Assembly (NCBI RefSeq): GCF_014696675.1
Contig: NZ_JACJQN010000001.1
Span: 124,001 to 188,000, forward strand
DNA: 64,000 nt
Source of the DNA: Phormidium tenue FACHB-1052
GTDB taxonomy: Bacteria > Cyanobacteriota > Cyanobacteriia > Phormidesmidales > Phormidesmidaceae
Direction: 5' to 3'
In this document: piece by piece, positions 1-64,000 of the stretch
How the letters are laid out: each line of letters starts with the position of its first letter
Position numbering within the stretch: position 1 is the first letter of the stretch
Translations under genes and position numbers: made by a program
Notes under the pieces: model-generated
What the model was told of the DNA's origin: nothing
Seen by the model: the letters and a program-made list of their open reading frames with translations, nothing else
Databases searched by the model: none

Positions 1-460
1 CCGCCGGTTTGATCAAAATAGCTAAGGCCCGCAGGCGGTTGCGCTCGCTCTCGCTGCGAATGCGCCGTGATAGGTTGACTCCACGCCCTGAGGGCATCAG
101 GACTAGATATCGCCCCGGCAGGCTGATGTTGCCAGTCAGCCGAGGCCCTTTGTTGCCCGTGGGCTCCTTCATGATCTGCACCAGCACTTTTTGCTGGGGC
201 ACGACCAACTCGGTAATGGAACCAGCGCTGCGCTTTAGCTTTAGGGGCCCTAGATCCGTGACGTGCATAAAGCCGTTGCGCTCGCTGTCGCCAATATTGA
301 CGAAGGCAGCATCAATGCCGGGCAGCACGTTTTCTACGGTGCCTAAATAAATATCGCTGACCTGGTGGCTACCGGTAGCCACAATCAACTCTTGAATCTG
401 ATCTTCAGAAAAAACCGCAGCGATCCGGTTTTGCTCAGCAATAACAATCTGCTTCGGCAT
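1..460 (-). CDS. rne: Ribonuclease E/G, N-terminal part (cut by window edge)
   Basis: The reverse strand reads an open frame from an ATG at 460 to the window edge, giving 153 residues that begin MPKQIVIAEQ. Residues about 35-125 form an S1-type RNA-binding segment (SDIYLGTVENVLPGIDAAFV, then GDSERNGFMHV), followed by the RGxNLSRRIRSESERNRLR stretch typical of the RNase E/G family. The enzyme is an endoribonuclease that starts mRNA decay and matures stable RNAs. The start is supported by an in-frame stop (TGA at 470-472) just upstream and an AGGA element about 9 bases before the ATG. It lies downstream of rnj on the same strand with a long leader. The catalytic DNase I-like domain and the zinc link are outside the window. 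Confidence 0.93.
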   Translation of the reverse strand, partial: MPKQIVIAEQNRIAAVFSEDQIQELIVATGSHQVSDIYLGTVENVLPGIDAAFVNIGDSERNGFMHVTDLGPLKLKRSAGSITELVVPQQKVLVQIMKEPTGNKGPRLTGNISLPGRYLVLMPSGRGVNLSRRIRSESERNRLRALAILIKPA

Positions 461-955
461 CCAAATTCCTCATACGACGCTCACCAGGGAGAATAAAGTC
501 TGCTTTTCCCGCCCTGAGAGGGTGATTTGGCCATTCACCAGCCACGTCAACACCGCTACTGAGCGATCGGAAAACTCGTTTGCAAAGGTTTTGCAATAGA
601 ATTCATTGCGACATCGCAATAAACCCTGCTTCCTAAGGGCATGCACAGATTCCCTAACTCGCTGGGCGACTCTAAGAATTCTTGTTCGTACTGGATCTCG
701 TTTGCGCTAGATCTGCTTGGGATAAACCGCACAAGCTGAACAAAAACTCTAACAGAAGCACTTAGCGCTAAGGTTGTGTAGCTGCTTAAGACACTTGCTA
801 TGCACCTTTGCTCAGGTACATTAGCTCCTGCTGAGTGCATTATAGCGCCAAGCAGCCGCAGCAACACGATGTTGCGTATCTTTCTACCACAGGTGGAGCA
901 AATTTGCACCTGTGATATTGAACGTGGCTTGCAATATTGCACTGAGACCCGCAAC
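461..955 (-). promoter_or_regulatory. Long structured leader/promoter region of rne
   Basis: About 500 bases separate the rnj terminator from the rne start and hold no convincing gene. Close to the rne start there are perfect short hairpins: a 7-bp stem at 580-586/590-596 (TTGCAAA/TTTGCAA) and a 7-bp stem at 605-611/614-620 (ATTGCGA/TCGCAAT). Further up there is a 12-base palindrome at 761-772 (CTTAGCGCTAAG). Long 5' untranslated regions that let RNase E control its own messenger are established for enterobacteria and reported for cyanobacteria. That this one does so is inference. A 133-codon open frame on this strand (556-957) does not read like a protein. Confidence 0.4.
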
Positions 956-1006
956 AAAAAGGGCGGGGCGATCGCGGCCCTAACTGTGCCCGCGATCGCC
1001 CCGCCC
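956..1006 (-). terminator. Intrinsic terminator of rnj
   Basis: A perfect 17-bp GC-rich inverted repeat (arms GGGCGGGGCGATCGCGG and its complement, loop about 12 bases) lies about 18 bases beyond the rnj stop. On the minus strand it is followed directly by TTTTT. Each arm contains a HIP1 octamer, so the terminator stem is partly built from HIP1. It separates rnj from rne transcription. Confidence 0.85.
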
Positions 1007-1023
1007 TCTAGGCTTTAAGTTGA

Positions 1024-2907
1024 TTAGGAAGCCGAAGCCGCCGTAGTCCGAGTCCGGGTGCGGCGCTCGGTGACTACGCTTTGAGGCGCAGGCTGGGGTT
1101 CGACCTCAACCTTAGGTGGCGATTTTTTCTGGGCCTTAGGCTCAGCCTTAGGTCTGGGGTCAGATTGGGTCTGGGTCTGAGGCTGCACCACAGTCGCCAC
1201 ACCAGAGCCCTGAATAAGCAAGATCAGCATGGGATCGCGCTTATCAAACTCACGCCGCACCAAGCGACGAAGGTCTTGGTCGAGGGCAGCTTTGAGTGCA
1301 TCTAGGTCAAGGGCAGACTTGCCGTTGCCGTTAGACACTACCAGCTCTGCGCCACGACTTGAGAGCACCTGGGTGATCACCTGCTTCACCTGGCCCTGCA
1401 AGCGTTCTTGGGAGATTGACTGAGCCACCCCGCGAATTTGCACGGTGGGGTCGGCTACTAGTTTGCCGTTGCTGCCCACAGTGGCCGCAATAGTAACTAG
1501 GCCATCTTCAGCTAGCTGCTGCCGTTCCTTAAGCACATCGCGGCCCACTACCCCAACGCGGGAAGCATCAACCAACTCAATGCCCGAGGGCACCTGACCA
1601 GCAATGCGAATGCCTGCGGGGTTAACTTCAACGATGTCGCCATTGTTGATGATCACCATATTCTCAGCGGGTACACCCATGCTTTGGGCGGTTTGAGAGT
1701 GCTTCACTAGCATGCGGTGCTCACCGTGCACGGGCAAAAAATATTTGGGCCGGGTGAGAGCTAGCATCAGCTTCTGGTCTTCCTGGGCACCGTGGCCCGA
1801 GACGTGAATGCCTTTGTCTTTGCCGTAGACCACGGTGGCCCCGCGCATCATCAGCTTGTCGATAGTGTTGACCACCGAAATGGTGTTGCCAGGAATGGGG
1901 TTGGCAGAAAACACGACGGTATCGCCTTGCTTAATCTTGATCTGCCGGTGGGAGTCTTCGGCGATGCGAGTAAGGGCCGCTAGCGGTTCGCCCTGGGAGC
2001 CGGTGGTGAGAATTAGCACGTTCTCATCGGCAGTGTGGCCTAGGGATTTGAGAGGCAAAAACAGGCTCTCAGGGCACTTGATATAGCCCAGGTCACGGGC
2101 GTGGGCGATCACGTTGAGCATTGAGCGGCCCACCACAAACACCTTGCGGTTGTGCTTTTGGGCTAGCTCCAGAATCATATTGACCCGGTGAACCGACGAT
2201 GAAAAGGTCGTCACCATCAGTCGTCCCTTAGCCTTGCCAAACTCGCGGTCAAGGTTAGGGAAAACCGATCGCTCCGAGGGAGTGTGCCCCGGCACCTCAG
2301 AGTTGGTAGAGTCACTCACCAGGCACAGTACGCCCTTTTCGCCAGCCTCTGCCAACTTCTGAATGTCGAAGGTTTCGCCATCAACGGGGGTATGGTCAAA
2401 CTTAAAATCGCCCGTGTGGATAACAATGCCCACGGGGGTGTGGATGATCACCGAGCAGCTGTCGGCGATGGAGTGGGTGTTGCGAATGTATTCGACTAAG
2501 AAAGAGTTGCCCACTCGCACGGTTTCACGGGGGCGCACGGGGCGTAGCTCGGTGCGATCGCTCATCCCTGCCTCTTCCAGCTTGCCCTCTAAAAGGGCCA
2601 TCGCCAGACGAGGGCCGTAGATTACCGGAATGTCAAATTGCTTGAGGTGGAAGGCAATGCCACCAATATGGTCTTCATGACCATGGGTGACAATCATGCC
2701 CTTGATCTTGTGTCGATTTTCCCGCAGATAGGTGACATCGGGCAGCACAATATTGACCCCGTGCATACCGTCGGTGGGGAAGGCTAGCCCTGCGTCAAGC
2801 AGCATGATTTCGTCATTGATCTCGAAAACGCAGGTGTTCTTGCCGATCTCGTGCAGCCCTCCCAGCGGGATGATTTTTAGGGCAGTATTGGCAGATTTTG
2901 AAGTCAT
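1024..2907 (-). CDS. rnj: Ribonuclease J
   Basis: A 627-residue metallo-beta-lactamase/beta-CASP nuclease that acts as a 5'-3' exonuclease and endonuclease in mRNA decay. The zinc motif HGHEDH is at residues 75-80, with further ligand motifs HTGDFKFD, HVSGHGAQED and PVHGEHRML. The open frame runs 29 codons further upstream, but the ATG at 2907 (MTSKSANTALKIIPLGGLHE) fits the family start. Bacterial RNase J is usually about 550-560 residues. The extra C-terminus is a Pro/Lys/Arg/Gln-rich tail (roughly the last 65 residues), as often found in cyanobacterial RNase J and probably disordered. The gene lies between dapA upstream and rne downstream on one strand. asd-dapA-rnj order is conserved in cyanobacteria such as Synechocystis. 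Confidence 0.95.
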   Translation of the reverse strand: MTSKSANTALKIIPLGGLHEIGKNTCVFEINDEIMLLDAGLAFPTDGMHGVNIVLPDVTYLRENRHKIKGMIVTHGHEDHIGGIAFHLKQFDIPVIYGPRLAMALLEGKLEEAGMSDRTELRPVRPRETVRVGNSFLVEYIRNTHSIADSCSVIIHTPVGIVIHTGDFKFDHTPVDGETFDIQKLAEAGEKGVLCLVSDSTNSEVPGHTPSERSVFPNLDREFGKAKGRLMVTTFSSSVHRVNMILELAQKHNRKVFVVGRSMLNVIAHARDLGYIKCPESLFLPLKSLGHTADENVLILTTGSQGEPLAALTRIAEDSHRQIKIKQGDTVVFSANPIPGNTISVVNTIDKLMMRGATVVYGKDKGIHVSGHGAQEDQKLMLALTRPKYFLPVHGEHRMLVKHSQTAQSMGVPAENMVIINNGDIVEVNPAGIRIAGQVPSGIELVDASRVGVVGRDVLKERQQLAEDGLVTIAATVGSNGKLVADPTVQIRGVAQSISQERLQGQVKQVITQVLSSRGAELVVSNGNGKSALDLDALKAALDQDLRRLVRREFDKRDPMLILLIQGSGVATVVQPQTQTQSDPRPKAEPKAQKKSPPKVEVEPQPAPQSVVTERRTRTRTTAASAS

Positions 2908-3326
2908 AAACAATCTCGTCAGTAAACAATTGAGATGAAAAATTGAACAGTTAAAAAAGAATGGGTGGCAGATAGAGCCTAACCGTGTCGGCATTTACAG
3001 CCTGGGTTACATGCCAATGGGTAAAGCCGTTTGCTTGCCAAGATGCAGCACAATCAGCGTGCTAGCTGTCGAAAGTAGACACTATGGAGGCAGTTGAGGC
3101 CCAGTTCGATGTCGCAACATCGACAGGTAGAGCAGCTAGGGCCATAGACAGTACAGATAGAGCCATAAATACGTTTCACACAGAACGAAAGGATAGACAG
3201 ACTATTCAGTTGTTAGAAAACTAGCGATGCAGACAGCTCTTGCCAAGGAGGCGAGCCGAGACCGATTTGAAGATAGACGATGGTGGCCAGATACGCCGCT
3301 CAGGGCCTAACAGCAGGCCTGCTAGC
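2908..3326. other. Intergenic region between dapA and rnj (rnj leader)
   Basis: 419 bases without a credible gene, upstream of rnj on the minus strand. It contains a perfect 7-bp hairpin at 3106-3112/3117-3123 (TCGATGT/ACATCGA, loop CGCA). No convincing promoter boxes or T-run terminator were identified by eye. Confidence 0.35.
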
Positions 3327-4235
3327 CTAGGCTTTGGTGGCTAGAATACCTTGGTCAGAGAGCTGCTGGAGCACCTCTGCGATCGCAATACCCACAGACT
3401 CATCATCGGGCATGCACAGGGGCGATCGCACTGCCCCTACCGGCCATCCCTGCTGTGCTAGAGCTACCTTCAGGGGCACCGGATTGGTGGTGACAAACAA
3501 GACCTTAAACAAAGGCAATAGCTGTAGATGTATTTTTGTGGCCAACCGGGTCTCTCCGGCTTCGTAGGCCTGCACCATAGCTTGAATCTGAGGGCCAACT
3601 AGGTGACTGGCTACGCTCACAACCCCGCAACCGCCGACCGAGAGCACCGGCAGAGTCAATGAGTCATCCCCAGAGTAGATGCCAAACTCAGCAGGGGTGT
3701 AGTAACGAATTTGACTGGCCTGGTCTAAACTTCCACTAGCCTCCTTAATAGCTACTATATTCGATATTTCTGCCAGGCGGGCAGTGGTTTCGATCGCCAG
3801 CGCACAACCCGTACGTCCCGGAATGTTGTACAGCATGATGGGCAGGTCGGGCACCGCTGCCGCAATCTGGCTAAAGTGCTGATAAAGCCCCTGTTGGGAG
3901 GGCTTGTTGTAGTAGGGCACCACCTGTAGAGACCCATCTAGCCCTAGATCACAGGCATGGCGGGTAGCCTCAATGGCCTCAGAGGTTGAGTTAGACCCTG
4001 TGCCCGCGATCACCTTAGCACGGCCAGCCACTGCTTCGCGCACCGTCTTGTACAGCTGATACTCTTCCTGCCAGCTCAGAGTGGGTGACTCACCCGTAGT
4101 GCCGCACACTACCAGCCCATCACTGCCGTTGTTTACCAAATAGTCGGCCAGGCGCTCGGCCACGGCGTAGTCAACGGAGCCATCTTCAGAGAATGGCGTC
4201 ACCATTGCCGTTAGCACTCTGCCAAAATACGTCAC
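3327..4235 (-). CDS. dapA: 4-hydroxy-tetrahydrodipicolinate synthase
   Basis: A 302-residue TIM-barrel enzyme that condenses pyruvate with aspartate-semialdehyde, the first step of the lysine/diaminopimelate branch. The pyruvate loop GTTGES is at residues 45-50, catalytic Tyr136 lies in LYNIPGRTG and the Schiff-base Lys164 in VAIKEASG, all intact. The start is a GTG at 4235, giving [15 protein letters not shown], which matches the family N-terminus. An ATG ten codons later (4205) would cut into the first strand. It follows asd on the same strand, so two consecutive steps of the pathway sit together, with rnj downstream. Confidence 0.96.
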
Positions 4236-4547
4236 CCGAAATGCCTTATATCCTGCGAAGTTTGAAGTTTAATGACCCTGAGATTATACCAAGTTGCCCC
4301 CTAGCGGGTCGGCCCTAGGGAAGATTGTAGGCTAGAAAGCCCATGGAGTCGGCAAATCACGTCGATGAGTTGAATGGCGATCGCATTCCGGGAATGGGTT
4401 AACCCAACAGGTCAGAAATGTAAGCGCTATCCACCCTACCGCCGTCTACTCGTTACTGATCCTTAGAAGGCGATCAGCGTACACCCTAAGCTTGACCTAG
4501 CCTCAAAAGTCATCCGAAAACTCTCCAGAATCCGCTGAGTGCTCATC
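4236..4547. other. Intergenic region between asd and dapA
   Basis: 312 bases without a credible gene on either strand. No riboswitch, T-run terminator or strong repeat was recognised. Confidence 0.3.
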
Positions 4548-5576
4548 TCAGTGAGTGACGCCAACAGCTTGGGGAACTTGCAGCAGTTCAGCAATCTGCA
4601 CCGCGTTTAGGGCTGCCCCCTTGCGAATTTGATCGCCGCTGAGCCAAAGTTCTAGGGCGTTAGGGTTAGAAATATCCTGGCGGATGCGCCCCACCAGCAC
4701 ATCATCTTGGCCGCTAGCTTCCATCGGCATGGGGAAGTAGTTCCGCGCCCAATCCTCAACTACCCTGACTCCGGGAGCCTGGGCCAGTAACGCCTTAGCC
4801 TCCTGGGGCGAGAAGGGTGCTGCAAACTCAATATTAACCGCTTCGGAGTGGGCTCGCAGTACGGGAACCCTCACACAGGTAGCCGAGATTCTCAGGCTGT
4901 CGGCCCCAAAAATCTTGCGGGTCTCATTCACCATCTTCATTTCTTCTTGGCAGTAGCCCTGCTCGTTGAGGGGCGAGTTGTGGGGAAACAAGTTAAACGC
5001 CAGGGGGTAGGGAAACGCCTCGGCCACCGGCTCTTCCCCAGCCAAAATAGCGCGGGCCTGCTGCTTCACCTCTTCCATCGCCCGTGCCCCAGCTCCGCTA
5101 GCCGACTGGTAAGTAGCGACGACCAAGCGCTGCACGGGCTGCACCTGGTGCAGCGGCCACACGGCCAGGGCCATGAGAATGGTGGTGCAGTTGGGGTTAG
5201 CAATAATGCCTTGATGGGTGCGGGCCGCCTCGGGGTTCACCTCAGGCACCACTAAGGGCACAGAGGGATCCATGCGGTAGGCACTGGAGTTATCGATGCA
5301 GACGGCCCCTGCCGCCACGGCCTTGGGCAACCATTCCTCAGACACCGAGCCGCCCGCCGAGGCCAGCACCAGGTCAATGCCGTCAAAGGAACCTTCGCCT
5401 AGGGCCTGCACAGGAATCGCTTCGCCCTTAAAGGTCAAGGTGGTGCCCGCCGACCGGGGAGACGCCAGCAGAGTCAAATCTTTGAGGGGAAACGATCGCT
5501 CATCCAGCAGCGCTAGCAGCTCTGCCCCTACGGCCCCGGTGGCCCCCATAATCGCAACTCTCAGCCCGTTCGCCAC
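4548..5576 (-). CDS. asd: Aspartate-semialdehyde dehydrogenase
   Basis: A 342-residue NADPH-dependent enzyme making aspartate-semialdehyde from aspartyl phosphate, feeding lysine, threonine and methionine synthesis. The nucleotide-binding loop GATGAVG is at residues 11-17, catalytic Cys130 in NPNCTTI and catalytic His243 in RAHSEAVNIEF. Length and motifs fit the bacterial family. The start is a GTG at 5576 (MANGLRVAIMGATGAVG). No ATG gives a complete Rossmann strand. It is divergent from tig and upstream of dapA. Confidence 0.96.
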   Translation of the reverse strand: MANGLRVAIMGATGAVGAELLALLDERSFPLKDLTLLASPRSAGTTLTFKGEAIPVQALGEGSFDGIDLVLASAGGSVSEEWLPKAVAAGAVCIDNSSAYRMDPSVPLVVPEVNPEAARTHQGIIANPNCTTILMALAVWPLHQVQPVQRLVVATYQSASGAGARAMEEVKQQARAILAGEEPVAEAFPYPLAFNLFPHNSPLNEQGYCQEEMKMVNETRKIFGADSLRISATCVRVPVLRAHSEAVNIEFAAPFSPQEAKALLAQAPGVRVVEDWARNYFPMPMEASGQDDVLVGRIRQDISNPNALELWLSGDQIRKGAALNAVQIAELLQVPQAVGVTH

Positions 5577-5888
5577 AGCGCTACCTCAACCTACTCACAG
5601 AATGCATTGCATCAGCCGATACTAGCATTTTGCCTTCGCCTACCAACAGCGCCCCTGCTGGCCAGACAGAGCTGCGAAGGATACGCGAAATACAAGGCCG
5701 TCACACGTCCGCCAACCCGACTGTTGACGGATCAATCTCTAGGCGAAGACCTATGGACTCAGAAATGTGGACTAAAGCCAAGGAATGGGTAGCAGGCTGT
5801 GACGATAGAGTATGCTTATTAATTGCGCCAAAAGTTCCTTACTGGTTTGGAGCGCGCGCAGCCGCCGTCTAGTTAGCAAAAAGACCCC
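5577..5888. promoter_or_regulatory. Divergent promoter region asd / tig
   Basis: 312 bases between two divergently transcribed genes, so promoters for both must lie here or nearby. Two plus-strand open frames (5607-5792 and 5630-5872) overlap in different registers and show no protein character. No box could be assigned with confidence. Confidence 0.4.
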
Positions 5889-7376
5889 ATGAAAGTTACC
5901 CAGGAAGTACTGCCCGAAAGCCAGGTGGGACTAGAGATCGAAATTCCCGCTGATCTGTCCCAAAAGACCTACGATCAGGTGCTAAATAAGATGATGCGGA
6001 CGGTCAATGTACCGGGTTTTCGCAAGGGCAAGGTGCCTCGGCAGGTCTTTTTGCAGCGGGTTGGGTTGACCCAGTTTAAGGCAGCGGTAATTGAGGAGCT
6101 GGTGCAGAATGCGGTCGATAAGGCCATCAAGCAGGAAGAGATTGATGCGATCGGCAACTACCAGCTTAAAAGCTCCTTCGAAGAGCTGATCGGTCAGTAC
6201 GAACCCGGTCAGCCCATTACTATTCAGGCCTCTGTAGACGTTCCCCCTAGAGTTACCCTCAAGACTTACAAGGGGCTATCCGTCCAGGCCGAAGAAATTC
6301 TCCCAGACCCCGAGCGGGTCAACAGCACCCTGGCCCAATATCAGAACAATCTTGCGACTTTAGTGCCCATCGAAGATCGCCCCGCTCAGGCTGGCGATGT
6401 AGCGGTAATTGACTTTGTCGGCAAAGTTCAGACCGAAAGTGGCGAGTTCGAAGAGTTCCAAGGCGGTTCTGGCACCGACTTCCAGGTAGAGCTAGAAGAA
6501 GGGCGGTTCATTCCCGGTTTTGTGGAAGGCATCATCGGCATGGCCCTAGAAGAGGCTAAAGATGTCGAGATTCCCTTCCCCGATGACTACTCTCAAGCCG
6601 ACCTGGCAGGCAAGCCAGCAGTCTTCTCTATCACCCTGAAGGAAATTAAAGAGAAGGAACTGCCTGAGCTAGACGACGATTTTGCTCAAGAAATCAGCGA
6701 ATTTGAGACCATCGAAGCCCTGCGCACGTCGCTGACCGAGCGCTACCAGGAAGAAGCCAACGACAAGACCAAGGCCAACAAAGATGCGGCCCTGATCGAA
6801 GCTCTAGTGGAGCACCTAGAGGCCGAAATCCCTAATACGCTGGTGCAAAAAGAGGTGGACTTTTTGCTCACCCAAACCATCATGCAGCTCAGCCGCCAGG
6901 GCATTGATGTCAACAAAATGCTGACCCGCGAGCTGGTTGACAGCATGCGCCAGCGCACCCGTCCTGAGGCGATCGATCGCCTGCATCGCACCTTGGCCCT
7001 GGGCGAGGTAGCCAAGCAGGAGGGCATTAAGATCGAAGAAGCGGCCCTGCAAGAAAAGATTAAAGAGGCCATGGCCGAGGTTGAAGACCCCAGCCAGGTC
7101 GATCCCGATCGCCTCAAGCAGGTGCTAACCGAGGAGCTGCTTCAGGAAAAAATTCTGGCCTGGCTTGAGGAAGCCAACACCGTTGAGCTGGTGCCTGAAG
7201 GGACTCTGCAAAAGGCGGCGATCGCCGATGAAGCCGATGCTATCGAAGCCGCAGCCGTCGAGACTAATGCCTCTGGTAGTGACGCCATTGAGGTTGAGGC
7301 AACTGAGGTTGAAGCCGACGATGCCGCAGCGGTTGAAGCAGATCCGGTCAAGGCCAGCAAGGCTAAGAACAGCTAG
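5889..7376 (+). CDS. tig: Trigger factor (ribosome-associated chaperone)
   Basis: A 495-residue ribosome-bound chaperone with peptidyl-prolyl isomerase activity. The ribosome-binding domain carries the signature GFRKGKVP at residues 43-50. An FKBP-type domain spans about 160-250 (GDVAVIDFVGKV to FSITLKEIKEKELPELDDDFA), and the helical C-terminal domain follows to about 430. The last about 50 residues are a low-complexity Ala/Glu/Val tail (repeated EADAIEAAAVE-like text), longer than in E. coli and probably disordered. It leads the tig-clpP-clpX group, linking folding of new chains with their degradation. Confidence 0.96.
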   Translation: MKVTQEVLPESQVGLEIEIPADLSQKTYDQVLNKMMRTVNVPGFRKGKVPRQVFLQRVGLTQFKAAVIEELVQNAVDKAIKQEEIDAIGNYQLKSSFEELIGQYEPGQPITIQASVDVPPRVTLKTYKGLSVQAEEILPDPERVNSTLAQYQNNLATLVPIEDRPAQAGDVAVIDFVGKVQTESGEFEEFQGGSGTDFQVELEEGRFIPGFVEGIIGMALEEAKDVEIPFPDDYSQADLAGKPAVFSITLKEIKEKELPELDDDFAQEISEFETIEALRTSLTERYQEEANDKTKANKDAALIEALVEHLEAEIPNTLVQKEVDFLLTQTIMQLSRQGIDVNKMLTRELVDSMRQRTRPEAIDRLHRTLALGEVAKQEGIKIEEAALQEKIKEAMAEVEDPSQVDPDRLKQVLTEELLQEKILAWLEEANTVELVPEGTLQKAAIADEADAIEAAAVETNASGSDAIEVEATEVEADDAAAVEADPVKASKAKNS

Positions 7377-7407
7377 AACCGTTGGCACTTGCCTATAGAT
7401 TCAGCAC

Positions 7408-7475
7408 GCCATCGGTTAGCCCACCCCGTGAACCTAAATTTTTGGGGCATAATGTCGGGTAGGCTAACCGATGGC
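7408..7475 (+). repeat. Inverted repeat between tig and clpP
   Basis: A perfect 14-bp inverted repeat (GCCATCGGTTAGCC at 7408-7421 and its complement at 7462-7475) encloses a 40-base loop. Only TTGTT follows, so it is a weak candidate for a terminator or an RNA-processing structure separating tig from clpPX. Confidence 0.45.
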
Positions 7476-7571
7476 TTGTTAGTCTGAAACATCTAGCCCA
7501 GCGTCGGGTGCTCTAGCCCTCTGACCGTAACGCAATATTCCTAAGCCCTTGAAATCTCGCGCAAACCCATT

Positions 7572-8261
7572 ATGATTGCATCGAACCCATTGAGTAGCCC
7601 TATCTTGAGCTTGAGCCAGTCTGCCCTGAGTGCTAACCAGGTTCGCAGCATGCTGCCCGTTGTTGTAGAGCAATCGGGGCGGGGGGAGCGGGCGTTTGAC
7701 ATCTATTCTCGCCTGTTGCGGGAGCGCATTGTGTTCTTGGGCACTCCGGTGATGGATGAGGTAGCTGACTCTATCGTTGCTCAGCTGCTGTATCTAGATG
7801 CTGAGGACCCCGAAAAGGATGTGCAGCTTTACATCAACTCTCCAGGTGGTTCTGTAACAGCGGGCATGGCGATCTACGACACCATGCAGCAAATTCGCCC
7901 CGACGTGGTGACGATTTGCTTTGGGCTTGCTGCCAGCATGGGTGCGTTCCTGCTCTGCGCGGGGGCAAAGGGCAAGCGCCTTTCCCTGCCGAGTTCGCGG
8001 ATTATGATTCACCAGCCCCTAGGGGGTGCCCAGGGCCAGGCCGTGGATATCGAGATTCAGGCGAGGGAGATTCTCTATCACAAGAACCGGCTGAATGAGC
8101 TGATTTCTCACCATACTGGGCAGCCAATGGAGCGCATCGAGACTGACACCGAGCGCGACTTTTATATGTCTGCCGTCGAAGCCAAAGCCTATGGGCTAAT
8201 TGACGATGTTGTTGAGCAGCAATATCTTCCCACCGCCCCTACTATGACTGCACTAAACTAG
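7572..8261 (+). CDS. clpP: ATP-dependent Clp protease proteolytic subunit
   Basis: A 229-residue serine peptidase forming the tetradecameric chamber of Clp protease. The catalytic residues are Ser122 ([11 protein letters not shown]), His147 (MIHQPLGG) and an Asp in DTERD (192-196). The N-terminus is about 25 residues longer than in E. coli ClpP and may be a propeptide. It lies 12 bases upstream of clpX, so the two are co-transcribed and should work together. Cyanobacteria have several ClpP/ClpR paralogues. The one linked to tig and clpX is usually called ClpP2. Confidence 0.96.
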
Positions 8262-8273
8262 GGTCATTATTTT

Positions 8274-9614
<1,341 letters not shown>

Positions 9615-9616
9615 CC

Positions 9617-10471
9617 ATGCCCTACATTGACGTCAACCAGGTTAACCATTACTACGAGTGGGTCGGCACCAATACGCCCCGCGACCCCAGTTCTTCGAAG
9701 CCGGTGATGGTCTTCATCCACGGCTGGGCCGGGTCGGCCCGCTATTGGCAAAGTACGGCGGCAGCGTTGAGCGATCGCTATGACTGCCTGCTCTACGACA
9801 TGCGCGGGTTTGGGCGATCGCGTCTCGCTCCCGATCAGCAGGAGGCGGCTGCGGCGCGAGGCTACGAGCTAGATACCTACGCGGACGATTTGGCCGAGCT
9901 GTTGAAGGCGCTGAACCTGCCCAAGGTTTCGATCAACGCCCACTCCATGGGGGCGTCGGTGGCAGTGTACTTTTTGAATCAGTACCCGGAGCTGTGCGAT
10001 CGCGCCATTCTGACCTGCAACGGCATTTTCGAGTACGACAAAGCCGCCTTTGAGGCGTTCTACAAATTTGGCGGCTATGTGGTGGCCTTTCGGCCCAAGT
10101 GGCTCGGGAAGATTCCCTTGGCCCCGCGCTTCTTTATGGCCCGGTTCCTCAGCCGCCCCATTCCCGCCGCCGAGAAAATTGCGTTTTTAGACGATTTCTT
10201 AACCGCCGACTACGCCACGGCGTTGGGCACTATTTTTACCTCGGTGAGTAAGAAAGCCACCGAAGTCATGCCGGTAGAGTTTGCCAAAATTAGCGTACCG
10301 ACCCTGTTGGTTTCGGGCGAATTCGACCAAATCACCCCGGCGGAGCTGGGGCGCACGGCGGCAGCTTTAAACCCGAAGGTTGAGTATGCCCTGGTCAAGA
10401 ACACTGGGCATTTCCCGATGCTGGAAGACCCAGAGACCTATTTGGGATACGTTGATAGGTTTCTTGCCTAG
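9617..10471 (+). CDS. Alpha/beta hydrolase
   Basis: A 284-residue cytosolic alpha/beta-hydrolase fold protein. The oxyanion strand is HGW (35-37), nucleophile Ser110 lies in AHSMGAS (Ala where Gly is more usual at the first position), acid Asp237 in SGEFDQIT and His265 in NTGHFPML. The triad is complete. Substrate cannot be inferred; haloperoxidase/esterase-like relatives are common. It starts two bases after the clpX stop, hence probably in the clp operon, and is followed closely by bioA. Confidence 0.85.
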   Translation: MPYIDVNQVNHYYEWVGTNTPRDPSSSKPVMVFIHGWAGSARYWQSTAAALSDRYDCLLYDMRGFGRSRLAPDQQEAAAARGYELDTYADDLAELLKALNLPKVSINAHSMGASVAVYFLNQYPELCDRAILTCNGIFEYDKAAFEAFYKFGGYVVAFRPKWLGKIPLAPRFFMARFLSRPIPAAEKIAFLDDFLTADYATALGTIFTSVSKKATEVMPVEFAKISVPTLLVSGEFDQITPAELGRTAAALNPKVEYALVKNTGHFPMLEDPETYLGYVDRFLA

Positions 10472-10536
10472 ACTTTCTACGGTGCACTGCTTTGCGTTGG
10501 CGAAGCCGCGCCTTGGCGTTGTACACCCTACGATTT

Positions 10537-11826
10537 ATGGATGCGCTGCCGATTGATGAACTTATAGCGCTCGATCGCCGCCATGTGTGGCATCCCTACG
10601 CGCCAATGCCCAATACTGGGCCGGTGTTTGCGGTGCGATCGGCCCAGGGAGTCTATCTAGAGCTAGAAACCGGGGAGCGCTTGGTCGATGGCATGTCGTC
10701 GTGGTGGACTTGCATTCACGGCTACAACCACCCCCGGCTGAACCGGGCGGCCCAAGAACAAATGGGGCACATGAGCCACGTCATGTTTGGCGGGCTGACT
10801 CACCAGCCCGCCGTGCAGCTCGCCCATAAGCTAGTGCAGATCACGCCAGAACCCTTACAACAGGTGTTTTTCTGCGATTCTGGCTCGGTGGCGGTAGAAG
10901 TGGCCATGAAGCTAGCCATCCAGTACTGGCACAACCGGGGAGAACCGCAGAAACAGCACTTTCTGACGATTCGCAATGGCTACCACGGCGACACCTTTGC
11001 GGCCATGGCGGTGTGTGACCCAGTGAACGGCATGCACCACCTGTTTCGCAACAGCCTGGTGGAGCAGTATTTTGCCGATGCGCCCCAGATTCCCTTTGAG
11101 GGGGTGTGGGATGAGGCAGATATTGCAAGCTTTGAGGCGATTTTGCAGCGCCACCCTGGCGAGATTGCCGCCGCGATTTTTGAGCCGGTGGTGCAGGGGG
11201 CAGGAGGCATGCGGTTTTATAGCCCGCAGTATGTGCGGCGGGCGCGGGAACTGTGCGATCGCTACAACATCCTCCTAATCCTTGATGAAATCGCCACAGG
11301 CTTTGGCCGCACGGGCAAACTGTTTGCCTGCGAATACGCAGACGTCACGCCAGATATTCTCTGCGTCGGCAAAGCTCTCACGGGCGGATTTATGTCCCTA
11401 GCAGCTACCCTAACCACCGATCACATTAGCGAAACCTTTGCCCAGGGGGAAGCGGGAGTTTTTATGCACGGCCCCACATTTATGGGTAACCCCCTCGCCT
11501 GCGCGGTGGCCTTAGAAAACCTGAACCTGTTGGAAAGCTACGACTGGGCCGAGAAGATATGCGCCATCGAAACCCAGCTCAAGCAGGAGCTAACCCCCTG
11601 CCGCGATCTGCCAGCGGTGAAGGATGTGCGGATCTTGGGAGCGATCGGCGTTGTCGAACTGCATGAGCCGGTAGATATGGCGGTGGTGCAGCCCCAGTTT
11701 GTGCAGCAGGGGGTGTGGCTGCGCCCCTTTGGCCGGCTGGTCTACACGATGCCGCCCTATATCATTGAACCCGAGCAACTGCGGCAGATTACCCAGGCGA
11801 TTTATGCGATTCTGAGCCAGCAATAA
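10537..11826 (+). CDS. bioA: Adenosylmethionine-8-amino-7-oxononanoate aminotransferase
   Basis: A 429-residue PLP enzyme that converts KAPA to DAPA in biotin synthesis with SAM as amino donor. The active site includes DGMSSWW (51-57), a hallmark of BioA among class III aminotransferases, Tyr149 in NGYHGDT, Asp250 in LILDEIATGFGRTG and the PLP lysine Lys279 in VGKALTGG. The frame is open 15 codons upstream, but MDALPIDELIALDRRHVWHPY is the normal BioA beginning, so the ATG at 10537 was chosen. No other biotin gene is in the window. Confidence 0.93.
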   Translation: MDALPIDELIALDRRHVWHPYAPMPNTGPVFAVRSAQGVYLELETGERLVDGMSSWWTCIHGYNHPRLNRAAQEQMGHMSHVMFGGLTHQPAVQLAHKLVQITPEPLQQVFFCDSGSVAVEVAMKLAIQYWHNRGEPQKQHFLTIRNGYHGDTFAAMAVCDPVNGMHHLFRNSLVEQYFADAPQIPFEGVWDEADIASFEAILQRHPGEIAAAIFEPVVQGAGGMRFYSPQYVRRARELCDRYNILLILDEIATGFGRTGKLFACEYADVTPDILCVGKALTGGFMSLAATLTTDHISETFAQGEAGVFMHGPTFMGNPLACAVALENLNLLESYDWAEKICAIETQLKQELTPCRDLPAVKDVRILGAIGVVELHEPVDMAVVQPQFVQQGVWLRPFGRLVYTMPPYIIEPEQLRQITQAIYAILSQQ

Positions 11827-11851
11827 ACGAAGCCCCATTCTAGGACTATCC

Positions 11852-12751
11852 ATGTCGGTGATTTACGAAGTTGAGCACGTCACCACCTACCGCTACGCTA
11901 AGCCCGTCACCTTTGGCCCCCATAAGGCGATGTTTTTACCCCGGGGCAACTACAGTGGGCGACTCCTGGAATATTCCCTAGACATCAACGTGCCTGCTAA
12001 GGTGCACTGGGTCAGCGACACTCTTTCGAACAATGTGGCGGTGATTGACATCGGCGCACCGGCTCAAGAACTGACCTTTACCTGCCGGTTTCGGGGCGAA
12101 CACTTTGGCACTAAGGGCATTGATAACTTTCCCCTCGACCCCAGGGCAGAGGAGGTACCAGTGCAGTATACCCCCGACGAGTGGACAGATTTAGCGGTAT
12201 ATCTGCGGCCCCACGCCGAAGACCCCAATGGCTCAGTGGCAGCCTGGGCCAAGAGCTTTGTGGCAGGCGATCGCGATCGCACCAGCGACATTCTGAGCCG
12301 CATCATGAACACCATTCGCGACACCATTACTTACCGATCGCGGGCAGAGGAGGGCACCCAGCCGCCAGGGGAAACCCTGCGGCTGAAGTCGGGCACCTGC
12401 CGAGACTACGCCTGGCTGATGATGGAAGCCCTGCGGCGGCTGGGGATAGCCTGTCGGTTTGTGTCGGGCTACCTGTATGACTCGGCCCTCGATGGCGGCG
12501 ATGTGGGCATGACCGGCTCAGGGGCCACCCACGCCTGGCTCCAGGTCTATTTACCGGGGGCGGGGTGGCTGGTGTACGACCCCACCAACCGCCTGACTGA
12601 AGGGTTTGATTTGATCGCGGTGGCGATCGCTCGCCACCCCGGCCAGGCAATTCCCCTCGCTGGCTCATGGTTTGGCGAGGCCAGCGACTACCTGGGTATG
12701 GAAGTTTCGGTGGCGGTGCGTAAGCTGGGGGCAACGCCGGAGTTTAAGTGA
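11852..12751 (+). CDS. Transglutaminase-like cysteine peptidase family protein
   Basis: A 299-residue protein with an N-terminal beta domain (residues 1-80, VIYEVEHVTTYRYAKPVTFG) typical of bacterial transglutaminase-like proteins. A papain-fold core carries Cys183 (SGTCRDYAWL), His227 (ATHAWL) and Asp243 (VYDPTN). The triad is intact, so peptidase or amidase activity is expected. No signal peptide is visible. The gene is 25 bases after bioA on the same strand and is the last plus-strand gene of this block. Confidence 0.88.
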   Translation: MSVIYEVEHVTTYRYAKPVTFGPHKAMFLPRGNYSGRLLEYSLDINVPAKVHWVSDTLSNNVAVIDIGAPAQELTFTCRFRGEHFGTKGIDNFPLDPRAEEVPVQYTPDEWTDLAVYLRPHAEDPNGSVAAWAKSFVAGDRDRTSDILSRIMNTIRDTITYRSRAEEGTQPPGETLRLKSGTCRDYAWLMMEALRRLGIACRFVSGYLYDSALDGGDVGMTGSGATHAWLQVYLPGAGWLVYDPTNRLTEGFDLIAVAIARHPGQAIPLAGSWFGEASDYLGMEVSVAVRKLGATPEFK

Positions 12752-12756
12752 GAAAA

Positions 12757-12830
12757 TTTTGAGTTTTGAGTTCTCAGTTTTGAGTTCTTGCAGTCAGGCT
12801 TTAATTCAAAACTCAAAACTCAACCTTCAA
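12757..12830. repeat. TTTTGAG repeats forming a hairpin between convergent genes
   Basis: The heptamer TTTTGAG recurs on one side and its complement CTCAAAA on the other. A perfect 14-bp stem can form between 12759-12772 and 12810-12823. It sits between convergent genes and may act as a two-way terminator. The same heptamer recurs before the Wzc-like gene (around 19240-19252), so it looks like a short dispersed repeat. Confidence 0.55.
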
Positions 12831-12852
12831 AACTAATTTCATTCATCCCCTC

Positions 12853-14148
12853 CTACCGCCCCAGCAGATTGGGAATATCCGCACAGCCGCCAGGAACTGT
12901 AGCGCGGGTGGCCTCACCGCCCCAGGCACCGATGTAGCGGCGCTGTTCTTCAGATAGGCGGTACACGCCGCTAAAGTTGGCCCCTTCGACTACGGCTCCG
13001 GTGTTGGCTCCAGTGACATAGTCGGGTGCGCCGGTGCGGGTGCGAGGGGTGGCGGTGGCCGCATCTCCATAAAACAGTCGCGCCTCCATCAGGTCGGCCC
13101 CAGACAGATTGGCCTGGTACAAAATGGAGCGGGCGAAATTGGTTCTCACCAAGTCGGCCCGGCGCAGATCGGCGCGAATCAGATTGGTTTCGCTGAGGTC
13201 GGCCCAGCGCAGGTCGGTGCCCGACAGGTCGGCGGCGGCCAGCATAGCTCCCAGGTCGATGACGCGGGTGCCACTCAGCCGGTCTTCTTCGTAGCCCCCC
13301 CGACCATCGAGGATGGGGCGGCCCAGGCGATTGTCGCGGCGCAGGGGGGTGAGCAGCTTCGAGCGAGAGAGGAAGCGCACCACCTTGGCCTTGCCGCCAG
13401 CATCGACGCTGCTGAGAATGGCGGCGGTGCGGGCTTCGGCGATGATACGTTCCTGGGGCCAGTCTTCGAGCAGACCTTCGTCATCGAGCACCAGTTCTGA
13501 AATGCCCTGAAAGTAGGCATCAATGGTCTGCTGCTGGGTAATCAGGTTTTGCTGCTTGGTCAGGTCGCGGGAGATGACGTACTGCCGCCAGGCCACAAAC
13601 AGAGCCAAAAAGGCAATGAAAATTTGCCCGATCGCCCCCAAAAAATCTCCTAAGGCTCCCAAAATATCCCACCGCAGGGTCAGCCCCCAGGTCAAGATGG
13701 CGCGGTTGATACCGGTGATATTCATCAGCCCCGCCAGCCCAATCAGCACCCCAGGAATGGCGATCAGCAGCGACTGCTGCCGGGCCGACAGCTCTCCTAG
13801 CACCTCCTGAAAAAAGGGCCACATCAGCCGAATCGATACCAGAGTAGCCACCAACGACCCGGCCAGGGTGAGCCAAAAACTGCCAACGATCAGCCCCAGC
13901 CCAATTACCGCCACCGCCACGATGGTGATAGCGCTAGCTGAGGTGACTGTGGTGTCAACCAGCAGGGGATCGACATTCATAGGGTCGGAGGGGTCTACAT
14001 CCAGCCGAGCGGCTGCCGGAGGATTCCCTGTCGCACCGTCGCTTGGGTTAGATTGCACGACGAGCTGACCTGGAGTCGCACCAGCGCCGTTGTCTGGGAT
14101 AGATGTCGGTAGCGGAGGCTGGGCAGGGTCGGGGGGCGGGGGAGTCAT
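12853..14148 (-). CDS. Pentapeptide-repeat membrane protein
   Basis: About 431 residues from the ATG at 14148 (MTPPPPDPAQ). An alternative ATG at 14250 would add 34 residues of poor protein character. After a Pro/Ala-rich cytosolic head there are hydrophobic segments (TIVAVAVIGLGLIVGSFW, SLLIAIPGVLIGLAGL and IFIAFLALFVAW) and a middle helical part. Then a block of about ten pentapeptide repeats of the A(D/N)LxX type follows (ADLSGTDLRWADLSETNLIR and onwards), which forms a right-handed beta helix. The repeats probably mediate protein contacts. The family is common in cyanobacteria and its function here is unknown. It is divergent from the site-2 protease. Confidence 0.8.
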   Translation of the reverse strand: MTPPPPDPAQPPLPTSIPDNGAGATPGQLVVQSNPSDGATGNPPAAARLDVDPSDPMNVDPLLVDTTVTSASAITIVAVAVIGLGLIVGSFWLTLAGSLVATLVSIRLMWPFFQEVLGELSARQQSLLIAIPGVLIGLAGLMNITGINRAILTWGLTLRWDILGALGDFLGAIGQIFIAFLALFVAWRQYVISRDLTKQQNLITQQQTIDAYFQGISELVLDDEGLLEDWPQERIIAEARTAAILSSVDAGGKAKVVRFLSRSKLLTPLRRDNRLGRPILDGRGGYEEDRLSGTRVIDLGAMLAAADLSGTDLRWADLSETNLIRADLRRADLVRTNFARSILYQANLSGADLMEARLFYGDAATATPRTRTGAPDYVTGANTGAVVEGANFSGVYRLSEEQRRYIGAWGGEATRATVPGGCADIPNLLGR

Positions 14149-14394
14149 GGGCGCGCAACAGTGAGCAAGATCGACAGGCCCCTGGGATACGGCGGCAATG
14201 GGCAATTGTCTGGCTACATTTAAGCACCTTAATCTTGGAACTACAGCCATTGGGGTGGGTTTGCCCCCGCTAATCGGTTGGGGCGGCTGGCCCTGACTAG
14301 TCGGCTCCGGCCCATCGACGGTAGACTGATGGGGATTTTGCCCGCCAAAACGGGCATTTCAGCACATGTCGAGGAGGGTAGGGGCAGCGGCACT

Positions 14395-15870
14395 ATGGTG
14401 ATTACTGGGTTAATTTTGCTGGCTGCGATCGCGATTTTAGTCTGGGGCTATCGCCGAGCACGGCCCTACGGCACCGTGGGCATTTTGGCCTGGCTGCAAT
14501 CGCTGGTGCTAATGGCCCCGTGGCTGCTGTTTTTTGGTCTATTTGCCTTGGGTATTTACGTCAACCTGGCGGGGGTGCTGCTGCTGCTGCTGGGATCTAC
14601 GGGCATCTACATCTATTTGGGACGACGGCTGCGCGCCCTAGGCCAGGACATGCTCTCGACCCAGCGGCCAGCGCCAGCGATGGACTCTCCCCCCGAGGCC
14701 ACCGATCGCCTGGAGCCCCTCGATCAACCTAGCGCAGCCCCGACCGCCCCAGCGGCGATCGCCATTCCCGCCGAAGATTTGGCGCAGATCGAAGGTATCT
14801 TTGGCCTCGACACCTACTTTCGCACCGAGACGATTCCCTACGACCAGGGGGCGATTTTTCGCGGCAACCTGCGGGGTGAACCAGCGGCTACCCAGGCCAA
14901 GCTGGCAGAATCCTTACGAGAGCGGCTGGGCGATCGCTACCGGCTGTTTCTCGTCGAAAATCTGGAGCAAAAGCCCACGGTGGTGGTGCTGCCCGCCAGC
15001 AATGACCCGGTCAAAACCACCCCGGCCCAGTGGGCCCTGGCGGGAGGGCTGGCGATCGCCACTATTTTCACCGGCCTAGAAGCCGGAGCGATTTTGCAGG
15101 GCTTTGACCTGCTACAAGACTTTTCACGCTGGCAGGCGGCCCTGCCCTTTTTGGTGGCACTGCTAGTCATCCTGCTCAGCCACGAATCGGGCCACTGGAT
15201 TGCCGCCCGTCGCTACGGGGTGCGCCTCAGCCCGCCTTTCTTCATCCCCGCCTGGCAGATTGGGGCCTTTGGTAGCCTCACCCGGTTTGAGTCCCTGCTG
15301 GCCAACCGCAGCGTACTGTTTGACATTTCCCTGGCCGGGCCTGCCGCCGGGGGCATTGTTTCCCTGGCGATGCTGGTGGGCGGGCTGCTGCTGTCGCACC
15401 CCGGCAGCGCCTTTCAAATTCCCTCCGGGTTCTTTCAGGGGTCAGTGCTGATTGGGGCTCTAGCTAAGGTAGTGCTAGGCTCGGCGCTGCAAGCGCCCCT
15501 GGTCGATATTCACCCGCTCACCATCATGGGTTGGCTGGGGCTGGTGATTACTGCCCTCAACCTGATGCCCGCCGGGCAGCTCGACGGAGGCCGCATGGTG
15601 CAGGCGATCTATGGCCGCAAAACCGCCAATCGCACCACGGTGTTTACCCTGGTGGTGCTGGCCCTGGTGGCCTTGGCCAACCCCCTCGCCCTCTACTGGG
15701 CCGGGGTGATTGTGATCTTGCAGCGCACCCTGGAGCGCCCCTGCCTCAACGATATTTCTGAACCCAACGATGCCCGCGCCGCCCTAGGGCTACTGGCCCT
15801 GTTTTTAGCTCTGACGGTGCTGCTGCCCCTGACCCCCAGCTTGGCCGGTCGCCTAGGGATTGGGACGTGA
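14395..15870 (+). CDS. Site-2 protease family (M50) membrane metalloprotease
   Basis: About 491 residues with several membrane segments, two near the N-terminus (residues 1-20 and 35-75) and a catalytic core. The zinc motif HESGH is at 263-267 and the third-ligand motif NLMPAGQLDGGRM at 389-401 (Asp398). A soluble domain (about 125-205) between them resembles that of cyanobacterial/plastid EGY-type proteases. These cleave substrates inside the membrane. Plant EGY1 is needed for thylakoid development. The frame continues upstream to a TTG (14278) and an ATG (14329). The ATG at 14395 gives an immediate membrane anchor and was preferred. Confidence 0.88.
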   Translation: MVITGLILLAAIAILVWGYRRARPYGTVGILAWLQSLVLMAPWLLFFGLFALGIYVNLAGVLLLLLGSTGIYIYLGRRLRALGQDMLSTQRPAPAMDSPPEATDRLEPLDQPSAAPTAPAAIAIPAEDLAQIEGIFGLDTYFRTETIPYDQGAIFRGNLRGEPAATQAKLAESLRERLGDRYRLFLVENLEQKPTVVVLPASNDPVKTTPAQWALAGGLAIATIFTGLEAGAILQGFDLLQDFSRWQAALPFLVALLVILLSHESGHWIAARRYGVRLSPPFFIPAWQIGAFGSLTRFESLLANRSVLFDISLAGPAAGGIVSLAMLVGGLLLSHPGSAFQIPSGFFQGSVLIGALAKVVLGSALQAPLVDIHPLTIMGWLGLVITALNLMPAGQLDGGRMVQAIYGRKTANRTTVFTLVVLALVALANPLALYWAGVIVILQRTLERPCLNDISEPNDARAALGLLALFLALTVLLPLTPSLAGRLGIGT

Positions 15871-15880
15871 TGGGGTGGGG

Positions 15881-15960
15881 GGTGAAGGGTGGGGGGTAAG
15901 TGAATAGGTTGTTCGGCCAGCACCCACTTACCCACCCATCCACTCCCTACTCCCTACCCC
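15881..15960. terminator. Hairpin between convergent genes
   Basis: A G-rich arm (15887-15902, ending GGTAAGTG) can pair with a C-rich arm (15925-15937, CACTTACCCACCC) with a small bulge. It lies between the stops of two convergent genes. There is no clear T-run on either strand, so terminator function is inferred from position and structure. Confidence 0.45.
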
Positions 15961-16886
15961 ACCGGCTCTACCTGAATCTCCCCCAGTCGCCGGGCCAAAT
16001 AGGCGGCGGCAGTAATCGGCGGGAACTGAGGCATTCCTCCAGTGCGATCGACCAAACTATCTACCGGAGTTAAGTCAATCTCAGGGCGGGGATGCACAAA
16101 AAACGGCATTGATAGGCGGGCCTGGTTGCTGGGTTGAGGATTGACTACCCGATGGGTAGTGCTTCTAAACAGCCCATTGGTGAGGTTTTGCAGCATGTCG
16201 CCCGTATCGACCACGATTTGACCGGGGGTAGTTTTAATCGGCAGCCACTGCCCGTCCTGGGTAAGAATTTCAAGCCCTGGTGCAGTAGCCTCGCAGAGTA
16301 GGGTAATGAGATTGATATCTTCGTGGGGGGCGGCCCGCAGACTACCGGCGGCGGGTTGACCGACGGGTGGATAGTGGGCTAGGCGCAGCACTGTGTTGCC
16401 GCCGCTGGCCATGGCCACCAGCCAGTCGCTGGGCTGGCCTAGATAGTCGCTGCAAGCTGCCAACAGCACTTCCGCGCAGGCCATGAGTTGTTCATATAGG
16501 CGGGTCATCACCGGGCGAAAGGAGGGCACCTCTTGGGGCCAGGGCGAGTCGGGGGCAGTGAGACTGTGGCGGTTGACGTGCCAAAATTCTTTTAGATCGG
16601 GTAGGGTGTGGCCCTTGGCCTGCTCACTGCCAAAGTTTGAAAACCCTCCTTGCCCGCCATGCTGGGGTAGGGAGTACTGGGTTTTGGCGGCATCGGGTAG
16701 GGCAAAGAACTTTGCAGCGTCTTGGTAGGCTCGCCGCACCACCTCCGGCGACACCGGGTGGGGCTCCAAAATAAAAAAGCCAAGGTCTTCTAGGGCCTGG
16801 CCTAGGGTTGCGATCGCCTCCTGTCGTACCGCCGTAGGGCCGATTAAATCTGCGTAAGACACCACAGGAATGGGCGGCCGGGTCAT
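15954..16886 (-). CDS. 2-oxoglutarate/Fe(II)-dependent oxygenase (isopenicillin N synthase family)
   Basis: A 310-residue non-haem iron oxygenase. The N-terminal helical domain (PVVSYADLIG, LGFFILEPHPV) matches DIOX_N. The core carries the iron ligands His188 and Asp190 (PHEDINLITLL) and His245 (STTHRVVNP). Arg257 (ARLSMPFF) binds 2-oxoglutarate. All are intact. Relatives hydroxylate or desaturate small molecules such as flavonoids, gibberellins and amino acids. The substrate here is not deducible, and neighbours give no pathway. Confidence 0.88.
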   Translation of the reverse strand: MTRPPIPVVSYADLIGPTAVRQEAIATLGQALEDLGFFILEPHPVSPEVVRRAYQDAAKFFALPDAAKTQYSLPQHGGQGGFSNFGSEQAKGHTLPDLKEFWHVNRHSLTAPDSPWPQEVPSFRPVMTRLYEQLMACAEVLLAACSDYLGQPSDWLVAMASGGNTVLRLAHYPPVGQPAAGSLRAAPHEDINLITLLCEATAPGLEILTQDGQWLPIKTTPGQIVVDTGDMLQNLTNGLFRSTTHRVVNPQPSNQARLSMPFFVHPRPEIDLTPVDSLVDRTGGMPQFPPITAAAYLARRLGEIQVEPVG

Positions 16887-17138
16887 GGTGTGATCCTTAG
16901 AGAGAAGTAAATAGGTTGGCTGGATTGTAGCAGCCTAGTCAAGGGTCAATAACTGACCCAGAATTGCTGTTTTTAGACAGGCGGGCGACAGCGAAGAACC
17001 ACCTGGATTTGGCTAAACTTAGCGATCAAACGGTTTAATTAACCGAAACGCCTTAGCATAATGCGATAAGGTTGGGCTACGTAGCTTGCTAACGTTTTGG
17101 TGTCTGTGAACAGTCCTGCTAACCAAGAGCCCAGTCCA

Positions 17139-17891
17139 ATGCTGCACATCGGCGATCAGGTGATGACTGCCGCCGAGGCTGTGTCGCGGCTACAGCGTTA
17201 CGGCATGATGCCAGCTCTGATCAAAGAACTGGTGATTGACCAGGCGATCGCAGCGATCGCCATCGCCCCAGAGCAAAGCGCCCAAGCCCTAGATCAATTT
17301 TTGCAGGCCAATCAGGTGACGACTCCCGAGCAGCAGCAGGGGTTTTTAGCCCAGCGGGGACTGAGCGAGGGCGATCTTTTAGCCTTAGCCCAGCGGGCTC
17401 AAAAGCTTCAGCAGTATAAGCTCGACACCTGGGGCCACCAAGTCGAGTCTCATTTTTTGCAGCGCAAGGGTCACCTCGATCGGGTGCTGTACTCCCTAAT
17501 TCGCACCCGCGATGCGGGCCTGGCCCAAGAGCTTTACTTTCGCATCAAAGACGACGGCCAACCCTTAGCCGACCTAGCCCGCCAGTATTCCGAAGGGCAA
17601 GAAGCCCAAACCGGAGGCCTGATTGGCCCCGTAGAGCTATCGGTACCGCACCCGGCCCTGGCCCGGATTCTCTCCATTAGCCAGCCTGAGCAGCTCTGGC
17701 CCCCGACCCGCGTCGGCGAATGGTTTGTGGTAGTGCGTCTGGAGAAGTTTTTGCCGGCCCGCTTGGATGACGTCACTCGCCAACGCCTGATCGATGAGCT
17801 ATTTAACACCTGGCTAGCTGAGCAAGTGCAGCGAGAGCTTCAGGCCAACGCCATCTCAGGAGCGAAGTCTCTGCCAATTCAAAACAACTAG
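17139..17891 (+). CDS. Parvulin-type (PpiC/SurA-like) peptidyl-prolyl isomerase
   Basis: About 250 residues from ATG 17139 (MLHIGDQVMTAAEAVSRLQRYG). Non-ATG starts at 17097 and 17100 would add up to 14 residues. The N-terminal half is helical and SurA-like. The C-terminal half has the rotamase pattern (DDGQPLADLARQYSEGQEAQ, then TGGLIGPVELSVPHPALARI, then VVVRLEKFLPARL). No signal peptide is evident, so it may act in the cytosol or on peptide precursors. It lies about 130 bases upstream of the polysaccharide export gene on the same strand, and a link to envelope assembly is only suggested by position. Confidence 0.82.
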   Translation: MLHIGDQVMTAAEAVSRLQRYGMMPALIKELVIDQAIAAIAIAPEQSAQALDQFLQANQVTTPEQQQGFLAQRGLSEGDLLALAQRAQKLQQYKLDTWGHQVESHFLQRKGHLDRVLYSLIRTRDAGLAQELYFRIKDDGQPLADLARQYSEGQEAQTGGLIGPVELSVPHPALARILSISQPEQLWPPTRVGEWFVVVRLEKFLPARLDDVTRQRLIDELFNTWLAEQVQRELQANAISGAKSLPIQNN

Positions 17892-18024
17892 CCGGGCCTA
17901 TTTTTTGCGAAAGTAAACCTTTGCGAACTACGGAGGTCAAACCTAGACCGATCGCCCATCATGAACTCGGGGTACACCCGTAACATATTGATACGATTGT
18001 CCGGACAGCCTAAGGAGGTCAACT

Positions 18025-19161
18025 ATGACCCGCTTTCGACCGATGGACTGGGGAATGGGGGTGCTGATGGTCGCCGCCACCTTCAGTGGCTTAGCTGGTA
18101 GAGCCCTGGCAGAAACCCTGCCCCTAAATAACTCAACAGAGCCAGAAGAGGCTACTCCGTTAACTATTCAAAGGCCACGACCTGGATTAGACACAGCTGA
18201 GGGGAGTTTTCCTGAGGCCTATGTGCTGGGACCGGGCGATCGCATTCGCATCGATATTTTTAATATCCCAGAGTTTAGCGGCCCCGAAAACGGTACCCAT
18301 GAGGTGCTGGTTGACGGCACATTGTCTCTTCCTATAGCCGGAGTAGTAGCCGTGCAGGGGCTGACCCTGGCAGAAACCCAAGCGGCCCTAACCGCCAGCT
18401 ATGCTCCGTTGCTGACCCGTCCGCCCCAGCTCACCGTCACGCTGCTGTCGGCCCGCCCGGTGCGGGTGGTGGTAGCTGGCGAAGTCAACCGCCCCGGCAC
18501 CTACACCATTGAGCTAGAGGCCGAGGCCAGCGGGGCCAGCGCTGGGGCCGGTCGCCAGTGGCCCACCCTCACCCAGGTGATTCAAGAAGCGGGGGGCATT
18601 ACCCAGCAGGCCAACATCAAAGATATTCAGGTGCGGCGGCCCCAGCGCCAGGGTGAAGCCATTCTGACCACCAGTCTGTGGGAGCTAATTCGCACGGGCG
18701 ACATCAGCCAAGACGTGCGCCTGCGCGACGGCGACACCATTGTGATTCCGCAAGCCATAGCGATTTTGCCCGAGGAGTCCGTAGCGATCTCTAGCGCCAA
18801 CTTTTCTCCAGCAGAAATACCGGTTCAGGTAGTAGGTGAAGTGGCGAGTCCCGGTGGGGTAACACTGCCCGCCAACGCCACCCTAAACCAAGCCATTTTA
18901 GCCGCAGGCGGATTTGAGAGTAGCCGGGCCCAAAGTTCTACGGTCAAGCTAGTTCGGCTTAACCCCGACGGCAGTGTTGACCAACGCACCGTAGATGTTG
19001 ATCTATCTGCAGCGGCTAACGACACTACCAACCCAATACTGCGCCCCAACGACGTGGTGATTGTGGATCGCAATATCGCCGCTGCCACTGGCGACACCCT
19101 AGGACTCTTTCTGCGTCCCTTTACGTCTCTGACTACTGTCTTGAGGCTGCTGGGGTTTTAA
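18025..19161 (+). CDS. Polysaccharide export protein, Wza-like (SLBB domains)
   Basis: A 378-residue periplasmic/outer-membrane protein with an N-terminal signal peptide (residues 1-29, cleavage after GRALA). A polysaccharide-export (Poly_export) domain begins at YVLGPGDRIRIDIFNIPEFS, followed by SLBB ligand-binding segments around VRVVVAGEVNRPGTYTIE and VQVVGEVASPGGVTLPA. The family forms the outer-membrane channel for capsule or exopolysaccharide. No lipobox Cys is visible, unlike E. coli Wza. A strong ribosome site (AAGGAGG about 8 bases upstream) fixes the ATG. It precedes the Wzc-like kinase, its standard partner. Confidence 0.92.
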   Translation: MTRFRPMDWGMGVLMVAATFSGLAGRALAETLPLNNSTEPEEATPLTIQRPRPGLDTAEGSFPEAYVLGPGDRIRIDIFNIPEFSGPENGTHEVLVDGTLSLPIAGVVAVQGLTLAETQAALTASYAPLLTRPPQLTVTLLSARPVRVVVAGEVNRPGTYTIELEAEASGASAGAGRQWPTLTQVIQEAGGITQQANIKDIQVRRPQRQGEAILTTSLWELIRTGDISQDVRLRDGDTIVIPQAIAILPEESVAISSANFSPAEIPVQVVGEVASPGGVTLPANATLNQAILAAGGFESSRAQSSTVKLVRLNPDGSVDQRTVDVDLSAAANDTTNPILRPNDVVIVDRNIAAATGDTLGLFLRPFTSLTTVLRLLGF

Positions 19162-19296
19162 TCTCGCGCCTCGAATACCGTCTCCACCCCACCCAAAAAC
19201 TCGTAGTTTAGGTTCAAACAGGTTTGGAGCTAGGTCAGTTTTTGAGTTTTGAGCTATAAGTTAACGAACTCTTGGGAGTATTCCCAGACAGCCCCT

Positions 19297-21585
19297 ATGC
19301 CTTTTCCCCCCTCCTCCACCCATGAAATCAATGGCAATGGTCATGGCCATGCCAAGCCTGGTTTTATGACTGTCATGGCTCCTCCATCCCTAGTGGAACA
19401 GAGAGATGAGGTAGACTTCAACCAGCTCGTAGGGGTTTTTAGGCGTCGAGCAGGCATATTTTTCGGCGTGGCGGCTCTCTCCTTGGCAGGGTTCACCCTT
19501 TGGCACCTCAGCCGTCCACCGGCCTACAGCGGTAGCGCTAGCCTACTGGTGGAGCCCGTTACCGCCGTTAATACGCCGGGGCTGGAGACGGTCACCGGAG
19601 CGCCCAGTCCATCGGGTTCTGGGCTTGATTACACGAGCCAAATTCGAGTGCTGCGCGGCCCAGCGGTGATCAACCCCATTTTGGCCAAGATTCAGCAGCG
19701 CTACCCCGACATTACCTACAACTCCCTACTCAACGGCTTGAACATTGTTCAGGAAGGCGAATCTAAGGTGCTGCGCATTAGCTACAGCAATGCTGACCCA
19801 GCGGTGGCGGCGTTTGTGCTTAACCAGGTGGTTGAAGGGTTTGTCAACTACAGCGTGCAAGACCGTCAAGGAGATCTGCGCCGAGGTCTAACGTTTTTAG
19901 ACGAACAACTGCAAGAAAAATGGCAGGAAGTCGCAGCCATTGAGGGGGATCTTAGCGAGTTTCAGAAGCGCTACGACTTAGTCGATGTCAACGCCACTAG
20001 CGAAAGCGTTACCCAACGGCTCAACCAGATGCTGGCGGATCAAGAACAGCTGCGGGTGGAGCTGAGCGCCCTAGCCCCCCTCTACGAAAATCTGCGGGAG
20101 CAGGTGGGCTTTGATCCCAATACCGCCATTCGGGTAGCGAACCTCAACGAGTCACCAACCTACCAGGCGCTACTGGGGGATTTGCGCGAAATCGAACAGA
20201 CCATTGCCGCCGAGTCGGCCCGGTTTCAGGCTGACACCCCCATGATTGAGGCCTTGACAGACCAGCGGCAGCAGCTCTTACCGCTGCTAGAGGCGGAAGC
20301 CCAGCGCCTAGTAGGGTCGGCAGTAGAAGCCGAGACCCTCGGCTACCAAGGATCGGTCAGCCAAGATCTGATGCAGCAGCTGGTCAATACCGCCAACCAG
20401 ATGCAGGTATTGCAAACTCAAGATCAAGCGATTGGCCAGGCGGTGCAGTTGCTGCGGGCAGAGATTCAGCGGCTGGCCGATCTCTCCCGGTCGTATCAGC
20501 AGATCAGCCGCGAGCTGACCGTGGCGGAGACTAGCCTCGATCAGCTTTTGGCGAGTCGGCAAGATCTACGGTTTCAGATGGCGCGGCAGGCGTCACCGTG
20601 GGAGCTGATTTCTCCCCTCAATGAGACCAGCATTGCTCAAACCAGCAATTTGCCGCGCAACCTGTTGCTCAGCACAGTGCTGAGCCTAATGTTGGGAGGG
20701 GTTGCGGCGCTACTGCGCGATCGCCTCGACCAGGCCTTTCACAGCGTCGACGATCTGGTCAAAGCAACTCAGTTGCCCAACCTGGCTGGGGTACCCAACG
20801 CCCCGGCTCTGCAAAAGCAGCCACTGCTGATGGTGCCCAACCTGTCGGCCACCATGGCCGATGTGCTCACCCAAAATCAAAGTCCCCACAAGTTATATAC
20901 CTCCTTTAGCTTTGCCGAGGCGTTTTACTCGCTAGAGGCCAACCTGCGCATGCTCAGCTCTGATACCCCGATACAGGTGGTAGCGCTGACCTCCTCAGAG
21001 CCTGGTGAGGGTAAGTCAACCATCTGTGCCCACCTGGCCATTGCCGCCGCCAACATGGGCCGCCGAGTACTGTTAATTGATAGTGATCTGCGCAAGCCGA
21101 GTCAGCACCTAATTTTTGGTCACGCAAACCGCCAGGGTCTAAGTGATCTAATTACTCAACCGCTCGATGACCCCATGGATTTAGTGCAGGTGATACCGGG
21201 CAATCCCAACTTGCACTTGCTAACTGCAGGGGCGCGGCCCCCAGCCCCTGGCCGCCTGCTGTCATCCCGCAAAATGCAGCAAATTGCTGAGCAGTACCGT
21301 TGTCACTTTGATTTGATCATTTTGGATACCCCACCCCTAGCAGGCGGGATGGTCGATGCCAAGCTGGCCGCAGCCCACGCCGATGGGCTACTGCTAGTAG
21401 CGCGGCTCAACCGGTCTGAGCGGACAGAAATTCAGCGGGTGCTGGCCGATCTGGGCAACACAGTCCAGGCTCCGCTGCTGGGTCTGGTGGTCAACGGCGT
21501 ACCCCACAGCCGCCAGAGTGGCTACGACTATTACTACGGCTACTACGGTCGCCCTAGAGTGGCCGCAGGGATTGAGGACGGTTAG
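19297..21585 (+). CDS. Polysaccharide co-polymerase/tyrosine autokinase, Wzc-like
   Basis: About 762 residues from ATG 19297; a TTG at 19249 would add 16. An N-terminal Wzz domain has a first membrane helix (FFGVAALSLAGFTLWHL), a long periplasmic coiled-coil region (about 180-420) and a second helix (NLLLSTVLSLMLGGVAALL). The C-terminal BY-kinase domain carries Walker A SEPGEGKST (about 567), Walker A' LLIDSDLRKPS (about 594) and Walker B LIILDTPP (about 672). The tail has a tyrosine cluster YDYYYGYYG, the usual autophosphorylation site. These proteins set chain length and gate export through Wza. The gene directly follows the Wza-like gene. Confidence 0.93.
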   Translation: MPFPPSSTHEINGNGHGHAKPGFMTVMAPPSLVEQRDEVDFNQLVGVFRRRAGIFFGVAALSLAGFTLWHLSRPPAYSGSASLLVEPVTAVNTPGLETVTGAPSPSGSGLDYTSQIRVLRGPAVINPILAKIQQRYPDITYNSLLNGLNIVQEGESKVLRISYSNADPAVAAFVLNQVVEGFVNYSVQDRQGDLRRGLTFLDEQLQEKWQEVAAIEGDLSEFQKRYDLVDVNATSESVTQRLNQMLADQEQLRVELSALAPLYENLREQVGFDPNTAIRVANLNESPTYQALLGDLREIEQTIAAESARFQADTPMIEALTDQRQQLLPLLEAEAQRLVGSAVEAETLGYQGSVSQDLMQQLVNTANQMQVLQTQDQAIGQAVQLLRAEIQRLADLSRSYQQISRELTVAETSLDQLLASRQDLRFQMARQASPWELISPLNETSIAQTSNLPRNLLLSTVLSLMLGGVAALLRDRLDQAFHSVDDLVKATQLPNLAGVPNAPALQKQPLLMVPNLSATMADVLTQNQSPHKLYTSFSFAEAFYSLEANLRMLSSDTPIQVVALTSSEPGEGKSTICAHLAIAAANMGRRVLLIDSDLRKPSQHLIFGHANRQGLSDLITQPLDDPMDLVQVIPGNPNLHLLTAGARPPAPGRLLSSRKMQQIAEQYRCHFDLIILDTPPLAGGMVDAKLAAAHADGLLLVARLNRSERTEIQRVLADLGNTVQAPLLGLVVNGVPHSRQSGYDYYYGYYGRPRVAAGIEDG

Positions 21586-21648
21586 CCAGTGGTTGCCCTG
21601 TTAACAGCAGGTGTGGTGATGATAACGGGATGTGAGGAGCAATAAAGA

Positions 21649-23733
21649 ATGAAGCGCAAATCAAGACCACTAATTACTGGCGGACTATTGGGGCTAGCTG
21701 GGCTGGGGTTGCTGCCATCGCAGGCCGAGGCCACCCCTGACAACTTGGCAGTAGCCCCTGAGCCTAGTCTAGGAACAGATCTAGCGGTAGATCCGCACCC
21801 GGTAGTGGCACCCGAACCGTCGGCCCAAACCACGGAACCTCAAATCGGCCACCAGGGAGCACCTCAGCCCACCTGGACTCCAGATGAGGATCACCCCGTT
21901 GTGGCGGCGGCGATCGCGGCCCAGACACCAGCACCGGCAGCGGCGGTCGTCATCCCTCAGCCAGAACCATCGGCCCCGGCTGTGACAGAAAACAGGATTC
22001 CAGAGATCTCGGAACCTGCTTCTGGGGCAGCACTAGCGGCAGTGCCAGAGACCACCGCGATTGCCCCTGCCGACGCATTAAACCCGGCAGGGGTGAGCCC
22101 AGAACCCTCAACCAATACCCTGACTGATCTGCCAGTAGCCCCTGCGCCAGAGCCAGCGGTCATTCAGGCTGAAATGGCAGAGGTTGCGGAAACCACAGAG
22201 GCCGCAGAGACCACGGAGAGTGACCAAGCTGCGATCGCCAGCCAGCCTATCGGCACGCCTGCTATTCCGGTAGTTATTCAGAACGTTGCGGACACCCCCG
22301 TAACTGCGCCGACCGCTACTCCAGCCGAAACTTTAGCTGCAACTAGCGCCAAACCCACAGCTAGCAAGCCTGCCCAGGCACTTCAGCTACCAGAGATAGA
22401 GCCCCGCTCCGCAACCACCACAGCGATCGCCTCCCCAGCACCACAGGAAGCATCAGAGGATTTAGCTGCCACCTCAACCCTGGCGATCGCCCCCCGGCCT
22501 ACCCCTGCGGACAGGGTCGCGACGTCGGGAGCCACACCGCGCCAGACAGCCGTTGATGTAGCCACCCTGCGATCGCGGGCCACGACGGTTCAAGCCTTGC
22601 TGCGCGACCTGCGCACCGCCTACGGGTTAGAGCTCCAGAGTTCCCCAGGCCGCCAAGTTTCTCAGCCTGAAATCGCGAGCCGAGGGCCACAGCTGCCGCC
22701 GCTGCCCTCGCGAGCTGACCGTAACGCTGCGGCTGCAAACCCCGCCGCCAACCAAATTTTTGTTGCCCCACGGCCTTCCCCGGCGATGGCTCGCCAGACC
22801 GAGCGAGAGCCGCAATTACCCTCATTCGCCGGACACAGCCCCAACATCGCGCTAGCCTTGCCGCACCCTCAGCCGACCCTTTCGACGGGTCGGGCCGCGA
22901 TCGCCTCGCCGCCGGTAGAGCTAGTCGCAGCGCCGCTCTCTGCCGATACAGTTCCGGCTGTCACTACCGCTCAAGCTACGCCGTCAACTCCTGATGCCAC
23001 CCAGCTGCGGGACGATCTGCGCGTCGCACCGCTCACGACTACCGCCGAAGCCGTGCGCTCCTTTCCCCCCTCGCCCAACGCCGGCATTCCATCTGCCTTT
23101 GGGGCCAACTGGGGAGATGTGTTTTTTAGCGCCTCGCTGGCTGGGGCCGATCGCATTCGCCCTGAGGCCGATGGCAGTCTCTCCATGGGCTTTGGGCTCG
23201 GCGACTCACGCCGGGCGGTGGGAGTTGAGCTAGCCTACAACCTCCAGAGCGTGCGACAGTTTGGCGAAAATGGCGGCTTCGACGCCAAAGTTCATCGCCA
23301 GGTCTACAGCAGCGACAAAACCCAGGTAGCAGCGGCGGTGGGGGTAAATAATTTTGCCTCCTACGGTACCAACGCCGGTGGGGGTGAGTCCAGCCCCTAC
23401 GGCGTAGTCACAGCGGCCCACCTGCTCCAGCCCGATCATCCCCACAACCGGTTGCCGATCACGGCCTCCCTGGGGCTAGGTGGCGGTGCTTTCAGCGGTG
23501 AGCGTAGCGATGTAGGCGTGTTTGCCGGCGTTGGGCTCCAGGTACATCCGCAGTTTTCTATCAATACTGCCTGGAGTGGTGTGGGTGTAAATGTGGGAGC
23601 GTCCATTGTGCCCGTGACCACGCTGCCCCTTACCCTCAATCTGCTCTATGGCGATGTCGGCAACAATACGCGGGCAGGTTCCGTCGCAGTGTTAAGCATC
23701 GGCTATGGCTTTAACTTTGGCCCCCAGTTTTAA
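21649..23733 (+). CDS. Secreted Pro/Ala-rich protein with C-terminal beta-barrel-like domain
   Basis: 694 residues, not assigned to a named family. A signal peptide (residues 1-28, ending PSQAEA) is followed by about 450 residues of Ala/Pro/Thr/Glu-rich low-complexity sequence, likely an extended periplasmic linker. The last about 210 residues (from SAFGANWGDVFFSASLAG) alternate polar and glycine/hydrophobic residues and end in aromatic Phe (YGFNFGPQF). This is the C-terminal signature of outer-membrane beta-barrels recognised by Bam. A GAGGAG element precedes the ATG. It follows the Wzc-like gene by 63 bases, so it may be an envelope accessory of polysaccharide export; this is inference. Confidence 0.75.
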   Translation: MKRKSRPLITGGLLGLAGLGLLPSQAEATPDNLAVAPEPSLGTDLAVDPHPVVAPEPSAQTTEPQIGHQGAPQPTWTPDEDHPVVAAAIAAQTPAPAAAVVIPQPEPSAPAVTENRIPEISEPASGAALAAVPETTAIAPADALNPAGVSPEPSTNTLTDLPVAPAPEPAVIQAEMAEVAETTEAAETTESDQAAIASQPIGTPAIPVVIQNVADTPVTAPTATPAETLAATSAKPTASKPAQALQLPEIEPRSATTTAIASPAPQEASEDLAATSTLAIAPRPTPADRVATSGATPRQTAVDVATLRSRATTVQALLRDLRTAYGLELQSSPGRQVSQPEIASRGPQLPPLPSRADRNAAAANPAANQIFVAPRPSPAMARQTEREPQLPSFAGHSPNIALALPHPQPTLSTGRAAIASPPVELVAAPLSADTVPAVTTAQATPSTPDATQLRDDLRVAPLTTTAEAVRSFPPSPNAGIPSAFGANWGDVFFSASLAGADRIRPEADGSLSMGFGLGDSRRAVGVELAYNLQSVRQFGENGGFDAKVHRQVYSSDKTQVAAAVGVNNFASYGTNAGGGESSPYGVVTAAHLLQPDHPHNRLPITASLGLGGGAFSGERSDVGVFAGVGLQVHPQFSINTAWSGVGVNVGASIVPVTTLPLTLNLLYGDVGNNTRAGSVAVLSIGYGFNFGPQF

Positions 23734-23801
23734 GCCCCTTTCACCCTAATACCGCTCCCTAGCGATCTCAACTGACCTCAATCCGATTTAGGAGAATCCC
23801 C

Positions 23802-24788
23802 GTGGACAAACTGGCGAGCCCGCTGCGGCAAACATGGCTCATGCTAATTCTGGCAGGCGGGAGCGTGGCGATCGCCCTGCCCGGACACAGTGGTTCGGTT
23901 CCTACTGGGCTGACTAGCGGCGTCAGCGTCGGTGGCTCAAATTTATTACCCATTGGTGCCTCGACCCTATGCATTTATCCAGAGGTGGAGTCACCCGTAT
24001 GCCAGGAAGAGCGGCTGGAGTCAGCCTCTGCCAATGCCACCGTAGACCCTGTGACTGGCGATATCACCCTGACCGTCGTCGCCCAGCAGGCGCTCAACAC
24101 CTCAGCCAGTCAGATTGCTCAGGGGCTCCAGGGCACTAACCCAGTTCTGGCGATTCTCCTGACCACACCTAGAGAAATTAATTTAACCAGCCCTAGCCCC
24201 CTAGGAGCCAGTGGTCTTAGCGTGAATCAAGATGCCGACGTGACGGTAGCTGACCTAGCGGCAGCGGCAGCAGCGGCGATCGCCAATGGCGAAAGCATCT
24301 CTCTCACCATCAGTCAAAGGACTCTCGGGATTGCAGTCCCGACCGTTGCCCAAGCCAGTGACAGCGATCCTATCCTGGTCACCTCGGCGGTGTTTACCAC
24401 CCAGGGCGGCACCCCCATGGTGGTACCCCTGCGGGGCACCATGGCCCAAATCTCTAATACCACCGGCCTTTTAGCCGCTGCCTTTGCAACTGGCCTTACC
24501 CCCAACCAGGTAGCTCCCTTTACCGAAATGGCCCTAGCCGGAGCCAGCTACCGCGATCTAGTGTTGCTGTTCAACGCAGCTAGCGGGCTGATTCCCCCCT
24601 CGCCCCAGCCTCGCACGACAGCTCTGGCTATCGACCCCACCCAGCTAGAGGAAGCCATCCAAGCCTATAACCGCATCGTTGATAACAGCACTCCAGAAAC
24701 CCTGGCGACCCTGAGTGCAAACTCAGATTTTGTCGCCCTGGGGCGATCGCTTCAACAGCTGCGAGCAGCCATTGAAGTGGTTAGTTAG
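23802..24788 (+). CDS. Secreted hypothetical protein
   Basis: 328 residues of unknown function. The start is a GTG at 23802, decided by an AGGAG ribosome site 8 bases before it; no ATG lies upstream in frame. Residues about 10-32 (TWLMLILAGGSVAIALPGHS) form a signal peptide. The mature part has two cysteines (LCIYPEVESPVCQEE) that could pair, Ala-rich helical stretches (DLAAAAAAAIANGES) and repeated TLSA/NSD-type loops. It is the last gene of the wza-wzc block, is co-directional with the preceding beta-barrel-like protein and may act with it. Confidence 0.7.
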   Translation: MDKLASPLRQTWLMLILAGGSVAIALPGHSGSVPTGLTSGVSVGGSNLLPIGASTLCIYPEVESPVCQEERLESASANATVDPVTGDITLTVVAQQALNTSASQIAQGLQGTNPVLAILLTTPREINLTSPSPLGASGLSVNQDADVTVADLAAAAAAAIANGESISLTISQRTLGIAVPTVAQASDSDPILVTSAVFTTQGGTPMVVPLRGTMAQISNTTGLLAAAFATGLTPNQVAPFTEMALAGASYRDLVLLFNAASGLIPPSPQPRTTALAIDPTQLEEAIQAYNRIVDNSTPETLATLSANSDFVALGRSLQQLRAAIEVVS

Positions 24789-25599
24789 TGTCTCAAATCC
24801 GTCAATTGCCCATAGAATATCTATTCGTGATTCGTGCCCGAAATTTTGATGAATGACATTTAGCTGGGGAATCACTTTTAATCAAGCTACACTGCATCAA
24901 AATAGATCTGCGCTAAACTGCTAATTCGATCGCAGCGGACAAGGGTTTGTTGCGCAAAGAACGGCTCAACAAACCCAGTTTATTTTGACCAACTGAATCT
25001 CTTTTTAACCAAATCGCAAGCCTTTTATCCTGAGATTTTGACCGCAGCAGGTGCTTAAGGAGTGTCTATACCGCGAAGTCTTGAACAGTAACAGTCTCAC
25101 TGATGCCGCAGCGGCATCTTCCAAAAGTAGCCCGAGTTCATACCTAAGATAGATTCGAGAAACTTTACTCCTAGACTTATATAAGGTCGGCAAAGATTTG
25201 GGCTTTACCCTTACACCAGCACCTCACAGCTGAGCAGCATGAGTGCTGAGTGCGCGAACTTAGTGCCGGTTTATTCTAGGTCTTTCTGAAAGTCTATGGA
25301 CAACATTTGCAGTCAAAGGGTCCAGATGCACAGCCATAAGGTAAATTGTAAAAAATAATATCTTTAGCCCCTCTCTCATCAAACTTTAGGTCATATTCTG
25401 AACACGAAAAATAGATTTCAAAGTTTGTGACAGCCTTAAGAATGTTGTCCCTAATACACAAATTGATCTCTAGTTAAGGGCAATATCACATTTAATCGAC
25501 AGGGTTTCTTAACCGATAGACTCTGCATTCGTCTATAAAAAGCTCAGAATCAGAACATTTAGCTTTCAGCCGTGTTGCATCGCCCAATGAGTAGATCCT
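24789..25599. other. 811-base AT-richer intergenic region before the glycan locus
   Basis: No credible gene is seen; minus-strand open frames at 25005-25193 and 25492-25710 lack protein character. It contains the terminator candidate at 24943-24986 and a 7-bp hairpin at 25102-25118 (GATGCCG, loop CAG, CGGCATC). The promoter for the downstream glycosyltransferase block most likely lies in the AT-rich part (25300-25600), but no box can be fixed by eye. Confidence 0.4.
24943..24986 (+). terminator. Terminator candidate after the secreted-protein genes
   Basis: A perfect 10-bp stem (GGGTTTGTTG at 24943-24952 and its complement at 24967-24976, 14-base loop) is followed by a T-rich stretch (AGTTTATTTT). 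It is about 155 bases after the stop of the preceding gene. Confidence 0.5.
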
Positions 25600-26904
25600 A
25601 TGAGAGCAAACCAAAACCGGCCTAACCTTCCCTTGCAGGTCTCGATTCTGACTCAGTTTTTTCCACCCGACTATGCCGCTACTGGTCAGCTTGTGGAAGA
25701 ACTGGCCCAAAGCTTTAGTCAGCAGGGGGTGGGGGTACAGGTATTTGCCGGACAGCCAGGCTACGCCTACGATCGCAGACTCGCCCCTAAACAGGAGGAG
25801 GTGCAGGGGGTGACGATCCGCCGTACGCGTACCTCGCGGCTCTGGCCCAAGCGCATTCGGGGGCGGGCAGTGGGCGGGCTGCTCTACTGTTTGCGATCGC
25901 TCATTAAGCTATTGCACCCAGCTCGTCGCGGCCAGCTACTGCTAGTCACCACCGAGCCCCCTTACCTACCGGTGCTGGCCTACCTGATGTACTGCCTGTT
26001 TGGCCAACGTTACCTGTGCGTGGTGTACGACCTTTACCCCGAAGTGGCCTTGGCCCTGGGAGTAGTTTCCAAGCATCACTGGCTGGTGCGCCTCTGGCGC
26101 TGGCTCAACTGCCGCACCTGGCAACGGGCTGAGGCCATTGTGGTGCTGAGCCAAACCATGAAGCAGCGGATTGTCGATCACTGTCCCGCCGCCGCTGACA
26201 AAATATCGGTGATTCACAACTGGGCCGACCCCAGCCTAATTGTCCCCTTACCAAAGGCCAACAACTGGTTTGCGTTACGACACCGGCTCGACCAAGTCTT
26301 TACCGTGCTCTATTCTGGCAATATGGGACGCTGCCACGACATGGACACTATTTTGGCAGCAGCCATAGCACTGCGCCACGAGCCCGTGAGATTTGTGTTT
26401 ATTGGGGCCGGGGCCAAGCGCCAGATCTGTGTTGACCATACTGCCCGCGCAGCACTGACCAATTGCTTGTTTTTGCCCTATCAAGCAAAAGAAACCCTGC
26501 CTTTTTCTCTCACCGCCTGCGACCTCAGCTTAGTTAGCCTAGTAGAAGGGGTAGAAGGGCTAGTGGCCCCCAGCAAATTGTACGGCAGCCTAGCGGCAGG
26601 CCGACCGGTGGCGGCTATTTGCGAACCCCATTCCTACCTGCGATCGCTGTTAGCAGAGGGGGGCTTTGGCCGGGCCTTTAGCAATGGCGATGGCGCAGGG
26701 CTGGCCAATTTTATTCGTACGCTGGTGGCCAACCCCGTCCTAGGGCAGCAGATGGGCAGCCGAGGTCGCCGCTACATGCAGCAAAAGTTTACCCCCGAGC
26801 AGGGCACCCACCGTTATTTTGAGGTGGTCAAAGCTTGCCTACAGACTCCGGCAGCGGTGCCTCCACCGGCTGAGGTGCCAAAAGCTACCGTCTCTCGCCT
26901 CTAA
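25600..26904 (+). CDS. Glycosyltransferase family 4 (WbuB-like)
   Basis: A 434-residue GT-B fold transferase. The N-terminus has the acceptor-side pattern LTQFFPPDYAATGQLVEELA and the C-terminal donor domain has VLYSGNMGRCHDMDTILAAA and LVAPSKLYGSLAAGRPVAAI. The layout resembles WbuB/WcaI-type enzymes that add sugars to O-antigen or exopolysaccharide units. The acidic E-x7-E pair is not of the classical form. First gene of the large plus-strand glycan block; GC-rich like the core genome. Confidence 0.85.
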   Translation: MRANQNRPNLPLQVSILTQFFPPDYAATGQLVEELAQSFSQQGVGVQVFAGQPGYAYDRRLAPKQEEVQGVTIRRTRTSRLWPKRIRGRAVGGLLYCLRSLIKLLHPARRGQLLLVTTEPPYLPVLAYLMYCLFGQRYLCVVYDLYPEVALALGVVSKHHWLVRLWRWLNCRTWQRAEAIVVLSQTMKQRIVDHCPAAADKISVIHNWADPSLIVPLPKANNWFALRHRLDQVFTVLYSGNMGRCHDMDTILAAAIALRHEPVRFVFIGAGAKRQICVDHTARAALTNCLFLPYQAKETLPFSLTACDLSLVSLVEGVEGLVAPSKLYGSLAAGRPVAAICEPHSYLRSLLAEGGFGRAFSNGDGAGLANFIRTLVANPVLGQQMGSRGRRYMQQKFTPEQGTHRYFEVVKACLQTPAAVPPPAEVPKATVSRL

Positions 26905-27133
26905 CTCACCAACTACGGACGACGGAATCTTAAAAAAACCTGGCTTTAGCCCTTGCTTAATTGAATAAATCCTGTACCCTTCTGGCATGGAGTGGGCTTT
27001 GACGGTCACTGCGATCTCAGTCTCTCCCCCGCAACCTCGGCAGCCATTGCCGAGGCCGTAGCCCAGGATGAGTGTGGCTATTTTTATTCAGTGCCTGTTA
27101 GCTAGCCCTGTACTCTTCAGCCATTGTTCCCCT

Positions 27134-27559
27134 ATGACTCAGCCCCGCCGCAACCGTAGCCGCTCTAAACGACGCGCCATTTACTGCCCTGACCACGGCA
27201 CCTACCTCGACAGCGTTAGCCAAAAGTATCCGCTCTACACCACTGAGCCCGAGCATCTCCAGCAGCGGGGGTTAAGCCGACTGCGATCGCTCACTGTCAT
27301 CGCCGGCTACGGCACCGTCCCCTTAACCGGTGAGTGGCTTGAGGCCTTCTGGTGCGATCACTGCCAAGAAACCCGTTGGTACCATGTCCACAGAACCGTC
27401 GCTAACCGCTACAGGGTTGTAGCCGCACCAGAAACCCTTTGGATGCGGGCCAGCGGCGTCATTCTTCCCACCGGCAACCCCAGCGTGGGTGAGTTTACGC
27501 GTCGTCAGGCTCGCCAAACCCAATACCAAGGTATAAAAGACTTTCGCCGCATTGGCTAA
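27134..27559 (+). CDS. Conserved hypothetical protein with zinc-ribbon-like cysteines
   Basis: About 141 residues from ATG 27134 (MTQPRRNRSRSKRRAIYCPDHG). An ATG at 27068 would add a hydrophobic 22-residue stretch. The basic N-terminus is followed by CPDHG and, 45 residues on, CDHCQE, a C-x2-H plus C-x2-C pattern suggesting one zinc site. It probably binds nucleic acid or protein, but no function can be assigned. It sits between a glycosyltransferase and the ABC exporter, on the same strand. Confidence 0.65.
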   Translation: MTQPRRNRSRSKRRAIYCPDHGTYLDSVSQKYPLYTTEPEHLQQRGLSRLRSLTVIAGYGTVPLTGEWLEAFWCDHCQETRWYHVHRTVANRYRVVAAPETLWMRASGVILPTGNPSVGEFTRRQARQTQYQGIKDFRRIG

Positions 27560-27592
27560 GCTAGCGCTTGATTTTGACGTAGGTAACCCTCA

Positions 27593-28459
27593 ATGACCAA
27601 GCTGAAGATAAAGCGGCGCCGGGCACCAAGTGCTCCTGGAGAAACCGAGCTAATTATTGAGGCGGGTCGCACTGAGAAAAACTACTGGCAAGATATCTGG
27701 CGCTATCGAGAGCTATTTTATTTTTTAGCCTGGCGCGATATTTTAGTGCGCTACAAGCAAACTGCCATCGGGGTAGGGTGGGCGCTCATCCGGCCATTTC
27801 TAACCATGGTGGTGTTTACAGTGGTGTTTGGCCGGCTAGCCAACCTGCCGTCAGATGGGGTGCCCTACCCGATTCTCGTGTTCTCTGCCATGCTACCTTG
27901 GCAGCTATTTTCTACTGCTTTATCAGAGTGCAGCAACAGCCTGATCGCTAACGCTAACCTATTATCAAAGGTGTATTTTCCTCGCCTGGTAGTACCCACT
28001 AGCGCTGTAGTAGTTAGCTTTGTAGACTTTGCCATCTCTGGCATCATTTTGATAGCGCTAATGGTGTGGTTTGCCTATGTGCCCAGTTGGCGAATCGTTA
28101 CCCTCCCGCTATTTACCATCATTGCCCTAGCGGCCTCTCTAGGCGTAGGGCTGTGGATGGCCTCCCTCAATGTGCAGTATCGTGATTTTCGCTACATTGT
28201 GCCGTTTTTGGTTCAGTTTGGACTTTACATTTCCCCAGTGGGCTTTAGCAGCAGCATTGTGCCCGATAAGTGGCGATTGCTGTACTCGTTAAACCCTATG
28301 GTCGGCGTAATTGACGGCTTTCGCTGGGCCATTTTAGGGAATGAGGCCAGCATCTACTGGCCAGGGTTTGCCCTATCGACGAGTCTAGTCATGCTGCTAC
28401 TAGTATCTGGTATCTGGTATTTCCGCAAGATGGAGCGCACCTTTGCAGACGTGATTTAG
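27593..28459 (+). CDS. wzm: ABC-2 type polysaccharide exporter permease (Wzm-like)
   Basis: 288 residues with about six membrane helices (ILVRYKQTAIGVGWALIRPF entry, then TMVVFTVVFGRLA, LPWQLFSTAL, AISGIILIALMVWFAYV, IIALAASLGVGLW and LVMLLLVSGIWYF). The sequence before helix 1 (YFLAWRDILVRYKQT) is the amphipathic gate helix of the Wzm/TagG family. With the ATPase 41 bases downstream it forms an inner-membrane exporter of lipid-linked glycans. Confidence 0.93.
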   Translation: MTKLKIKRRRAPSAPGETELIIEAGRTEKNYWQDIWRYRELFYFLAWRDILVRYKQTAIGVGWALIRPFLTMVVFTVVFGRLANLPSDGVPYPILVFSAMLPWQLFSTALSECSNSLIANANLLSKVYFPRLVVPTSAVVVSFVDFAISGIILIALMVWFAYVPSWRIVTLPLFTIIALAASLGVGLWMASLNVQYRDFRYIVPFLVQFGLYISPVGFSSSIVPDKWRLLYSLNPMVGVIDGFRWAILGNEASIYWPGFALSTSLVMLLLVSGIWYFRKMERTFADVI

Positions 28460-28500
28460 CAGCGGATGCCTTCATACCACAACCTTTATCGACGGCTAGC

Positions 28501-29766
28501 ATGTCTGATACCGTAATTCGCGTTGAAAATTTGGGCAAAAAATACATCATTGGCCATCAGCAGCAAGAGCGCTACACGGCTCTGCGAGATGTATTGGTTA
28601 ACAGAGCTAAAGATATTACCCAGATTTTCAACCCAAAGGCTAAACGCCAAAAACCAAACTCAGAGGAGTTTTGGGCTCTCAAAGATGTCTCATTTGAGGT
28701 AAAGCGGGGCGATCGCATCGGCATCATTGGCCGCAATGGCGCAGGCAAATCTACCCTACTCAAAGTCCTCAGCCGGATCACCGAACCTACAGAAGGACGA
28801 ATCAGTATTAAGGGACGAGTGGCCAGTTTGCTAGAGGTCGGCACAGGGTTCCACCCGGAACTCACTGGTCGAGAGAATATCTACCTGAATGGTGCCATCC
28901 TAGGAATGAGCAAAGTAGATATCCGCCGTCAGTTTGACGAGATCGTAGCTTTTGCAGAGGTAGAAAAGTTTCTAGACACGCCGGTCAAGCGGTATAGCAG
29001 CGGCATGTATGTGCGGCTAGCATTTGCAGTGGCCGCCCACCTAGAGCCAGAAATTTTAGTGGTGGATGAAGTGCTAGCCGTAGGTGACGCAGCATTCCAA
29101 AAAAAGTGTCTCGGCAAGATGGAAGATGTAGCCGAGAACGAAGGCAGAACGGTTTTGTTCGTCAGCCATAATATGGCAGCCGTAGAGAAGCTTTGCAGAA
29201 AGGGATTTTTTTTGCGCCAGGGACAAGTAATGTTTTCAGGGAAGCAGAGTGAAACAATTACTCAATACCTAACCAGTTCTGTCAGCGAATCAGGCTCACT
29301 CAAAGACCGACGAGACAGAAAGGGCTCAGGTGAAGCCAAAATTGTGAATATTGAGATAAAGAATACAGAAGGCGATTTATTAGAAATTGCCACATCTGGT
29401 CAAACTATTGATATTTATTTATATTTTGAGTCAGCCAGCATAAATTTATCGAGAGTTATAGCAAGTATTATGATCAGAACCCAGCTAGACGTGCCTGTAT
29501 TTCTTCAACATAACCGATTAACACAAGATGACTTTGGTGCCCTTCCCAAAAATGGTGCCTTTGTTTGCCGTATCGAAAAGCTGCCACTACCTCCATCTAG
29601 CTACAATTTAACTTATTCACTAATTCGAGATGGAGCTTATTTAGATTCTCTCAGCGATGCATTAGAGCTATCAGTGGTTGACGGCGATTTTTATGGTTCT
29701 GGAGAGGTGCCTCCCATAAGCACAGGCGTATGCTTAGTGAATGCTAAATGGCGTTTGGAAAATTGA
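28501..29766 (+). CDS. wzt: ABC-type polysaccharide exporter ATPase with C-terminal glycan-binding domain (Wzt-like)
   Basis: 421 residues. The nucleotide-binding domain (1-250) has Walker A GRNGAGKST (77-85), signature YSSGM (165-169), Walker B ILVVDE (185-190) and H-loop FVSHN. The C-terminal 160 residues form a beta-rich Wzt-type domain (FESASINLSRVIASIMIRTQ; VSVVDGDFYGSGEVPP-like end) that in known systems recognises the glycan's end cap. Base composition changes abruptly near 29340. Lines counted by hand give 32 G+C of 60 at 29281-29340, 19 of 60 at 29341-29400 and 15 of 60 at 29401-29460. The specificity domain therefore belongs to the foreign AT-rich segment. Confidence 0.93.
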   Translation: MSDTVIRVENLGKKYIIGHQQQERYTALRDVLVNRAKDITQIFNPKAKRQKPNSEEFWALKDVSFEVKRGDRIGIIGRNGAGKSTLLKVLSRITEPTEGRISIKGRVASLLEVGTGFHPELTGRENIYLNGAILGMSKVDIRRQFDEIVAFAEVEKFLDTPVKRYSSGMYVRLAFAVAAHLEPEILVVDEVLAVGDAAFQKKCLGKMEDVAENEGRTVLFVSHNMAAVEKLCRKGFFLRQGQVMFSGKQSETITQYLTSSVSESGSLKDRRDRKGSGEAKIVNIEIKNTEGDLLEIATSGQTIDIYLYFESASINLSRVIASIMIRTQLDVPVFLQHNRLTQDDFGALPKNGAFVCRIEKLPLPPSSYNLTYSLIRDGAYLDSLSDALELSVVDGDFYGSGEVPPISTGVCLVNAKWRLEN

Positions 29767-29789
29767 CTTTTAATAGTGCAAAATCTCCT

Positions 29790-30548
29790 ATGGTCAAGTC
29801 ACTGCTATCAAAAATTGAGAAAGGTAAAAATAGATTAATTAGAGCTGTTAAAAGAAAACAAGCTTCTTACATAGATACTGAAAAGGCTGAGCAAATATTT
29901 TATATATCCTATCTTGAACAAGGAATGATAGTTTTTGATATAGGAGCAAATATTGGAGAATTAACCCTCTTATTTTCTCGTTTTGTGGGTACTTCGGGAA
30001 AAGTCTATGCTTTTGAAGCATGTGTTTTGACGTTTCAAAAGCTTTCAAATGTTTGCAAATTATCTGGTAGACCTCAAATTCACTTAAATCAATGCGCAGT
30101 TGCAGATAAAGACGGCATTCTAAAGTTAAATATCTATGACGAAAAATATTCAAGTTGGAATACTTTAGCAGATCGTCCCTTAGAGAACTATGGCATCGAT
30201 ATAAAACCAATTAGCCAAGAAGAAGTAACTGCAATCACTCTTGATCAATATTGCATTCATCATAAAATTGACCACATCGACTTACTAAAGATAGATGTCG
30301 AAGGGGCTGAATATCAGGTCATGCTTGGTGCAAGGGCACTGTTCGCGTCCCGACGTATAAGATGTTGTGTGTTCGAGTTTGGCGCAACAACTTTTGACAT
30401 GGGTAATACCCCATCAGAAATAGAAGTATTTTTGAAAGATTGTGGATATGTCATTAGGAATATAGTAAAAGATAATCCGATTTTTCCCGGTGGCCATTCA
30501 TCGCAAACTGCACAGTTTTCACTGCACATTGCAACTCCGAAAGTATGA
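29790..30548 (+). CDS. FkbM family methyltransferase
   Basis: About 252 residues from ATG 29790; an ATG at 29748 would overlap wzt by 19 bases. SAM-binding motif I is MIVFDIGANIGELTLLFSRF and the family hallmark is IDLLKIDVEGAEYQVMLGA. FkbM enzymes O-methylate sugars or polyketides. Placed right after wzt, it could add a terminal methyl cap recognised by the Wzt C-terminal domain, as known for O8/O9-type O antigens; this is inference. AT-rich. Confidence 0.85.
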   Translation: MVKSLLSKIEKGKNRLIRAVKRKQASYIDTEKAEQIFYISYLEQGMIVFDIGANIGELTLLFSRFVGTSGKVYAFEACVLTFQKLSNVCKLSGRPQIHLNQCAVADKDGILKLNIYDEKYSSWNTLADRPLENYGIDIKPISQEEVTAITLDQYCIHHKIDHIDLLKIDVEGAEYQVMLGARALFASRRIRCCVFEFGATTFDMGNTPSEIEVFLKDCGYVIRNIVKDNPIFPGGHSSQTAQFSLHIATPKV

Positions 30549-31315
30549 TGCAAGAAGCTCTATGGATACTCCGAAGACAACGGTATAAGTATTCACCTCG
30601 CGCTATATCAAGATCATTGCTAAAAAATATTGGCGCATGGCAACGCTTTTGGAAGAGCTACCATCAATACAGAAAAGCTGCTGGCATTACAGACTCATCT
30701 TTGCTGCAAAACTTTTATCCATGCCTAGGGGAAGATACAGCAATAACAACAATTGAGCCTACCTATTTTTACCAAGACACCTGGGCTTTCGAAAAAATTG
30801 TTAATCGTGCTCCCAAGCAACACATAGATGTGGGATCACATCATAAATTCGTTGCGTTTCTTTCAAAGATACTTCCCGTTACAATGGTCGATATTAGACC
30901 TCTTTCTCTTCCCTTAGAAAGCCTTAAATTTCAAGAAGGATCTATCTTAGATTTACCATTCAAAAGTGAGAGTATTAATTCTTTGTCTAGCCTTTGTGTT
31001 GTGGAGCATATTGGACTAGGACGTTATGGCGATCCACTCGATCCTGATGGATCAGAAAAAGCAATTGCTGAACTTTGCAGAGTTTTAGCGCCAGGAGGAC
31101 ATCTTTATCTTTCTGTTCCTGTTGGCGACCAAGACATAACCGCTTTTAATGCGGGTAGGATCTTTAATATGGAAAGCCTGGAAAAAATGTTGTCGCCGCT
31201 GATAATTATCGATAGTTCTTTTATTGTGGAGCGATTGCTTTCCAAAAACTATTGCCACACAAAGAATTTTGGCACAACCGGCCTATTCGAAATTTTTAAG
31301 CCTTATGGAGCATAA
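30545..31315 (+). CDS. DUF268-like/class I SAM-dependent methyltransferase
   Basis: A 256-residue protein overlapping the previous gene by ATGA. It has the DUF268-like core HIDVGSHHKFVAFLSKILPV, then SLCVVEHIGLGRYGDPLDPD and ELCRVLAPGGHLYLSVPVG. The HIGLGRYGDP motif is characteristic. The fold is methyltransferase-like, and a sugar O-methyltransferase role is likely but not proven. Translational coupling with its neighbours implies one operon. Confidence 0.75.
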   Translation: MMQEALWILRRQRYKYSPRAISRSLLKNIGAWQRFWKSYHQYRKAAGITDSSLLQNFYPCLGEDTAITTIEPTYFYQDTWAFEKIVNRAPKQHIDVGSHHKFVAFLSKILPVTMVDIRPLSLPLESLKFQEGSILDLPFKSESINSLSSLCVVEHIGLGRYGDPLDPDGSEKAIAELCRVLAPGGHLYLSVPVGDQDITAFNAGRIFNMESLEKMLSPLIIIDSSFIVERLLSKNYCHTKNFGTTGLFEIFKPYGA

Positions 31316-31317
31316 CA

Positions 31318-32184
31318 ATGCTTGTAGAAGACTGCTGCCAAGCTTTGCTAGCACAAATTCTCCCTACGGTAGGCTACTCAAAATCAGACTATGCTATTGA
31401 AATTGGGTGCGGAACCTTCGCATTCTACTGTGAGCTTTTTGATAAGCTCAATTTTCCAACAATTGCAGTTGAGCCCTTGCCTGCAAAAAACCTTAAAAAG
31501 CTCTGTAGACGTCGCAATATCCCACTGGTAGAAGCTTGCATTACTGAAAAGAACGGAACCGTAAATTTGTACGTAGGTAACTACTTAGGGAACGAGAACT
31601 TAAACCTTAGTTCAACTTGCCCAGACTGGTGGGGATCAACTGCTACTGCGAAAGAAGTTGCTTCCATAACTCTCAAAGACCTAATAAGTATGTTTTCTAT
31701 AGAAAGAATAGGTTGCCTCAAGATAGACATTGAAGGCGCTGAATATTCGGTTTTAAACCAGCTCTCTAGCCTCAATCCAAAACTGTTGCCGAAAGTCATA
31801 ATGTTTGAGTACGGGGGTGGAGGAACCTTTGAGAGTAAACAAGGTGGCTGGGCCAAAGGGTTTTTACAGGACACCATGAATATTTTATCTTTGTTGAACA
31901 ATCTCGGCTATGGGCAGTTAATCCAAATCGATTCCGAGAAAGAATCTAAGGAAAAAGTTTTTAATCTTGAGACTATTAATTTAGTTGCAAGTACTCTTTT
32001 CTCCTCTAAAAATGTTTATGGCAATATGATTGCTATTCATGACAATAAATCTTTTCCAAAAGACAGAATTGAAAGTATCTGCAATAGCTTTAGAGGCGAT
32101 CATCCAGAAACTCCTCCCTTAAAGATATCAGAACCCCTTTCAAAACGTATTGCCGTGGAATTTCGCCGACTAGTTTACAGATAA
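31318..32184 (+). CDS. FkbM family methyltransferase
   Basis: A 288-residue protein starting two bases after the previous stop. Motif I is YAIEIGCGTFAFYCELFDKL with acidic AVEPLPA, and the FkbM signature is IGCLKIDIEGAEYSVLNQL. It is a second, divergent FkbM copy in this cluster. The C-terminal extension (after about 230) has no recognised domain. Probable glycan O-methyltransferase. Confidence 0.82.
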   Translation: MLVEDCCQALLAQILPTVGYSKSDYAIEIGCGTFAFYCELFDKLNFPTIAVEPLPAKNLKKLCRRRNIPLVEACITEKNGTVNLYVGNYLGNENLNLSSTCPDWWGSTATAKEVASITLKDLISMFSIERIGCLKIDIEGAEYSVLNQLSSLNPKLLPKVIMFEYGGGGTFESKQGGWAKGFLQDTMNILSLLNNLGYGQLIQIDSEKESKEKVFNLETINLVASTLFSSKNVYGNMIAIHDNKSFPKDRIESICNSFRGDHPETPPLKISEPLSKRIAVEFRRLVYR

Positions 32185-32214
32185 ATCTCTATTTTTTTCA
32201 CCATAGTTGGTCTT

Positions 32215-33060
32215 TTGATAATATTTAATCAGTCTGGAAGATTAGGCAATCAACTGTTTCAATACGCTGGTCTTAAGACTCTAGGTCAAACAAATGAAAC
32301 ACTTGTGCTGCTTGGATTCGAAGCTTTGCAATCGACTTTTGATGGTATAGAAGCAAAGATCATCAACACACGCAGTTCTAAGATAGAAAGATATGTAAGC
32401 TATCGTTTTTATGAATGGGCTAACTACTTATCTCAAAAAAATATTATTCAAAGAGTTAAGCAAGCTGAAGCATCAATAAATCTCTTTCATAATTCAAGCT
32501 TGTTAAAAACCATTACCGTTGTAGAGCAGAATTACTTCCAAAGCGAATCTTTTTTTAATCCAAGCATAATTAACTCCTTAGTGTTAAAACCAAAACTTTT
32601 AGCTTTTGCAAAGCAATCATTAGATCAATTCCCTCTAGGAACAATCCCTATCTACGTCCACGTCAGAAGAGGAGATTACCTAAACTGGCCTGACAAAGAA
32701 AATTCAGCAGCCCTGCCAAATAGCTATTATCGAAAGTGTATCAACCTTATTAAAATTGATATTCCTAATGCTTTTTTTGTGTTCACCTCTGACGAGCCTG
32801 ATTATATAAGGAAAGCATTTGGTGATTTAGACAATTTTTATGTTTCTACCGGAACTGCTACTGAAGACTTTGCCCTGATGACTCAGTGCCAAGGTGGTAT
32901 TCTATCAGCAAGTAGCTTTGCTTGGTGGGCAGCTTATTTTTCAAAGTTATGGCAAAATTCCTCAGTTTTTCTTGCTCCAAAATATTGGGCAGGCCACTCT
33001 AAACAACAGTGGTACCCAGCCTTTATAAAGTCATCCTTTTTAACTTATATAGAGGTTTGA
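32215..33060 (+). CDS. Alpha-1,2-fucosyltransferase, GT11 family
   Basis: 281 residues. GT11 motif I is near the start (SGRLGNQLFQYAGLK), motif HVRRGDY is at about 149-155, and the C-terminal block is GGILSASSFAWWAAYFS. The enzyme transfers L-fucose (or a related sugar) from GDP-fucose to galactose. No ATG fits. The TTG at 32215 (MIIFNQSGRLGNQ) gives the standard N-terminus, so this gene uses an unusual start. No GDP-fucose synthesis genes are in the window. Confidence 0.88.
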   Translation: MIIFNQSGRLGNQLFQYAGLKTLGQTNETLVLLGFEALQSTFDGIEAKIINTRSSKIERYVSYRFYEWANYLSQKNIIQRVKQAEASINLFHNSSLLKTITVVEQNYFQSESFFNPSIINSLVLKPKLLAFAKQSLDQFPLGTIPIYVHVRRGDYLNWPDKENSAALPNSYYRKCINLIKIDIPNAFFVFTSDEPDYIRKAFGDLDNFYVSTGTATEDFALMTQCQGGILSASSFAWWAAYFSKLWQNSSVFLAPKYWAGHSKQQWYPAFIKSSFLTYIEV

Positions 33061-33098
33061 CATAAATACTTTTCCCTCATACCGTTGAAGCAACCTCT

Positions 33099-34004
33099 AT
33101 GCCTTGTTCTACCCCAGTAGCCTTTCTCATTTTTCGCCGCCCCGACTTGACCGCCCGTGTGTTTGAAGCTATCCGCCAAGCGCAACCTAAAAAGCTATTT
33201 GTAATAGCCGATGGCCCTCGTAATGAAGAGGAAAACGTACTATGTCAGCATGCTAGAGCAGTTACGGAAAACGTCAATTGGGATTGCGAAGTTCTCCGCA
33301 ATTATTCGTCCATTAATTTAGGTTGTAAAAAACGCGTTTGTAGTGGATTAGATTGGGCTTTTGAAAACTCAGAAGAACTAATTATTCTGGAAGATGATTG
33401 CTTACCCAACCCATCGTTTTTCCAGTATTGCACCGATCTGTTAAAACGTCATCGAAACGATCAAAGAATTATGCTCATTAGTGGCTTTAATAAGCAAGGT
33501 GTTTGGAAAGATAGCGATAATGATTATTTCTTCTCAAATTTGGGTGGGATCTGGGGTTGGGCTAGTTGGAGAAGGGCATGGAAGCTAAATGACCCAGAGA
33601 TGTCAGACTTAGAAGAATTTGCAAGCAAAAAATATTTCGAATATTTGCTGGGATTCGAATTGGGAAATATAAGAAAAAAACAAATGTTGTCAATCGCTAA
33701 AAATAGTGAGAGTACTTGGGATTTTCAATGGGGATTTTCAAGGCACAAAAACTCAGGTTTAGCATGCGTTCCCAGTAAAAATTTGGTTAAAAATATTGGG
33801 TTCAGACATGATTCAACTCATACATTTAGAGAAAGCTTTAAGCATCCAAAAGTTTATTCTTTGAGCTTACCAATTAGAACCAATAAGTTTATCGTACCTG
33901 ATCATGATTACGATGTAGCTTTCTTCCAGAAAAACGAAAGAAATCTAGCTTATATTCTGAAGCTCAATATAAAGAAAGCAAAAAAACTTCTCTTTTCTCG
34001 TTAA
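33099..34004 (+). CDS. Glycosyltransferase, GT2-like (HlpA-like), copy 1
   Basis: 301 residues with a GT-A-like core: PVAFLIFRRPDLTARVFEAI at the start, LFVIADGPR, then the acidic motif IILEDDCLPNPSFFQYC and GIWGWASWRRAW. The ILEDD motif probably binds metal and nucleotide sugar. It is paralogous to the gene at 36021-36935 (same opening, same order of motifs). Proteins of this type are sometimes labelled hemolytic protein HlpA-like, but a sugar transferase role fits the context. Confidence 0.8.
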   Translation: MPCSTPVAFLIFRRPDLTARVFEAIRQAQPKKLFVIADGPRNEEENVLCQHARAVTENVNWDCEVLRNYSSINLGCKKRVCSGLDWAFENSEELIILEDDCLPNPSFFQYCTDLLKRHRNDQRIMLISGFNKQGVWKDSDNDYFFSNLGGIWGWASWRRAWKLNDPEMSDLEEFASKKYFEYLLGFELGNIRKKQMLSIAKNSESTWDFQWGFSRHKNSGLACVPSKNLVKNIGFRHDSTHTFRESFKHPKVYSLSLPIRTNKFIVPDHDYDVAFFQKNERNLAYILKLNIKKAKKLLFSR

Positions 34005-34083
34005 ATCTAAGTTACTTCAGAAATAGATGCCGCTTGATCTTCCTACCTAAGAGGGAAGCCTCTTTCAATAAGTTCTTAAAAAA

Positions 34084-35046
34084 ATGATTACTGTTCTCGA
34101 TCCCGGCTTGGAGAATAATCGATGCACTCCAAGTTCTAACCTCGGTGATTTAATTATTCAGGAATCTGTAAAAAGAGAATTACGCAATATTTTTCCTATT
34201 TCTGAAATTTTCAGCCTGTCCACACAGGATTTTATAGAACCAGAAAAAATAAAATTCGTTAGGAATAGCTCACATGTCTTTGTTGGTGGGACAAATCTGC
34301 TTTCGTCAAAAATGCGCGATTATAAGCAGTGGAAAATATCTTTTATTGATGCAATACAAATTCAAAAAGCTGTTTTATTCGGTGTTGGTTGGTGGCAATA
34401 TCAAGATAAACCAGATTTGTACACGTCATTATTACTAAAGACTGCTTTGTCTAGCAAATATATACACTCTGTAAGGGATGGCTATACTCAAAGAAAACTT
34501 GAAGAGATAGGGTTTAGAAATGTAGTCAATACGTCCTGCCCCACCATGTGGCCATTAGCCACCGTAAAACCAGAGAGCTTTCCTGTCAAAAAGTCTGAAA
34601 ATGTTCTCTTAACGCTTACTGATTACAATAAGAATCCCAGCTTAGACAAAAAACTTATAAGTTTGCTAACTCAAAAGTATAAAACAGTATATTTTTGGCC
34701 CCAAGGCAGAGGTGATCTTGATTATTTTTCTCACCTAGGGTTTTCAGTAAAGATTCTCGAACATTCGTTCGAAGCGCTGAAAGTTTTCTTGTCTTCAACC
34801 CTCAATTTCGATTATATTGGCACTAGATTGCACGGAGGTATATATTGCCTATGTGCATCTAGAAGGTCTTTAATTATTGAAATTGATAACAGATCAAAAG
34901 AACTTTCAGAGGATACTAGCCTACCAACTGTTAAAAGAAATGATTTAGAGTATATTGAGCATTGGATCGAAAGCAGTTTTGAGTTTAAGGTGACTCTTGA
35001 TCTCGATGCTATAAAGCTTTGGAAATCTCAATTTCTTCGACTATAG
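34084..35046 (+). CDS. Polysaccharide pyruvyl transferase family protein
   Basis: 320 residues. The N-terminal half has NLGDLIIQESVKREL and HVFVGGTNLLSS, and the C-terminal half has FDYIGTRLHGGIYCLCASRR with the conserved GTRLHG motif at about 246-251. The family transfers pyruvate ketals from PEP onto sugar residues, adding negative charge to exopolysaccharide. The stop codon abuts the ATG of the next gene. Confidence 0.82.
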   Translation: MITVLDPGLENNRCTPSSNLGDLIIQESVKRELRNIFPISEIFSLSTQDFIEPEKIKFVRNSSHVFVGGTNLLSSKMRDYKQWKISFIDAIQIQKAVLFGVGWWQYQDKPDLYTSLLLKTALSSKYIHSVRDGYTQRKLEEIGFRNVVNTSCPTMWPLATVKPESFPVKKSENVLLTLTDYNKNPSLDKKLISLLTQKYKTVYFWPQGRGDLDYFSHLGFSVKILEHSFEALKVFLSSTLNFDYIGTRLHGGIYCLCASRRSLIIEIDNRSKELSEDTSLPTVKRNDLEYIEHWIESSFEFKVTLDLDAIKLWKSQFLRL

Positions 35047-35940
35047 ATGTATAACCTTAATAGGAAGTTGAAGTGTTTGAATTTAGGCTGTGGTAGTCGC
35101 TATGTCCCTGACTGGGATAATTTTGACTTCGTTGCGAACAGCGAACATGTAGTTCCCCATAATTTAATAGCTGGTCTTCCTGCTAAAGACGATAGCTATG
35201 ACTTTGTCTATCACTCTCATCTGCTAGAGCACTTTTCGTTTTATCAAGCTCCTATATTTCTTCAAGAATGTTTTAGAGTTTTGCGCCCCAATGGTATTCT
35301 TCGAGTCGTTGTTCCTGATTTAGAATCGGTTGTTAATGGATATTTGGATGCCTTGAAAAAGGTTGAGAACAATTTATCAGGCTGGGAAGACAACTATAGG
35401 TGGATGCAGATAGAGCTTTTAGACCAGTTGGTACGCAATCAGCCAGGTGGTCTGATGAGTTTTTACCTAAGTCAAGAACACATTCCAAACCTGGATTTTA
35501 TAATCCAAAGATTAGGATCTGAGGCCAAGAAGTTTACGGATAGAGAAAGAAGTCAGTCAGGCAATCAAGGCAAAACTTACGCTAGCAACTTCCCTACAAT
35601 ATCTAGAACACTAGAAAGTTTTGCGCAACCTATTTACAGATTTTTTTGCTATTCTAGCTACCGCCGTAATGCATTTTTAAAGCTAATTTTAAGCTCAAAA
35701 GAATATCAATCTTTACGTATAGGCAGCTTTCGCCAAATGGGAGAAGTACATCAGTGGATGTATGATCGCTATTCTTTAACACAGCTAATACAGCAATGTG
35801 GCTTTATCGATATAATACAGCGCAATGCAACGACAAGCTATTTAGAGGGATGGAGTGCTTATAATCTAGATACTGAGCCAGATGGAAGTGTCTACAAGCC
35901 TGATTCTTTATTTGTTGAAGCCATTAAACCTGAGCTATAG
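35047..35940 (+). CDS. SAM-dependent methyltransferase
   Basis: 297 residues. Motif I is CLNLGCGSRYVPDWDNFDF near the N-terminus, followed by DFVYHSHLLEHFSFYQAP and CFRVLRPNGILRVVVPDLE, the class I (Methyltransf_11-like) pattern. A large insertion (about 110-220) separates the core from the C-terminal strand. Starts directly on the previous stop, hence the same operon. Likely glycan modification; acceptor unknown. Confidence 0.8.
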   Translation: MYNLNRKLKCLNLGCGSRYVPDWDNFDFVANSEHVVPHNLIAGLPAKDDSYDFVYHSHLLEHFSFYQAPIFLQECFRVLRPNGILRVVVPDLESVVNGYLDALKKVENNLSGWEDNYRWMQIELLDQLVRNQPGGLMSFYLSQEHIPNLDFIIQRLGSEAKKFTDRERSQSGNQGKTYASNFPTISRTLESFAQPIYRFFCYSSYRRNAFLKLILSSKEYQSLRIGSFRQMGEVHQWMYDRYSLTQLIQQCGFIDIIQRNATTSYLEGWSAYNLDTEPDGSVYKPDSLFVEAIKPEL

Positions 35941-36020
35941 AGACAGAACATTATTGCCACTCAAATTAAGACAGTCAGACTTGATAAGTAGCTGTCCCAA
36001 AAAATTCTTTTTTTGCGCTC

Positions 36021-36935
36021 GTGTCCTGCCATACAGCTGTTATATTCATCATTTTTCGTCGCCCTGATTTAACAGCACAGGTATTCAAGGCAATTCGCAA
36101 TGCTCAACCTGCCCAACTTCTGGTAATCGCTGACGGCCCTCGTAGCAAAGGTGAAGCTATATTTTGCCAAGCAGCTAGAGCTATCACAAACAATGTGGAT
36201 TGGGATTGTGATGTCCTACGCAATTATTCGGAAGAGCATTTAGGTTGTAGAGAACGCGTTTCTAGTGGTCTAGACTGGGCTTTTTCCATAGTTGAAGAAG
36301 CAATCATCCTTGAAGATGACTGTGTTCCTCATCCAGACTTCTTTCCCTACTGCTCAGAATTGCTTGAGCGCTATCGCTACGACATGCGCATTATGGTTTG
36401 CTCTGGTAGCAACCAAGGCAACCTACCTATTAGCGGAGAGGCCAGCTACTCTTTCAGCATCTTTCCCCAAATTTGGGGATGGGCTACCTGGCGTAGAGCA
36501 TGGCAAATGAAACAAGCTTCATTGCACTTTATGGAGCAAACCGATGTTATTGAAAATCTTGCTTTGAAAGCTATTTCTGTTGGTCTAGATTTCAATCATT
36601 TTCTAAGCCAATGGAAACTCATTCAAGCAGGCGAGCTCGATTCTTGGGCCTATGTCTGGGCAGCATCTGTATGGGTCAACTCTGGGCTTTGTATTCGACC
36701 TCGCGTAAATTTGGTTGGCAACATAGGATTTGACAGGGATGCTACCCATACTCTCGGTCATGCACCAAACTGGCTAAAAATGCCTACAGAGGCTATATTA
36801 CCTATCCGCCATCCAAGTTATATAATCCACGATGTCATCCATGACACATTGCTGGCCCAGCGATTTTCCAAACCAAAGCTGTCTTTTGCTGCAAAAATAA
36901 AATCGATTTTGAAGGTTTGGATGAAAAACCGCTGA
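36021..36935 (+). CDS. Glycosyltransferase, GT2-like (HlpA-like), copy 2
   Basis: 304 residues, paralogue of the gene at 33099-34004. The opening TAVIFIIFRRPDLTAQVFKA, LLVIADGPR, AIILEDDCVPHPDFFPYC and IWGWATWRRAW match copy 1 in order. The start is GTG at 36021, supported by alignment with the MPCSTPVAFLIFRRP opening of copy 1. The copies flank the pyruvyl transferase and a methyltransferase and differ in their C-terminal halves, where acceptor choice usually lies. Confidence 0.8.
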   Translation: MSCHTAVIFIIFRRPDLTAQVFKAIRNAQPAQLLVIADGPRSKGEAIFCQAARAITNNVDWDCDVLRNYSEEHLGCRERVSSGLDWAFSIVEEAIILEDDCVPHPDFFPYCSELLERYRYDMRIMVCSGSNQGNLPISGEASYSFSIFPQIWGWATWRRAWQMKQASLHFMEQTDVIENLALKAISVGLDFNHFLSQWKLIQAGELDSWAYVWAASVWVNSGLCIRPRVNLVGNIGFDRDATHTLGHAPNWLKMPTEAILPIRHPSYIIHDVIHDTLLAQRFSKPKLSFAAKIKSILKVWMKNR

Positions 36936-37034
36936 AAAAACAAGTTTAATTTTTGAAGATTTATTTTAGTCATTAACTTCACTCTAAGATGCACTATTAA
37001 TAGCCTACTATGTACCATATAACGATCAGCCGAG

Positions 37035-37694
37035 ATGAAAATACCTTCGAAATTGAAATCGGCCTTTAGCTTCGACAATAATGTCAGAAAGGACTCGAAA
37101 AGACTTAGCATACCCCGCCAATTTAGGCAAGACAAAGTAATTTTTATACATATTCCTAAATGTGCAGGTTCAGCCTTTTTAGATTCTTATATAGGTTTTC
37201 AGCTAGGTCATGCAAGTGCATCTGACTACTACAAGCTAGACAGATCCCTATTTTTAGCTTCATTTGTCTTTTCTTTTGTTCGCCATCCTGTAAGTCGTTT
37301 TATTTCTGCCTACAATTTTCTTCAGAAAACCACTCTATGGAACTATGTTCCCGAAATAAGAAACAAAATCAATTTATATGGTTCATCAGTTGACCAAGTT
37401 GCTAAAACTATTTCAAAGACCTCTGAGCTACTGACTTTGCCTTGGTTTAAACCTCAATACACCTTTCTAGAAATAGATGGAAAGATAGCTGCTAACAGAG
37501 TTTTTAAGACTGAAACCTTTACGGAAGACATTAAAATATTGCAAGAATTACTAAAAGTTCGGCTTCGGCCTCAGGCGACAGTTAACCGGTCTTCTTTGAC
37601 TACCATAAACTTTAGTGAAATTTTGAATGCCGATAGCATTAAAAATTTAGAATCAGTCTATGAACGGGATTTCACGCTTTTTGGATACTACTGA
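37035..37694 (+). CDS. Sulfotransferase family protein
   Basis: 219 residues. The 5'-phosphosulfate loop HIPKCAGS is at 39-46 and the 3'-phosphate motif FVRHPVSRF at 81-89, both diagnostic for the carbohydrate sulfotransferase (Sulfotransfer_2-like) group that uses PAPS. Sulfated exopolysaccharides are well known in cyanobacteria. The short length suggests a minimal catalytic domain. It lies among glycan-modifying genes, so the glycan is the probable acceptor. Confidence 0.85.
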   Translation: MKIPSKLKSAFSFDNNVRKDSKRLSIPRQFRQDKVIFIHIPKCAGSAFLDSYIGFQLGHASASDYYKLDRSLFLASFVFSFVRHPVSRFISAYNFLQKTTLWNYVPEIRNKINLYGSSVDQVAKTISKTSELLTLPWFKPQYTFLEIDGKIAANRVFKTETFTEDIKILQELLKVRLRPQATVNRSSLTTINFSEILNADSIKNLESVYERDFTLFGYY

Positions 37695-37775
37695 TATCGC
37701 AAAATCATAATTCTACTCGACATGGCTTTAACTTTGTAAAAAGTGTTTATAATTCATCTGATACAGTCTTAGGCT

Positions 37776-38654
37776 ATGTACTTTACCGACTATTTATCAA
37801 ATGATGAAACAATTGAAATTAATCGGCTAATCAACAGACTTCAAGGTGAAGACCTCACGCTTCAAGCACTATGGCACATAATGGATCAAATTTGGGACGA
37901 AATGCAGTGTGACAATAAGGCACCTGATATAGCAAAACTCAAGAGCTATTACCAGCATCCTGTCTGGCTACTCAACGGTCTATTTATAGAAAACCACGAT
38001 GTTTCTCTAAAGTGTAGAGCTGCCATATCAGATTGGATAGTCCAAGAAAAACGCACTAAGATTCTAGATTTTGGTGGTGGCTTTGGTACATTGGCGCGTA
38101 TGATTGCTGAGAAGTCAGCTAATGCTGTTATCGATATTTATGAGCCTTTTCCCGCCCAAGCCGCGCTGAAGTCTTGCCAAGGTTACAGCAATATAGCTTT
38201 CGTCAATCAACTTGAATCAGAATATCAGTGCTTAGTGAGCACTGATATTCTGGAGCATGTTCCTGACCCTCTTTCTCTTTTGGCTAAGATGATTTCTCTA
38301 GTAGAAGTCAACGGTTACTTAATTATTGCCAATCACTTTTACCCCTCGATCAAGTGCCATTTGCCTGAAACTTTTCATCTGCGCTTTAGTTTTAACCACC
38401 TTGCAACCGCGATGGGGCTTAAGATGGTTGATTACTGTCACGGTAGCCACGCCACCATCTACCTGAAAACATCAACTCAGCCTATAGATTGGGTAAAGGT
38501 TCGCCAGATAGAACGGCAATCTAGGCGTTTGTTTATCTTGCGAGAGTTTAATAGATATTATGTTTCAGCTTGGAGAATTGAGACAAAGAAAATAATAGCC
38601 AACTCAATTAAACAAACTCAGCAAATCCTCAATAGCATTCATTTTGCTAATTAA
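37776..38654 (+). CDS. SAM-dependent methyltransferase
   Basis: 292 residues. An N-terminal helical part of about 85 residues precedes the class I core: KILDFGGGFGTLARMIAE (motif I), VIDIYEPFP (acidic motif II) and CLVSTDILEHVPDPLSLL with GYLIIANHFYP. The acceptor is unknown. It is the fifth of eight methyltransferase-type genes in the cluster. Confidence 0.8.
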   Translation: MYFTDYLSNDETIEINRLINRLQGEDLTLQALWHIMDQIWDEMQCDNKAPDIAKLKSYYQHPVWLLNGLFIENHDVSLKCRAAISDWIVQEKRTKILDFGGGFGTLARMIAEKSANAVIDIYEPFPAQAALKSCQGYSNIAFVNQLESEYQCLVSTDILEHVPDPLSLLAKMISLVEVNGYLIIANHFYPSIKCHLPETFHLRFSFNHLATAMGLKMVDYCHGSHATIYLKTSTQPIDWVKVRQIERQSRRLFILREFNRYYVSAWRIETKKIIANSIKQTQQILNSIHFAN

Positions 38655-38677
38655 TTCAAAACAGCAGCCCGTTTAGT

Positions 38678-39910
38678 TTGAAAATTTTACATATCAACCA
38701 GTCAGATATATTAGGTGGAGCTGCTATTGCTGGGTACCAGCTACATGGCGCTCTACTCAATCAGGGCTTAGACTCCAAGCTATTAGTAGGGCAGAAGAAA
38801 ACTGATGACCCTCGGGTTGCCCAAGTACCTCGCCATCAATGGCTTGAAAATCAGCTCCAGCGATTGACTCACAGAGGCGGCTTTAACTATGTTAACCACA
38901 TTAGCAGCTTCGCCATACCCAAACATCCCTTCTTTGCCGCAACAGATATCCTTAACTTCCATAATCTTCACAACAGTTACTTCAGCTATTTAGCTATTCC
39001 ACGCCTTACAGAACACAAACCCGCCGTGTTTACACTTCACGACATGTGGAGCTTTACTGGGCACTGTGCCTATAGCTATGACTGTGCTCGTTGGCAAACG
39101 GGTTGTGGGCATTGCCCCTATCCTGAAACCTACCCTGGCATACGTCGCGATAGCACCCATTTGGTATGGAAGCTAAAAGATTGGATTTACAATCACTCTA
39201 ATCTCACGATAGTTGCCCCCAGCCGCTGGTTAGCCGAACAAGCGAAAGCCAGCGTTTTAGGGCATTTTCAAATAAACCACATACCTAACGGGGTTGACCC
39301 CGATGCCTATCAACCCCTTGAACGCGAGCTTTGCCGCACAGCATTAGGAATACCTGCAAAGAAAAGAGTCATGCTATTTAGCGCCATTAATCTTACAGAT
39401 TCGCGGAAAGGTGGCGATTTGCTGATTAAGGCATTGAACCAATTGCCTGCCACCCTAAAGAAAGACTGCCTCTTGCTAACCCTCGGCCATCCATCTAAGC
39501 AATTAGCTACTTTATTGGACATACCCCTAATGAACTTGGGCTATGTCAGCAGCGATCGCCTCAAGTCCGTAGCATATTCTGCGGCAGATCTCTTTCTTTT
39601 TCCTACCCGTGCCGACAACTTGCCCCTAGTGCTACAAGAGAGTATGGCCTGTGGCACTCCTATGGTTTCTTTTGACATAGGTGGGGTGTCAGACCTAGTG
39701 CGTCCTGGCATTACCGGCTATCTGGCTCAACCTGAAGACATAGACGATTTTTGCAAAGGCATAGTAGAATTGCTAGACGATAATGCAAAGCGCCAAGTCA
39801 TGGGCGAAAATTGCCGCCGCATTGCCCTAAAAGAATACACCCTTGACCTGCAAGCCATCCGTTACTCACGTCTTTACCAAGAAATACTAGATGAAAGCAA
39901 TCCTAACTAG
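38678..39910 (+). CDS. Glycosyltransferase family 4
   Basis: 410 residues, GT-B fold. The N-terminus MKILHINQSDILGGAAIAGY is standard for GT4 and is reached only from a TTG at 38678. The donor domain has RVMLFSAINLTDSRKGGDLL and the E-x7-E-like block NLPLVLQESMACGTPMVSFD. A cysteine-rich insert (CAYSYDCARWQTGCGHCPYP) is found in WcaC/WbaZ-like relatives. Composition is intermediate and a HIP1 site reappears near 39552. Confidence 0.88.
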   Translation: MKILHINQSDILGGAAIAGYQLHGALLNQGLDSKLLVGQKKTDDPRVAQVPRHQWLENQLQRLTHRGGFNYVNHISSFAIPKHPFFAATDILNFHNLHNSYFSYLAIPRLTEHKPAVFTLHDMWSFTGHCAYSYDCARWQTGCGHCPYPETYPGIRRDSTHLVWKLKDWIYNHSNLTIVAPSRWLAEQAKASVLGHFQINHIPNGVDPDAYQPLERELCRTALGIPAKKRVMLFSAINLTDSRKGGDLLIKALNQLPATLKKDCLLLTLGHPSKQLATLLDIPLMNLGYVSSDRLKSVAYSAADLFLFPTRADNLPLVLQESMACGTPMVSFDIGGVSDLVRPGITGYLAQPEDIDDFCKGIVELLDDNAKRQVMGENCRRIALKEYTLDLQAIRYSRLYQEILDESNPN

Positions 39911-39947
39911 TAACGGTCTCTCCCTACACCAAGGATGACCATTCGTT

Positions 39948-40164
39948 TATTCATTCATAAGTAAGACCTAAGTCTTACAGCATTTTACATAAGCATTTCC
40001 CTGGAATACTTATTCCTCTATAAGTAAGCTTTAAGTTTTTCCAGCATGCCGCATAAGCATTTCTCTAGATTGCCTATTCATTCATAAGGAAGGCTTAAGC
40101 CTTCCAGCGTACTCTATAAGTCTTTCCTTAAATTGCTTATACATTCCTAAGCAAGACTCAAACA
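39948..40164 (+). repeat. 63-64-bp tandem repeat, 3.4 copies, each with two hairpins
   Basis: Units begin at 39948, 40011, 40075 and 40138 (last one partial), each opening TAT(T/A)C. Each full unit has a first palindrome (39961-39978 GTAAGAC-CTAA-GTCTTAC; 40088-40105 a perfect 18-base palindrome GGAAGGC-TTAA-GCCTTCC; weaker in unit 2 at 40024-40041). Each also has a second, looser stem ATAAG...CTTAT (39989-39993/40009-40013; 40116-40120/40136-40140). Between units 1 and 3 two base pairs of the first stem change on both sides. The repeats fill most of the 305-base gap between two glycosyltransferase genes; the rest of that gap shows nothing. Confidence 0.8.
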
Positions 40165-40215
40165 ATGGATGATTCAGCTTGAGCACTACGTTTTTTGTAA
40201 TCTACTGCACCGTTA

Positions 40216-41127
40216 ATGCAAACAAGTTACAGCACTCTGACGCTTCAAGATTTACCTCAGCCTCCAGCAGGTAAGGTAGGGTGGCCTTGGACAAAAGCCA
40301 GTAAACCATCTCCAAAGTACATGGCTGATGGTTCAGAGTGGCCGCGCGTTAGTGTCATAACTCCAAGCTATAACCAAGGGCAATTCCTAGAAGAAACGAT
40401 TCGTTCAGTCTTGCTCCAGGGATATCCAAACCTAGAGTACATAGTTATTGATGGCGGCAGCACTGATAATTCAGTTGAGGTGATTAAAAAATACCAATCT
40501 CATATTACTCATTGGGCTAGTAAAAAAGATAATGGACAAGCTCATGCAATCAATAAAGGATTAAAAATTAGTACTGGTTCTATCCTAGGTTGGGTTAATA
40601 GCGATGATTTATATGCAAAAAATACAATTACAAAAATTTCCCAGAAGTTTCATAAAAACCAAGCTGCCATATTAGTTCATGGCAACCGAATTTTGATTAA
40701 TGAGAATAGTGAAGTTATAGGATGGTCGCCTCTTCCACCCTTTAGGTCAGAAACAGGCTTATTCAACGTCTGTTCAGAAACCACTTTCTGGAAGCGAACT
40801 GCTATGACACAGACCGGTTTCCTGAAAGAAGAGCTAAAGTTTGCCATGGATCTGGAGTTCTTTAGTCGGTTGTACCTATGTGGAAGATTCTTGAAACTAG
40901 ACGATTATCTAGGTTATTTTCGCTGCTACAAATTAAACAAGAGCTCGACCATTCCCCATATAGGCCAAGAAGAGGCATTTAGAGAGTGGAAAATTATTTT
41001 TGGGAACGACTATACTACAAAAAAGATTCAATCAAACAAGTTAGCTCTGCTGAAGGCAATGATTGTCAATCCGGGGCTAATAAGCTTACCGTACATATCA
41101 TACAAATTATCAAATCTACTCAACTAA
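40216..41127 (+). CDS. Glycosyltransferase family 2
   Basis: 303 residues, GT-A fold. RVSVITPSYNQGQFLEETIR opens the nucleotide-binding domain, EYIVIDGGSTDNSVEVI follows, and the metal-binding site is SILGWVNSDDLYAK. These are the standard GT2 motifs. A 40-residue N-terminal lead rich in Pro/Lys precedes the domain. Probably adds one sugar of the repeat unit. Confidence 0.88.
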   Translation: MQTSYSTLTLQDLPQPPAGKVGWPWTKASKPSPKYMADGSEWPRVSVITPSYNQGQFLEETIRSVLLQGYPNLEYIVIDGGSTDNSVEVIKKYQSHITHWASKKDNGQAHAINKGLKISTGSILGWVNSDDLYAKNTITKISQKFHKNQAAILVHGNRILINENSEVIGWSPLPPFRSETGLFNVCSETTFWKRTAMTQTGFLKEELKFAMDLEFFSRLYLCGRFLKLDDYLGYFRCYKLNKSSTIPHIGQEEAFREWKIIFGNDYTTKKIQSNKLALLKAMIVNPGLISLPYISYKLSNLLN

Positions 41128-41152
41128 AGTTCAGCTCTTGAATTCTTGAATA

Positions 41153-41695
41153 ATGTCAAAAATTCATTATTTTGGGGGAGAACTTTTACGTTACTGTTCA
41201 AACCACTTTATAAACAAAATCCCATTTCATTCTATTAGGTTATTTTTCTATCGTTATTTTTTAGGTTTTGCAATCGGCAATAACAGCTATATATTCATGG
41301 AAGTTTGCTTTGATTCCAGAAGAAATTTTTCTATGGGAGAGAACTCTGTAATTAATCAAAAGTGTCGTATTGATAATCGGGGAAGAGTTGAAATAGGTAA
41401 AAATGTTTCTATATCCGCTGAGGTTTGTATTATTACAGCAGACCATGATTTACAAAGTGCCAATTTTGCAGGGAGAATTCGTTCTGTTTTAATTGACGAT
41501 TATGTTTTCGTTGGCGCACGTGCGCTGATACTTCCTGGAGTCAGACTTGGCAAAGGATCTGCCGTTGCAGCAGGTGCAGTTGTGACAAAAAACGTTCTTC
41601 CTTACACTATTGTTGCAGGAGTTCCAGCGAAGCCGATAAGTATGAGAGAAAAAAGCCTCAACTATACTATTAATTATAGAAGATTGTTCTCATAG
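41153..41695 (+). CDS. Acyltransferase with left-handed beta-helix (hexapeptide repeats)
   Basis: 180 residues. Hexapeptide repeats run from about 45 to 160 (IGNNSYIFMEVCF; GRVEIGKNVSISAEVCIITAD; VFVGARALILPGVRLGKGSA), ending AAGAVVTKNVLPYTIVAGVPAKPI, the classic WcaF/maltose-acetyltransferase ending. His in TADHDLQS is the likely catalytic residue. Probably O-acetylates the glycan. Confidence 0.86.
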   Translation: MSKIHYFGGELLRYCSNHFINKIPFHSIRLFFYRYFLGFAIGNNSYIFMEVCFDSRRNFSMGENSVINQKCRIDNRGRVEIGKNVSISAEVCIITADHDLQSANFAGRIRSVLIDDYVFVGARALILPGVRLGKGSAVAAGAVVTKNVLPYTIVAGVPAKPISMREKSLNYTINYRRLFS

Positions 41696-41721
41696 CCTGA
41701 GCCAAGTTTGTTTAACCCAAT

Positions 41722-42531
41722 ATGAAAAGAATTAGTTTTCAAGAAGACTGGCCTGATAGCTGGAAGAATAGTTTCTCCTATGATCTATTGGAGATTTATG
41801 AAGACAAGCCCTTTAAAGGCAATGCTGCTTACTTCTATACTTACAGAAATCGCCGCAAGAGTATTTTAGAGATCATTCAAAAGGTAGCTCAGCCAGGAGA
41901 TAAAGTTTTAGATGTTGCAGCAGCACAGGGAAACTTTAGCCTTACATTGGCCGAGCTAGGCTATGAAGTGACATGGAATGACTTGCGGGAAGAACTGGCT
42001 GATTATGTCAAGCAAAAATGGGAGTATGGCAGTATTTCCTATGCACCAGGAAATATATTAGAGCAAAATTTTTACGAATTTTTTGACATTATATTAATCG
42101 CTGAAGTGATTGAGCACACAGCACACCCTGACGAGTTTTTGCGTAACATTGGAAAAATGGTGAAGCCAGGTGGATATATTGTTCTTAGTACTCCTAATGG
42201 TGAATATTTTAGAAATCGTTTGCCTAAATTCTTAGATTGCCCTGATCCATCTCAGTTTGAAGCATTCCAATTTAAGCCTGACGCGGATGGGCATATCTTC
42301 CTATTACATATGGACGAAATTGAATATATATCTAAGCGAGCTTTTCTAAGTGTTCGAGAGATTCAGCTTATAACTAATTCACTTACAAGTGGGAATTTGA
42401 AATTATTTCATATATTAAAATACACACCTGAACCATGGATTAATGCTATTGAACTACTGACTCAGAAGTTACCCTTTTACCTCAAGAGGAAATTGAGCAC
42501 TTGCACGGTCATTTTGCTCACTCGCTCTTAA
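41722..42531 (+). CDS. SAM-dependent methyltransferase
   Basis: 269 residues with motif I KVLDVAAAQGNFSLTLAELG, acidic VTWNDL and IILIAEVIEHTAHPDEFL plus GGYIVLSTPNGEYF, a UbiG/Methyltransf_23-like core. It contains a C-terminal hydrophobic stretch near the end. Acceptor unknown; likely sugar O- or N-methylation within the cluster. Confidence 0.82.
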   Translation: MKRISFQEDWPDSWKNSFSYDLLEIYEDKPFKGNAAYFYTYRNRRKSILEIIQKVAQPGDKVLDVAAAQGNFSLTLAELGYEVTWNDLREELADYVKQKWEYGSISYAPGNILEQNFYEFFDIILIAEVIEHTAHPDEFLRNIGKMVKPGGYIVLSTPNGEYFRNRLPKFLDCPDPSQFEAFQFKPDADGHIFLLHMDEIEYISKRAFLSVREIQLITNSLTSGNLKLFHILKYTPEPWINAIELLTQKLPFYLKRKLSTCTVILLTRS

Positions 42532-42554
42532 CAAGAGCAATATAGCCTAACATT

Positions 42555-43661
42555 ATGCACAAGCCAAAACTGGTGGTTTCAGTTGTTCCAAGACTTTACC
42601 CTTCTGTTGATGGCGTAGGTGATTATGCCATGAATTTAGCGCGTCAACTTCGCCTCGATTTTGGCATTAATACCCACTTTTTAATTTGTGATCCAGCTTG
42701 GCATGGCTCTAATCAATTAGAGGGATTCCAAGTGACTCAAATTAATGCTCGATCAACAAAATCCTTTCTTGCTAAATTAGCTAATATTGAGCCTAATAGG
42801 CCTATTTTACTTCACTATGTTGGCTATGGTTACGCCAAACGCGGTTGTCCGACTTGGCTAGTCAATGGGTTAGAAATTTGGAAGCATCAACGCCAACAGG
42901 CACCGTTGGTGACCATGTTTCACGAGACTTCTGCCTTTGGTCCAATCTGGACAAGTGCTTTCTGGTTTTCCTTGGCACAGAAAGGCTTAGCGAAAAGATT
43001 AGTTAGGTTAAGCGATCGCATTCTCACCAGCAAGCGCTCCTATGCAGAGCTACTTGAGAGCTATGCCCCAGAACGGTTTACGACTATTCCATCACTTCCT
43101 GTCTTCTCAACCATAGGCGAGCTACAAAATCCTTCCAGCTTGTCTAAACGTACCCGCCGCCTCGTCATCTTTGGGGGCCGCAGTCAACGCACTAAAGTCT
43201 ACGAAGATTCCTTAGAACAGTTGAGCCAAATTTGCCGATACCTAAATATCCAGCAGATTTTTGACATCGGCCCCCCTCTCGACTCACTTCCTATCGATAT
43301 AGATACTGTGCCGATTACTGCTACAGGTTGCCTGCCCAGTGAAGAGGTCTCTACTATCCTCTCCGACTCGATCGCAGGTTTTTTCAGCTACCATCCTGCC
43401 TTTCTTGGCAAATCCACGATCTTTGCAGCCTATTGCGCCCATCGAGTCATACCTATTAGTGCCAATATGACCGATCTCCCCGAAGAGGGGCTGCAACCCG
43501 GTAATCATTATGCCCTCCCATCGCAGTACAGCACCGAGAAAAGCGACATGGTATTGATGCAAGCAATCGCAGATAACGCTCATGCTTGGTATCAAACCCA
43601 TAATCTATCGACTCAGGCAAAAGCTTATCATTCTATCCTGTCAAATTTCAAAAGCATATGA
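42555..43661 (+). CDS. Glycosyltransferase, GT4-like
   Basis: 368 residues with GT-B organisation: LVVSVVPRLYPSVDGVGDYA at the start, a middle linker and a C-terminal Rossmann-like domain (RLVIFGGRSQRTKVYEDSL; TATGCLPSEEVSTILSDS). The usual E-x7-E block is replaced by AFLGKSTIFAAYCAHRVIPI, so it is a divergent member. Its stop overlaps the next ATG by four bases (ATGA). Confidence 0.75.
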   Translation: MHKPKLVVSVVPRLYPSVDGVGDYAMNLARQLRLDFGINTHFLICDPAWHGSNQLEGFQVTQINARSTKSFLAKLANIEPNRPILLHYVGYGYAKRGCPTWLVNGLEIWKHQRQQAPLVTMFHETSAFGPIWTSAFWFSLAQKGLAKRLVRLSDRILTSKRSYAELLESYAPERFTTIPSLPVFSTIGELQNPSSLSKRTRRLVIFGGRSQRTKVYEDSLEQLSQICRYLNIQQIFDIGPPLDSLPIDIDTVPITATGCLPSEEVSTILSDSIAGFFSYHPAFLGKSTIFAAYCAHRVIPISANMTDLPEEGLQPGNHYALPSQYSTEKSDMVLMQAIADNAHAWYQTHNLSTQAKAYHSILSNFKSI

Positions 43662-44365
43662 CTATAAACCAATTAGAACCGTCTACTGCAACTCTACTGC
43701 AACATCGACAGCAAGCTGCAGAATTTAGCGCAGGGATCAGCAACGAAACCATTTATAACTGTTTTGAATCCATACTGATCGAAAAATCTGCATCAGGAAC
43801 TGTTGTAGACTGGGGCGCAGGTCAAGGACTGTTGACCCAACGGCTTTTTAAGTTTAATCGGTTTAGCTCAATTACTGCTGCGGATATTCAGTCGCGACCT
43901 CAATCTCTCGACCCTTCAATTTATTGGATAGAGACCGACCTCAACTATCCTCTCGACCTTGAAAACAATAGCTTTGATACTATCGTCTCTGCTGAAGTCA
44001 TTGAGCATCTAGAAAATCCGAGATCAACAGTTCGAGAGTGGTTTCGGCTCCTCAAACCTGGAGGCTTATTGATTTTTAGCACTCTTAATAACGAAAGTTG
44101 GCGATCAATTTTAGCTCTAATTTTGCTAGGGCGTTTTGTTGACTTTGGTAATTCGTCTTATCTCGCCCAGATCACTGCTCTGATGCGGAAAGATATTTCT
44201 CGTATCCTAAGCGAAACAGGTTTTTGCATACCTCAATTTGAATTTACTAATGCTGGGAAAATACCTAAATTTCCTCACCATCACTGGCAAAACATACCCT
44301 TTTTCTTTTTCGGAGGGCTACGCTTTAGCGATAACTTTTTAGCTATAGCCTATAAACCTATTTGA
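43658..44365 (+). CDS. SAM-dependent methyltransferase
   Basis: 235 residues, ATGA-coupled to the preceding glycosyltransferase. Motif I is TVVDWGAGQGLLTQRLF, motif II SSITAADIQSRP, then DTIVSAEVIEHLENPRSTVR and FRLLKPGGLLIFSTLNNESW. It is UbiG-like in layout. The tight coupling suggests it methylates the sugar added by its neighbour; that is inference. Confidence 0.82.
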   Translation: MTINQLEPSTATLLQHRQQAAEFSAGISNETIYNCFESILIEKSASGTVVDWGAGQGLLTQRLFKFNRFSSITAADIQSRPQSLDPSIYWIETDLNYPLDLENNSFDTIVSAEVIEHLENPRSTVREWFRLLKPGGLLIFSTLNNESWRSILALILLGRFVDFGNSSYLAQITALMRKDISRILSETGFCIPQFEFTNAGKIPKFPHHHWQNIPFFFFGGLRFSDNFLAIAYKPI

Positions 44366-44578
44366 GAGCCATGAAATCAGTGCTTTTTTAGGCGAAAAAT
44401 CTTCAAGAAAATTTGGTTTGAGGCATTCTTTCTGAGGATTATCGAGCTTATTCAAAACCTGTTCCCGTGTTTCTGAAGGAACAAGAATACTGACTTTTTG
44501 CAGGTTAGAACCTTTTGGAATATTCCTAACAACGCTAATACTATAGTCTTCTGCACAAAGTTTATCGGTCAAAAACAT
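44339..44578 (-). CDS. Possible small protein or gene remnant on the minus strand
   Basis: A 79-codon open frame against the direction of all neighbours, overlapping the end of the preceding gene by 27 bases. Its translation (VRNIPKGSNLQKVSILVPSE, then a Lys/Pro/Asn-rich end) reads like real protein rather than a shadow frame, and no plus-strand gene fills the 282-base gap 44366-44647. No ribosome site and no family were recognised. It may be a decayed remnant of a glycan gene inserted in reverse. Confidence 0.3.
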   Translation of the reverse strand: MFLTDKLCAEDYSISVVRNIPKGSNLQKVSILVPSETREQVLNKLDNPQKECLKPNFLEDFSPKKALISWLSNRFIGYS

Positions 44579-44647
44579 CTAAGGAAAATGCTACATCAAT
44601 AATGGTGAATATTAAAGTTGTAGCTGCTCAACGAAGCTGATAAACCC

Positions 44648-45781
44648 ATGAAAATTCTTCTCTATTCTTATGTTTTTTATCCATCTATAGGCGGCGTTGA
44701 GACCATCACAGCTACTCTTGCTGAAAACATTCAACGTCTTGGTCATCATTGTATTGTTGTTACTGAGGCAATGCTATATGGCCATCAGGAACTAGAGGTA
44801 GATTATGAAATTTATCGTAAACCCACTTTACGGAAAAGATTATCATTAGCTCACCAGTGCGATCTAGTGCATTCCAATGGGGCAAGCGTTGCGATGTTTC
44901 CATTTGCCCAATTGGCTAATAAACCATTTATTTGGACTCACAATGGTTACCAAGTTGCTTGCGTAGATGGCTTAGGTTGGTTTGATGGTGAACCTGCTCC
45001 TATGACCCCTAGGGAATCTTTACTATTTCATTTGAAGAAAAGAGGACTCATTCATTTTTGTAAAGAAGCCATTAAACTTTCTATTCGTCGATATGTGGCT
45101 GACCAGGTAGACCTCAATATTGCAGCAACTCATTGGGTTGCAAAGCGCCAACCTCTGAAGAATCAAGTGGTGGCATATACTCCTTATCCATTGGCAAAAC
45201 TTAGAGCAGCTAGACAAGATATATCTAAAAAATATGACTTTATATATGTGGGGAGATTAGTAAGCGAAAAAGGAGTAGATACTCTTTTGCAGGCCTTTCA
45301 AAGGCTTATGATGGAACCTGAGTATCGCCACACGACTTTAGCTGTTATAGGAGAAGGAGAACGAAAACAAGAATTAGAGACTATAGCAGATCGATTAAAA
45401 CTGCAAGACAAGGTGTTTTTTCTCGGAGCAAAACGTGGGCAAGACCTAATTCGAGTTATTGAACAAGCGACGATTGGTATTGTTCCTTCAATTTGGGAAG
45501 AACCGATGGGTGGTGTTTCCCTTGAACTGATGGCTGCTGGTAAGGTTGTTATTACCTCTTCTCGCGGTGGACATTCAGAATGTGTAGGGGATGCCGGTCT
45601 TAAATTTGAAAATGGGAATTATAATCAGCTCTGCAATTCTATGAAAATACTAGTTTCCGACCATGATTGTTTCATAGAGCTATGCAATAACATTCGCAAT
45701 CAAATAAGTATGTTTGATGAATTTGAGCTCACTCAACGTTATGCTGAAATCTATAAACAGTGTATTGAGTCTCATACATAA
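44648..45781 (+). CDS. Glycosyltransferase family 4
   Basis: 377 residues. The acceptor domain opens MKILLYSYVFYPSIGGVETI. The donor domain has DFIYVGRLVSEKGVDTLLQA and the E-x7-E block EEPMGGVSLELMAAGKVVIT. Full-length and intact. AT-rich, like the rest of the island. Confidence 0.9.
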   Translation: MKILLYSYVFYPSIGGVETITATLAENIQRLGHHCIVVTEAMLYGHQELEVDYEIYRKPTLRKRLSLAHQCDLVHSNGASVAMFPFAQLANKPFIWTHNGYQVACVDGLGWFDGEPAPMTPRESLLFHLKKRGLIHFCKEAIKLSIRRYVADQVDLNIAATHWVAKRQPLKNQVVAYTPYPLAKLRAARQDISKKYDFIYVGRLVSEKGVDTLLQAFQRLMMEPEYRHTTLAVIGEGERKQELETIADRLKLQDKVFFLGAKRGQDLIRVIEQATIGIVPSIWEEPMGGVSLELMAAGKVVITSSRGGHSECVGDAGLKFENGNYNQLCNSMKILVSDHDCFIELCNNIRNQISMFDEFELTQRYAEIYKQCIESHT

Positions 45782-45878
45782 TGCTTTAGTTGCTATTGCC
45801 CATGAGAATGCGTTAAAAATCGAGACTCAGGGCAAGCAGGGCAAGTTGCCAAGTATCTTTAGTTTTAGAGAGGCTCTT

Positions 45879-46550
45879 ATGACCAGTAAAGTTTCCCACT
45901 CATATGACCAACAGTATTATGATTCACACTATGGCTTTCTTCTTGATGAAGAGTACTACGAGCTTTTGTCACTCTACTGGAAATACACTCTATTTGAGAA
46001 AACGGGCTTAAATCCTGAGGCAACTATCCTAGATTATGGATGTGGCTTGGGGCAAGTCTCTGGCGCACTGGATAATTCGGTCGCTTTTGACCCCTCCGAT
46101 TTTGCTAAGCAGTTCCTTGCGAAAAAAGAGCGCAGATCCGTGAAAGATCAGGATTCCATACCCTCTGGATATTTTGACTATATTCTTTCTTCTCACTCCC
46201 TTGAGCATTCTTCTAAACCTTCTGAGGATCTAAAATGTTTCCGTTCTTATGTTAAGGATAATGGGAAATTAGTTCTTTTACTGCCTATTGAAACTGGTTT
46301 AGAGCCTTGCTTAGAGCCAAATAATGATCAGCACTTTCAGTGCTGGACATTTCAAACTATCACGAATTTACTTTGGCACTGTGGGTGGAAGCCTATTTTT
46401 CAAAGCCACATTTACAACCCTTTTTTGCTTAAGACTTTAGGTTGTCGTTTAAATCTCGACCAAACTACAGCAGTGTATCTATCTGCAATGCTAGGAAGAT
46501 TAGTCCGATCATATCCATCTCAAATGACGATTGCTCAAAGGATTGATTAG
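45879..46550 (+). CDS. SAM-dependent methyltransferase
   Basis: About 223 residues. The frame is open back to 45714 inside the previous gene, but the ATG at 45879 (MTSKVSHSYDQQYYDSHYGF) has a GAGAGG ribosome site just before it and gives the usual N-terminus. Motif I is TILDYGCGLGQVSGAL and the later motif is YILSSHSLEHSSKPSEDL. Short, single-domain; acceptor unknown. Confidence 0.8.
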   Translation: MTSKVSHSYDQQYYDSHYGFLLDEEYYELLSLYWKYTLFEKTGLNPEATILDYGCGLGQVSGALDNSVAFDPSDFAKQFLAKKERRSVKDQDSIPSGYFDYILSSHSLEHSSKPSEDLKCFRSYVKDNGKLVLLLPIETGLEPCLEPNNDQHFQCWTFQTITNLLWHCGWKPIFQSHIYNPFLLKTLGCRLNLDQTTAVYLSAMLGRLVRSYPSQMTIAQRID

Positions 46551-46609
46551 CAGTTGCTTATGAATGCCTCAAATCGGTTTAATTCTATTTCCTCTATAGA
46601 AAAGCTGAT

Positions 46610-48025
46610 ATGAATACACTATTACTTGCTTTGCCCCTATCTCTAATAGTAATTTATTTATCCAGCTTAGATTGGCGGCGAGCTATTAAAGCCGTATTTA
46701 TTTTAGTGATAATTGAAGGGGCATTGCGTAAATGGGCGTTGCCCCAAGCTAGTCAGCTTATCTACTTTTTCAAAGACTTTATTCTGATTGGTGCCTACTT
46801 AAAGTTTTTCTTCTTTACACGTGAAGACCATCTTCGCGTCGTCCGTAATGGCGTTGTCATTACATTAATAGTGATGGCATTCATTTGGGGCGTTGTGCAA
46901 GCCTTTAATCCTAGTCTCGGTTCCCCTATTATTGGTCTGTTTGGTTTAAAAAACTACTTCTTATACATCCCCTTGTTATGGCTGATTCCTCTCCTTTTTG
47001 ATAGTGAAGAGGAACTTTTCCGCTTTCTCCGCGCCTACCTGCTCCTGCTCATCCCCGTTGGTTTACTGGCGATTGCCCAGTTCTTTAGCCCGCCAACTAG
47101 CCCTTTAAATGTTTATGCTTGGGGCGATGAAGCTCCAGGCATAGCTGTTTCTGGCCTAAACACTGTTCGGGTAACGGGTACATTCTCTTATCTATCAGGT
47201 TACGCCACTTACCTGCTGGCCTGCCTATGTCTATTGCTGCCTATTCTGGCCCGTCCTCAACCTCGGCTATGGCAGTTGCTGACCCTAACTGAGTTGGTCT
47301 TACTAGCCGTTACTTCGTTTATGACGCTGTCACGGGGTGTTATTCTTGGGTCTATCTTAATAATTTTGAGTTATTTCGGCATTCAAGCAATAACTAACTT
47401 ATCTGTTTTTTTCCAGAGTGTTCGCAAAATATTTTTGCCAGCGCTTATTGGCTTTATTGTTGTTTCTCAAAGCTTTCGGTACGCCTTCGATTCGTTTTTC
47501 ATACGTGCGACAGAGAATGAAGATGTACCCGGGCGAATAACTAGTAGCTTTATTGAGCCCATCACAAATTTGCAGTTTAAAGGGCTCGATGGCTATGGAT
47601 TAGGTGCTACCTTTCAGGGTAACTCTATATTGCGTCAGATATTCCAACTTGCGCCAGGAGAAGTGATTCCGGTTTATTACGAGAACGAAATGGGGCGTAT
47701 TATGTTAGAGGTTGGCCCGGTTGGTTTTTTCCTGTGGTATGGGTTGCGGCTTGTACTGCTCTATTCTCTATTTAGTGTTTACCTTAAGCTCAATCATCCA
47801 TTTTTGCGTCAGTTGGCCCTTAGTGCGTTTGTCTATCAGGGCGTAACGTTTATTTCTCACGTAGTTTATAACCATACTGCTAATGTTTACCACTGGTTTT
47901 TCTACGGCTTTATCCTTTTGCTTCCCTATTTAGAGCGGGTAGACCAATGGCAGCGAGCCCAACCACCTAATTTTCTATATGGTCAAGCGACGCATCTCTC
48001 TAGTACACCCTACCAGCAACCCTAA
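46610..48025 (+). CDS. O-antigen ligase/polymerase-like membrane protein (Wzy-like)
   Basis: 471 residues with about ten to twelve hydrophobic helices (TLLLALPLSLIVIYL; AVFILVIIEGAL; GVVITLIVMAFIWGVVQAF; LLIPVGLLAIAQFF; YATYLLACLCLLLPIL and more). A large loop (about 300-350, containing SFIEPITNLQFKGLDGYGLG) precedes the last helices, as in O-antigen polymerases and ligases. It would join repeat units in the periplasm. Overlaps the next gene by 47 bases. Confidence 0.82.
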   Translation: MNTLLLALPLSLIVIYLSSLDWRRAIKAVFILVIIEGALRKWALPQASQLIYFFKDFILIGAYLKFFFFTREDHLRVVRNGVVITLIVMAFIWGVVQAFNPSLGSPIIGLFGLKNYFLYIPLLWLIPLLFDSEEELFRFLRAYLLLLIPVGLLAIAQFFSPPTSPLNVYAWGDEAPGIAVSGLNTVRVTGTFSYLSGYATYLLACLCLLLPILARPQPRLWQLLTLTELVLLAVTSFMTLSRGVILGSILIILSYFGIQAITNLSVFFQSVRKIFLPALIGFIVVSQSFRYAFDSFFIRATENEDVPGRITSSFIEPITNLQFKGLDGYGLGATFQGNSILRQIFQLAPGEVIPVYYENEMGRIMLEVGPVGFFLWYGLRLVLLYSLFSVYLKLNHPFLRQLALSAFVYQGVTFISHVVYNHTANVYHWFFYGFILLLPYLERVDQWQRAQPPNFLYGQATHLSSTPYQQP

Positions 48026-49244
48026 CTCTCGCAATGCAGCGATCGCCTTAGCTGAGGCAAATCTGCTCCACGAAATTATTACAACTACCGCCTATAATCC
48101 CAAAGGCCGTCTAGCTCAAACTATTCAGCGATTACCGCGTTCCCTTGGCTCGTTCCTCAGTCAAGAACTAGAACGCCGTGCGTGGATGGCACCAAGTGGC
48201 GCTATCTTGAAGACTCATCCCTGGAGAGAAACCCTTAGAGTCTGTTTAGTCAAGTCGGGATTAAGCTCTAAATTAGGATTTGGACAACAGGGTCTCATAG
48301 ACAGAGTATATGCTTCTCTCGATCACCACGTTGCGCAGCATCATCTTGATCAACTTGATGCAATCTACGCATACGAAGATGGTGCAGCATCTACGTTTCA
48401 AGCGGCTAAGCAAAGAGGTATACGCTGCTTTTATGAGTTGCCCATCGCTTTTCACTACACTAGCCGAAAAATTCAGCAAGACGAAGCCGATCGATTTCCT
48501 GAGTTTGCGTCTTCTTTGCAGGCTATCCATGAGCCTAAGTGGAAGTTAGAACGAAAAGACCAGGAAGTTGCTTTGGCCGATCATATTTTTGTGCCCTCTA
48601 CTACAACGCATCAATCGCTGCTAGATGCAGGAATAGCCTCAGAGCGTATTTCAGTCATACCCTACGGTGCTCCGGTTGATTATTTTAAGCCAGAGCTTAA
48701 GCGTGATAAGCAATTTCGAGCCTTGTTTGTGGGGCGAGTTGGCCCCCGAAAAGGTGTTCACTATTTGTTGGATGCATGGAAAAAGCTTAGACTTAACGAT
48801 GCCGAACTGAAATTGGTTGGCGTTGATGAATTTCCGCCGGGCTGGCTACAATCTCACCAAGATTACATCAATTACCAGGCTAGTGTACCTCACGCTAGTC
48901 TCAATCAATATTATTGCAGTGCAAATATTTTTGTGTTCCCGTCTTTAGTGGAGGGCTTTGGGCTTGTACAGCTTGAAGCCATGGCCTGTGGAATTCCTGT
49001 AATAACTACTCCTAACGCTGGTGGGCTTGATTTGATTACCGATGGAGTTGACGGGTTCACCGTACCCATTCGTGACTCGAATGCACTTCAGGAGAAGTTG
49101 GAATGGTGCTATCGCCATCCTAAAGAAATGGCCAAAATGGGACGAGCTGCTCGAAAAAAAGCTGAGGCTTTCACTTGGACTGCCTATCAGAAGAAACTAA
49201 CCGATGAGATCGAAAAGCTATTTTCTAGCAGCAGAGATGAATGA
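47979..49244 (+). CDS. Glycosyltransferase family 4
   Basis: 421 residues, starting inside the polymerase gene (47-base overlap) at an ATG (MVKRRISLVHPTSNPNSRNA). The donor domain has FRALFVGRVGPRKGVHYLLD and VEGFGLVQLEAMACGIPVIT, the full E-x7-E block. The overlap implies translational coupling with the polymerase. Next gene overlaps by ATGA. Confidence 0.9.
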   Translation: MVKRRISLVHPTSNPNSRNAAIALAEANLLHEIITTTAYNPKGRLAQTIQRLPRSLGSFLSQELERRAWMAPSGAILKTHPWRETLRVCLVKSGLSSKLGFGQQGLIDRVYASLDHHVAQHHLDQLDAIYAYEDGAASTFQAAKQRGIRCFYELPIAFHYTSRKIQQDEADRFPEFASSLQAIHEPKWKLERKDQEVALADHIFVPSTTTHQSLLDAGIASERISVIPYGAPVDYFKPELKRDKQFRALFVGRVGPRKGVHYLLDAWKKLRLNDAELKLVGVDEFPPGWLQSHQDYINYQASVPHASLNQYYCSANIFVFPSLVEGFGLVQLEAMACGIPVITTPNAGGLDLITDGVDGFTVPIRDSNALQEKLEWCYRHPKEMAKMGRAARKKAEAFTWTAYQKKLTDEIEKLFSSSRDE

Positions 49245-50428
49245 ATCACATGACTAAAGATCTACATTTTAACAATTCAATTCACATTTGGGTGCCTAAT
49301 CTTTTTGAATTCAAGGGTGGAATTCAGGCTTACCTATGTGATTTTCTAACTGCAATTGAGTGCTTGCATGAGCAAGGGAATATCACTTTAAACGATGTAC
49401 TTATTTTGGATAAGCTTGACTCTAAGAAGCCAGAGAGTCTGTTCAAGACAAGCTATTTCTCGTTTAAGTTTACTGGTCAATTGATAAAAACATTTCAAAC
49501 GTCGGCTTTTACACTAAAAGCTTTAGTTGATGTTTGGCAACAGCGACCTGGTCTAATTGTGTGTGGACATCTTAATTTTGCGCCTGTTGCATACTTACTG
49601 TACCGTTTTTTAGGAGTTCCGTATTGGATTTTAGTGTATGGTGTCGATGCCTGGAATATTGAAGATTCTTTTCGATGTCGAGCTTTGCGGGCAGCCAGAA
49701 AAGTAATTTCCATTAGTGGATACACTCGCGATCGCCTCATACAAGAGCAGGACCTGCCGCCTAAAAACATTTCACTTTTGCCGGTCACGTTCAACACCAA
49801 TCGTTTTCAAATCAAGCCAAAACCTAGTTATTTGCTTACTAGACATGGGCTTAAGACTAGTCAACCCGTAATTTTGACCGTTGCCAGGTTGGCTGATGAC
49901 GAGCAGTATAAGGGCTATGATCAAGTTATCAGGGCTATTCCTTTAATACGGCAAAAACTTCCTGACATTCACTATGTTTTGGTTGGGAAGGGGAGCGATC
50001 GCCCTCGAATTGAGCAGCTAATTGAGTTTCTTGGCCTAAAAGATCATGTAACGTTAGCAGGGTTTGTTCCTGACGAAGAAATTTGCGATTACTACAATTT
50101 GTGTGACGTTTTTATAATGCCGAGTAAGGGCGAGGGCTTTGGCATTGTCTACCTCGAAGCTTTGGCCTGCGGTAAGCCAACTGTCGGAGGCAATCAGGAT
50201 GGTGCCATTGATGCTTTATGCAGTGGCGAACTAGGTATCTTAGTCAATCCTGATAACACAGAAGAAATAGCTGCTACCTTAGTAGAAATCCTTCAAGGTA
50301 AGTCAACTCATCCTATACTTTATCAGCCAGAGATATTGCGCCAGAAAATCGACGAAATTTATGGTTTTAAGCAGTTTCAGATCAATCTCTTAAGGCTGCT
50401 TAACGAGGCTGACTTCGCAGCACTGTAG
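49241..50428 (+). CDS. Glycosyltransferase family 4
   Basis: 395 residues, ATGA-coupled to the previous gene. It opens HIWVPNLFEFKGGIQAYLCD. The donor domain has PVILTVARLADDEQYKGYDQ and the block GEGFGIVYLEALACGKPTVG. HIP1 sites are present again inside this gene, marking the return toward core composition. Confidence 0.9.
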   Translation: MNHMTKDLHFNNSIHIWVPNLFEFKGGIQAYLCDFLTAIECLHEQGNITLNDVLILDKLDSKKPESLFKTSYFSFKFTGQLIKTFQTSAFTLKALVDVWQQRPGLIVCGHLNFAPVAYLLYRFLGVPYWILVYGVDAWNIEDSFRCRALRAARKVISISGYTRDRLIQEQDLPPKNISLLPVTFNTNRFQIKPKPSYLLTRHGLKTSQPVILTVARLADDEQYKGYDQVIRAIPLIRQKLPDIHYVLVGKGSDRPRIEQLIEFLGLKDHVTLAGFVPDEEICDYYNLCDVFIMPSKGEGFGIVYLEALACGKPTVGGNQDGAIDALCSGELGILVNPDNTEEIAATLVEILQGKSTHPILYQPEILRQKIDEIYGFKQFQINLLRLLNEADFAAL

Positions 50429-50429
50429 T

Positions 50430-51623
50430 ATGAGAGTTCTTCACGTGTTGCCGTCTCTAAGCTACAAGCTGGGTGGGCCAACTCAAGTCGCTTTAAATAT
50501 TATTCGTGCCCTACGAGAGATAGAAGTTGATGCCGAAATAGCTACCACTAATGACGATGAAGCCGAATTGCTAGACGTGCCTATCGGTCGGCGAGTCAAC
50601 TACGAAGGCGTACCGGTTTGGTTCTTTCCGCGTCTAGCTCGGTTTAAAGCATTTATTCCATCTATTGGGTTGACCCAGTGGATGATTAAGCATTTGCGCC
50701 AATACGATATCGTTCACAACCATTACTTGTTCTGCTACGCGCCCACGGTGGGGGCAAGGCTAGCTCAGTATTACCAAGTACCCTATGTCTCAAGTACGAT
50801 TGGTCAACTAACTCCCTGGGCACTTCAGCAAAGTCAGCTGAAAAAACAAATTTATGGCCGTTACATAGAGCGTTCTACACTCAACCGAGCCGCTGCTATT
50901 CATTGCACTACCGTTGCAGAAGCCGAGGACGCCCGACAGTTTGGAATTAGCGCGCCTGCCTTGGTTTTACCGCTAGGGGTTAATCCGACAGTCACGATCG
51001 CTGGTGCAGCAGCAAAATTGCGCGATCGCTATGATTTACCTGCTGACTGCGCGATAGTTCTATTTTTGTCGCGCCTGCATGAAAAAAAGCGACCTGATTT
51101 TCTGCTGCGCGCGTTTGCTCGGCTTGACCCCAAATCTCACGGCTATCACCTTCTGCTAGCCGGTTCTGGGGATGCAGATTACTGTCACTATCTCAAGACT
51201 TTGACCAGCACCCTAGATATTGCCGACAGCGTCACCTTCACTGGCTTTGTCTCTGGCTCAGACAAAGATCTACTACTTCAGGGATCTAATCTCTTTGCGC
51301 TGCCATCTTATTCAGAAAATTTCGGCATCGCTGTAGCAGAAGCCCTAGCCGCTGGTCTCCCCGTTGTGATTACCCCTGATGTTCAAATTGCCCCCGACAT
51401 CTTAGCTGCCCAAGCGGGGTTAGTAGTTTCTGATGATTTGGACGCGTGGGGCAATGCTTTAGGTCAACTGCTCCGCTCGCCCGATTTAAGCACCCAGCTA
51501 GGTCATAACGGCCAACAGCTAGCCGCCGAGAAGTATAGCTGGCCTACGATCGCGCGAAATCTGAGTCAGTCCTACAATGAAATCCTTACTGGTCAGTCAC
51601 TATCGTTCGCCTATAGGTCTTGA
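50430..51623 (+). CDS. Glycosyltransferase family 4
   Basis: 397 residues starting two bases after the previous stop. MRVLHVLPSLSYKLGGPTQV opens the acceptor domain. The donor domain has IVLFLSRLHEKKRPDFLLRA and SENFGIAVAEALAAGLPVVI. Last gene of the plus-strand glycan block; the next genes are convergent. Confidence 0.9.
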   Translation: MRVLHVLPSLSYKLGGPTQVALNIIRALREIEVDAEIATTNDDEAELLDVPIGRRVNYEGVPVWFFPRLARFKAFIPSIGLTQWMIKHLRQYDIVHNHYLFCYAPTVGARLAQYYQVPYVSSTIGQLTPWALQQSQLKKQIYGRYIERSTLNRAAAIHCTTVAEAEDARQFGISAPALVLPLGVNPTVTIAGAAAKLRDRYDLPADCAIVLFLSRLHEKKRPDFLLRAFARLDPKSHGYHLLLAGSGDADYCHYLKTLTSTLDIADSVTFTGFVSGSDKDLLLQGSNLFALPSYSENFGIAVAEALAAGLPVVITPDVQIAPDILAAQAGLVVSDDLDAWGNALGQLLRSPDLSTQLGHNGQQLAAEKYSWPTIARNLSQSYNEILTGQSLSFAYRS

Positions 51624-51624
51624 C

Positions 51625-51924
51625 CTAGTGGGTAACGCGATCGCAAATGAATTGTCGTAAAGCCGATTCAAAATAGGGCATAGCCAACTCTCGATCAGCG
51701 CCAGTAGTCCGTCGGCAATCATAGCGTTTGACAGGTCGGCTTTTGCCGTCGATGCTGACAACTACCCGATACTCCCAGGTATATTTGGCACTGCGCTTGA
51801 TTGTTTCAATACAGACTTCCTGCCCCTCTACGTCGCGGCAGAGAACGCTGGCCGCGGACTCAGGGATCCAAACCCACAGGACTGCCCATAGCCCGAGCAG
51901 CACGGCAACCAAAGCGCGCACCAT
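51625..51924 (-). CDS. Small exported hypothetical protein
   Basis: About 99 residues from ATG 51924 (MVRALVAVLLGLWAVLWVWI). A start at 51963 would overlap ubiD. A signal peptide or anchor covers residues 1-25 (SAASVLC). The mature part has Cys residues (LCRDVEGQEVCIE, RYDCRR, FICDR) that could form two disulfides. It lies 19 bases after ubiD on the same strand. No family was recognised. Confidence 0.7.
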   Translation of the reverse strand: MVRALVAVLLGLWAVLWVWIPESAASVLCRDVEGQEVCIETIKRSAKYTWEYRVVVSIDGKSRPVKRYDCRRTTGADRELAMPYFESALRQFICDRVTH

Positions 51925-51943
51925 ACCCTTACTTTTCCGTCCG

Positions 51944-53455
51944 TCAGCGAAGGTCATAGCCAAACAAATTTGGATCTACATCACCCAGGTTTAGGTCGCT
52001 CAAGCCATATTCGGCCCAGCGACTATCCACCAGCGCAGCTATATCGGGGTCGGGGGTGAGTTCTTCACTCCAGGGACGATCGGTTTCGGGGTAGACCTTA
52101 GTGGTAGCGTCAATGCCCATGCGGCTGCCAAGGCCAGGCTTTTCGGTGGCAAAGTCAAGGCTATCAAAGGGGTTGTCGGGCAGGATAAATACGTCTCGCA
52201 CCGGGTCAACCTTAGAAGTCACAGCCCACATTACCTGGCGTGGGTCGCGGATATTGATCGATTTATCGACGACAATCACAAATTTGGTATAGCTGAACTG
52301 GGGCAGGGCCGACCAAAAGGCGAGGGCAGCGCGCTTGGCTTGGCCAGGGTACGACTTTTCAATGGAGAGCACGGCGGCTTTGTAGCTCAACCCTTCCATC
52401 GGTAAAAAGAAGTCCTGAATTTCGGGCACCTGCTGACGCAGAATTGGGTTGTAGATGCGGTTGAGGGCGATCGCCATCATGGCATCTTCCTTTGGCGGGC
52501 GACCGCTAAAGGTGGTCATGTAGATCGGATTTTTGCGGTGGGTGAGGCAGTGGAAACGCAGCAGAGGTGCGGCTTCGTTGACGCCACCGTAGTAGCCAAT
52601 GTGGTCGCCTGCCGGGCCATCAACGGCGGTTTCACCAGGAGTGATGGTGCCCTCCAGCACAATCTCAGACTGGGCCGGAACTTCTAAATCGACCGTTTTG
52701 CACTTGGCTAGGGTGAGTCCTTTGCCAGCGTAAAGCCCGGCAAACAGCCACTCCGAGAGGTCGATGGGCAGTGGAGTGGCAGCGGCGAGAATCACCAGGG
52801 GGTGAACGCCGATCGCGATCGCCACCTCTAGATTTTTGCCCATCTCAGCGGCCTTGCGCAAGTGGCGGCTACAGCCCCGCACCGAGAGCCACTGCACTGT
52901 CGCGGTATTTTTCGACTGAAGCTGAAGGCGATAGACCCCCACGTTGGGAATGTTGGTTTCGGGGTCTTTGGTAATCATCAACCCCAGGGTAATCACCTTG
53001 TCGGCGTCGCCAGGATAAACCCGCAGCAGGGGAATTTGGTTGAGATCCACAGCGTCATCTTTGAGCACCACCTGCTGACAGGGGGGCAGCAGGTCGCGCA
53101 TGGGCTTGGCTTTGACCACGTCAAACAGCGCCTTGCCGAGGTCGATGGCCTGGGAAAACTGCTTGGGGGGCCGGGGTTGGTAAAGCAGCGCCAGTTTTTC
53201 GCCCAGGGTTTCGAGTTCGGCGGGGTGTTCCATGCCCATGGCCCAGCACACCCGCTCGACGGTGCCCAGCACGTTGATGGCCAAAGGCATGGTCGCGCCC
53301 TGCACATTCTCAAACAGCAGGGCCGGACCACCCCCTAGCAACAGGCGGTTGGCGATCTCGGCAATTTCTAACTCTGGGCTAACGGGGGCCGTGATGCGGC
53401 GCAGCTGGCCTCGCTGTTCCAGAAGGGTGAGAAACTGCTGTAGATCGTTTGCCAT
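51944..53455 (-). CDS. ubiD: UbiD family decarboxylase
   Basis: 503 residues from ATG 53455 (MANDLQQFLTLLEQRGQLRR); the open frame upstream is not protein-like. The sequence is UbiD-like throughout: GGPALLFENVQG, DAVDLNQIPLLRVYPGDADK, DGPAGDHIGYYGG and MTTFSGRPPKEDAMM, which surround the prenylated-FMN site. In cyanobacteria this enzyme is needed for plastoquinone head-group decarboxylation, with UbiX making the cofactor. Length fits the family (about 490-510). Confidence 0.94.
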   Translation of the reverse strand: MANDLQQFLTLLEQRGQLRRITAPVSPELEIAEIANRLLLGGGPALLFENVQGATMPLAINVLGTVERVCWAMGMEHPAELETLGEKLALLYQPRPPKQFSQAIDLGKALFDVVKAKPMRDLLPPCQQVVLKDDAVDLNQIPLLRVYPGDADKVITLGLMITKDPETNIPNVGVYRLQLQSKNTATVQWLSVRGCSRHLRKAAEMGKNLEVAIAIGVHPLVILAAATPLPIDLSEWLFAGLYAGKGLTLAKCKTVDLEVPAQSEIVLEGTITPGETAVDGPAGDHIGYYGGVNEAAPLLRFHCLTHRKNPIYMTTFSGRPPKEDAMMAIALNRIYNPILRQQVPEIQDFFLPMEGLSYKAAVLSIEKSYPGQAKRAALAFWSALPQFSYTKFVIVVDKSINIRDPRQVMWAVTSKVDPVRDVFILPDNPFDSLDFATEKPGLGSRMGIDATTKVYPETDRPWSEELTPDPDIAALVDSRWAEYGLSDLNLGDVDPNLFGYDLR

Positions 53456-53644
53456 AGGAAAGAGTTTGTGAACGAGTGTTAAGGCTACTTTCATTATGGT
53501 GGAGCAGGGGGCCAGTCTGGAAACCCTGGCCCAATTCTTTGACCTGGTGAAGTCGTGGAGACAGCATGCGATCGCCCCAACTTCCTGGCACAATCGGGAT
53601 ATTGCCATCGGCAATGACAGCCACTCAAAGGATTCTCTGGCTCA

Positions 53645-54349
53645 ATGCAAAGGCGCATACTGAGATTGTCTAGGTATTTGGTCTGGCCCCTGACCCTAGG
53701 TCTGGTGGGCTGCGGCAACCGCCTCGACACCGCTGCGGTCGAGAGTGCCATTCAGGCCGACATTGAGCGCCAGGGCCGACGACTCTCGCTCAAGGCCGTG
53801 CTCTGCCCAGAGGGTGTGAAGCGCCAGGCGGAGGCCTATTTTCGCTGTGTGGGCGAATTAGATGACGGCGGCACCTTTACGATCAACGTGATTCAGCAAG
53901 ACAGCCAGGGGAATGTCACCTGGGAAGTGCCCAACTCCAAAGCGCTGCTCAATTTGCCCAAGGTCGAAGACAGCATTCAACAAGGGCTTTCGCAGACCTA
54001 CGGCCAGCGCGCCCTGATTGACTGCGGCAGCGCCACCTACCGGGCAAATCAGCCGGGCGATCGCTTTGAGTGCCAGGTCGTGGGGGGCATGACTACCGAC
54101 GCCAGCACCATCACCGCCGTTGTAGTCAGCATCGACCCCGATGGCGACCTCAACTGGCAGGAGCAGGCAGCTGCCCCAGGGGGGTCGCTCCAGGCGATCG
54201 CGGCCCCAGACAATCCATCCCCACCCAATACTGCCACCGCCCCCCTGCCCCAAGCAGCAGCCCCCGCCACTATGCCTAAACCCACTGCGGCGACAGGGCC
54301 AGGGGGGCGCATCGTCAATCGCCCTTACGTTCGAGGCGACAACGATTAG
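53645..54349 (+). CDS. Putative lipoprotein with two DUF4333-like repeats
   Basis: 234 residues. An N-terminal signal ends in lipobox LVGC (about residue 24). The mature part has two DUF4333-type units: CPEGVKRQAEAYFRCVGELD with NVTWEVPN, and IDCGSATYRANQPGDRFECQ with DGDLNWQEQ. Each has two cysteines. The Pro/Ala/Thr tail is low complexity. Probably a periplasmic lipoprotein; function unknown. It precedes an ExbB/TolQ-like channel gene by 142 bases. Confidence 0.75.
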   Translation: MQRRILRLSRYLVWPLTLGLVGCGNRLDTAAVESAIQADIERQGRRLSLKAVLCPEGVKRQAEAYFRCVGELDDGGTFTINVIQQDSQGNVTWEVPNSKALLNLPKVEDSIQQGLSQTYGQRALIDCGSATYRANQPGDRFECQVVGGMTTDASTITAVVVSIDPDGDLNWQEQAAAPGGSLQAIAAPDNPSPPNTATAPLPQAAAPATMPKPTAATGPGGRIVNRPYVRGDND

Positions 54350-54491
54350 CGGCGGTGACGATTAGAATGGTCACTTAACTTTTCCTTAAGTCGTCAATGC
54401 CCATTCTTTAATTTCTAGGACAACCGCTTTCGGTAGGCTTATCGTGGTAGAAACGCTAACAAGCAAAGCAATTTAGGGTTAAAGCTGGGCT

Positions 54492-55184
54492 ATGGCAACT
54501 GTTCTCGACGTTTTGGTCAAGGGTGGCCCCGTGATGGTGCCCATTATGGGCTGCTCGGTGCTTACCATTGCCACGGCCCTAGAGCGCACCCTGTTTTGGA
54601 CAAAGCTGCTGCGCCGAGAAGACCAGGTCGTGGCTGAGGTGCTCGATGCTTCCCGGCGCGATCTGAGCCAGGCGGCTGAGATCGCAGCCCAGGCCCAAGA
54701 TTTGCCCATCGGTCGGTTTTTGCTGGCCCCCCTACGACTCAAACAGCCCTCTCCCGACACCTTTCGGCTAGCGATGGAAACCGTGGGCGATCGCGAATTG
54801 GTCAAAATGCGCAAGGGCGACAAGCTGTTAGAAACCGTCGTAGCCGTCGCGCCGCTGCTGGGTCTGTTGGGAACAGTGACCGGTCTGATTGCCACCTTCA
54901 GCAACCTCAACATTGGCGGCGGCGGCTCCGGCGACCAGGCGACCGCTGCCGCCGCTGGTATCGGCGAAGCGTTGATTACCACCGCAGCGGGCATGGTCGT
55001 CGCCATCCTGGCGCTGCTAATTTTTCGCGTTCTGGTGACCCTCCAGGCGCAGCAGGTTGACTACTTTTCCGATGCTGGCAATGAGCTAGAACTCATCTAC
55101 CGACAGTATTGGTATGAGCCCACTACTCTGGCTAACGACCCCGCCTACCGGGAAGAGTTTATCGGCAGCGGCGATCGCCTTTAA
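54492..55184 (+). CDS. MotA/TolQ/ExbB proton channel family protein
   Basis: 230 residues with three membrane helices: GGPVMVPIMGCSVLTIATAL near the start, then LLETVVAVAPLLGLLGTVTG and LITTAAGMVVAILALLIF. The last two are the pore helices of the ExbB/TolQ family. It should energise an outer-membrane process using proton flow with an ExbD/TolR partner. No such partner follows; the next gene is convergent. Confidence 0.9.
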   Translation: MATVLDVLVKGGPVMVPIMGCSVLTIATALERTLFWTKLLRREDQVVAEVLDASRRDLSQAAEIAAQAQDLPIGRFLLAPLRLKQPSPDTFRLAMETVGDRELVKMRKGDKLLETVVAVAPLLGLLGTVTGLIATFSNLNIGGGGSGDQATAAAAGIGEALITTAAGMVVAILALLIFRVLVTLQAQQVDYFSDAGNELELIYRQYWYEPTTLANDPAYREEFIGSGDRL

Positions 55185-55265
55185 TCCCATAGGCACCTCA
55201 CGACCTAGGCCAAACGGCTTGACCTACAGACCCGCCAAGCGAGCCCGTGCCGCTCACCAACACCA

Positions 55266-55300
55266 GCGCAGGGGTTGATCATAACCCCTGCGCCTACTTT
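55266..55300 (+). terminator. Terminator between convergent genes
   Basis: An 11-bp perfect stem (GCGCAGGGGTT at 55266-55276, loop GATCAT, complement at 55283-55293) is followed on the plus strand by CTACTTTT. It ends at the stop codon of the convergent glycosyltransferase and may serve both genes. Confidence 0.75.
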
Positions 55301-56577
55301 TGCACTGACTGTAGAGCCAGCACCGCCTCGCCCCCCGAAGGCCACCTCTGGGGTGACACCAGAGCATAGAACAACGTCTCGTAGCGATCGATCGCCCGTT
55401 TAGCTGAATAATGCTCCAAAGCATACTGCCGTCCGCGACGAGCTAGCAGCTCTGCCGTTGCGGGCTGATGGTACAGCTCAAGGATACCCTTGGCTAGGGC
55501 CGTAGGGTTTTCGGGTTCGACCACCAGGCCGCCGCCGCTGGCCAGCACCGCCTGGGCCGCCGCGCCGTGGGCCGGTACAGAAGCCAAAATCGGTCGTCCA
55601 CTGGCTAGTAGCACCTGAGTTTTAGACGGCATGTTGAAGCCCACCACACCGTGCTTCTGCAAGATCAGCCCCACATCAGCCGCCGCCAGCATATCGGGCA
55701 GTTCGGCGCGAGGCACAAAGGGCAACAGCGACACGTTGGCTAGCCCTAGCTGCTGGCAAAAGCACTCCAACGCCTCTAGCTGCTTACCTTCACCGACAAT
55801 CACCATTTGAATATCTGGGTAAGCGCTCAGCGCCTGGGCCGCTCGAATCGCCGTTCGAATTCCCTGGGTCTCAGCAATGTTGCCGGTATAGAGCACCACA
55901 AACTTGTCTTGCAGCCCATGGCGGCGGCGAAACTCGCTGCTGGCCCGAGGCCGAGGGGCAATAAAGTCAACATCCACCCAGTTAGAAACGGGCACCATTT
56001 TGGCGTCGGGCACCCCCTTGGCCAGCAGGTTGTCACGAAAACCCTGGGCGATGACGGTAATGCGAGTAGCGTTTTGATAGGCAAACTTTTCTAGCACCTC
56101 AAACAGACGAATTGCCCAAAAGTTGGTTAGCAGCCCGGTCTGGATGGCGGCTTCTGGCAAAATGTCTTGCAGGTTTAGCACGCTGGGGCACTGAAACAGC
56201 AGCTTGAGGAAGGCCACTGGCAGGCAAGCAGGCAAAGAAGGGCTGGCGTTGAGAATAATATCGGGTCGCCAGCCTCGCAGGGCTGGCCAAAGGCTGAGGG
56301 TAATAAAGCTCGATTCTAGCAGCAGCCGCCCCAGCAGCCCCCGACTGGCATTGGCCAGCACAAAGCAGCGCTGAATGATGACGCCATTGCGCTCTTCGGT
56401 GGCGTAGAGCCGCCCACGATATTGAGGATAAATACTGCGCTCGGGGTAGTTAGGCATAGCGGTTACCACCCGTACCTGATGCCCCCTAGCAACCAGCCCC
56501 TCTGCCAACTCGGTCATCAAAGGCGCAATGCCGATGGGCTCAGGATAGTAATTATAGGAATAAATGAGAATTTGCAT
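55294..56577 (-). CDS. Glycosyltransferase family 4 (WcaI-like)
   Basis: 427 residues from ATG 56577 (MQILIYSYNYYPEPIGIAPL); the open frame extends 46 codons upstream without protein character. This opening and AMPNYPERSIYPQYRGRLY match WcaI-type colanic-acid glycosyltransferases. The donor domain has FVVLYTGNIAETQGIRTAIR and NMPSKTQVLLASGRPILASV. It is GC-rich and opposite in strand to the main glycan cluster, so it is probably a separate transcription unit of the same pathway type. Confidence 0.88.
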   Translation of the reverse strand: MQILIYSYNYYPEPIGIAPLMTELAEGLVARGHQVRVVTAMPNYPERSIYPQYRGRLYATEERNGVIIQRCFVLANASRGLLGRLLLESSFITLSLWPALRGWRPDIILNASPSLPACLPVAFLKLLFQCPSVLNLQDILPEAAIQTGLLTNFWAIRLFEVLEKFAYQNATRITVIAQGFRDNLLAKGVPDAKMVPVSNWVDVDFIAPRPRASSEFRRRHGLQDKFVVLYTGNIAETQGIRTAIRAAQALSAYPDIQMVIVGEGKQLEALECFCQQLGLANVSLLPFVPRAELPDMLAAADVGLILQKHGVVGFNMPSKTQVLLASGRPILASVPAHGAAAQAVLASGGGLVVEPENPTALAKGILELYHQPATAELLARRGRQYALEHYSAKRAIDRYETLFYALVSPQRWPSGGEAVLALQSVQK

Positions 56578-56988
56578 CGACAACGCCTGCTCCAGAAAAC
56601 CACGTACACAACAGTTGTGTTGGGGCAAAAGATGACTAGGGTGAGTCTGAGTGAACACTGGGCTGCGCCCTAACCTGGGGTGGCTTGTTTCTACTAGACT
56701 GAGGGCAAGCGCCACTATCCGGAAGCATTGAGACTTTGTTCATCAAATATTGATGCATCGCCTCCTATCGCCCCATGGAAACTTTAGCCTGTAAGTCTGG
56801 CCCCTATTGGTTAACGATGGCCAGAATTGCTGGTTCTCGCTAATTTGAGCGCCTAGTGATCAATAGGTTCAGCATACCCAGAGGAGAGTGGCTGGTTAAT
56901 AGGTAAATTCACAGAAAAGCTGGCTCTTACGGTGACAAGCCAGATCAGATTAAGCGTTTTGCAACTATAGGTTCTGCTAGGTTTTTGG
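56578..56988. promoter_or_regulatory. Divergent intergenic region (glycosyltransferase / CIA30 gene)
   Basis: 411 bases between divergent genes with no credible coding sequence. Promoters for both must lie here. No clear box, operator or repeat was identified by eye. Confidence 0.35.
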
Positions 56989-58071
56989 ATGGTTTGGAAC
57001 CCCCTCAGGCTATTAAAAACTCTAATTCACTTCGAGGTCGCTGGGCCTTTGAGTAAAGGACTGCGCTACTTACCCGGCATGACGGACTCAGGTATTGCGA
57101 TGACACAGCCTTTAGACGCCAACAGTTTAGTGCCAGCACCGGCAAAACAGGTGCTGTGGCTGCTAGGAGCAGATGAGGAGGCTGAGGCTCTGGCTAAATC
57201 CGTAGCCTCCCTAGGTTATTCGGTTATTACCGAGACGTCAGACCACCCACTAGTGAACACACCCTTGGTCATTTGGCCAAGATCAGCGGCCGATTTAGAG
57301 CTTGGCTCTCTGCTCGAAGAGCTAGGGCAACGGCCCACCTACCAGGAAGCCACCCTGATTGATTTTTGCCAACCTGACCTGGCGATCGCAGCGCTCTGGG
57401 GCAGTTTAGACGATGGGGTCATGGGTGGCGTCAGCGCTAGCCAAGTGCAGTGGCGGGAGGGGCTGCGGTTTGTGGGGGAGGTGTCTACGGCCAATAGCGG
57501 CGGATTTGCCTCGATTCGCACCCGCAACCTTGAGCCACCATTAAATCTTGGCCAGTGGCAAGGTACGGTGCTCTCTGCCCAAGGTGACGGCCAGCGCTAT
57601 AAGTGGATTTTGCGCGACAGCCCCGGCTGGGACAGCCTGGCCTACTGTCGATCTTTCGATACTGAGGCCGGCCAACTGAGCACGATCAGGACGCCGTTTT
57701 TAGAGATGGTTGCCACTCGCCGCGCCCGCACGGTGCCGGAGGCTAGCCTTCTTAACCCGGCCCAGCTGTATTCTATGCAGCTGATGCTGAGCAAGTTTGA
57801 GTACGACGGCGAATTAAACCCAGCGTTTCAAGCCGGTTTCTTTGGGCTAACGGTGCGGAGTCTTGGGGTCTATCGGCAGGGGCCAAGGCCGGTAGTCGTG
57901 CTGCCAGAAGAACATGCGGCTGAAGCTGAATTCGCCCAACTGCTAACAGCGGCGGGGCTAACAGGAGTAATTCGCCAGGGAGAGGGCTTTGCGGTGATTG
58001 GAGCCAACGACAAACTGCCGTCAGAGGTTGAGCCAGCAGTGATAAGGGCAATTTTTGAGGTTTTTGGTTAA
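56989..58071 (+). CDS. CIA30 domain protein
   Basis: 360 residues. The N-terminus (MVWNPLRLLKTLIHFEVAGP) is typical of cyanobacterial CIA30 proteins. Residues about 50-115 look like a shortened nucleotide-binding segment (QVLWLLGADEEAEALAKSVA). The CIA30 (NDUFAF1-like) domain begins at IAALWGSLDDGVMGGVSASQ (about 130) and continues past SGGFASIRTRNLEPP and DGQRYKWILRD. In mitochondria the family assists complex I assembly; here the role is unknown. Confidence 0.82.
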   Translation: MVWNPLRLLKTLIHFEVAGPLSKGLRYLPGMTDSGIAMTQPLDANSLVPAPAKQVLWLLGADEEAEALAKSVASLGYSVITETSDHPLVNTPLVIWPRSAADLELGSLLEELGQRPTYQEATLIDFCQPDLAIAALWGSLDDGVMGGVSASQVQWREGLRFVGEVSTANSGGFASIRTRNLEPPLNLGQWQGTVLSAQGDGQRYKWILRDSPGWDSLAYCRSFDTEAGQLSTIRTPFLEMVATRRARTVPEASLLNPAQLYSMQLMLSKFEYDGELNPAFQAGFFGLTVRSLGVYRQGPRPVVVLPEEHAAEAEFAQLLTAAGLTGVIRQGEGFAVIGANDKLPSEVEPAVIRAIFEVFG

Positions 58072-58075
58072 ACGA

Positions 58076-58118
58076 CCAAAAACCTGTGGCTTGATAGAGA
58101 ATTCCATCAAGCTACAGG
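58076..58118 (-). terminator. Intrinsic terminator of the DUF3318 gene
   Basis: A 13-bp stem with one G-U pair (58083-58095 with 58106-58118, loop of 10) is followed on the minus strand by TTTTT. It lies between convergent genes. A second 8-bp stem (TTTTTGGT/ACCAAAAA, about 58062-58082) abuts it. Confidence 0.75.
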
Positions 58119-58151
58119 CTCCTAAACTTTAGAAAGGGTTGTGTAAAGGGG

Positions 58152-58805
58152 TTAGTAGGCCGATCGCATGTCGCCGCGTTCAGCCCGAGCGCTCTCTTTA
58201 GCTTTAGCGGCGCTCTTTTTAAGGGCTTCGAGACGCTTGATGTAGCGATCGCGCTGACGCTTCTTGGGGGTTTGCTCAATTAGGGTTTTGAGGGCACTAC
58301 CCAGGCTCTTGTAGGCGTTGGGTAGAGTGTAGCCAAAGCGAGTGGCGATGGCGATCGCCCGCTCGTCGGCGCTAATGCTCTCTTGTAGGGTCTTTTGGTT
58401 GTTGTTGCGCTTATAGAGTCGCCAGCTCGAAAACCCGCACAGTCCTAGAGCCAGCATAAGCAGCAACCCATCTTGCACCCACAGCTCACCCACAGCACCG
58501 CCCAGGCCAATGGCCAGAGCCGCCATTTCCCAACCGTCGCGGGGAATGGTGTCGTTTTGAATGCGGCCCACCTCGTGCCAAAACAGCAGGTTGCGCTGGT
58601 CTAGGGCCAGCTGCTCCCACTTGATCAGGTCAATCTGAATTTCGACCTGGTCCTTGCCCAGCTCTTCACAGGTGATCAGCGGTGGGGTGACATCAATGGC
58701 CGACTCCACCGTCACCCAGCTCTGAAGTTCTGGGGGCAGCAGGCTTCTCAGACGGCGAAGCTCACCCATATCGGCGCGGGCAGTGGCGGTGGCGTACGAG
58801 GTCAT
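58152..58805 (-). CDS. DUF3318 membrane protein
   Basis: 217 residues, conserved in cyanobacteria. Cytosolic N-terminus (ADMGELRRLRSLLPPELQSW), then VEIQIDLIKWEQLALDQRNLLFWHEVGRIQ. Two close membrane segments (MAALAIGLGGAVGELW and GLLLMLALGLCGF) follow. A basic, helical C-terminus ends in an Ala/Lys/Arg-rich coiled coil. The N-terminal FWHEVGRIQ has a metallopeptidase-like HE but lacks the rest of the HExxH motif. Function unknown. Confidence 0.85.
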   Translation of the reverse strand: MTSYATATARADMGELRRLRSLLPPELQSWVTVESAIDVTPPLITCEELGKDQVEIQIDLIKWEQLALDQRNLLFWHEVGRIQNDTIPRDGWEMAALAIGLGGAVGELWVQDGLLLMLALGLCGFSSWRLYKRNNNQKTLQESISADERAIAIATRFGYTLPNAYKSLGSALKTLIEQTPKKRQRDRYIKRLEALKKSAAKAKESARAERGDMRSAY

Positions 58806-58870
58806 GGAGATTACGGGGGTGACAACGGCAAATCAAATTTATTCATAGATCCTACCTTAAACCTATTTAG

Positions 58871-59032
58871 TCAAGGGTCGGTTATCCGCTTTCGGGATTG
58901 GTGGGAGAGGGAACCGGTGGGCTGCGTTTCAACAACGTACCCGCTGTAGAGTTCGTACTGACCGCCGTTTTCAGGAATCCACTGGATAAATTCCTCGAAA
59001 CTCATGGCGCTGGGGTTGAGGGCTTGAACCAT
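58871..59032 (-). pseudogene. Truncated Uma2 (DUF820) remnant
   Basis: A 53-codon frame from ATG 59032 to TGA 58871 reads MVQALNPSAMSFEEFIQWIP, then GGQYELYSGYVVETQPTGSL and stops. This is the recognisable N-terminus of Uma2-family proteins (PD-(D/E)xK nuclease fold, usually about 190 residues). The catalytic part is missing. It lies 18 bases after the dus stop. Uma2 genes are present in many copies in cyanobacteria and often decay. Confidence 0.7.
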
Positions 59033-59050
59033 GGGGATGCCGTTAAAAGA

Positions 59051-60124
59051 TCACATTGCAGGAGCCAGGGTCTGGGGTTCTACGGGGGCGATCGCGTCGG
59101 GGGCAGCAGCTTTTTCAAGCTGGGCGATCGCCCCATCCAGCAGATCATATCCAGCCTCCACCGTGTCAATTTGGCAGAGCTGCTGACGTAGGGGAGCAGC
59201 GCCCTCAAAGCCTTTGACATACCAGGCCATGTGCTTGCGGGCCTGATGAATGCCCTTCTGGCCTTTGTACTGCCACAGCAACCCTAGGTGCTCGCGGGCG
59301 CAGCGCAGCACCACTACGGAGGATGGGGGTAAAGGAATCACGCCTGTCTTTAAAAAGCTATCGATCTCGCCCACCAAAAACGGGTAGCCCAGGGTGCCCC
59401 GCGAACACATCACCCCATCGGCCCCGGTTTCTTGCAGGCAGCGCGCCGCTGACTCGACCGAGACAATGTCGCCGTTGGCAATCACCGGAATCGAGAGGGC
59501 GTCCTTGACCCTGGCAATCCAATCCCAGCGGGCGGGGCCGTGGTAGCCCTGGCTGCGGGTGCGACCGTGGAGGGTAAGCATCTGTGCCCCGGCGGCCTCC
59601 ATGCGGCGGGCAAACTCAACGGCGTTGATCTGTTCATCGTCCCAGCCCAGGCGAGTTTTGACGGTGACGGGCACGGGCACCGCCACCGCCACGGTGCGAA
59701 CGATCGCCTCAGCGACCTCGGGCTGGCGCAGCAGCGACGAGCCGCCGCCTTTTTTGGTGATTTTATTCACCGGGCAGCCCATGTTGATATCGATGGTTTT
59801 GGCCCCTTCGGCGACGGCTTTGCGGGCGGCATCGGCCATAAAGTCGGGCCGACAGTCAAACAGCTGAATGCTAATCGGCTGCTCACCGCTGTCGATATCC
59901 ATAATTTTTTCAAGCTGCTGGGCGTGGCATACCCCGGTGGCTTGCACCATCTCGGTGTAGAGCATCGAGACCGGCGCGTAGCGGCGCACGAGCTGGCGAA
60001 AGGCGCGATCGGTGACGCCCGAGAGGGGAGCCTGGAGCACCCGGCTTTGAATCGTGACCGAGCCGATCACCAGAGGCGATTGCAGCCGCTGCAAGATCGT
60101 AGAGGAGAGAGAAACCATAGCCAT
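59051..60124 (-). CDS. dus: tRNA-dihydrouridine synthase (Dus family)
   Basis: 357 residues from ATG 60124 (MAMVSLSSTILQRLQSPLVI). FMN-dependent reductase with VLQAPLSGVTDRAFRQLV near the start and catalytic Cys117 in NMGCPVNKITKKGGGSSLL. Phosphate-binding motifs are IPVIANGDIVS and GADGVMCSRGTLGYPFL. It matches the DusB-like group. The preceding cyclase gene stops 13 bases upstream, suggesting joint transcription. Confidence 0.93.
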   Translation of the reverse strand: MAMVSLSSTILQRLQSPLVIGSVTIQSRVLQAPLSGVTDRAFRQLVRRYAPVSMLYTEMVQATGVCHAQQLEKIMDIDSGEQPISIQLFDCRPDFMADAARKAVAEGAKTIDINMGCPVNKITKKGGGSSLLRQPEVAEAIVRTVAVAVPVPVTVKTRLGWDDEQINAVEFARRMEAAGAQMLTLHGRTRSQGYHGPARWDWIARVKDALSIPVIANGDIVSVESAARCLQETGADGVMCSRGTLGYPFLVGEIDSFLKTGVIPLPPSSVVVLRCAREHLGLLWQYKGQKGIHQARKHMAWYVKGFEGAAPLRQQLCQIDTVEAGYDLLDGAIAQLEKAAAPDAIAPVEPQTLAPAM

Positions 60125-60137
60125 ACCCAATACCCAC

Positions 60138-61625
60138 CTAGAGCTTGCCCACCAGCCAGTAGGTGAGCATTTGACCGCGCCCCTTAACCGCCACATAGCC
60201 GCGCTGCTCAAACTGAAACTGATCCTTCAGCCGTTCGTACAGGTCGGGGGTGACCTGAATGCGCTGGGCTTCTCCGGTAGCTTCCATGCGGCTGGCGATA
60301 TTGACGGTATCACCCCACAGGTCGTAGGCAAATTTGCGCCGCCCAATTACCCCGGCCACCACCGAGCCGGTGTTGATGCCCACCCGAATTTGAAAGGTCT
60401 TGCCGTCGGGGCGAGGGAACTGCTTGATCGCATCGCAGATGTCGAGGGCGAATTGAGCGATCGCCGCCGCATGGTCATCGTTGGCAGAGGGCAACCCCCC
60501 GGCCACCATGTAGGCATCGCCGATGGTTTTAATTTTTTCGAGCCGGTGAAACTCAGCTAGCTGATCGAACATAGAAAAGACTTCGTTGAGCAGCTTGACC
60601 AGCTCGCGCGGCGTCATCTCGCTAGAGGCAGCGGTAAAGTCAACCAGGTCGGCGAACAGCACACTCACCTGGTCAAGGCTCTCGGCAATGGTGCGCGCCC
60701 CGCCTTTAAGACGCTGAGCAATGCGATAGGGCAAAATATTTACCAGCAGGCGATCGGCCTGCTGCCGCTGCTGGCGCAGCTCAGTCTCCATCTGGCGGCG
60801 TTCGCTGATGTCGTGGACAATGCCCTCGTAGTGCAGGAAGTTACCCGCTTTATCCCACACCTTCCAAATGTCTTCGCTCACCCAAAAGGTGGTGCCGTCC
60901 TGGCGAAACACCTCCGATTCGGCGTCAGTAATTTTGTCGAAGCGATCGAGGTATACCGCTAGTTCGTCGCGGCGCTTGGGCTGGAGGTAGATCTGGCGGC
61001 TGATGTCTTCGACGGTGGCTACCATCTCCTCGGCTGACCCGTAGCCATAGAGGCGAGCCATCGACGGGTTGACGCTGAGCAGCTGCCCCGTAGCGGAGGC
61101 CTTAAAAATACCTACCGTCGCATTTTCAAAGATGCTGCGGTAGTTCATCTCAGCTGCGATCAGCGCCTGCTCCATCTGGGTGCGCTCCTTTACCTCTTGG
61201 ATGAGAAGCGCATTTTGCTGGCTGAGCTGCTGGCGCTGCTGGGCCAGCCGCAGCTGGTTTTGCACCCGCACTAGCACTTCCTGCACCGCAAAGGGCTTTG
61301 TGATGTAGTCAGTGGCCCCAACCTGAAACGCTTTAACCTTGTCTACCGAATCTATCAGAGAACTCAGGACAATCACCGGAATCTCGGCGGTGAGGGGGTT
61401 GTGCTTGAGCTGCTGACACAGGGAGTAGCCATCCATGTCGGGCAGCAGAATATCGAGCAACACTAGCCCCGGACGTCTTTCTAAAATCAGCGCGATCGCC
61501 TGTTGACCGCTATCAGCCACCTGAATGCGGTACCCCTGCTGACTCAATAGCCGCTGCAGCAGGCACGATGTCTCAGCATCGTCATCGACGATGACTAAAT
61601 CAATGGCGATGGGGGCATCATCCAC
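60138..61625 (-). CDS. Response regulator-PAS-adenylate cyclase
   Basis: About 495 residues. The receiver domain comes first (phospho-Asp58 in LVLLDILLPDMDG, Lys110 in YITKPF), then a coiled-coil linker, a PAS domain (about 165-290, with SIFENATVGIFKASATGQLL) and a class III cyclase domain (FADLVDFTAAS; EKIKTIGDAYMVAGG; LWGDTVNIASRMEATG). Both metal aspartates, the adenine-selecting Lys and Asp, and the transition-state Asn/Arg are present, so it should make cAMP. There is no ATG. The GTG at 61625 is preferred because the frame upstream crosses a strong hairpin (61699-61740). Confidence 0.88.
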   Translation of the reverse strand: MDDAPIAIDLVIVDDDAETSCLLQRLLSQQGYRIQVADSGQQAIALILERRPGLVLLDILLPDMDGYSLCQQLKHNPLTAEIPVIVLSSLIDSVDKVKAFQVGATDYITKPFAVQEVLVRVQNQLRLAQQRQQLSQQNALLIQEVKERTQMEQALIAAEMNYRSIFENATVGIFKASATGQLLSVNPSMARLYGYGSAEEMVATVEDISRQIYLQPKRRDELAVYLDRFDKITDAESEVFRQDGTTFWVSEDIWKVWDKAGNFLHYEGIVHDISERRQMETELRQQRQQADRLLVNILPYRIAQRLKGGARTIAESLDQVSVLFADLVDFTAASSEMTPRELVKLLNEVFSMFDQLAEFHRLEKIKTIGDAYMVAGGLPSANDDHAAAIAQFALDICDAIKQFPRPDGKTFQIRVGINTGSVVAGVIGRRKFAYDLWGDTVNIASRMEATGEAQRIQVTPDLYERLKDQFQFEQRGYVAVKGRGQMLTYWLVGKL

Positions 61626-61698
61626 AGCGCGAGGGCAGGGCAGACTAGGGGATTGGTCTAAGCATACGGGTATTAAGCCGAAACGATGCACCGGATCT

Positions 61699-61740
61699 AC
61701 ACCCTGGGCCCTAGGGTAACGCCATCCGGGCCCAGGGTGT
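61699..61740 (-). terminator. Hairpin between the triple-repeat protein and the cyclase
   Basis: A perfect 12-bp stem (ACACCCTGGGCC at 61699-61710 and its complement at 61729-61740, 18-base loop) lies 27 bases after the stop of the upstream gene. No T-run follows, so it may be an attenuator or processing structure. Confidence 0.5.
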
Positions 61741-61767
61741 GCTGGAACGAGTGTAATGGATGGCTGA

Positions 61768-62856
61768 CTAACGAACCTTGAGTGCGCCACTGCGGTTGCG
61801 GTAGCCCGTCACCAACCCTTGGCGAAAGGTAACTTCGCCGTCTTCGAAGTGAAAGACTTCTTCACAGCTATTGTCATTGCGGCTGATGGCCACTGGGGTT
61901 TGCCCCTCAGCCCGCAGCACTTCAGTCCGACTAGAGCCCATGGTCCAAAAATCAAGGGCAGTTTGATCAGACAGCAGGGCCGGGGGCTGTACTGACACCT
62001 TGAGGTTTTGATCAGCATTGAGGTAGCCAATCACCTGGCCGTTTTCAAACAGCACCGAGCTTTTGCCGTAGTACAGCGTGGTAAACCCGTTTGAGGTGTA
62101 TTGCTCTTGGCGGGTGGGGGTGCCCTGGAGCTGGAGCACGTCGGTTTCAGTTGCCCCTAGGGTCCAGCGGTTTTGGGGGGCGCTGACCGACACCACCACG
62201 TCGCCATCGGCCAGTACCTGGAGGTTGCCGTCGGGGTTGTCGTACTGTTTCACGTAGCCGTTACGCAGCTCAACGATGCTGTTGCCGTAGCGCAGGGTTT
62301 GCTGGCAGGCACCCTGGTACTGCATGGTTTGAGAGGGCGCTCCCTGAACGGCTGTGACTAGATCGCGATCGGAGCCTAGGGTCCAGTAGGTTTTGCGATC
62401 GGGGGCGCGGCTGGCCCGGCTACCCACATTGCTTTGGGCGTACTGCAAATTACGCCCGTATTCGACCACCTTTTGTTTGGCCAGGGCCGCGTTGGCGCTG
62501 CCGTTGGGCACCGATCGCATGTGGGCGATCGCCTGCTGCCAGAGAATCACTATCTCAGCCCACTCTTCGCGGAACTCTGCACTTTGAGTCAGCTCGGCTG
62601 CTTTCATCGCCCGCTCGGATCCCTGGCGAAACGTGTCGCTGTTGGCGGAAACAGCCGCACGGGCGGGCAGCCATGACCAGGGGCGATCTTGAGGATTAAG
62701 AAATATAAAGCCAGCGGCGACTCCGAGGCCTACCGACAGCCCGACCGCGCTCCAGGTCAGCCGTTCTCGCAGGGTTTGACCGGGTCGCCTGAGTACAAAA
62801 CTGTAAAGAGTTTGAGGATTTTGCCCGTCTAGCTCAGGATGGCTACGTTTGGTCAT
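61768..62856 (-). CDS. Membrane-anchored protein with three WTLG repeats (BamE-like)
   Basis: 362 residues from ATG 62856 (MTKRSHPELD). One membrane helix covers about 33-55. A helical part (70-140) precedes three repeats of about 57 residues (158-214, 231-287, 304-361) spaced exactly 73 residues. Each opens W(T)(L/M)G.(D/E/R)..V, has a central Y or F strand pattern and closes G.V..Y.N..G/Q.LKV. The pattern resembles the SmpA/OmlA (BamE) fold. Likely periplasmic; function unknown. Confidence 0.78.
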   Translation of the reverse strand: MTKRSHPELDGQNPQTLYSFVLRRPGQTLRERLTWSAVGLSVGLGVAAGFIFLNPQDRPWSWLPARAAVSANSDTFRQGSERAMKAAELTQSAEFREEWAEIVILWQQAIAHMRSVPNGSANAALAKQKVVEYGRNLQYAQSNVGSRASRAPDRKTYWTLGSDRDLVTAVQGAPSQTMQYQGACQQTLRYGNSIVELRNGYVKQYDNPDGNLQVLADGDVVVSVSAPQNRWTLGATETDVLQLQGTPTRQEQYTSNGFTTLYYGKSSVLFENGQVIGYLNADQNLKVSVQPPALLSDQTALDFWTMGSSRTEVLRAEGQTPVAISRNDNSCEEVFHFEDGEVTFRQGLVTGYRNRSGALKVR

Positions 62857-63175
62857 AGGGATTAAGGAGGAGTGAACAACCCCAGCACTAGTCTGTGGGC
62901 CAAGGGCCACAACAGAGCTTGCCTGGAGCTTCCGTTAAGCATCAAAACCTAAAGAGATATGCAGACAATAGGGGAATAAAGTCCCAGGATAACGCTAGAG
63001 AGAACAGAATTAGTTATGGGTGTATTCGGCCAAACGAAGGAACCTTTAGCCTTCGCCCAAGCTATCTCACAAACCTAGACTATGTTTTTAGGCTTTCTGT
63101 AGTTTACGGAAGCTTCTTTAACTTGCCCGTCTGGGTCAAACTCTCACCACCACCTCCACTATTTTTTGATGCCCC
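62857..63175. promoter_or_regulatory. Divergent intergenic region (triple-repeat protein / recJ)
   Basis: 319 bases between divergent genes. A plus-strand open frame (62895-63332) runs across it into recJ in another register and is not protein-like. No distinct promoter could be fixed. Confidence 0.35.
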
Positions 63176-64000
63176 ATGGATGCCCTACCGCTGCGCTGGA
63201 ACCTGCCTAAGGCGGATGCCGCCCCTGACAGCTGGGTGGAAACAGTTGCTCAGGCAACTCCAGGCACGACGACCTCCCGCTGGCTGGCCCAGGTGCTGTG
63301 GCAGCGACAGATTGGATTTACAGAGCCGCTAGAGGGCTGGCTAAATCCAGCGCTCTACCAGCCCACGCCCGCCAGCGCCCTGGGGCCAGCGATGGCGATC
63401 GCCGTCAGCCGCCTCCAGCAGGCGATCGCCACCGAGGAGAAAGTCGCGATCTGGGGAGACTTTGACGCCGACGGGGTGACTGCCACCGCCGTGCTGTGGG
63501 ATGGGCTGGGGCAGCTGATCCCCAAGGGCGATCGACTCACCTATTTCATCCCCAACCGCCTCAGCGAATCCCACGGGCTGTCGCGGCGAGGCCTCGACCA
63601 TTTGGCTGACTGGGGCGCAACATTGGTGGTGACCTGCGACACCGGCAGCACCAGCGGCGCTGAAATTGCCTACGCCAAAGCCCTGGGCCTGGAGGTAATT
63701 GTCACCGACCACCACACCCTACCAGAGGTCGATATTGGCGCGATCGCCTTGATCAACCCCCGCAGCCTACCGCCTGAGCATCCCCTAGCCACGCTGTCGG
63801 GGGTGGCAGTGGCCTACAAGCTGCTAGAGGGGCTGTACGCAGCGCTAGATTCTCCACCACCGCTACCGCTCGATCACGTGCTCGATCTAGTGGCCATTGG
63901 CCTGATTGCCGACCTGGTGGAGTTGCGGGGCGACTGTCGCTACCTGGCCCAGATCGGGCTGGCGCGCCTGCAAACCCAAACCCAGCCCAACCCACCTTAC
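63176..64000 (+). CDS. recJ: Single-stranded-DNA-specific exonuclease RecJ, N-terminal part (cut by window edge)
   Basis: 275 codons from ATG 63176 to the window edge, open throughout. DHH-family motifs appear in order: GDFDADGVTATAVLW (metal motif I), CDTGSTS (motif II; family usually has CDNG) and VTDHHTLPE (motif III, the DHH triad), followed by AIGLIADLVEL (motif IV). RecJ degrades single-stranded DNA 5'-3' in recombination and mismatch repair. The DHHA1 and OB domains lie outside the window. Confidence 0.9.
   Translation, partial: MDALPLRWNLPKADAAPDSWVETVAQATPGTTTSRWLAQVLWQRQIGFTEPLEGWLNPALYQPTPASALGPAMAIAVSRLQQAIATEEKVAIWGDFDADGVTATAVLWDGLGQLIPKGDRLTYFIPNRLSESHGLSRRGLDHLADWGATLVVTCDTGSTSGAEIAYAKALGLEVIVTDHHTLPEVDIGAIALINPRSLPPEHPLATLSGVAVAYKLLEGLYAALDSPPPLPLDHVLDLVAIGLIADLVELRGDCRYLAQIGLARLQTQTQPNPPY

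Follow-up and report, generated by a model that had tools for sequence, protein, structure and literature searches.

A degenerate array of 21-bp units between two glycosyltransferase genes of a Nodosilinea cyanobacterium, a candidate helically phased DNA site array

The window, by which we mean the whole 64,000-nucleotide stretch of DNA analysed, comes from a cyanobacterial genome that belongs to Nodosilinea. At the locus considered here, an intergenic repeat lies between two glycosyltransferase genes, as follows.

38678..39910, + strand: upstream gene, a glycosyltransferase of group 1 / family 4 type, 410 aa (Pfam PF00534, PF13692, PF13439)
39948..40189, no strand assigned: the whole array, about 11 degenerate units with a 21-bp period and one 22-bp step (TRF, autocorrelation, unit scan)
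40216..41127, + strand: downstream gene, a family 2 glycosyltransferase, 303 aa, starting 26 bp past the array (Pfam PF00535)

The intergenic repeat is made of degenerate 21-bp DNA units, two helix turns each. Tandem Repeats Finder (TRF) scored the block at 166 with 72% matches. In the autocorrelation of the block, lags 21, 42 and 63 were prominent and lags 85 and 106 also followed; the leading lags, tested from lag 8 up, were 63, 64, 85 and 21. An earlier, sequence-only reading of the same DNA had described a tandem repeat of 63–64 bp starting at 39948, 40011, 40075 and 40138. These starts are correct (TRF; spacings 64/63) and the repeat is genuine, but its basic unit is 21 bp by both autocorrelation and unit scan: 63 is 3 x 21, and the alternation between 63 and 64 arises from a single 22-bp step. 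That reading had also ended the array at 40164, whereas the unit scan follows it to about 40189. The cores of the approximately 11 units span 39961–40189 and succeed one another in steps of 21, 21, 21, 22, 21, 21, 21, 21, 21 and 21 bp. They are listed below from the unit scan, with no strand assigned, the first coordinate of each being its core start.

39961..39978: unit 1 core, GTAAGACCTAAGTCTTAC, a near-perfect dyad, the first stem of the sequence-only reading
39982..39999: unit 2 core, ATTTTACATAAGCATTTC
40003..40020: unit 3 core, GGAATACTTATTCCTCTA
40024..40041: unit 4 core, GTAAGCTTTAAGTTTTTC
40046..40063: unit 5 core, ATGCCGCATAAGCATTTC, following the sole 22-bp step
40067..40084: unit 6 core, AGATTGCCTATTCATTCA
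40088..40105: unit 7 core, GGAAGGCTTAAGCCTTCC, a perfect 18-bp dyad, the second stem of the sequence-only reading
40109..40126: unit 8 core, GTACTCTATAAGTCTTTC
40130..40147: unit 9 core, AAATTGCTTATACATTCC
40151..40168: unit 10 core, GCAAGACTCAAACAATGG
40172..40189: unit 11 core, ATTCAGCTTGAGCACTAC, the most degenerate of all units

Both 7-bp stems reported earlier are present as written: GTAAGAC CTAA GTCTTAC at 39961–39978 (unit 1) and GGAAGGC TTAA GCCTTCC at 40088–40105 (unit 7), which differ at pairs 2 and 6 on both arms. The claim that every repeat carries paired stems does not hold for the middle of the three repeats, in which GTAAGCTTTAAGTTTTTC has no stem. A promoter and terminator scan found nothing inside the window array.

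A blastn search over the whole genome (5.8 Mb, 36 contigs) matched the window array to itself alone, and a plasmid search by DNA gave no match. A sequence search revealed relatives in congeneric genomes, and a sequence model of three units identified arrays in 13 of the 28 congeneric genomes, among them a second array of the window genome, at C33:107574-107752. The sequence-only reading had named a lack of relatives elsewhere as something that would refute it; in the genomes searched, relatives were abundant. Among named genomes, the downstream gene has its best match in Nodosilinea sp. LEGE 07298. Synteny of the flanking glycosyltransferase pair, gene order included, extends to four further genomes of Nodosilinea. 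Related but diverged arrays lie between the same two genes in G022, G008 and G009, and in G024 the array at this locus is reduced to about one unit, the flanking genes showing no visible damage; copy number varies among the orthologues of this array. We found no evidence for a recombination site that swaps glycan cassettes, as had been suggested: the flanking genes are syntenic in four species, and related arrays also occur away from glycan clusters.

The 21-bp spacing recurs in other arrays of the genome. In 0.87 Mb of the window genome, noncoding tandem arrays were found at lag 21 (n=7), lag 15 (n=3), lag 14 (n=2) and lag 20 (n=1), and none at lags 19, 22 and 23; most of these lag-21 arrays differ in sequence from the window array. 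By lag scan, a lag-21 peak was seen in two other cyanobacteria and was missing in one. The 0.4 Mb scanned of G040 contained no lag-21 array, which indicates that the arrays are not universal, and the lag-21 count of G218 is inflated by 7-bp STRRs. Across the class, the histogram of exact-pattern spacings had a modest peak at 21 among the matches listed, with at least 12 places, spread over 9 genomes, against a mean of about 4. Adjacent units were exactly 21 bp apart in 201 of 204 cases. The chaining used for this count disfavours any other spacing, a penalty that the lag scans do not carry. At locus A, a set of orthologous arrays on ten contigs, the ten orthologues have no indels over 236 columns despite at least 207 changes, compared with 4 indels and 72 changes in the 73 columns of the adjoining flank (array vs flank, p = 0.005).

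Several further repeats built on this period were noted. At L189:2095-2350 the window genome has a 21-bp repeat of a fourth type, in which GCGATCGC (HIP1) motifs abound. Two of its other arrays, L151:2098-2476 and L154:1213-1430, have in common another unit, approximately CTCGGCACGCCGAGTAATTTT, with the dyad CTCGGC/GCCGAG. The gene 255 bp downstream of the L154 array looks by eye like a DNA methylase; the 152-aa gene beside the L151 array has arrays in 5 of 11 orthologues, at least one of which may be due to chance, and was left out of the linkage counts given below. In G218, young near-identical 21-bp arrays (CTTAAGCCTTAATGTTGTAAC; L192 and L193, G218:C1:1143970-1144123 and 1154996-1155044) could be used for gauging array growth. 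A 42-bp repeat (2 x 21; CACCTAATCACCCATATAGGG) at L012:1370-1500 of G009 lies about 1.6 kb from a gene of the second protein family described below.

The arrays of locus A lie about 70–200 bp upstream of a conserved small gene. The protein family linked to the arrays is multi-copy (1–14 copies per genome; about 118–150 aa), has the consensus MARxKRxSxxLEKAERRAAGLxSI...LDLGNG.T...YN..LS.VD...E..L...SE.ML.GVA..YGKDSxEYEMAGGVRKSERxR and is basic at both ends (N-terminal MARxKRSS..., C-terminal YGkDSxEYEMAGGxRKSERKRP). The window genome (G000) has six copies, on C33, C2 (two), C13, C23 and C12, and none on C1. Pfam, NCBIfam and PDB sequence searches with the linked protein returned nothing significant, and no known DNA-binding fold was recognised by sequence. 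Its one PHROG match carries a function-less annotation (E 7e-4), and a search for it among viral contigs found none.

Upstream DNA was long enough at 57 family loci. At 50 of them a strong lag-21 array was present in the 900 bp before the gene, as compared with 1 of 56 downstream, and the control lags 17, 19, 20, 22 and 23 gave 0 or 1; these loci are mutually related, and the counts are to be read as non-independent trials. The arrays lie about 200–500 bp upstream, with a median of 312 bp from array centre to gene start. In previously unexamined genomes, 14 of 15 loci had an upstream array and none a downstream one, the contig of the lone exception extending only 249 bp upstream of the gene. 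In a second family, distantly related and like the first mainly at the C-terminus (hhalign probability 95.5, E 1.6e-8), an upstream array was present in 16 of 20 cases. Two loci of this family are given here.

L184:792-1175, - strand: second-family gene with an upstream 21-bp array at 1342-1500
L364:1519-1917, strand not given: second-family gene with an upstream 21-bp array at 1286-1453

Proteins of the second family (MPSTDTTRRLRP...YGSDSNEAQAIGYKKKSERKRPRR) number about 7 copies per Nodosilinea genome. Two named plasmids, pA of Kovacikia minuta (NZ_CP083583.1) and pn1 of Nostoc sp. UHCC 0926 (NZ_CP117772.1), carry gene and array; both were found through protein search alone. In G010 (L061:3938-4165 and L097), an ORF that by eye is transposase-like lies between the locus-A array and the gene, which are thus separated. 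The GC-rich genome G401, which is of another class and could be contamination, encodes a protein ending in VVGQYGDDSPQYAAVGGTKRSERKRPVRK (L346:1498-1947, - strand) with a near-identical 21-bp array on its 3' side, at 1335-1500; the pairing may therefore extend beyond Cyanophyceae.

Likeness between array profiles tracked likeness between the linked proteins (Mantel r 0.70; 0/500 permutations). Proteins with a score ratio above 0.6 had a common array type, and below this ratio array likeness was at chance level. This link between array type and protein subgroup would fit cognate pairs, and vertical descent of a linked pair would give the same. The window array has no adjacent gene of the YGxDSxE...KSERKRP family, glycosyltransferase genes lying on both sides. 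Its profile matched locus-A-type arrays at 0.69-0.80 and the C33 array of its own genome at 0.70, compared with 0.46 or less for the other tested arrays of that genome (null 99th percentile 0.46). Because its profile matches the C33 array and not the other tested arrays, the window array is an orphan, or stray copy, of the array type that accompanies the gene at G000:C33:107041-107397. Further orphan arrays of the C33 type are L060 and L067/L070. G024, with its array remnant at the window locus, lacks a close C33-type gene, its best match having 58% identity; a single case of this sort proves nothing. CRISPR-like direct repeats at L060:1150-1914, which translate into FKSHYPARGRK units, lie beside the orphan array of G007 contig C48.

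The paired changes between the two stems had been taken as a pointer to selection on a folded element, and we therefore weighed whether the glycan operon contains a folded element, of RNA or DNA, whose hairpins are under selection. Compared with dinucleotide shuffles, the window block has the more stable fold (z -3.3 on the + strand, -2.2 on the - strand), but this surplus vanishes against shuffles that keep the 21 column compositions, from which the window array does not stand out in folding (z -0.8, -0.65). Some other arrays out-fold such column-preserving shuffles on both strands (z -3 to -5, the extreme being -4.9). The unit consensus, approximately NNN-GAAAGGCTTAAGCCTTTC, has dyad symmetry, with A at position 2 in 93% and T at position 15 in 92% of units. 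Since the 244 units were collected with a symmetrised matrix, symmetry is better judged on the gene-linked arrays picked by lag 21 alone; it was significant (p<0.05) in 29 of the 50, about 40% having no significant symmetry. The inner dyad pairs did not covary over the 244 units (z at most 0.6; pair 7-10, z -4.2), and the consensus fold of the ten locus-A orthologues was unsupported by covariation (term +0.8). In the four congeneric orthologues of the window gap the stems, that of unit 1 included, are mostly broken, with 66% of cells paired vs 60% in shuffles; the one positive signal in these fold tests was a slight surplus of paired changes that remained across five rows. An Rfam search of the block gave no match at gathering score, with sub-threshold chance matches only. 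Taken together, paired changes fail as a general pointer to a selected fold, by the orthologues, by covariation among units and by the column shuffles, and selected hairpins are a very improbable explanation of the window block.

Perfect stems do occur at locus A, of 20 bp in L055/L056, 14 bp in L057, 17 bp in L058 and 23 bp in L065, in different columns each time; the orthologues that do not bear them have about half the pairs at those columns. The alignment suggests that one arm was rewritten as the reverse complement of the other. Such rewriting is the signature of template switching at quasipalindromes, as described in two reports (PMC8794818, PMC7202029). Template switching between inverted repeats would yield lineage-specific perfect stems at differing columns, and would thereby produce apparent compensatory changes without selection for a fold. 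It is a general caution that template switching or dyad-symmetric sites can mimic compensatory changes in this way.

We give about an even chance to the explanation that the window block is a helically phased DNA site array, belonging to a module with small-protein genes. This explanation starts from the period, the upstream linkage, the private sequences, the non-coding character and the lineage-specific perfect stems of the arrays, and from these it predicts protein binding and an effect on transcription. The sole property common to all arrays is their two-turn spacing, not their sequence, which points to double-stranded DNA read from one face. A phasing of 21 bp, or two turns, would place all units on the same face of the duplex, and the reader of this DNA would be a protein repeating every 21 bp; the linked protein, with its basic ends and private arrays, would be the obvious candidate. 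Dimers or a polymer of it may bind side by side, one per 21 bp, to form a nucleoprotein array that would control how the protein's own gene is transcribed and, where the array is an orphan, how the neighbouring operon is transcribed, here the glycosyltransferase operon. The position of the array upstream of the gene suggests autoregulation, and the orphan arrays suggest further targets. Arrays would gain or lose 21 bp at a time, and nearby arms would be homogenised by template switches from one quasi-palindromic unit to another. Among the three options offered in the sequence-only reading, a protein-binding array fits best, the structured RNA and the recombination site being unsupported. Against the phased-site explanation, the array of G024 has shrunk without visible gene damage, the linked protein resembles no known DNA-binding fold by sequence, symmetry is not significant in about 40% of the gene-linked arrays, and the several arrays that out-fold column-preserving shuffles leave room for a role of RNA.

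Three other accounts of the arrays were weighed against these data. It is unlikely, in our estimation, that the arrays are functionless tandem repeats made by slippage duplication and decay, with a purely historical link to the gene through joint moves and duplications. Young near-identical arrays (L338, L358; lag-21 identity 0.95) do stand beside decayed old ones, copy number does vary among the window-locus orthologues and template-switch tracts are visible. However, slippage alone would give many periods, whereas the period is 21 in every sequence type; the 207 changes in the locus-A array came with no indels; and neutral repeats would not account for arrays at 50/57 loci upstream vs 1/56 downstream. 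We consider it quite unlikely that transcription of the upstream array yields a repeat RNA able to bind the protein encoded downstream, in the style of type III toxin-antitoxin systems, with the orphans as antitoxin-like decoys. The layout, with private tandem repeats on the 5' side of a gene for a small basic protein, resembles that of ToxIN (PMC5086642, PMC8860590), and the fold surplus of several arrays, down to z -4.9, agrees with such an RNA. Nevertheless, an RNA repeat need not keep exactly 21 nt regardless of sequence, the fold advantage is near-equal on both strands and comes from differing stems in differing species, the ten-orthologue consensus fold of locus A lacks covariation support, the linked protein is unlike known toxin families, and the L346 array sits 3' of its gene.

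A length of 21 bp is also 7 codons, so that the array could be an upstream gene for a heptad-repeat peptide, and many locus-A arrays are spanned by a frame that stays open for about 90 codons. Yet stops interrupt the + frame of most orthologues, dN/dS is 1.14 in the most open - frame, which shows no third-position excess, open frames occur in 15 and 21 of the 50 arrays vs 18 and 17.6 in column shuffles, and none of the six frames stays open across 170 bp of the window array. With no conserved open frame under purifying selection, we rejected this barely conceivable coding origin.

Returning to the phased site array, we place slightly less than even confidence in the broader proposal that such arrays and their genes constitute an undescribed cyanobacterial module, whose orphan arrays would form a regulon or a chromosome-organising network, the window array being a target site in a polysaccharide operon. 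In the open-access literature, to which the search was confined, heptanucleotide and TAACTGA repeats were found, and nothing on 21-bp arrays or on the protein family. If the proposal is correct, an unnamed protein family is widely paired with private, helically phased arrays in cyanobacteria, each genome holds many natural specificity variants, the reading of its own array by each protein is directly testable, and repeats left blank by annotation pipelines acquire a meaning.

In the iterons of Rep-controlled origins, direct repeats recur roughly every two helical turns, close to the gene for the protein that binds them. The present arrays are like them in having repeats two helical turns apart near the gene of a candidate binding protein, but differ in that the linked protein has no Rep match, that there are 1–14 copies per genome and that orphan arrays occur. 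An iteron array was rejected for the window locus, where there is no adjacent Rep initiator gene and the flanks are glycosyltransferases. TAACTGA direct repeats are intergenic tandem repeats in cyanobacteria (PMC4679880). Like these, the heptanucleotide STRR and the 37-bp LTRR, the present arrays are intergenic cyanobacterial tandem repeats, and 21 is a multiple of 7; unlike them, the 21-bp arrays have a period of neither 7 nor 37 and are tied to one gene family. Identity with STRR was rejected on the low values at lags 7 and 14 in most gene-linked arrays and on the leading lags of the window array, and identity with LTRR on the absence of a 37-bp unit from its autocorrelation. Type III toxin-antitoxin systems (ToxIN/CptIN/TenpIN) similarly have locus-private tandem repeats 5' of a small protein gene; the unit here is shorter and constant in length, and an RNA fold lacks covariation support. 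A toxin of the ToxN/CptN/TenpN superfamily was rejected, the linked protein having no Pfam or NCBIfam match.

Template-switch mutation at quasipalindromes (PMC8794818, PMC7202029) shares with the present case the rewriting of arms and the apparent compensatory changes; here it would act on a phased array, in at least 4 lineages and at different places. The partition arrays, namely the parS heptads of pSM19035 with omega and parC with ParR, differ in that the unit here is always 21 bp and degenerate and nearly all matches lie on chromosomal draft contigs. The linked protein has no ribbon-helix-helix sequence link (Pfam, PDB sequence search), and no ParA or ParM partner was recognised by eye among the flanking ORFs of locus A. 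The likeness to these systems (PMC9499535, PMC9426499) is that private short direct repeats in helical order lie beside the gene of a small protein, which binds DNA there and may do so here, and that the array sequence sets, or here would set, the specificity.
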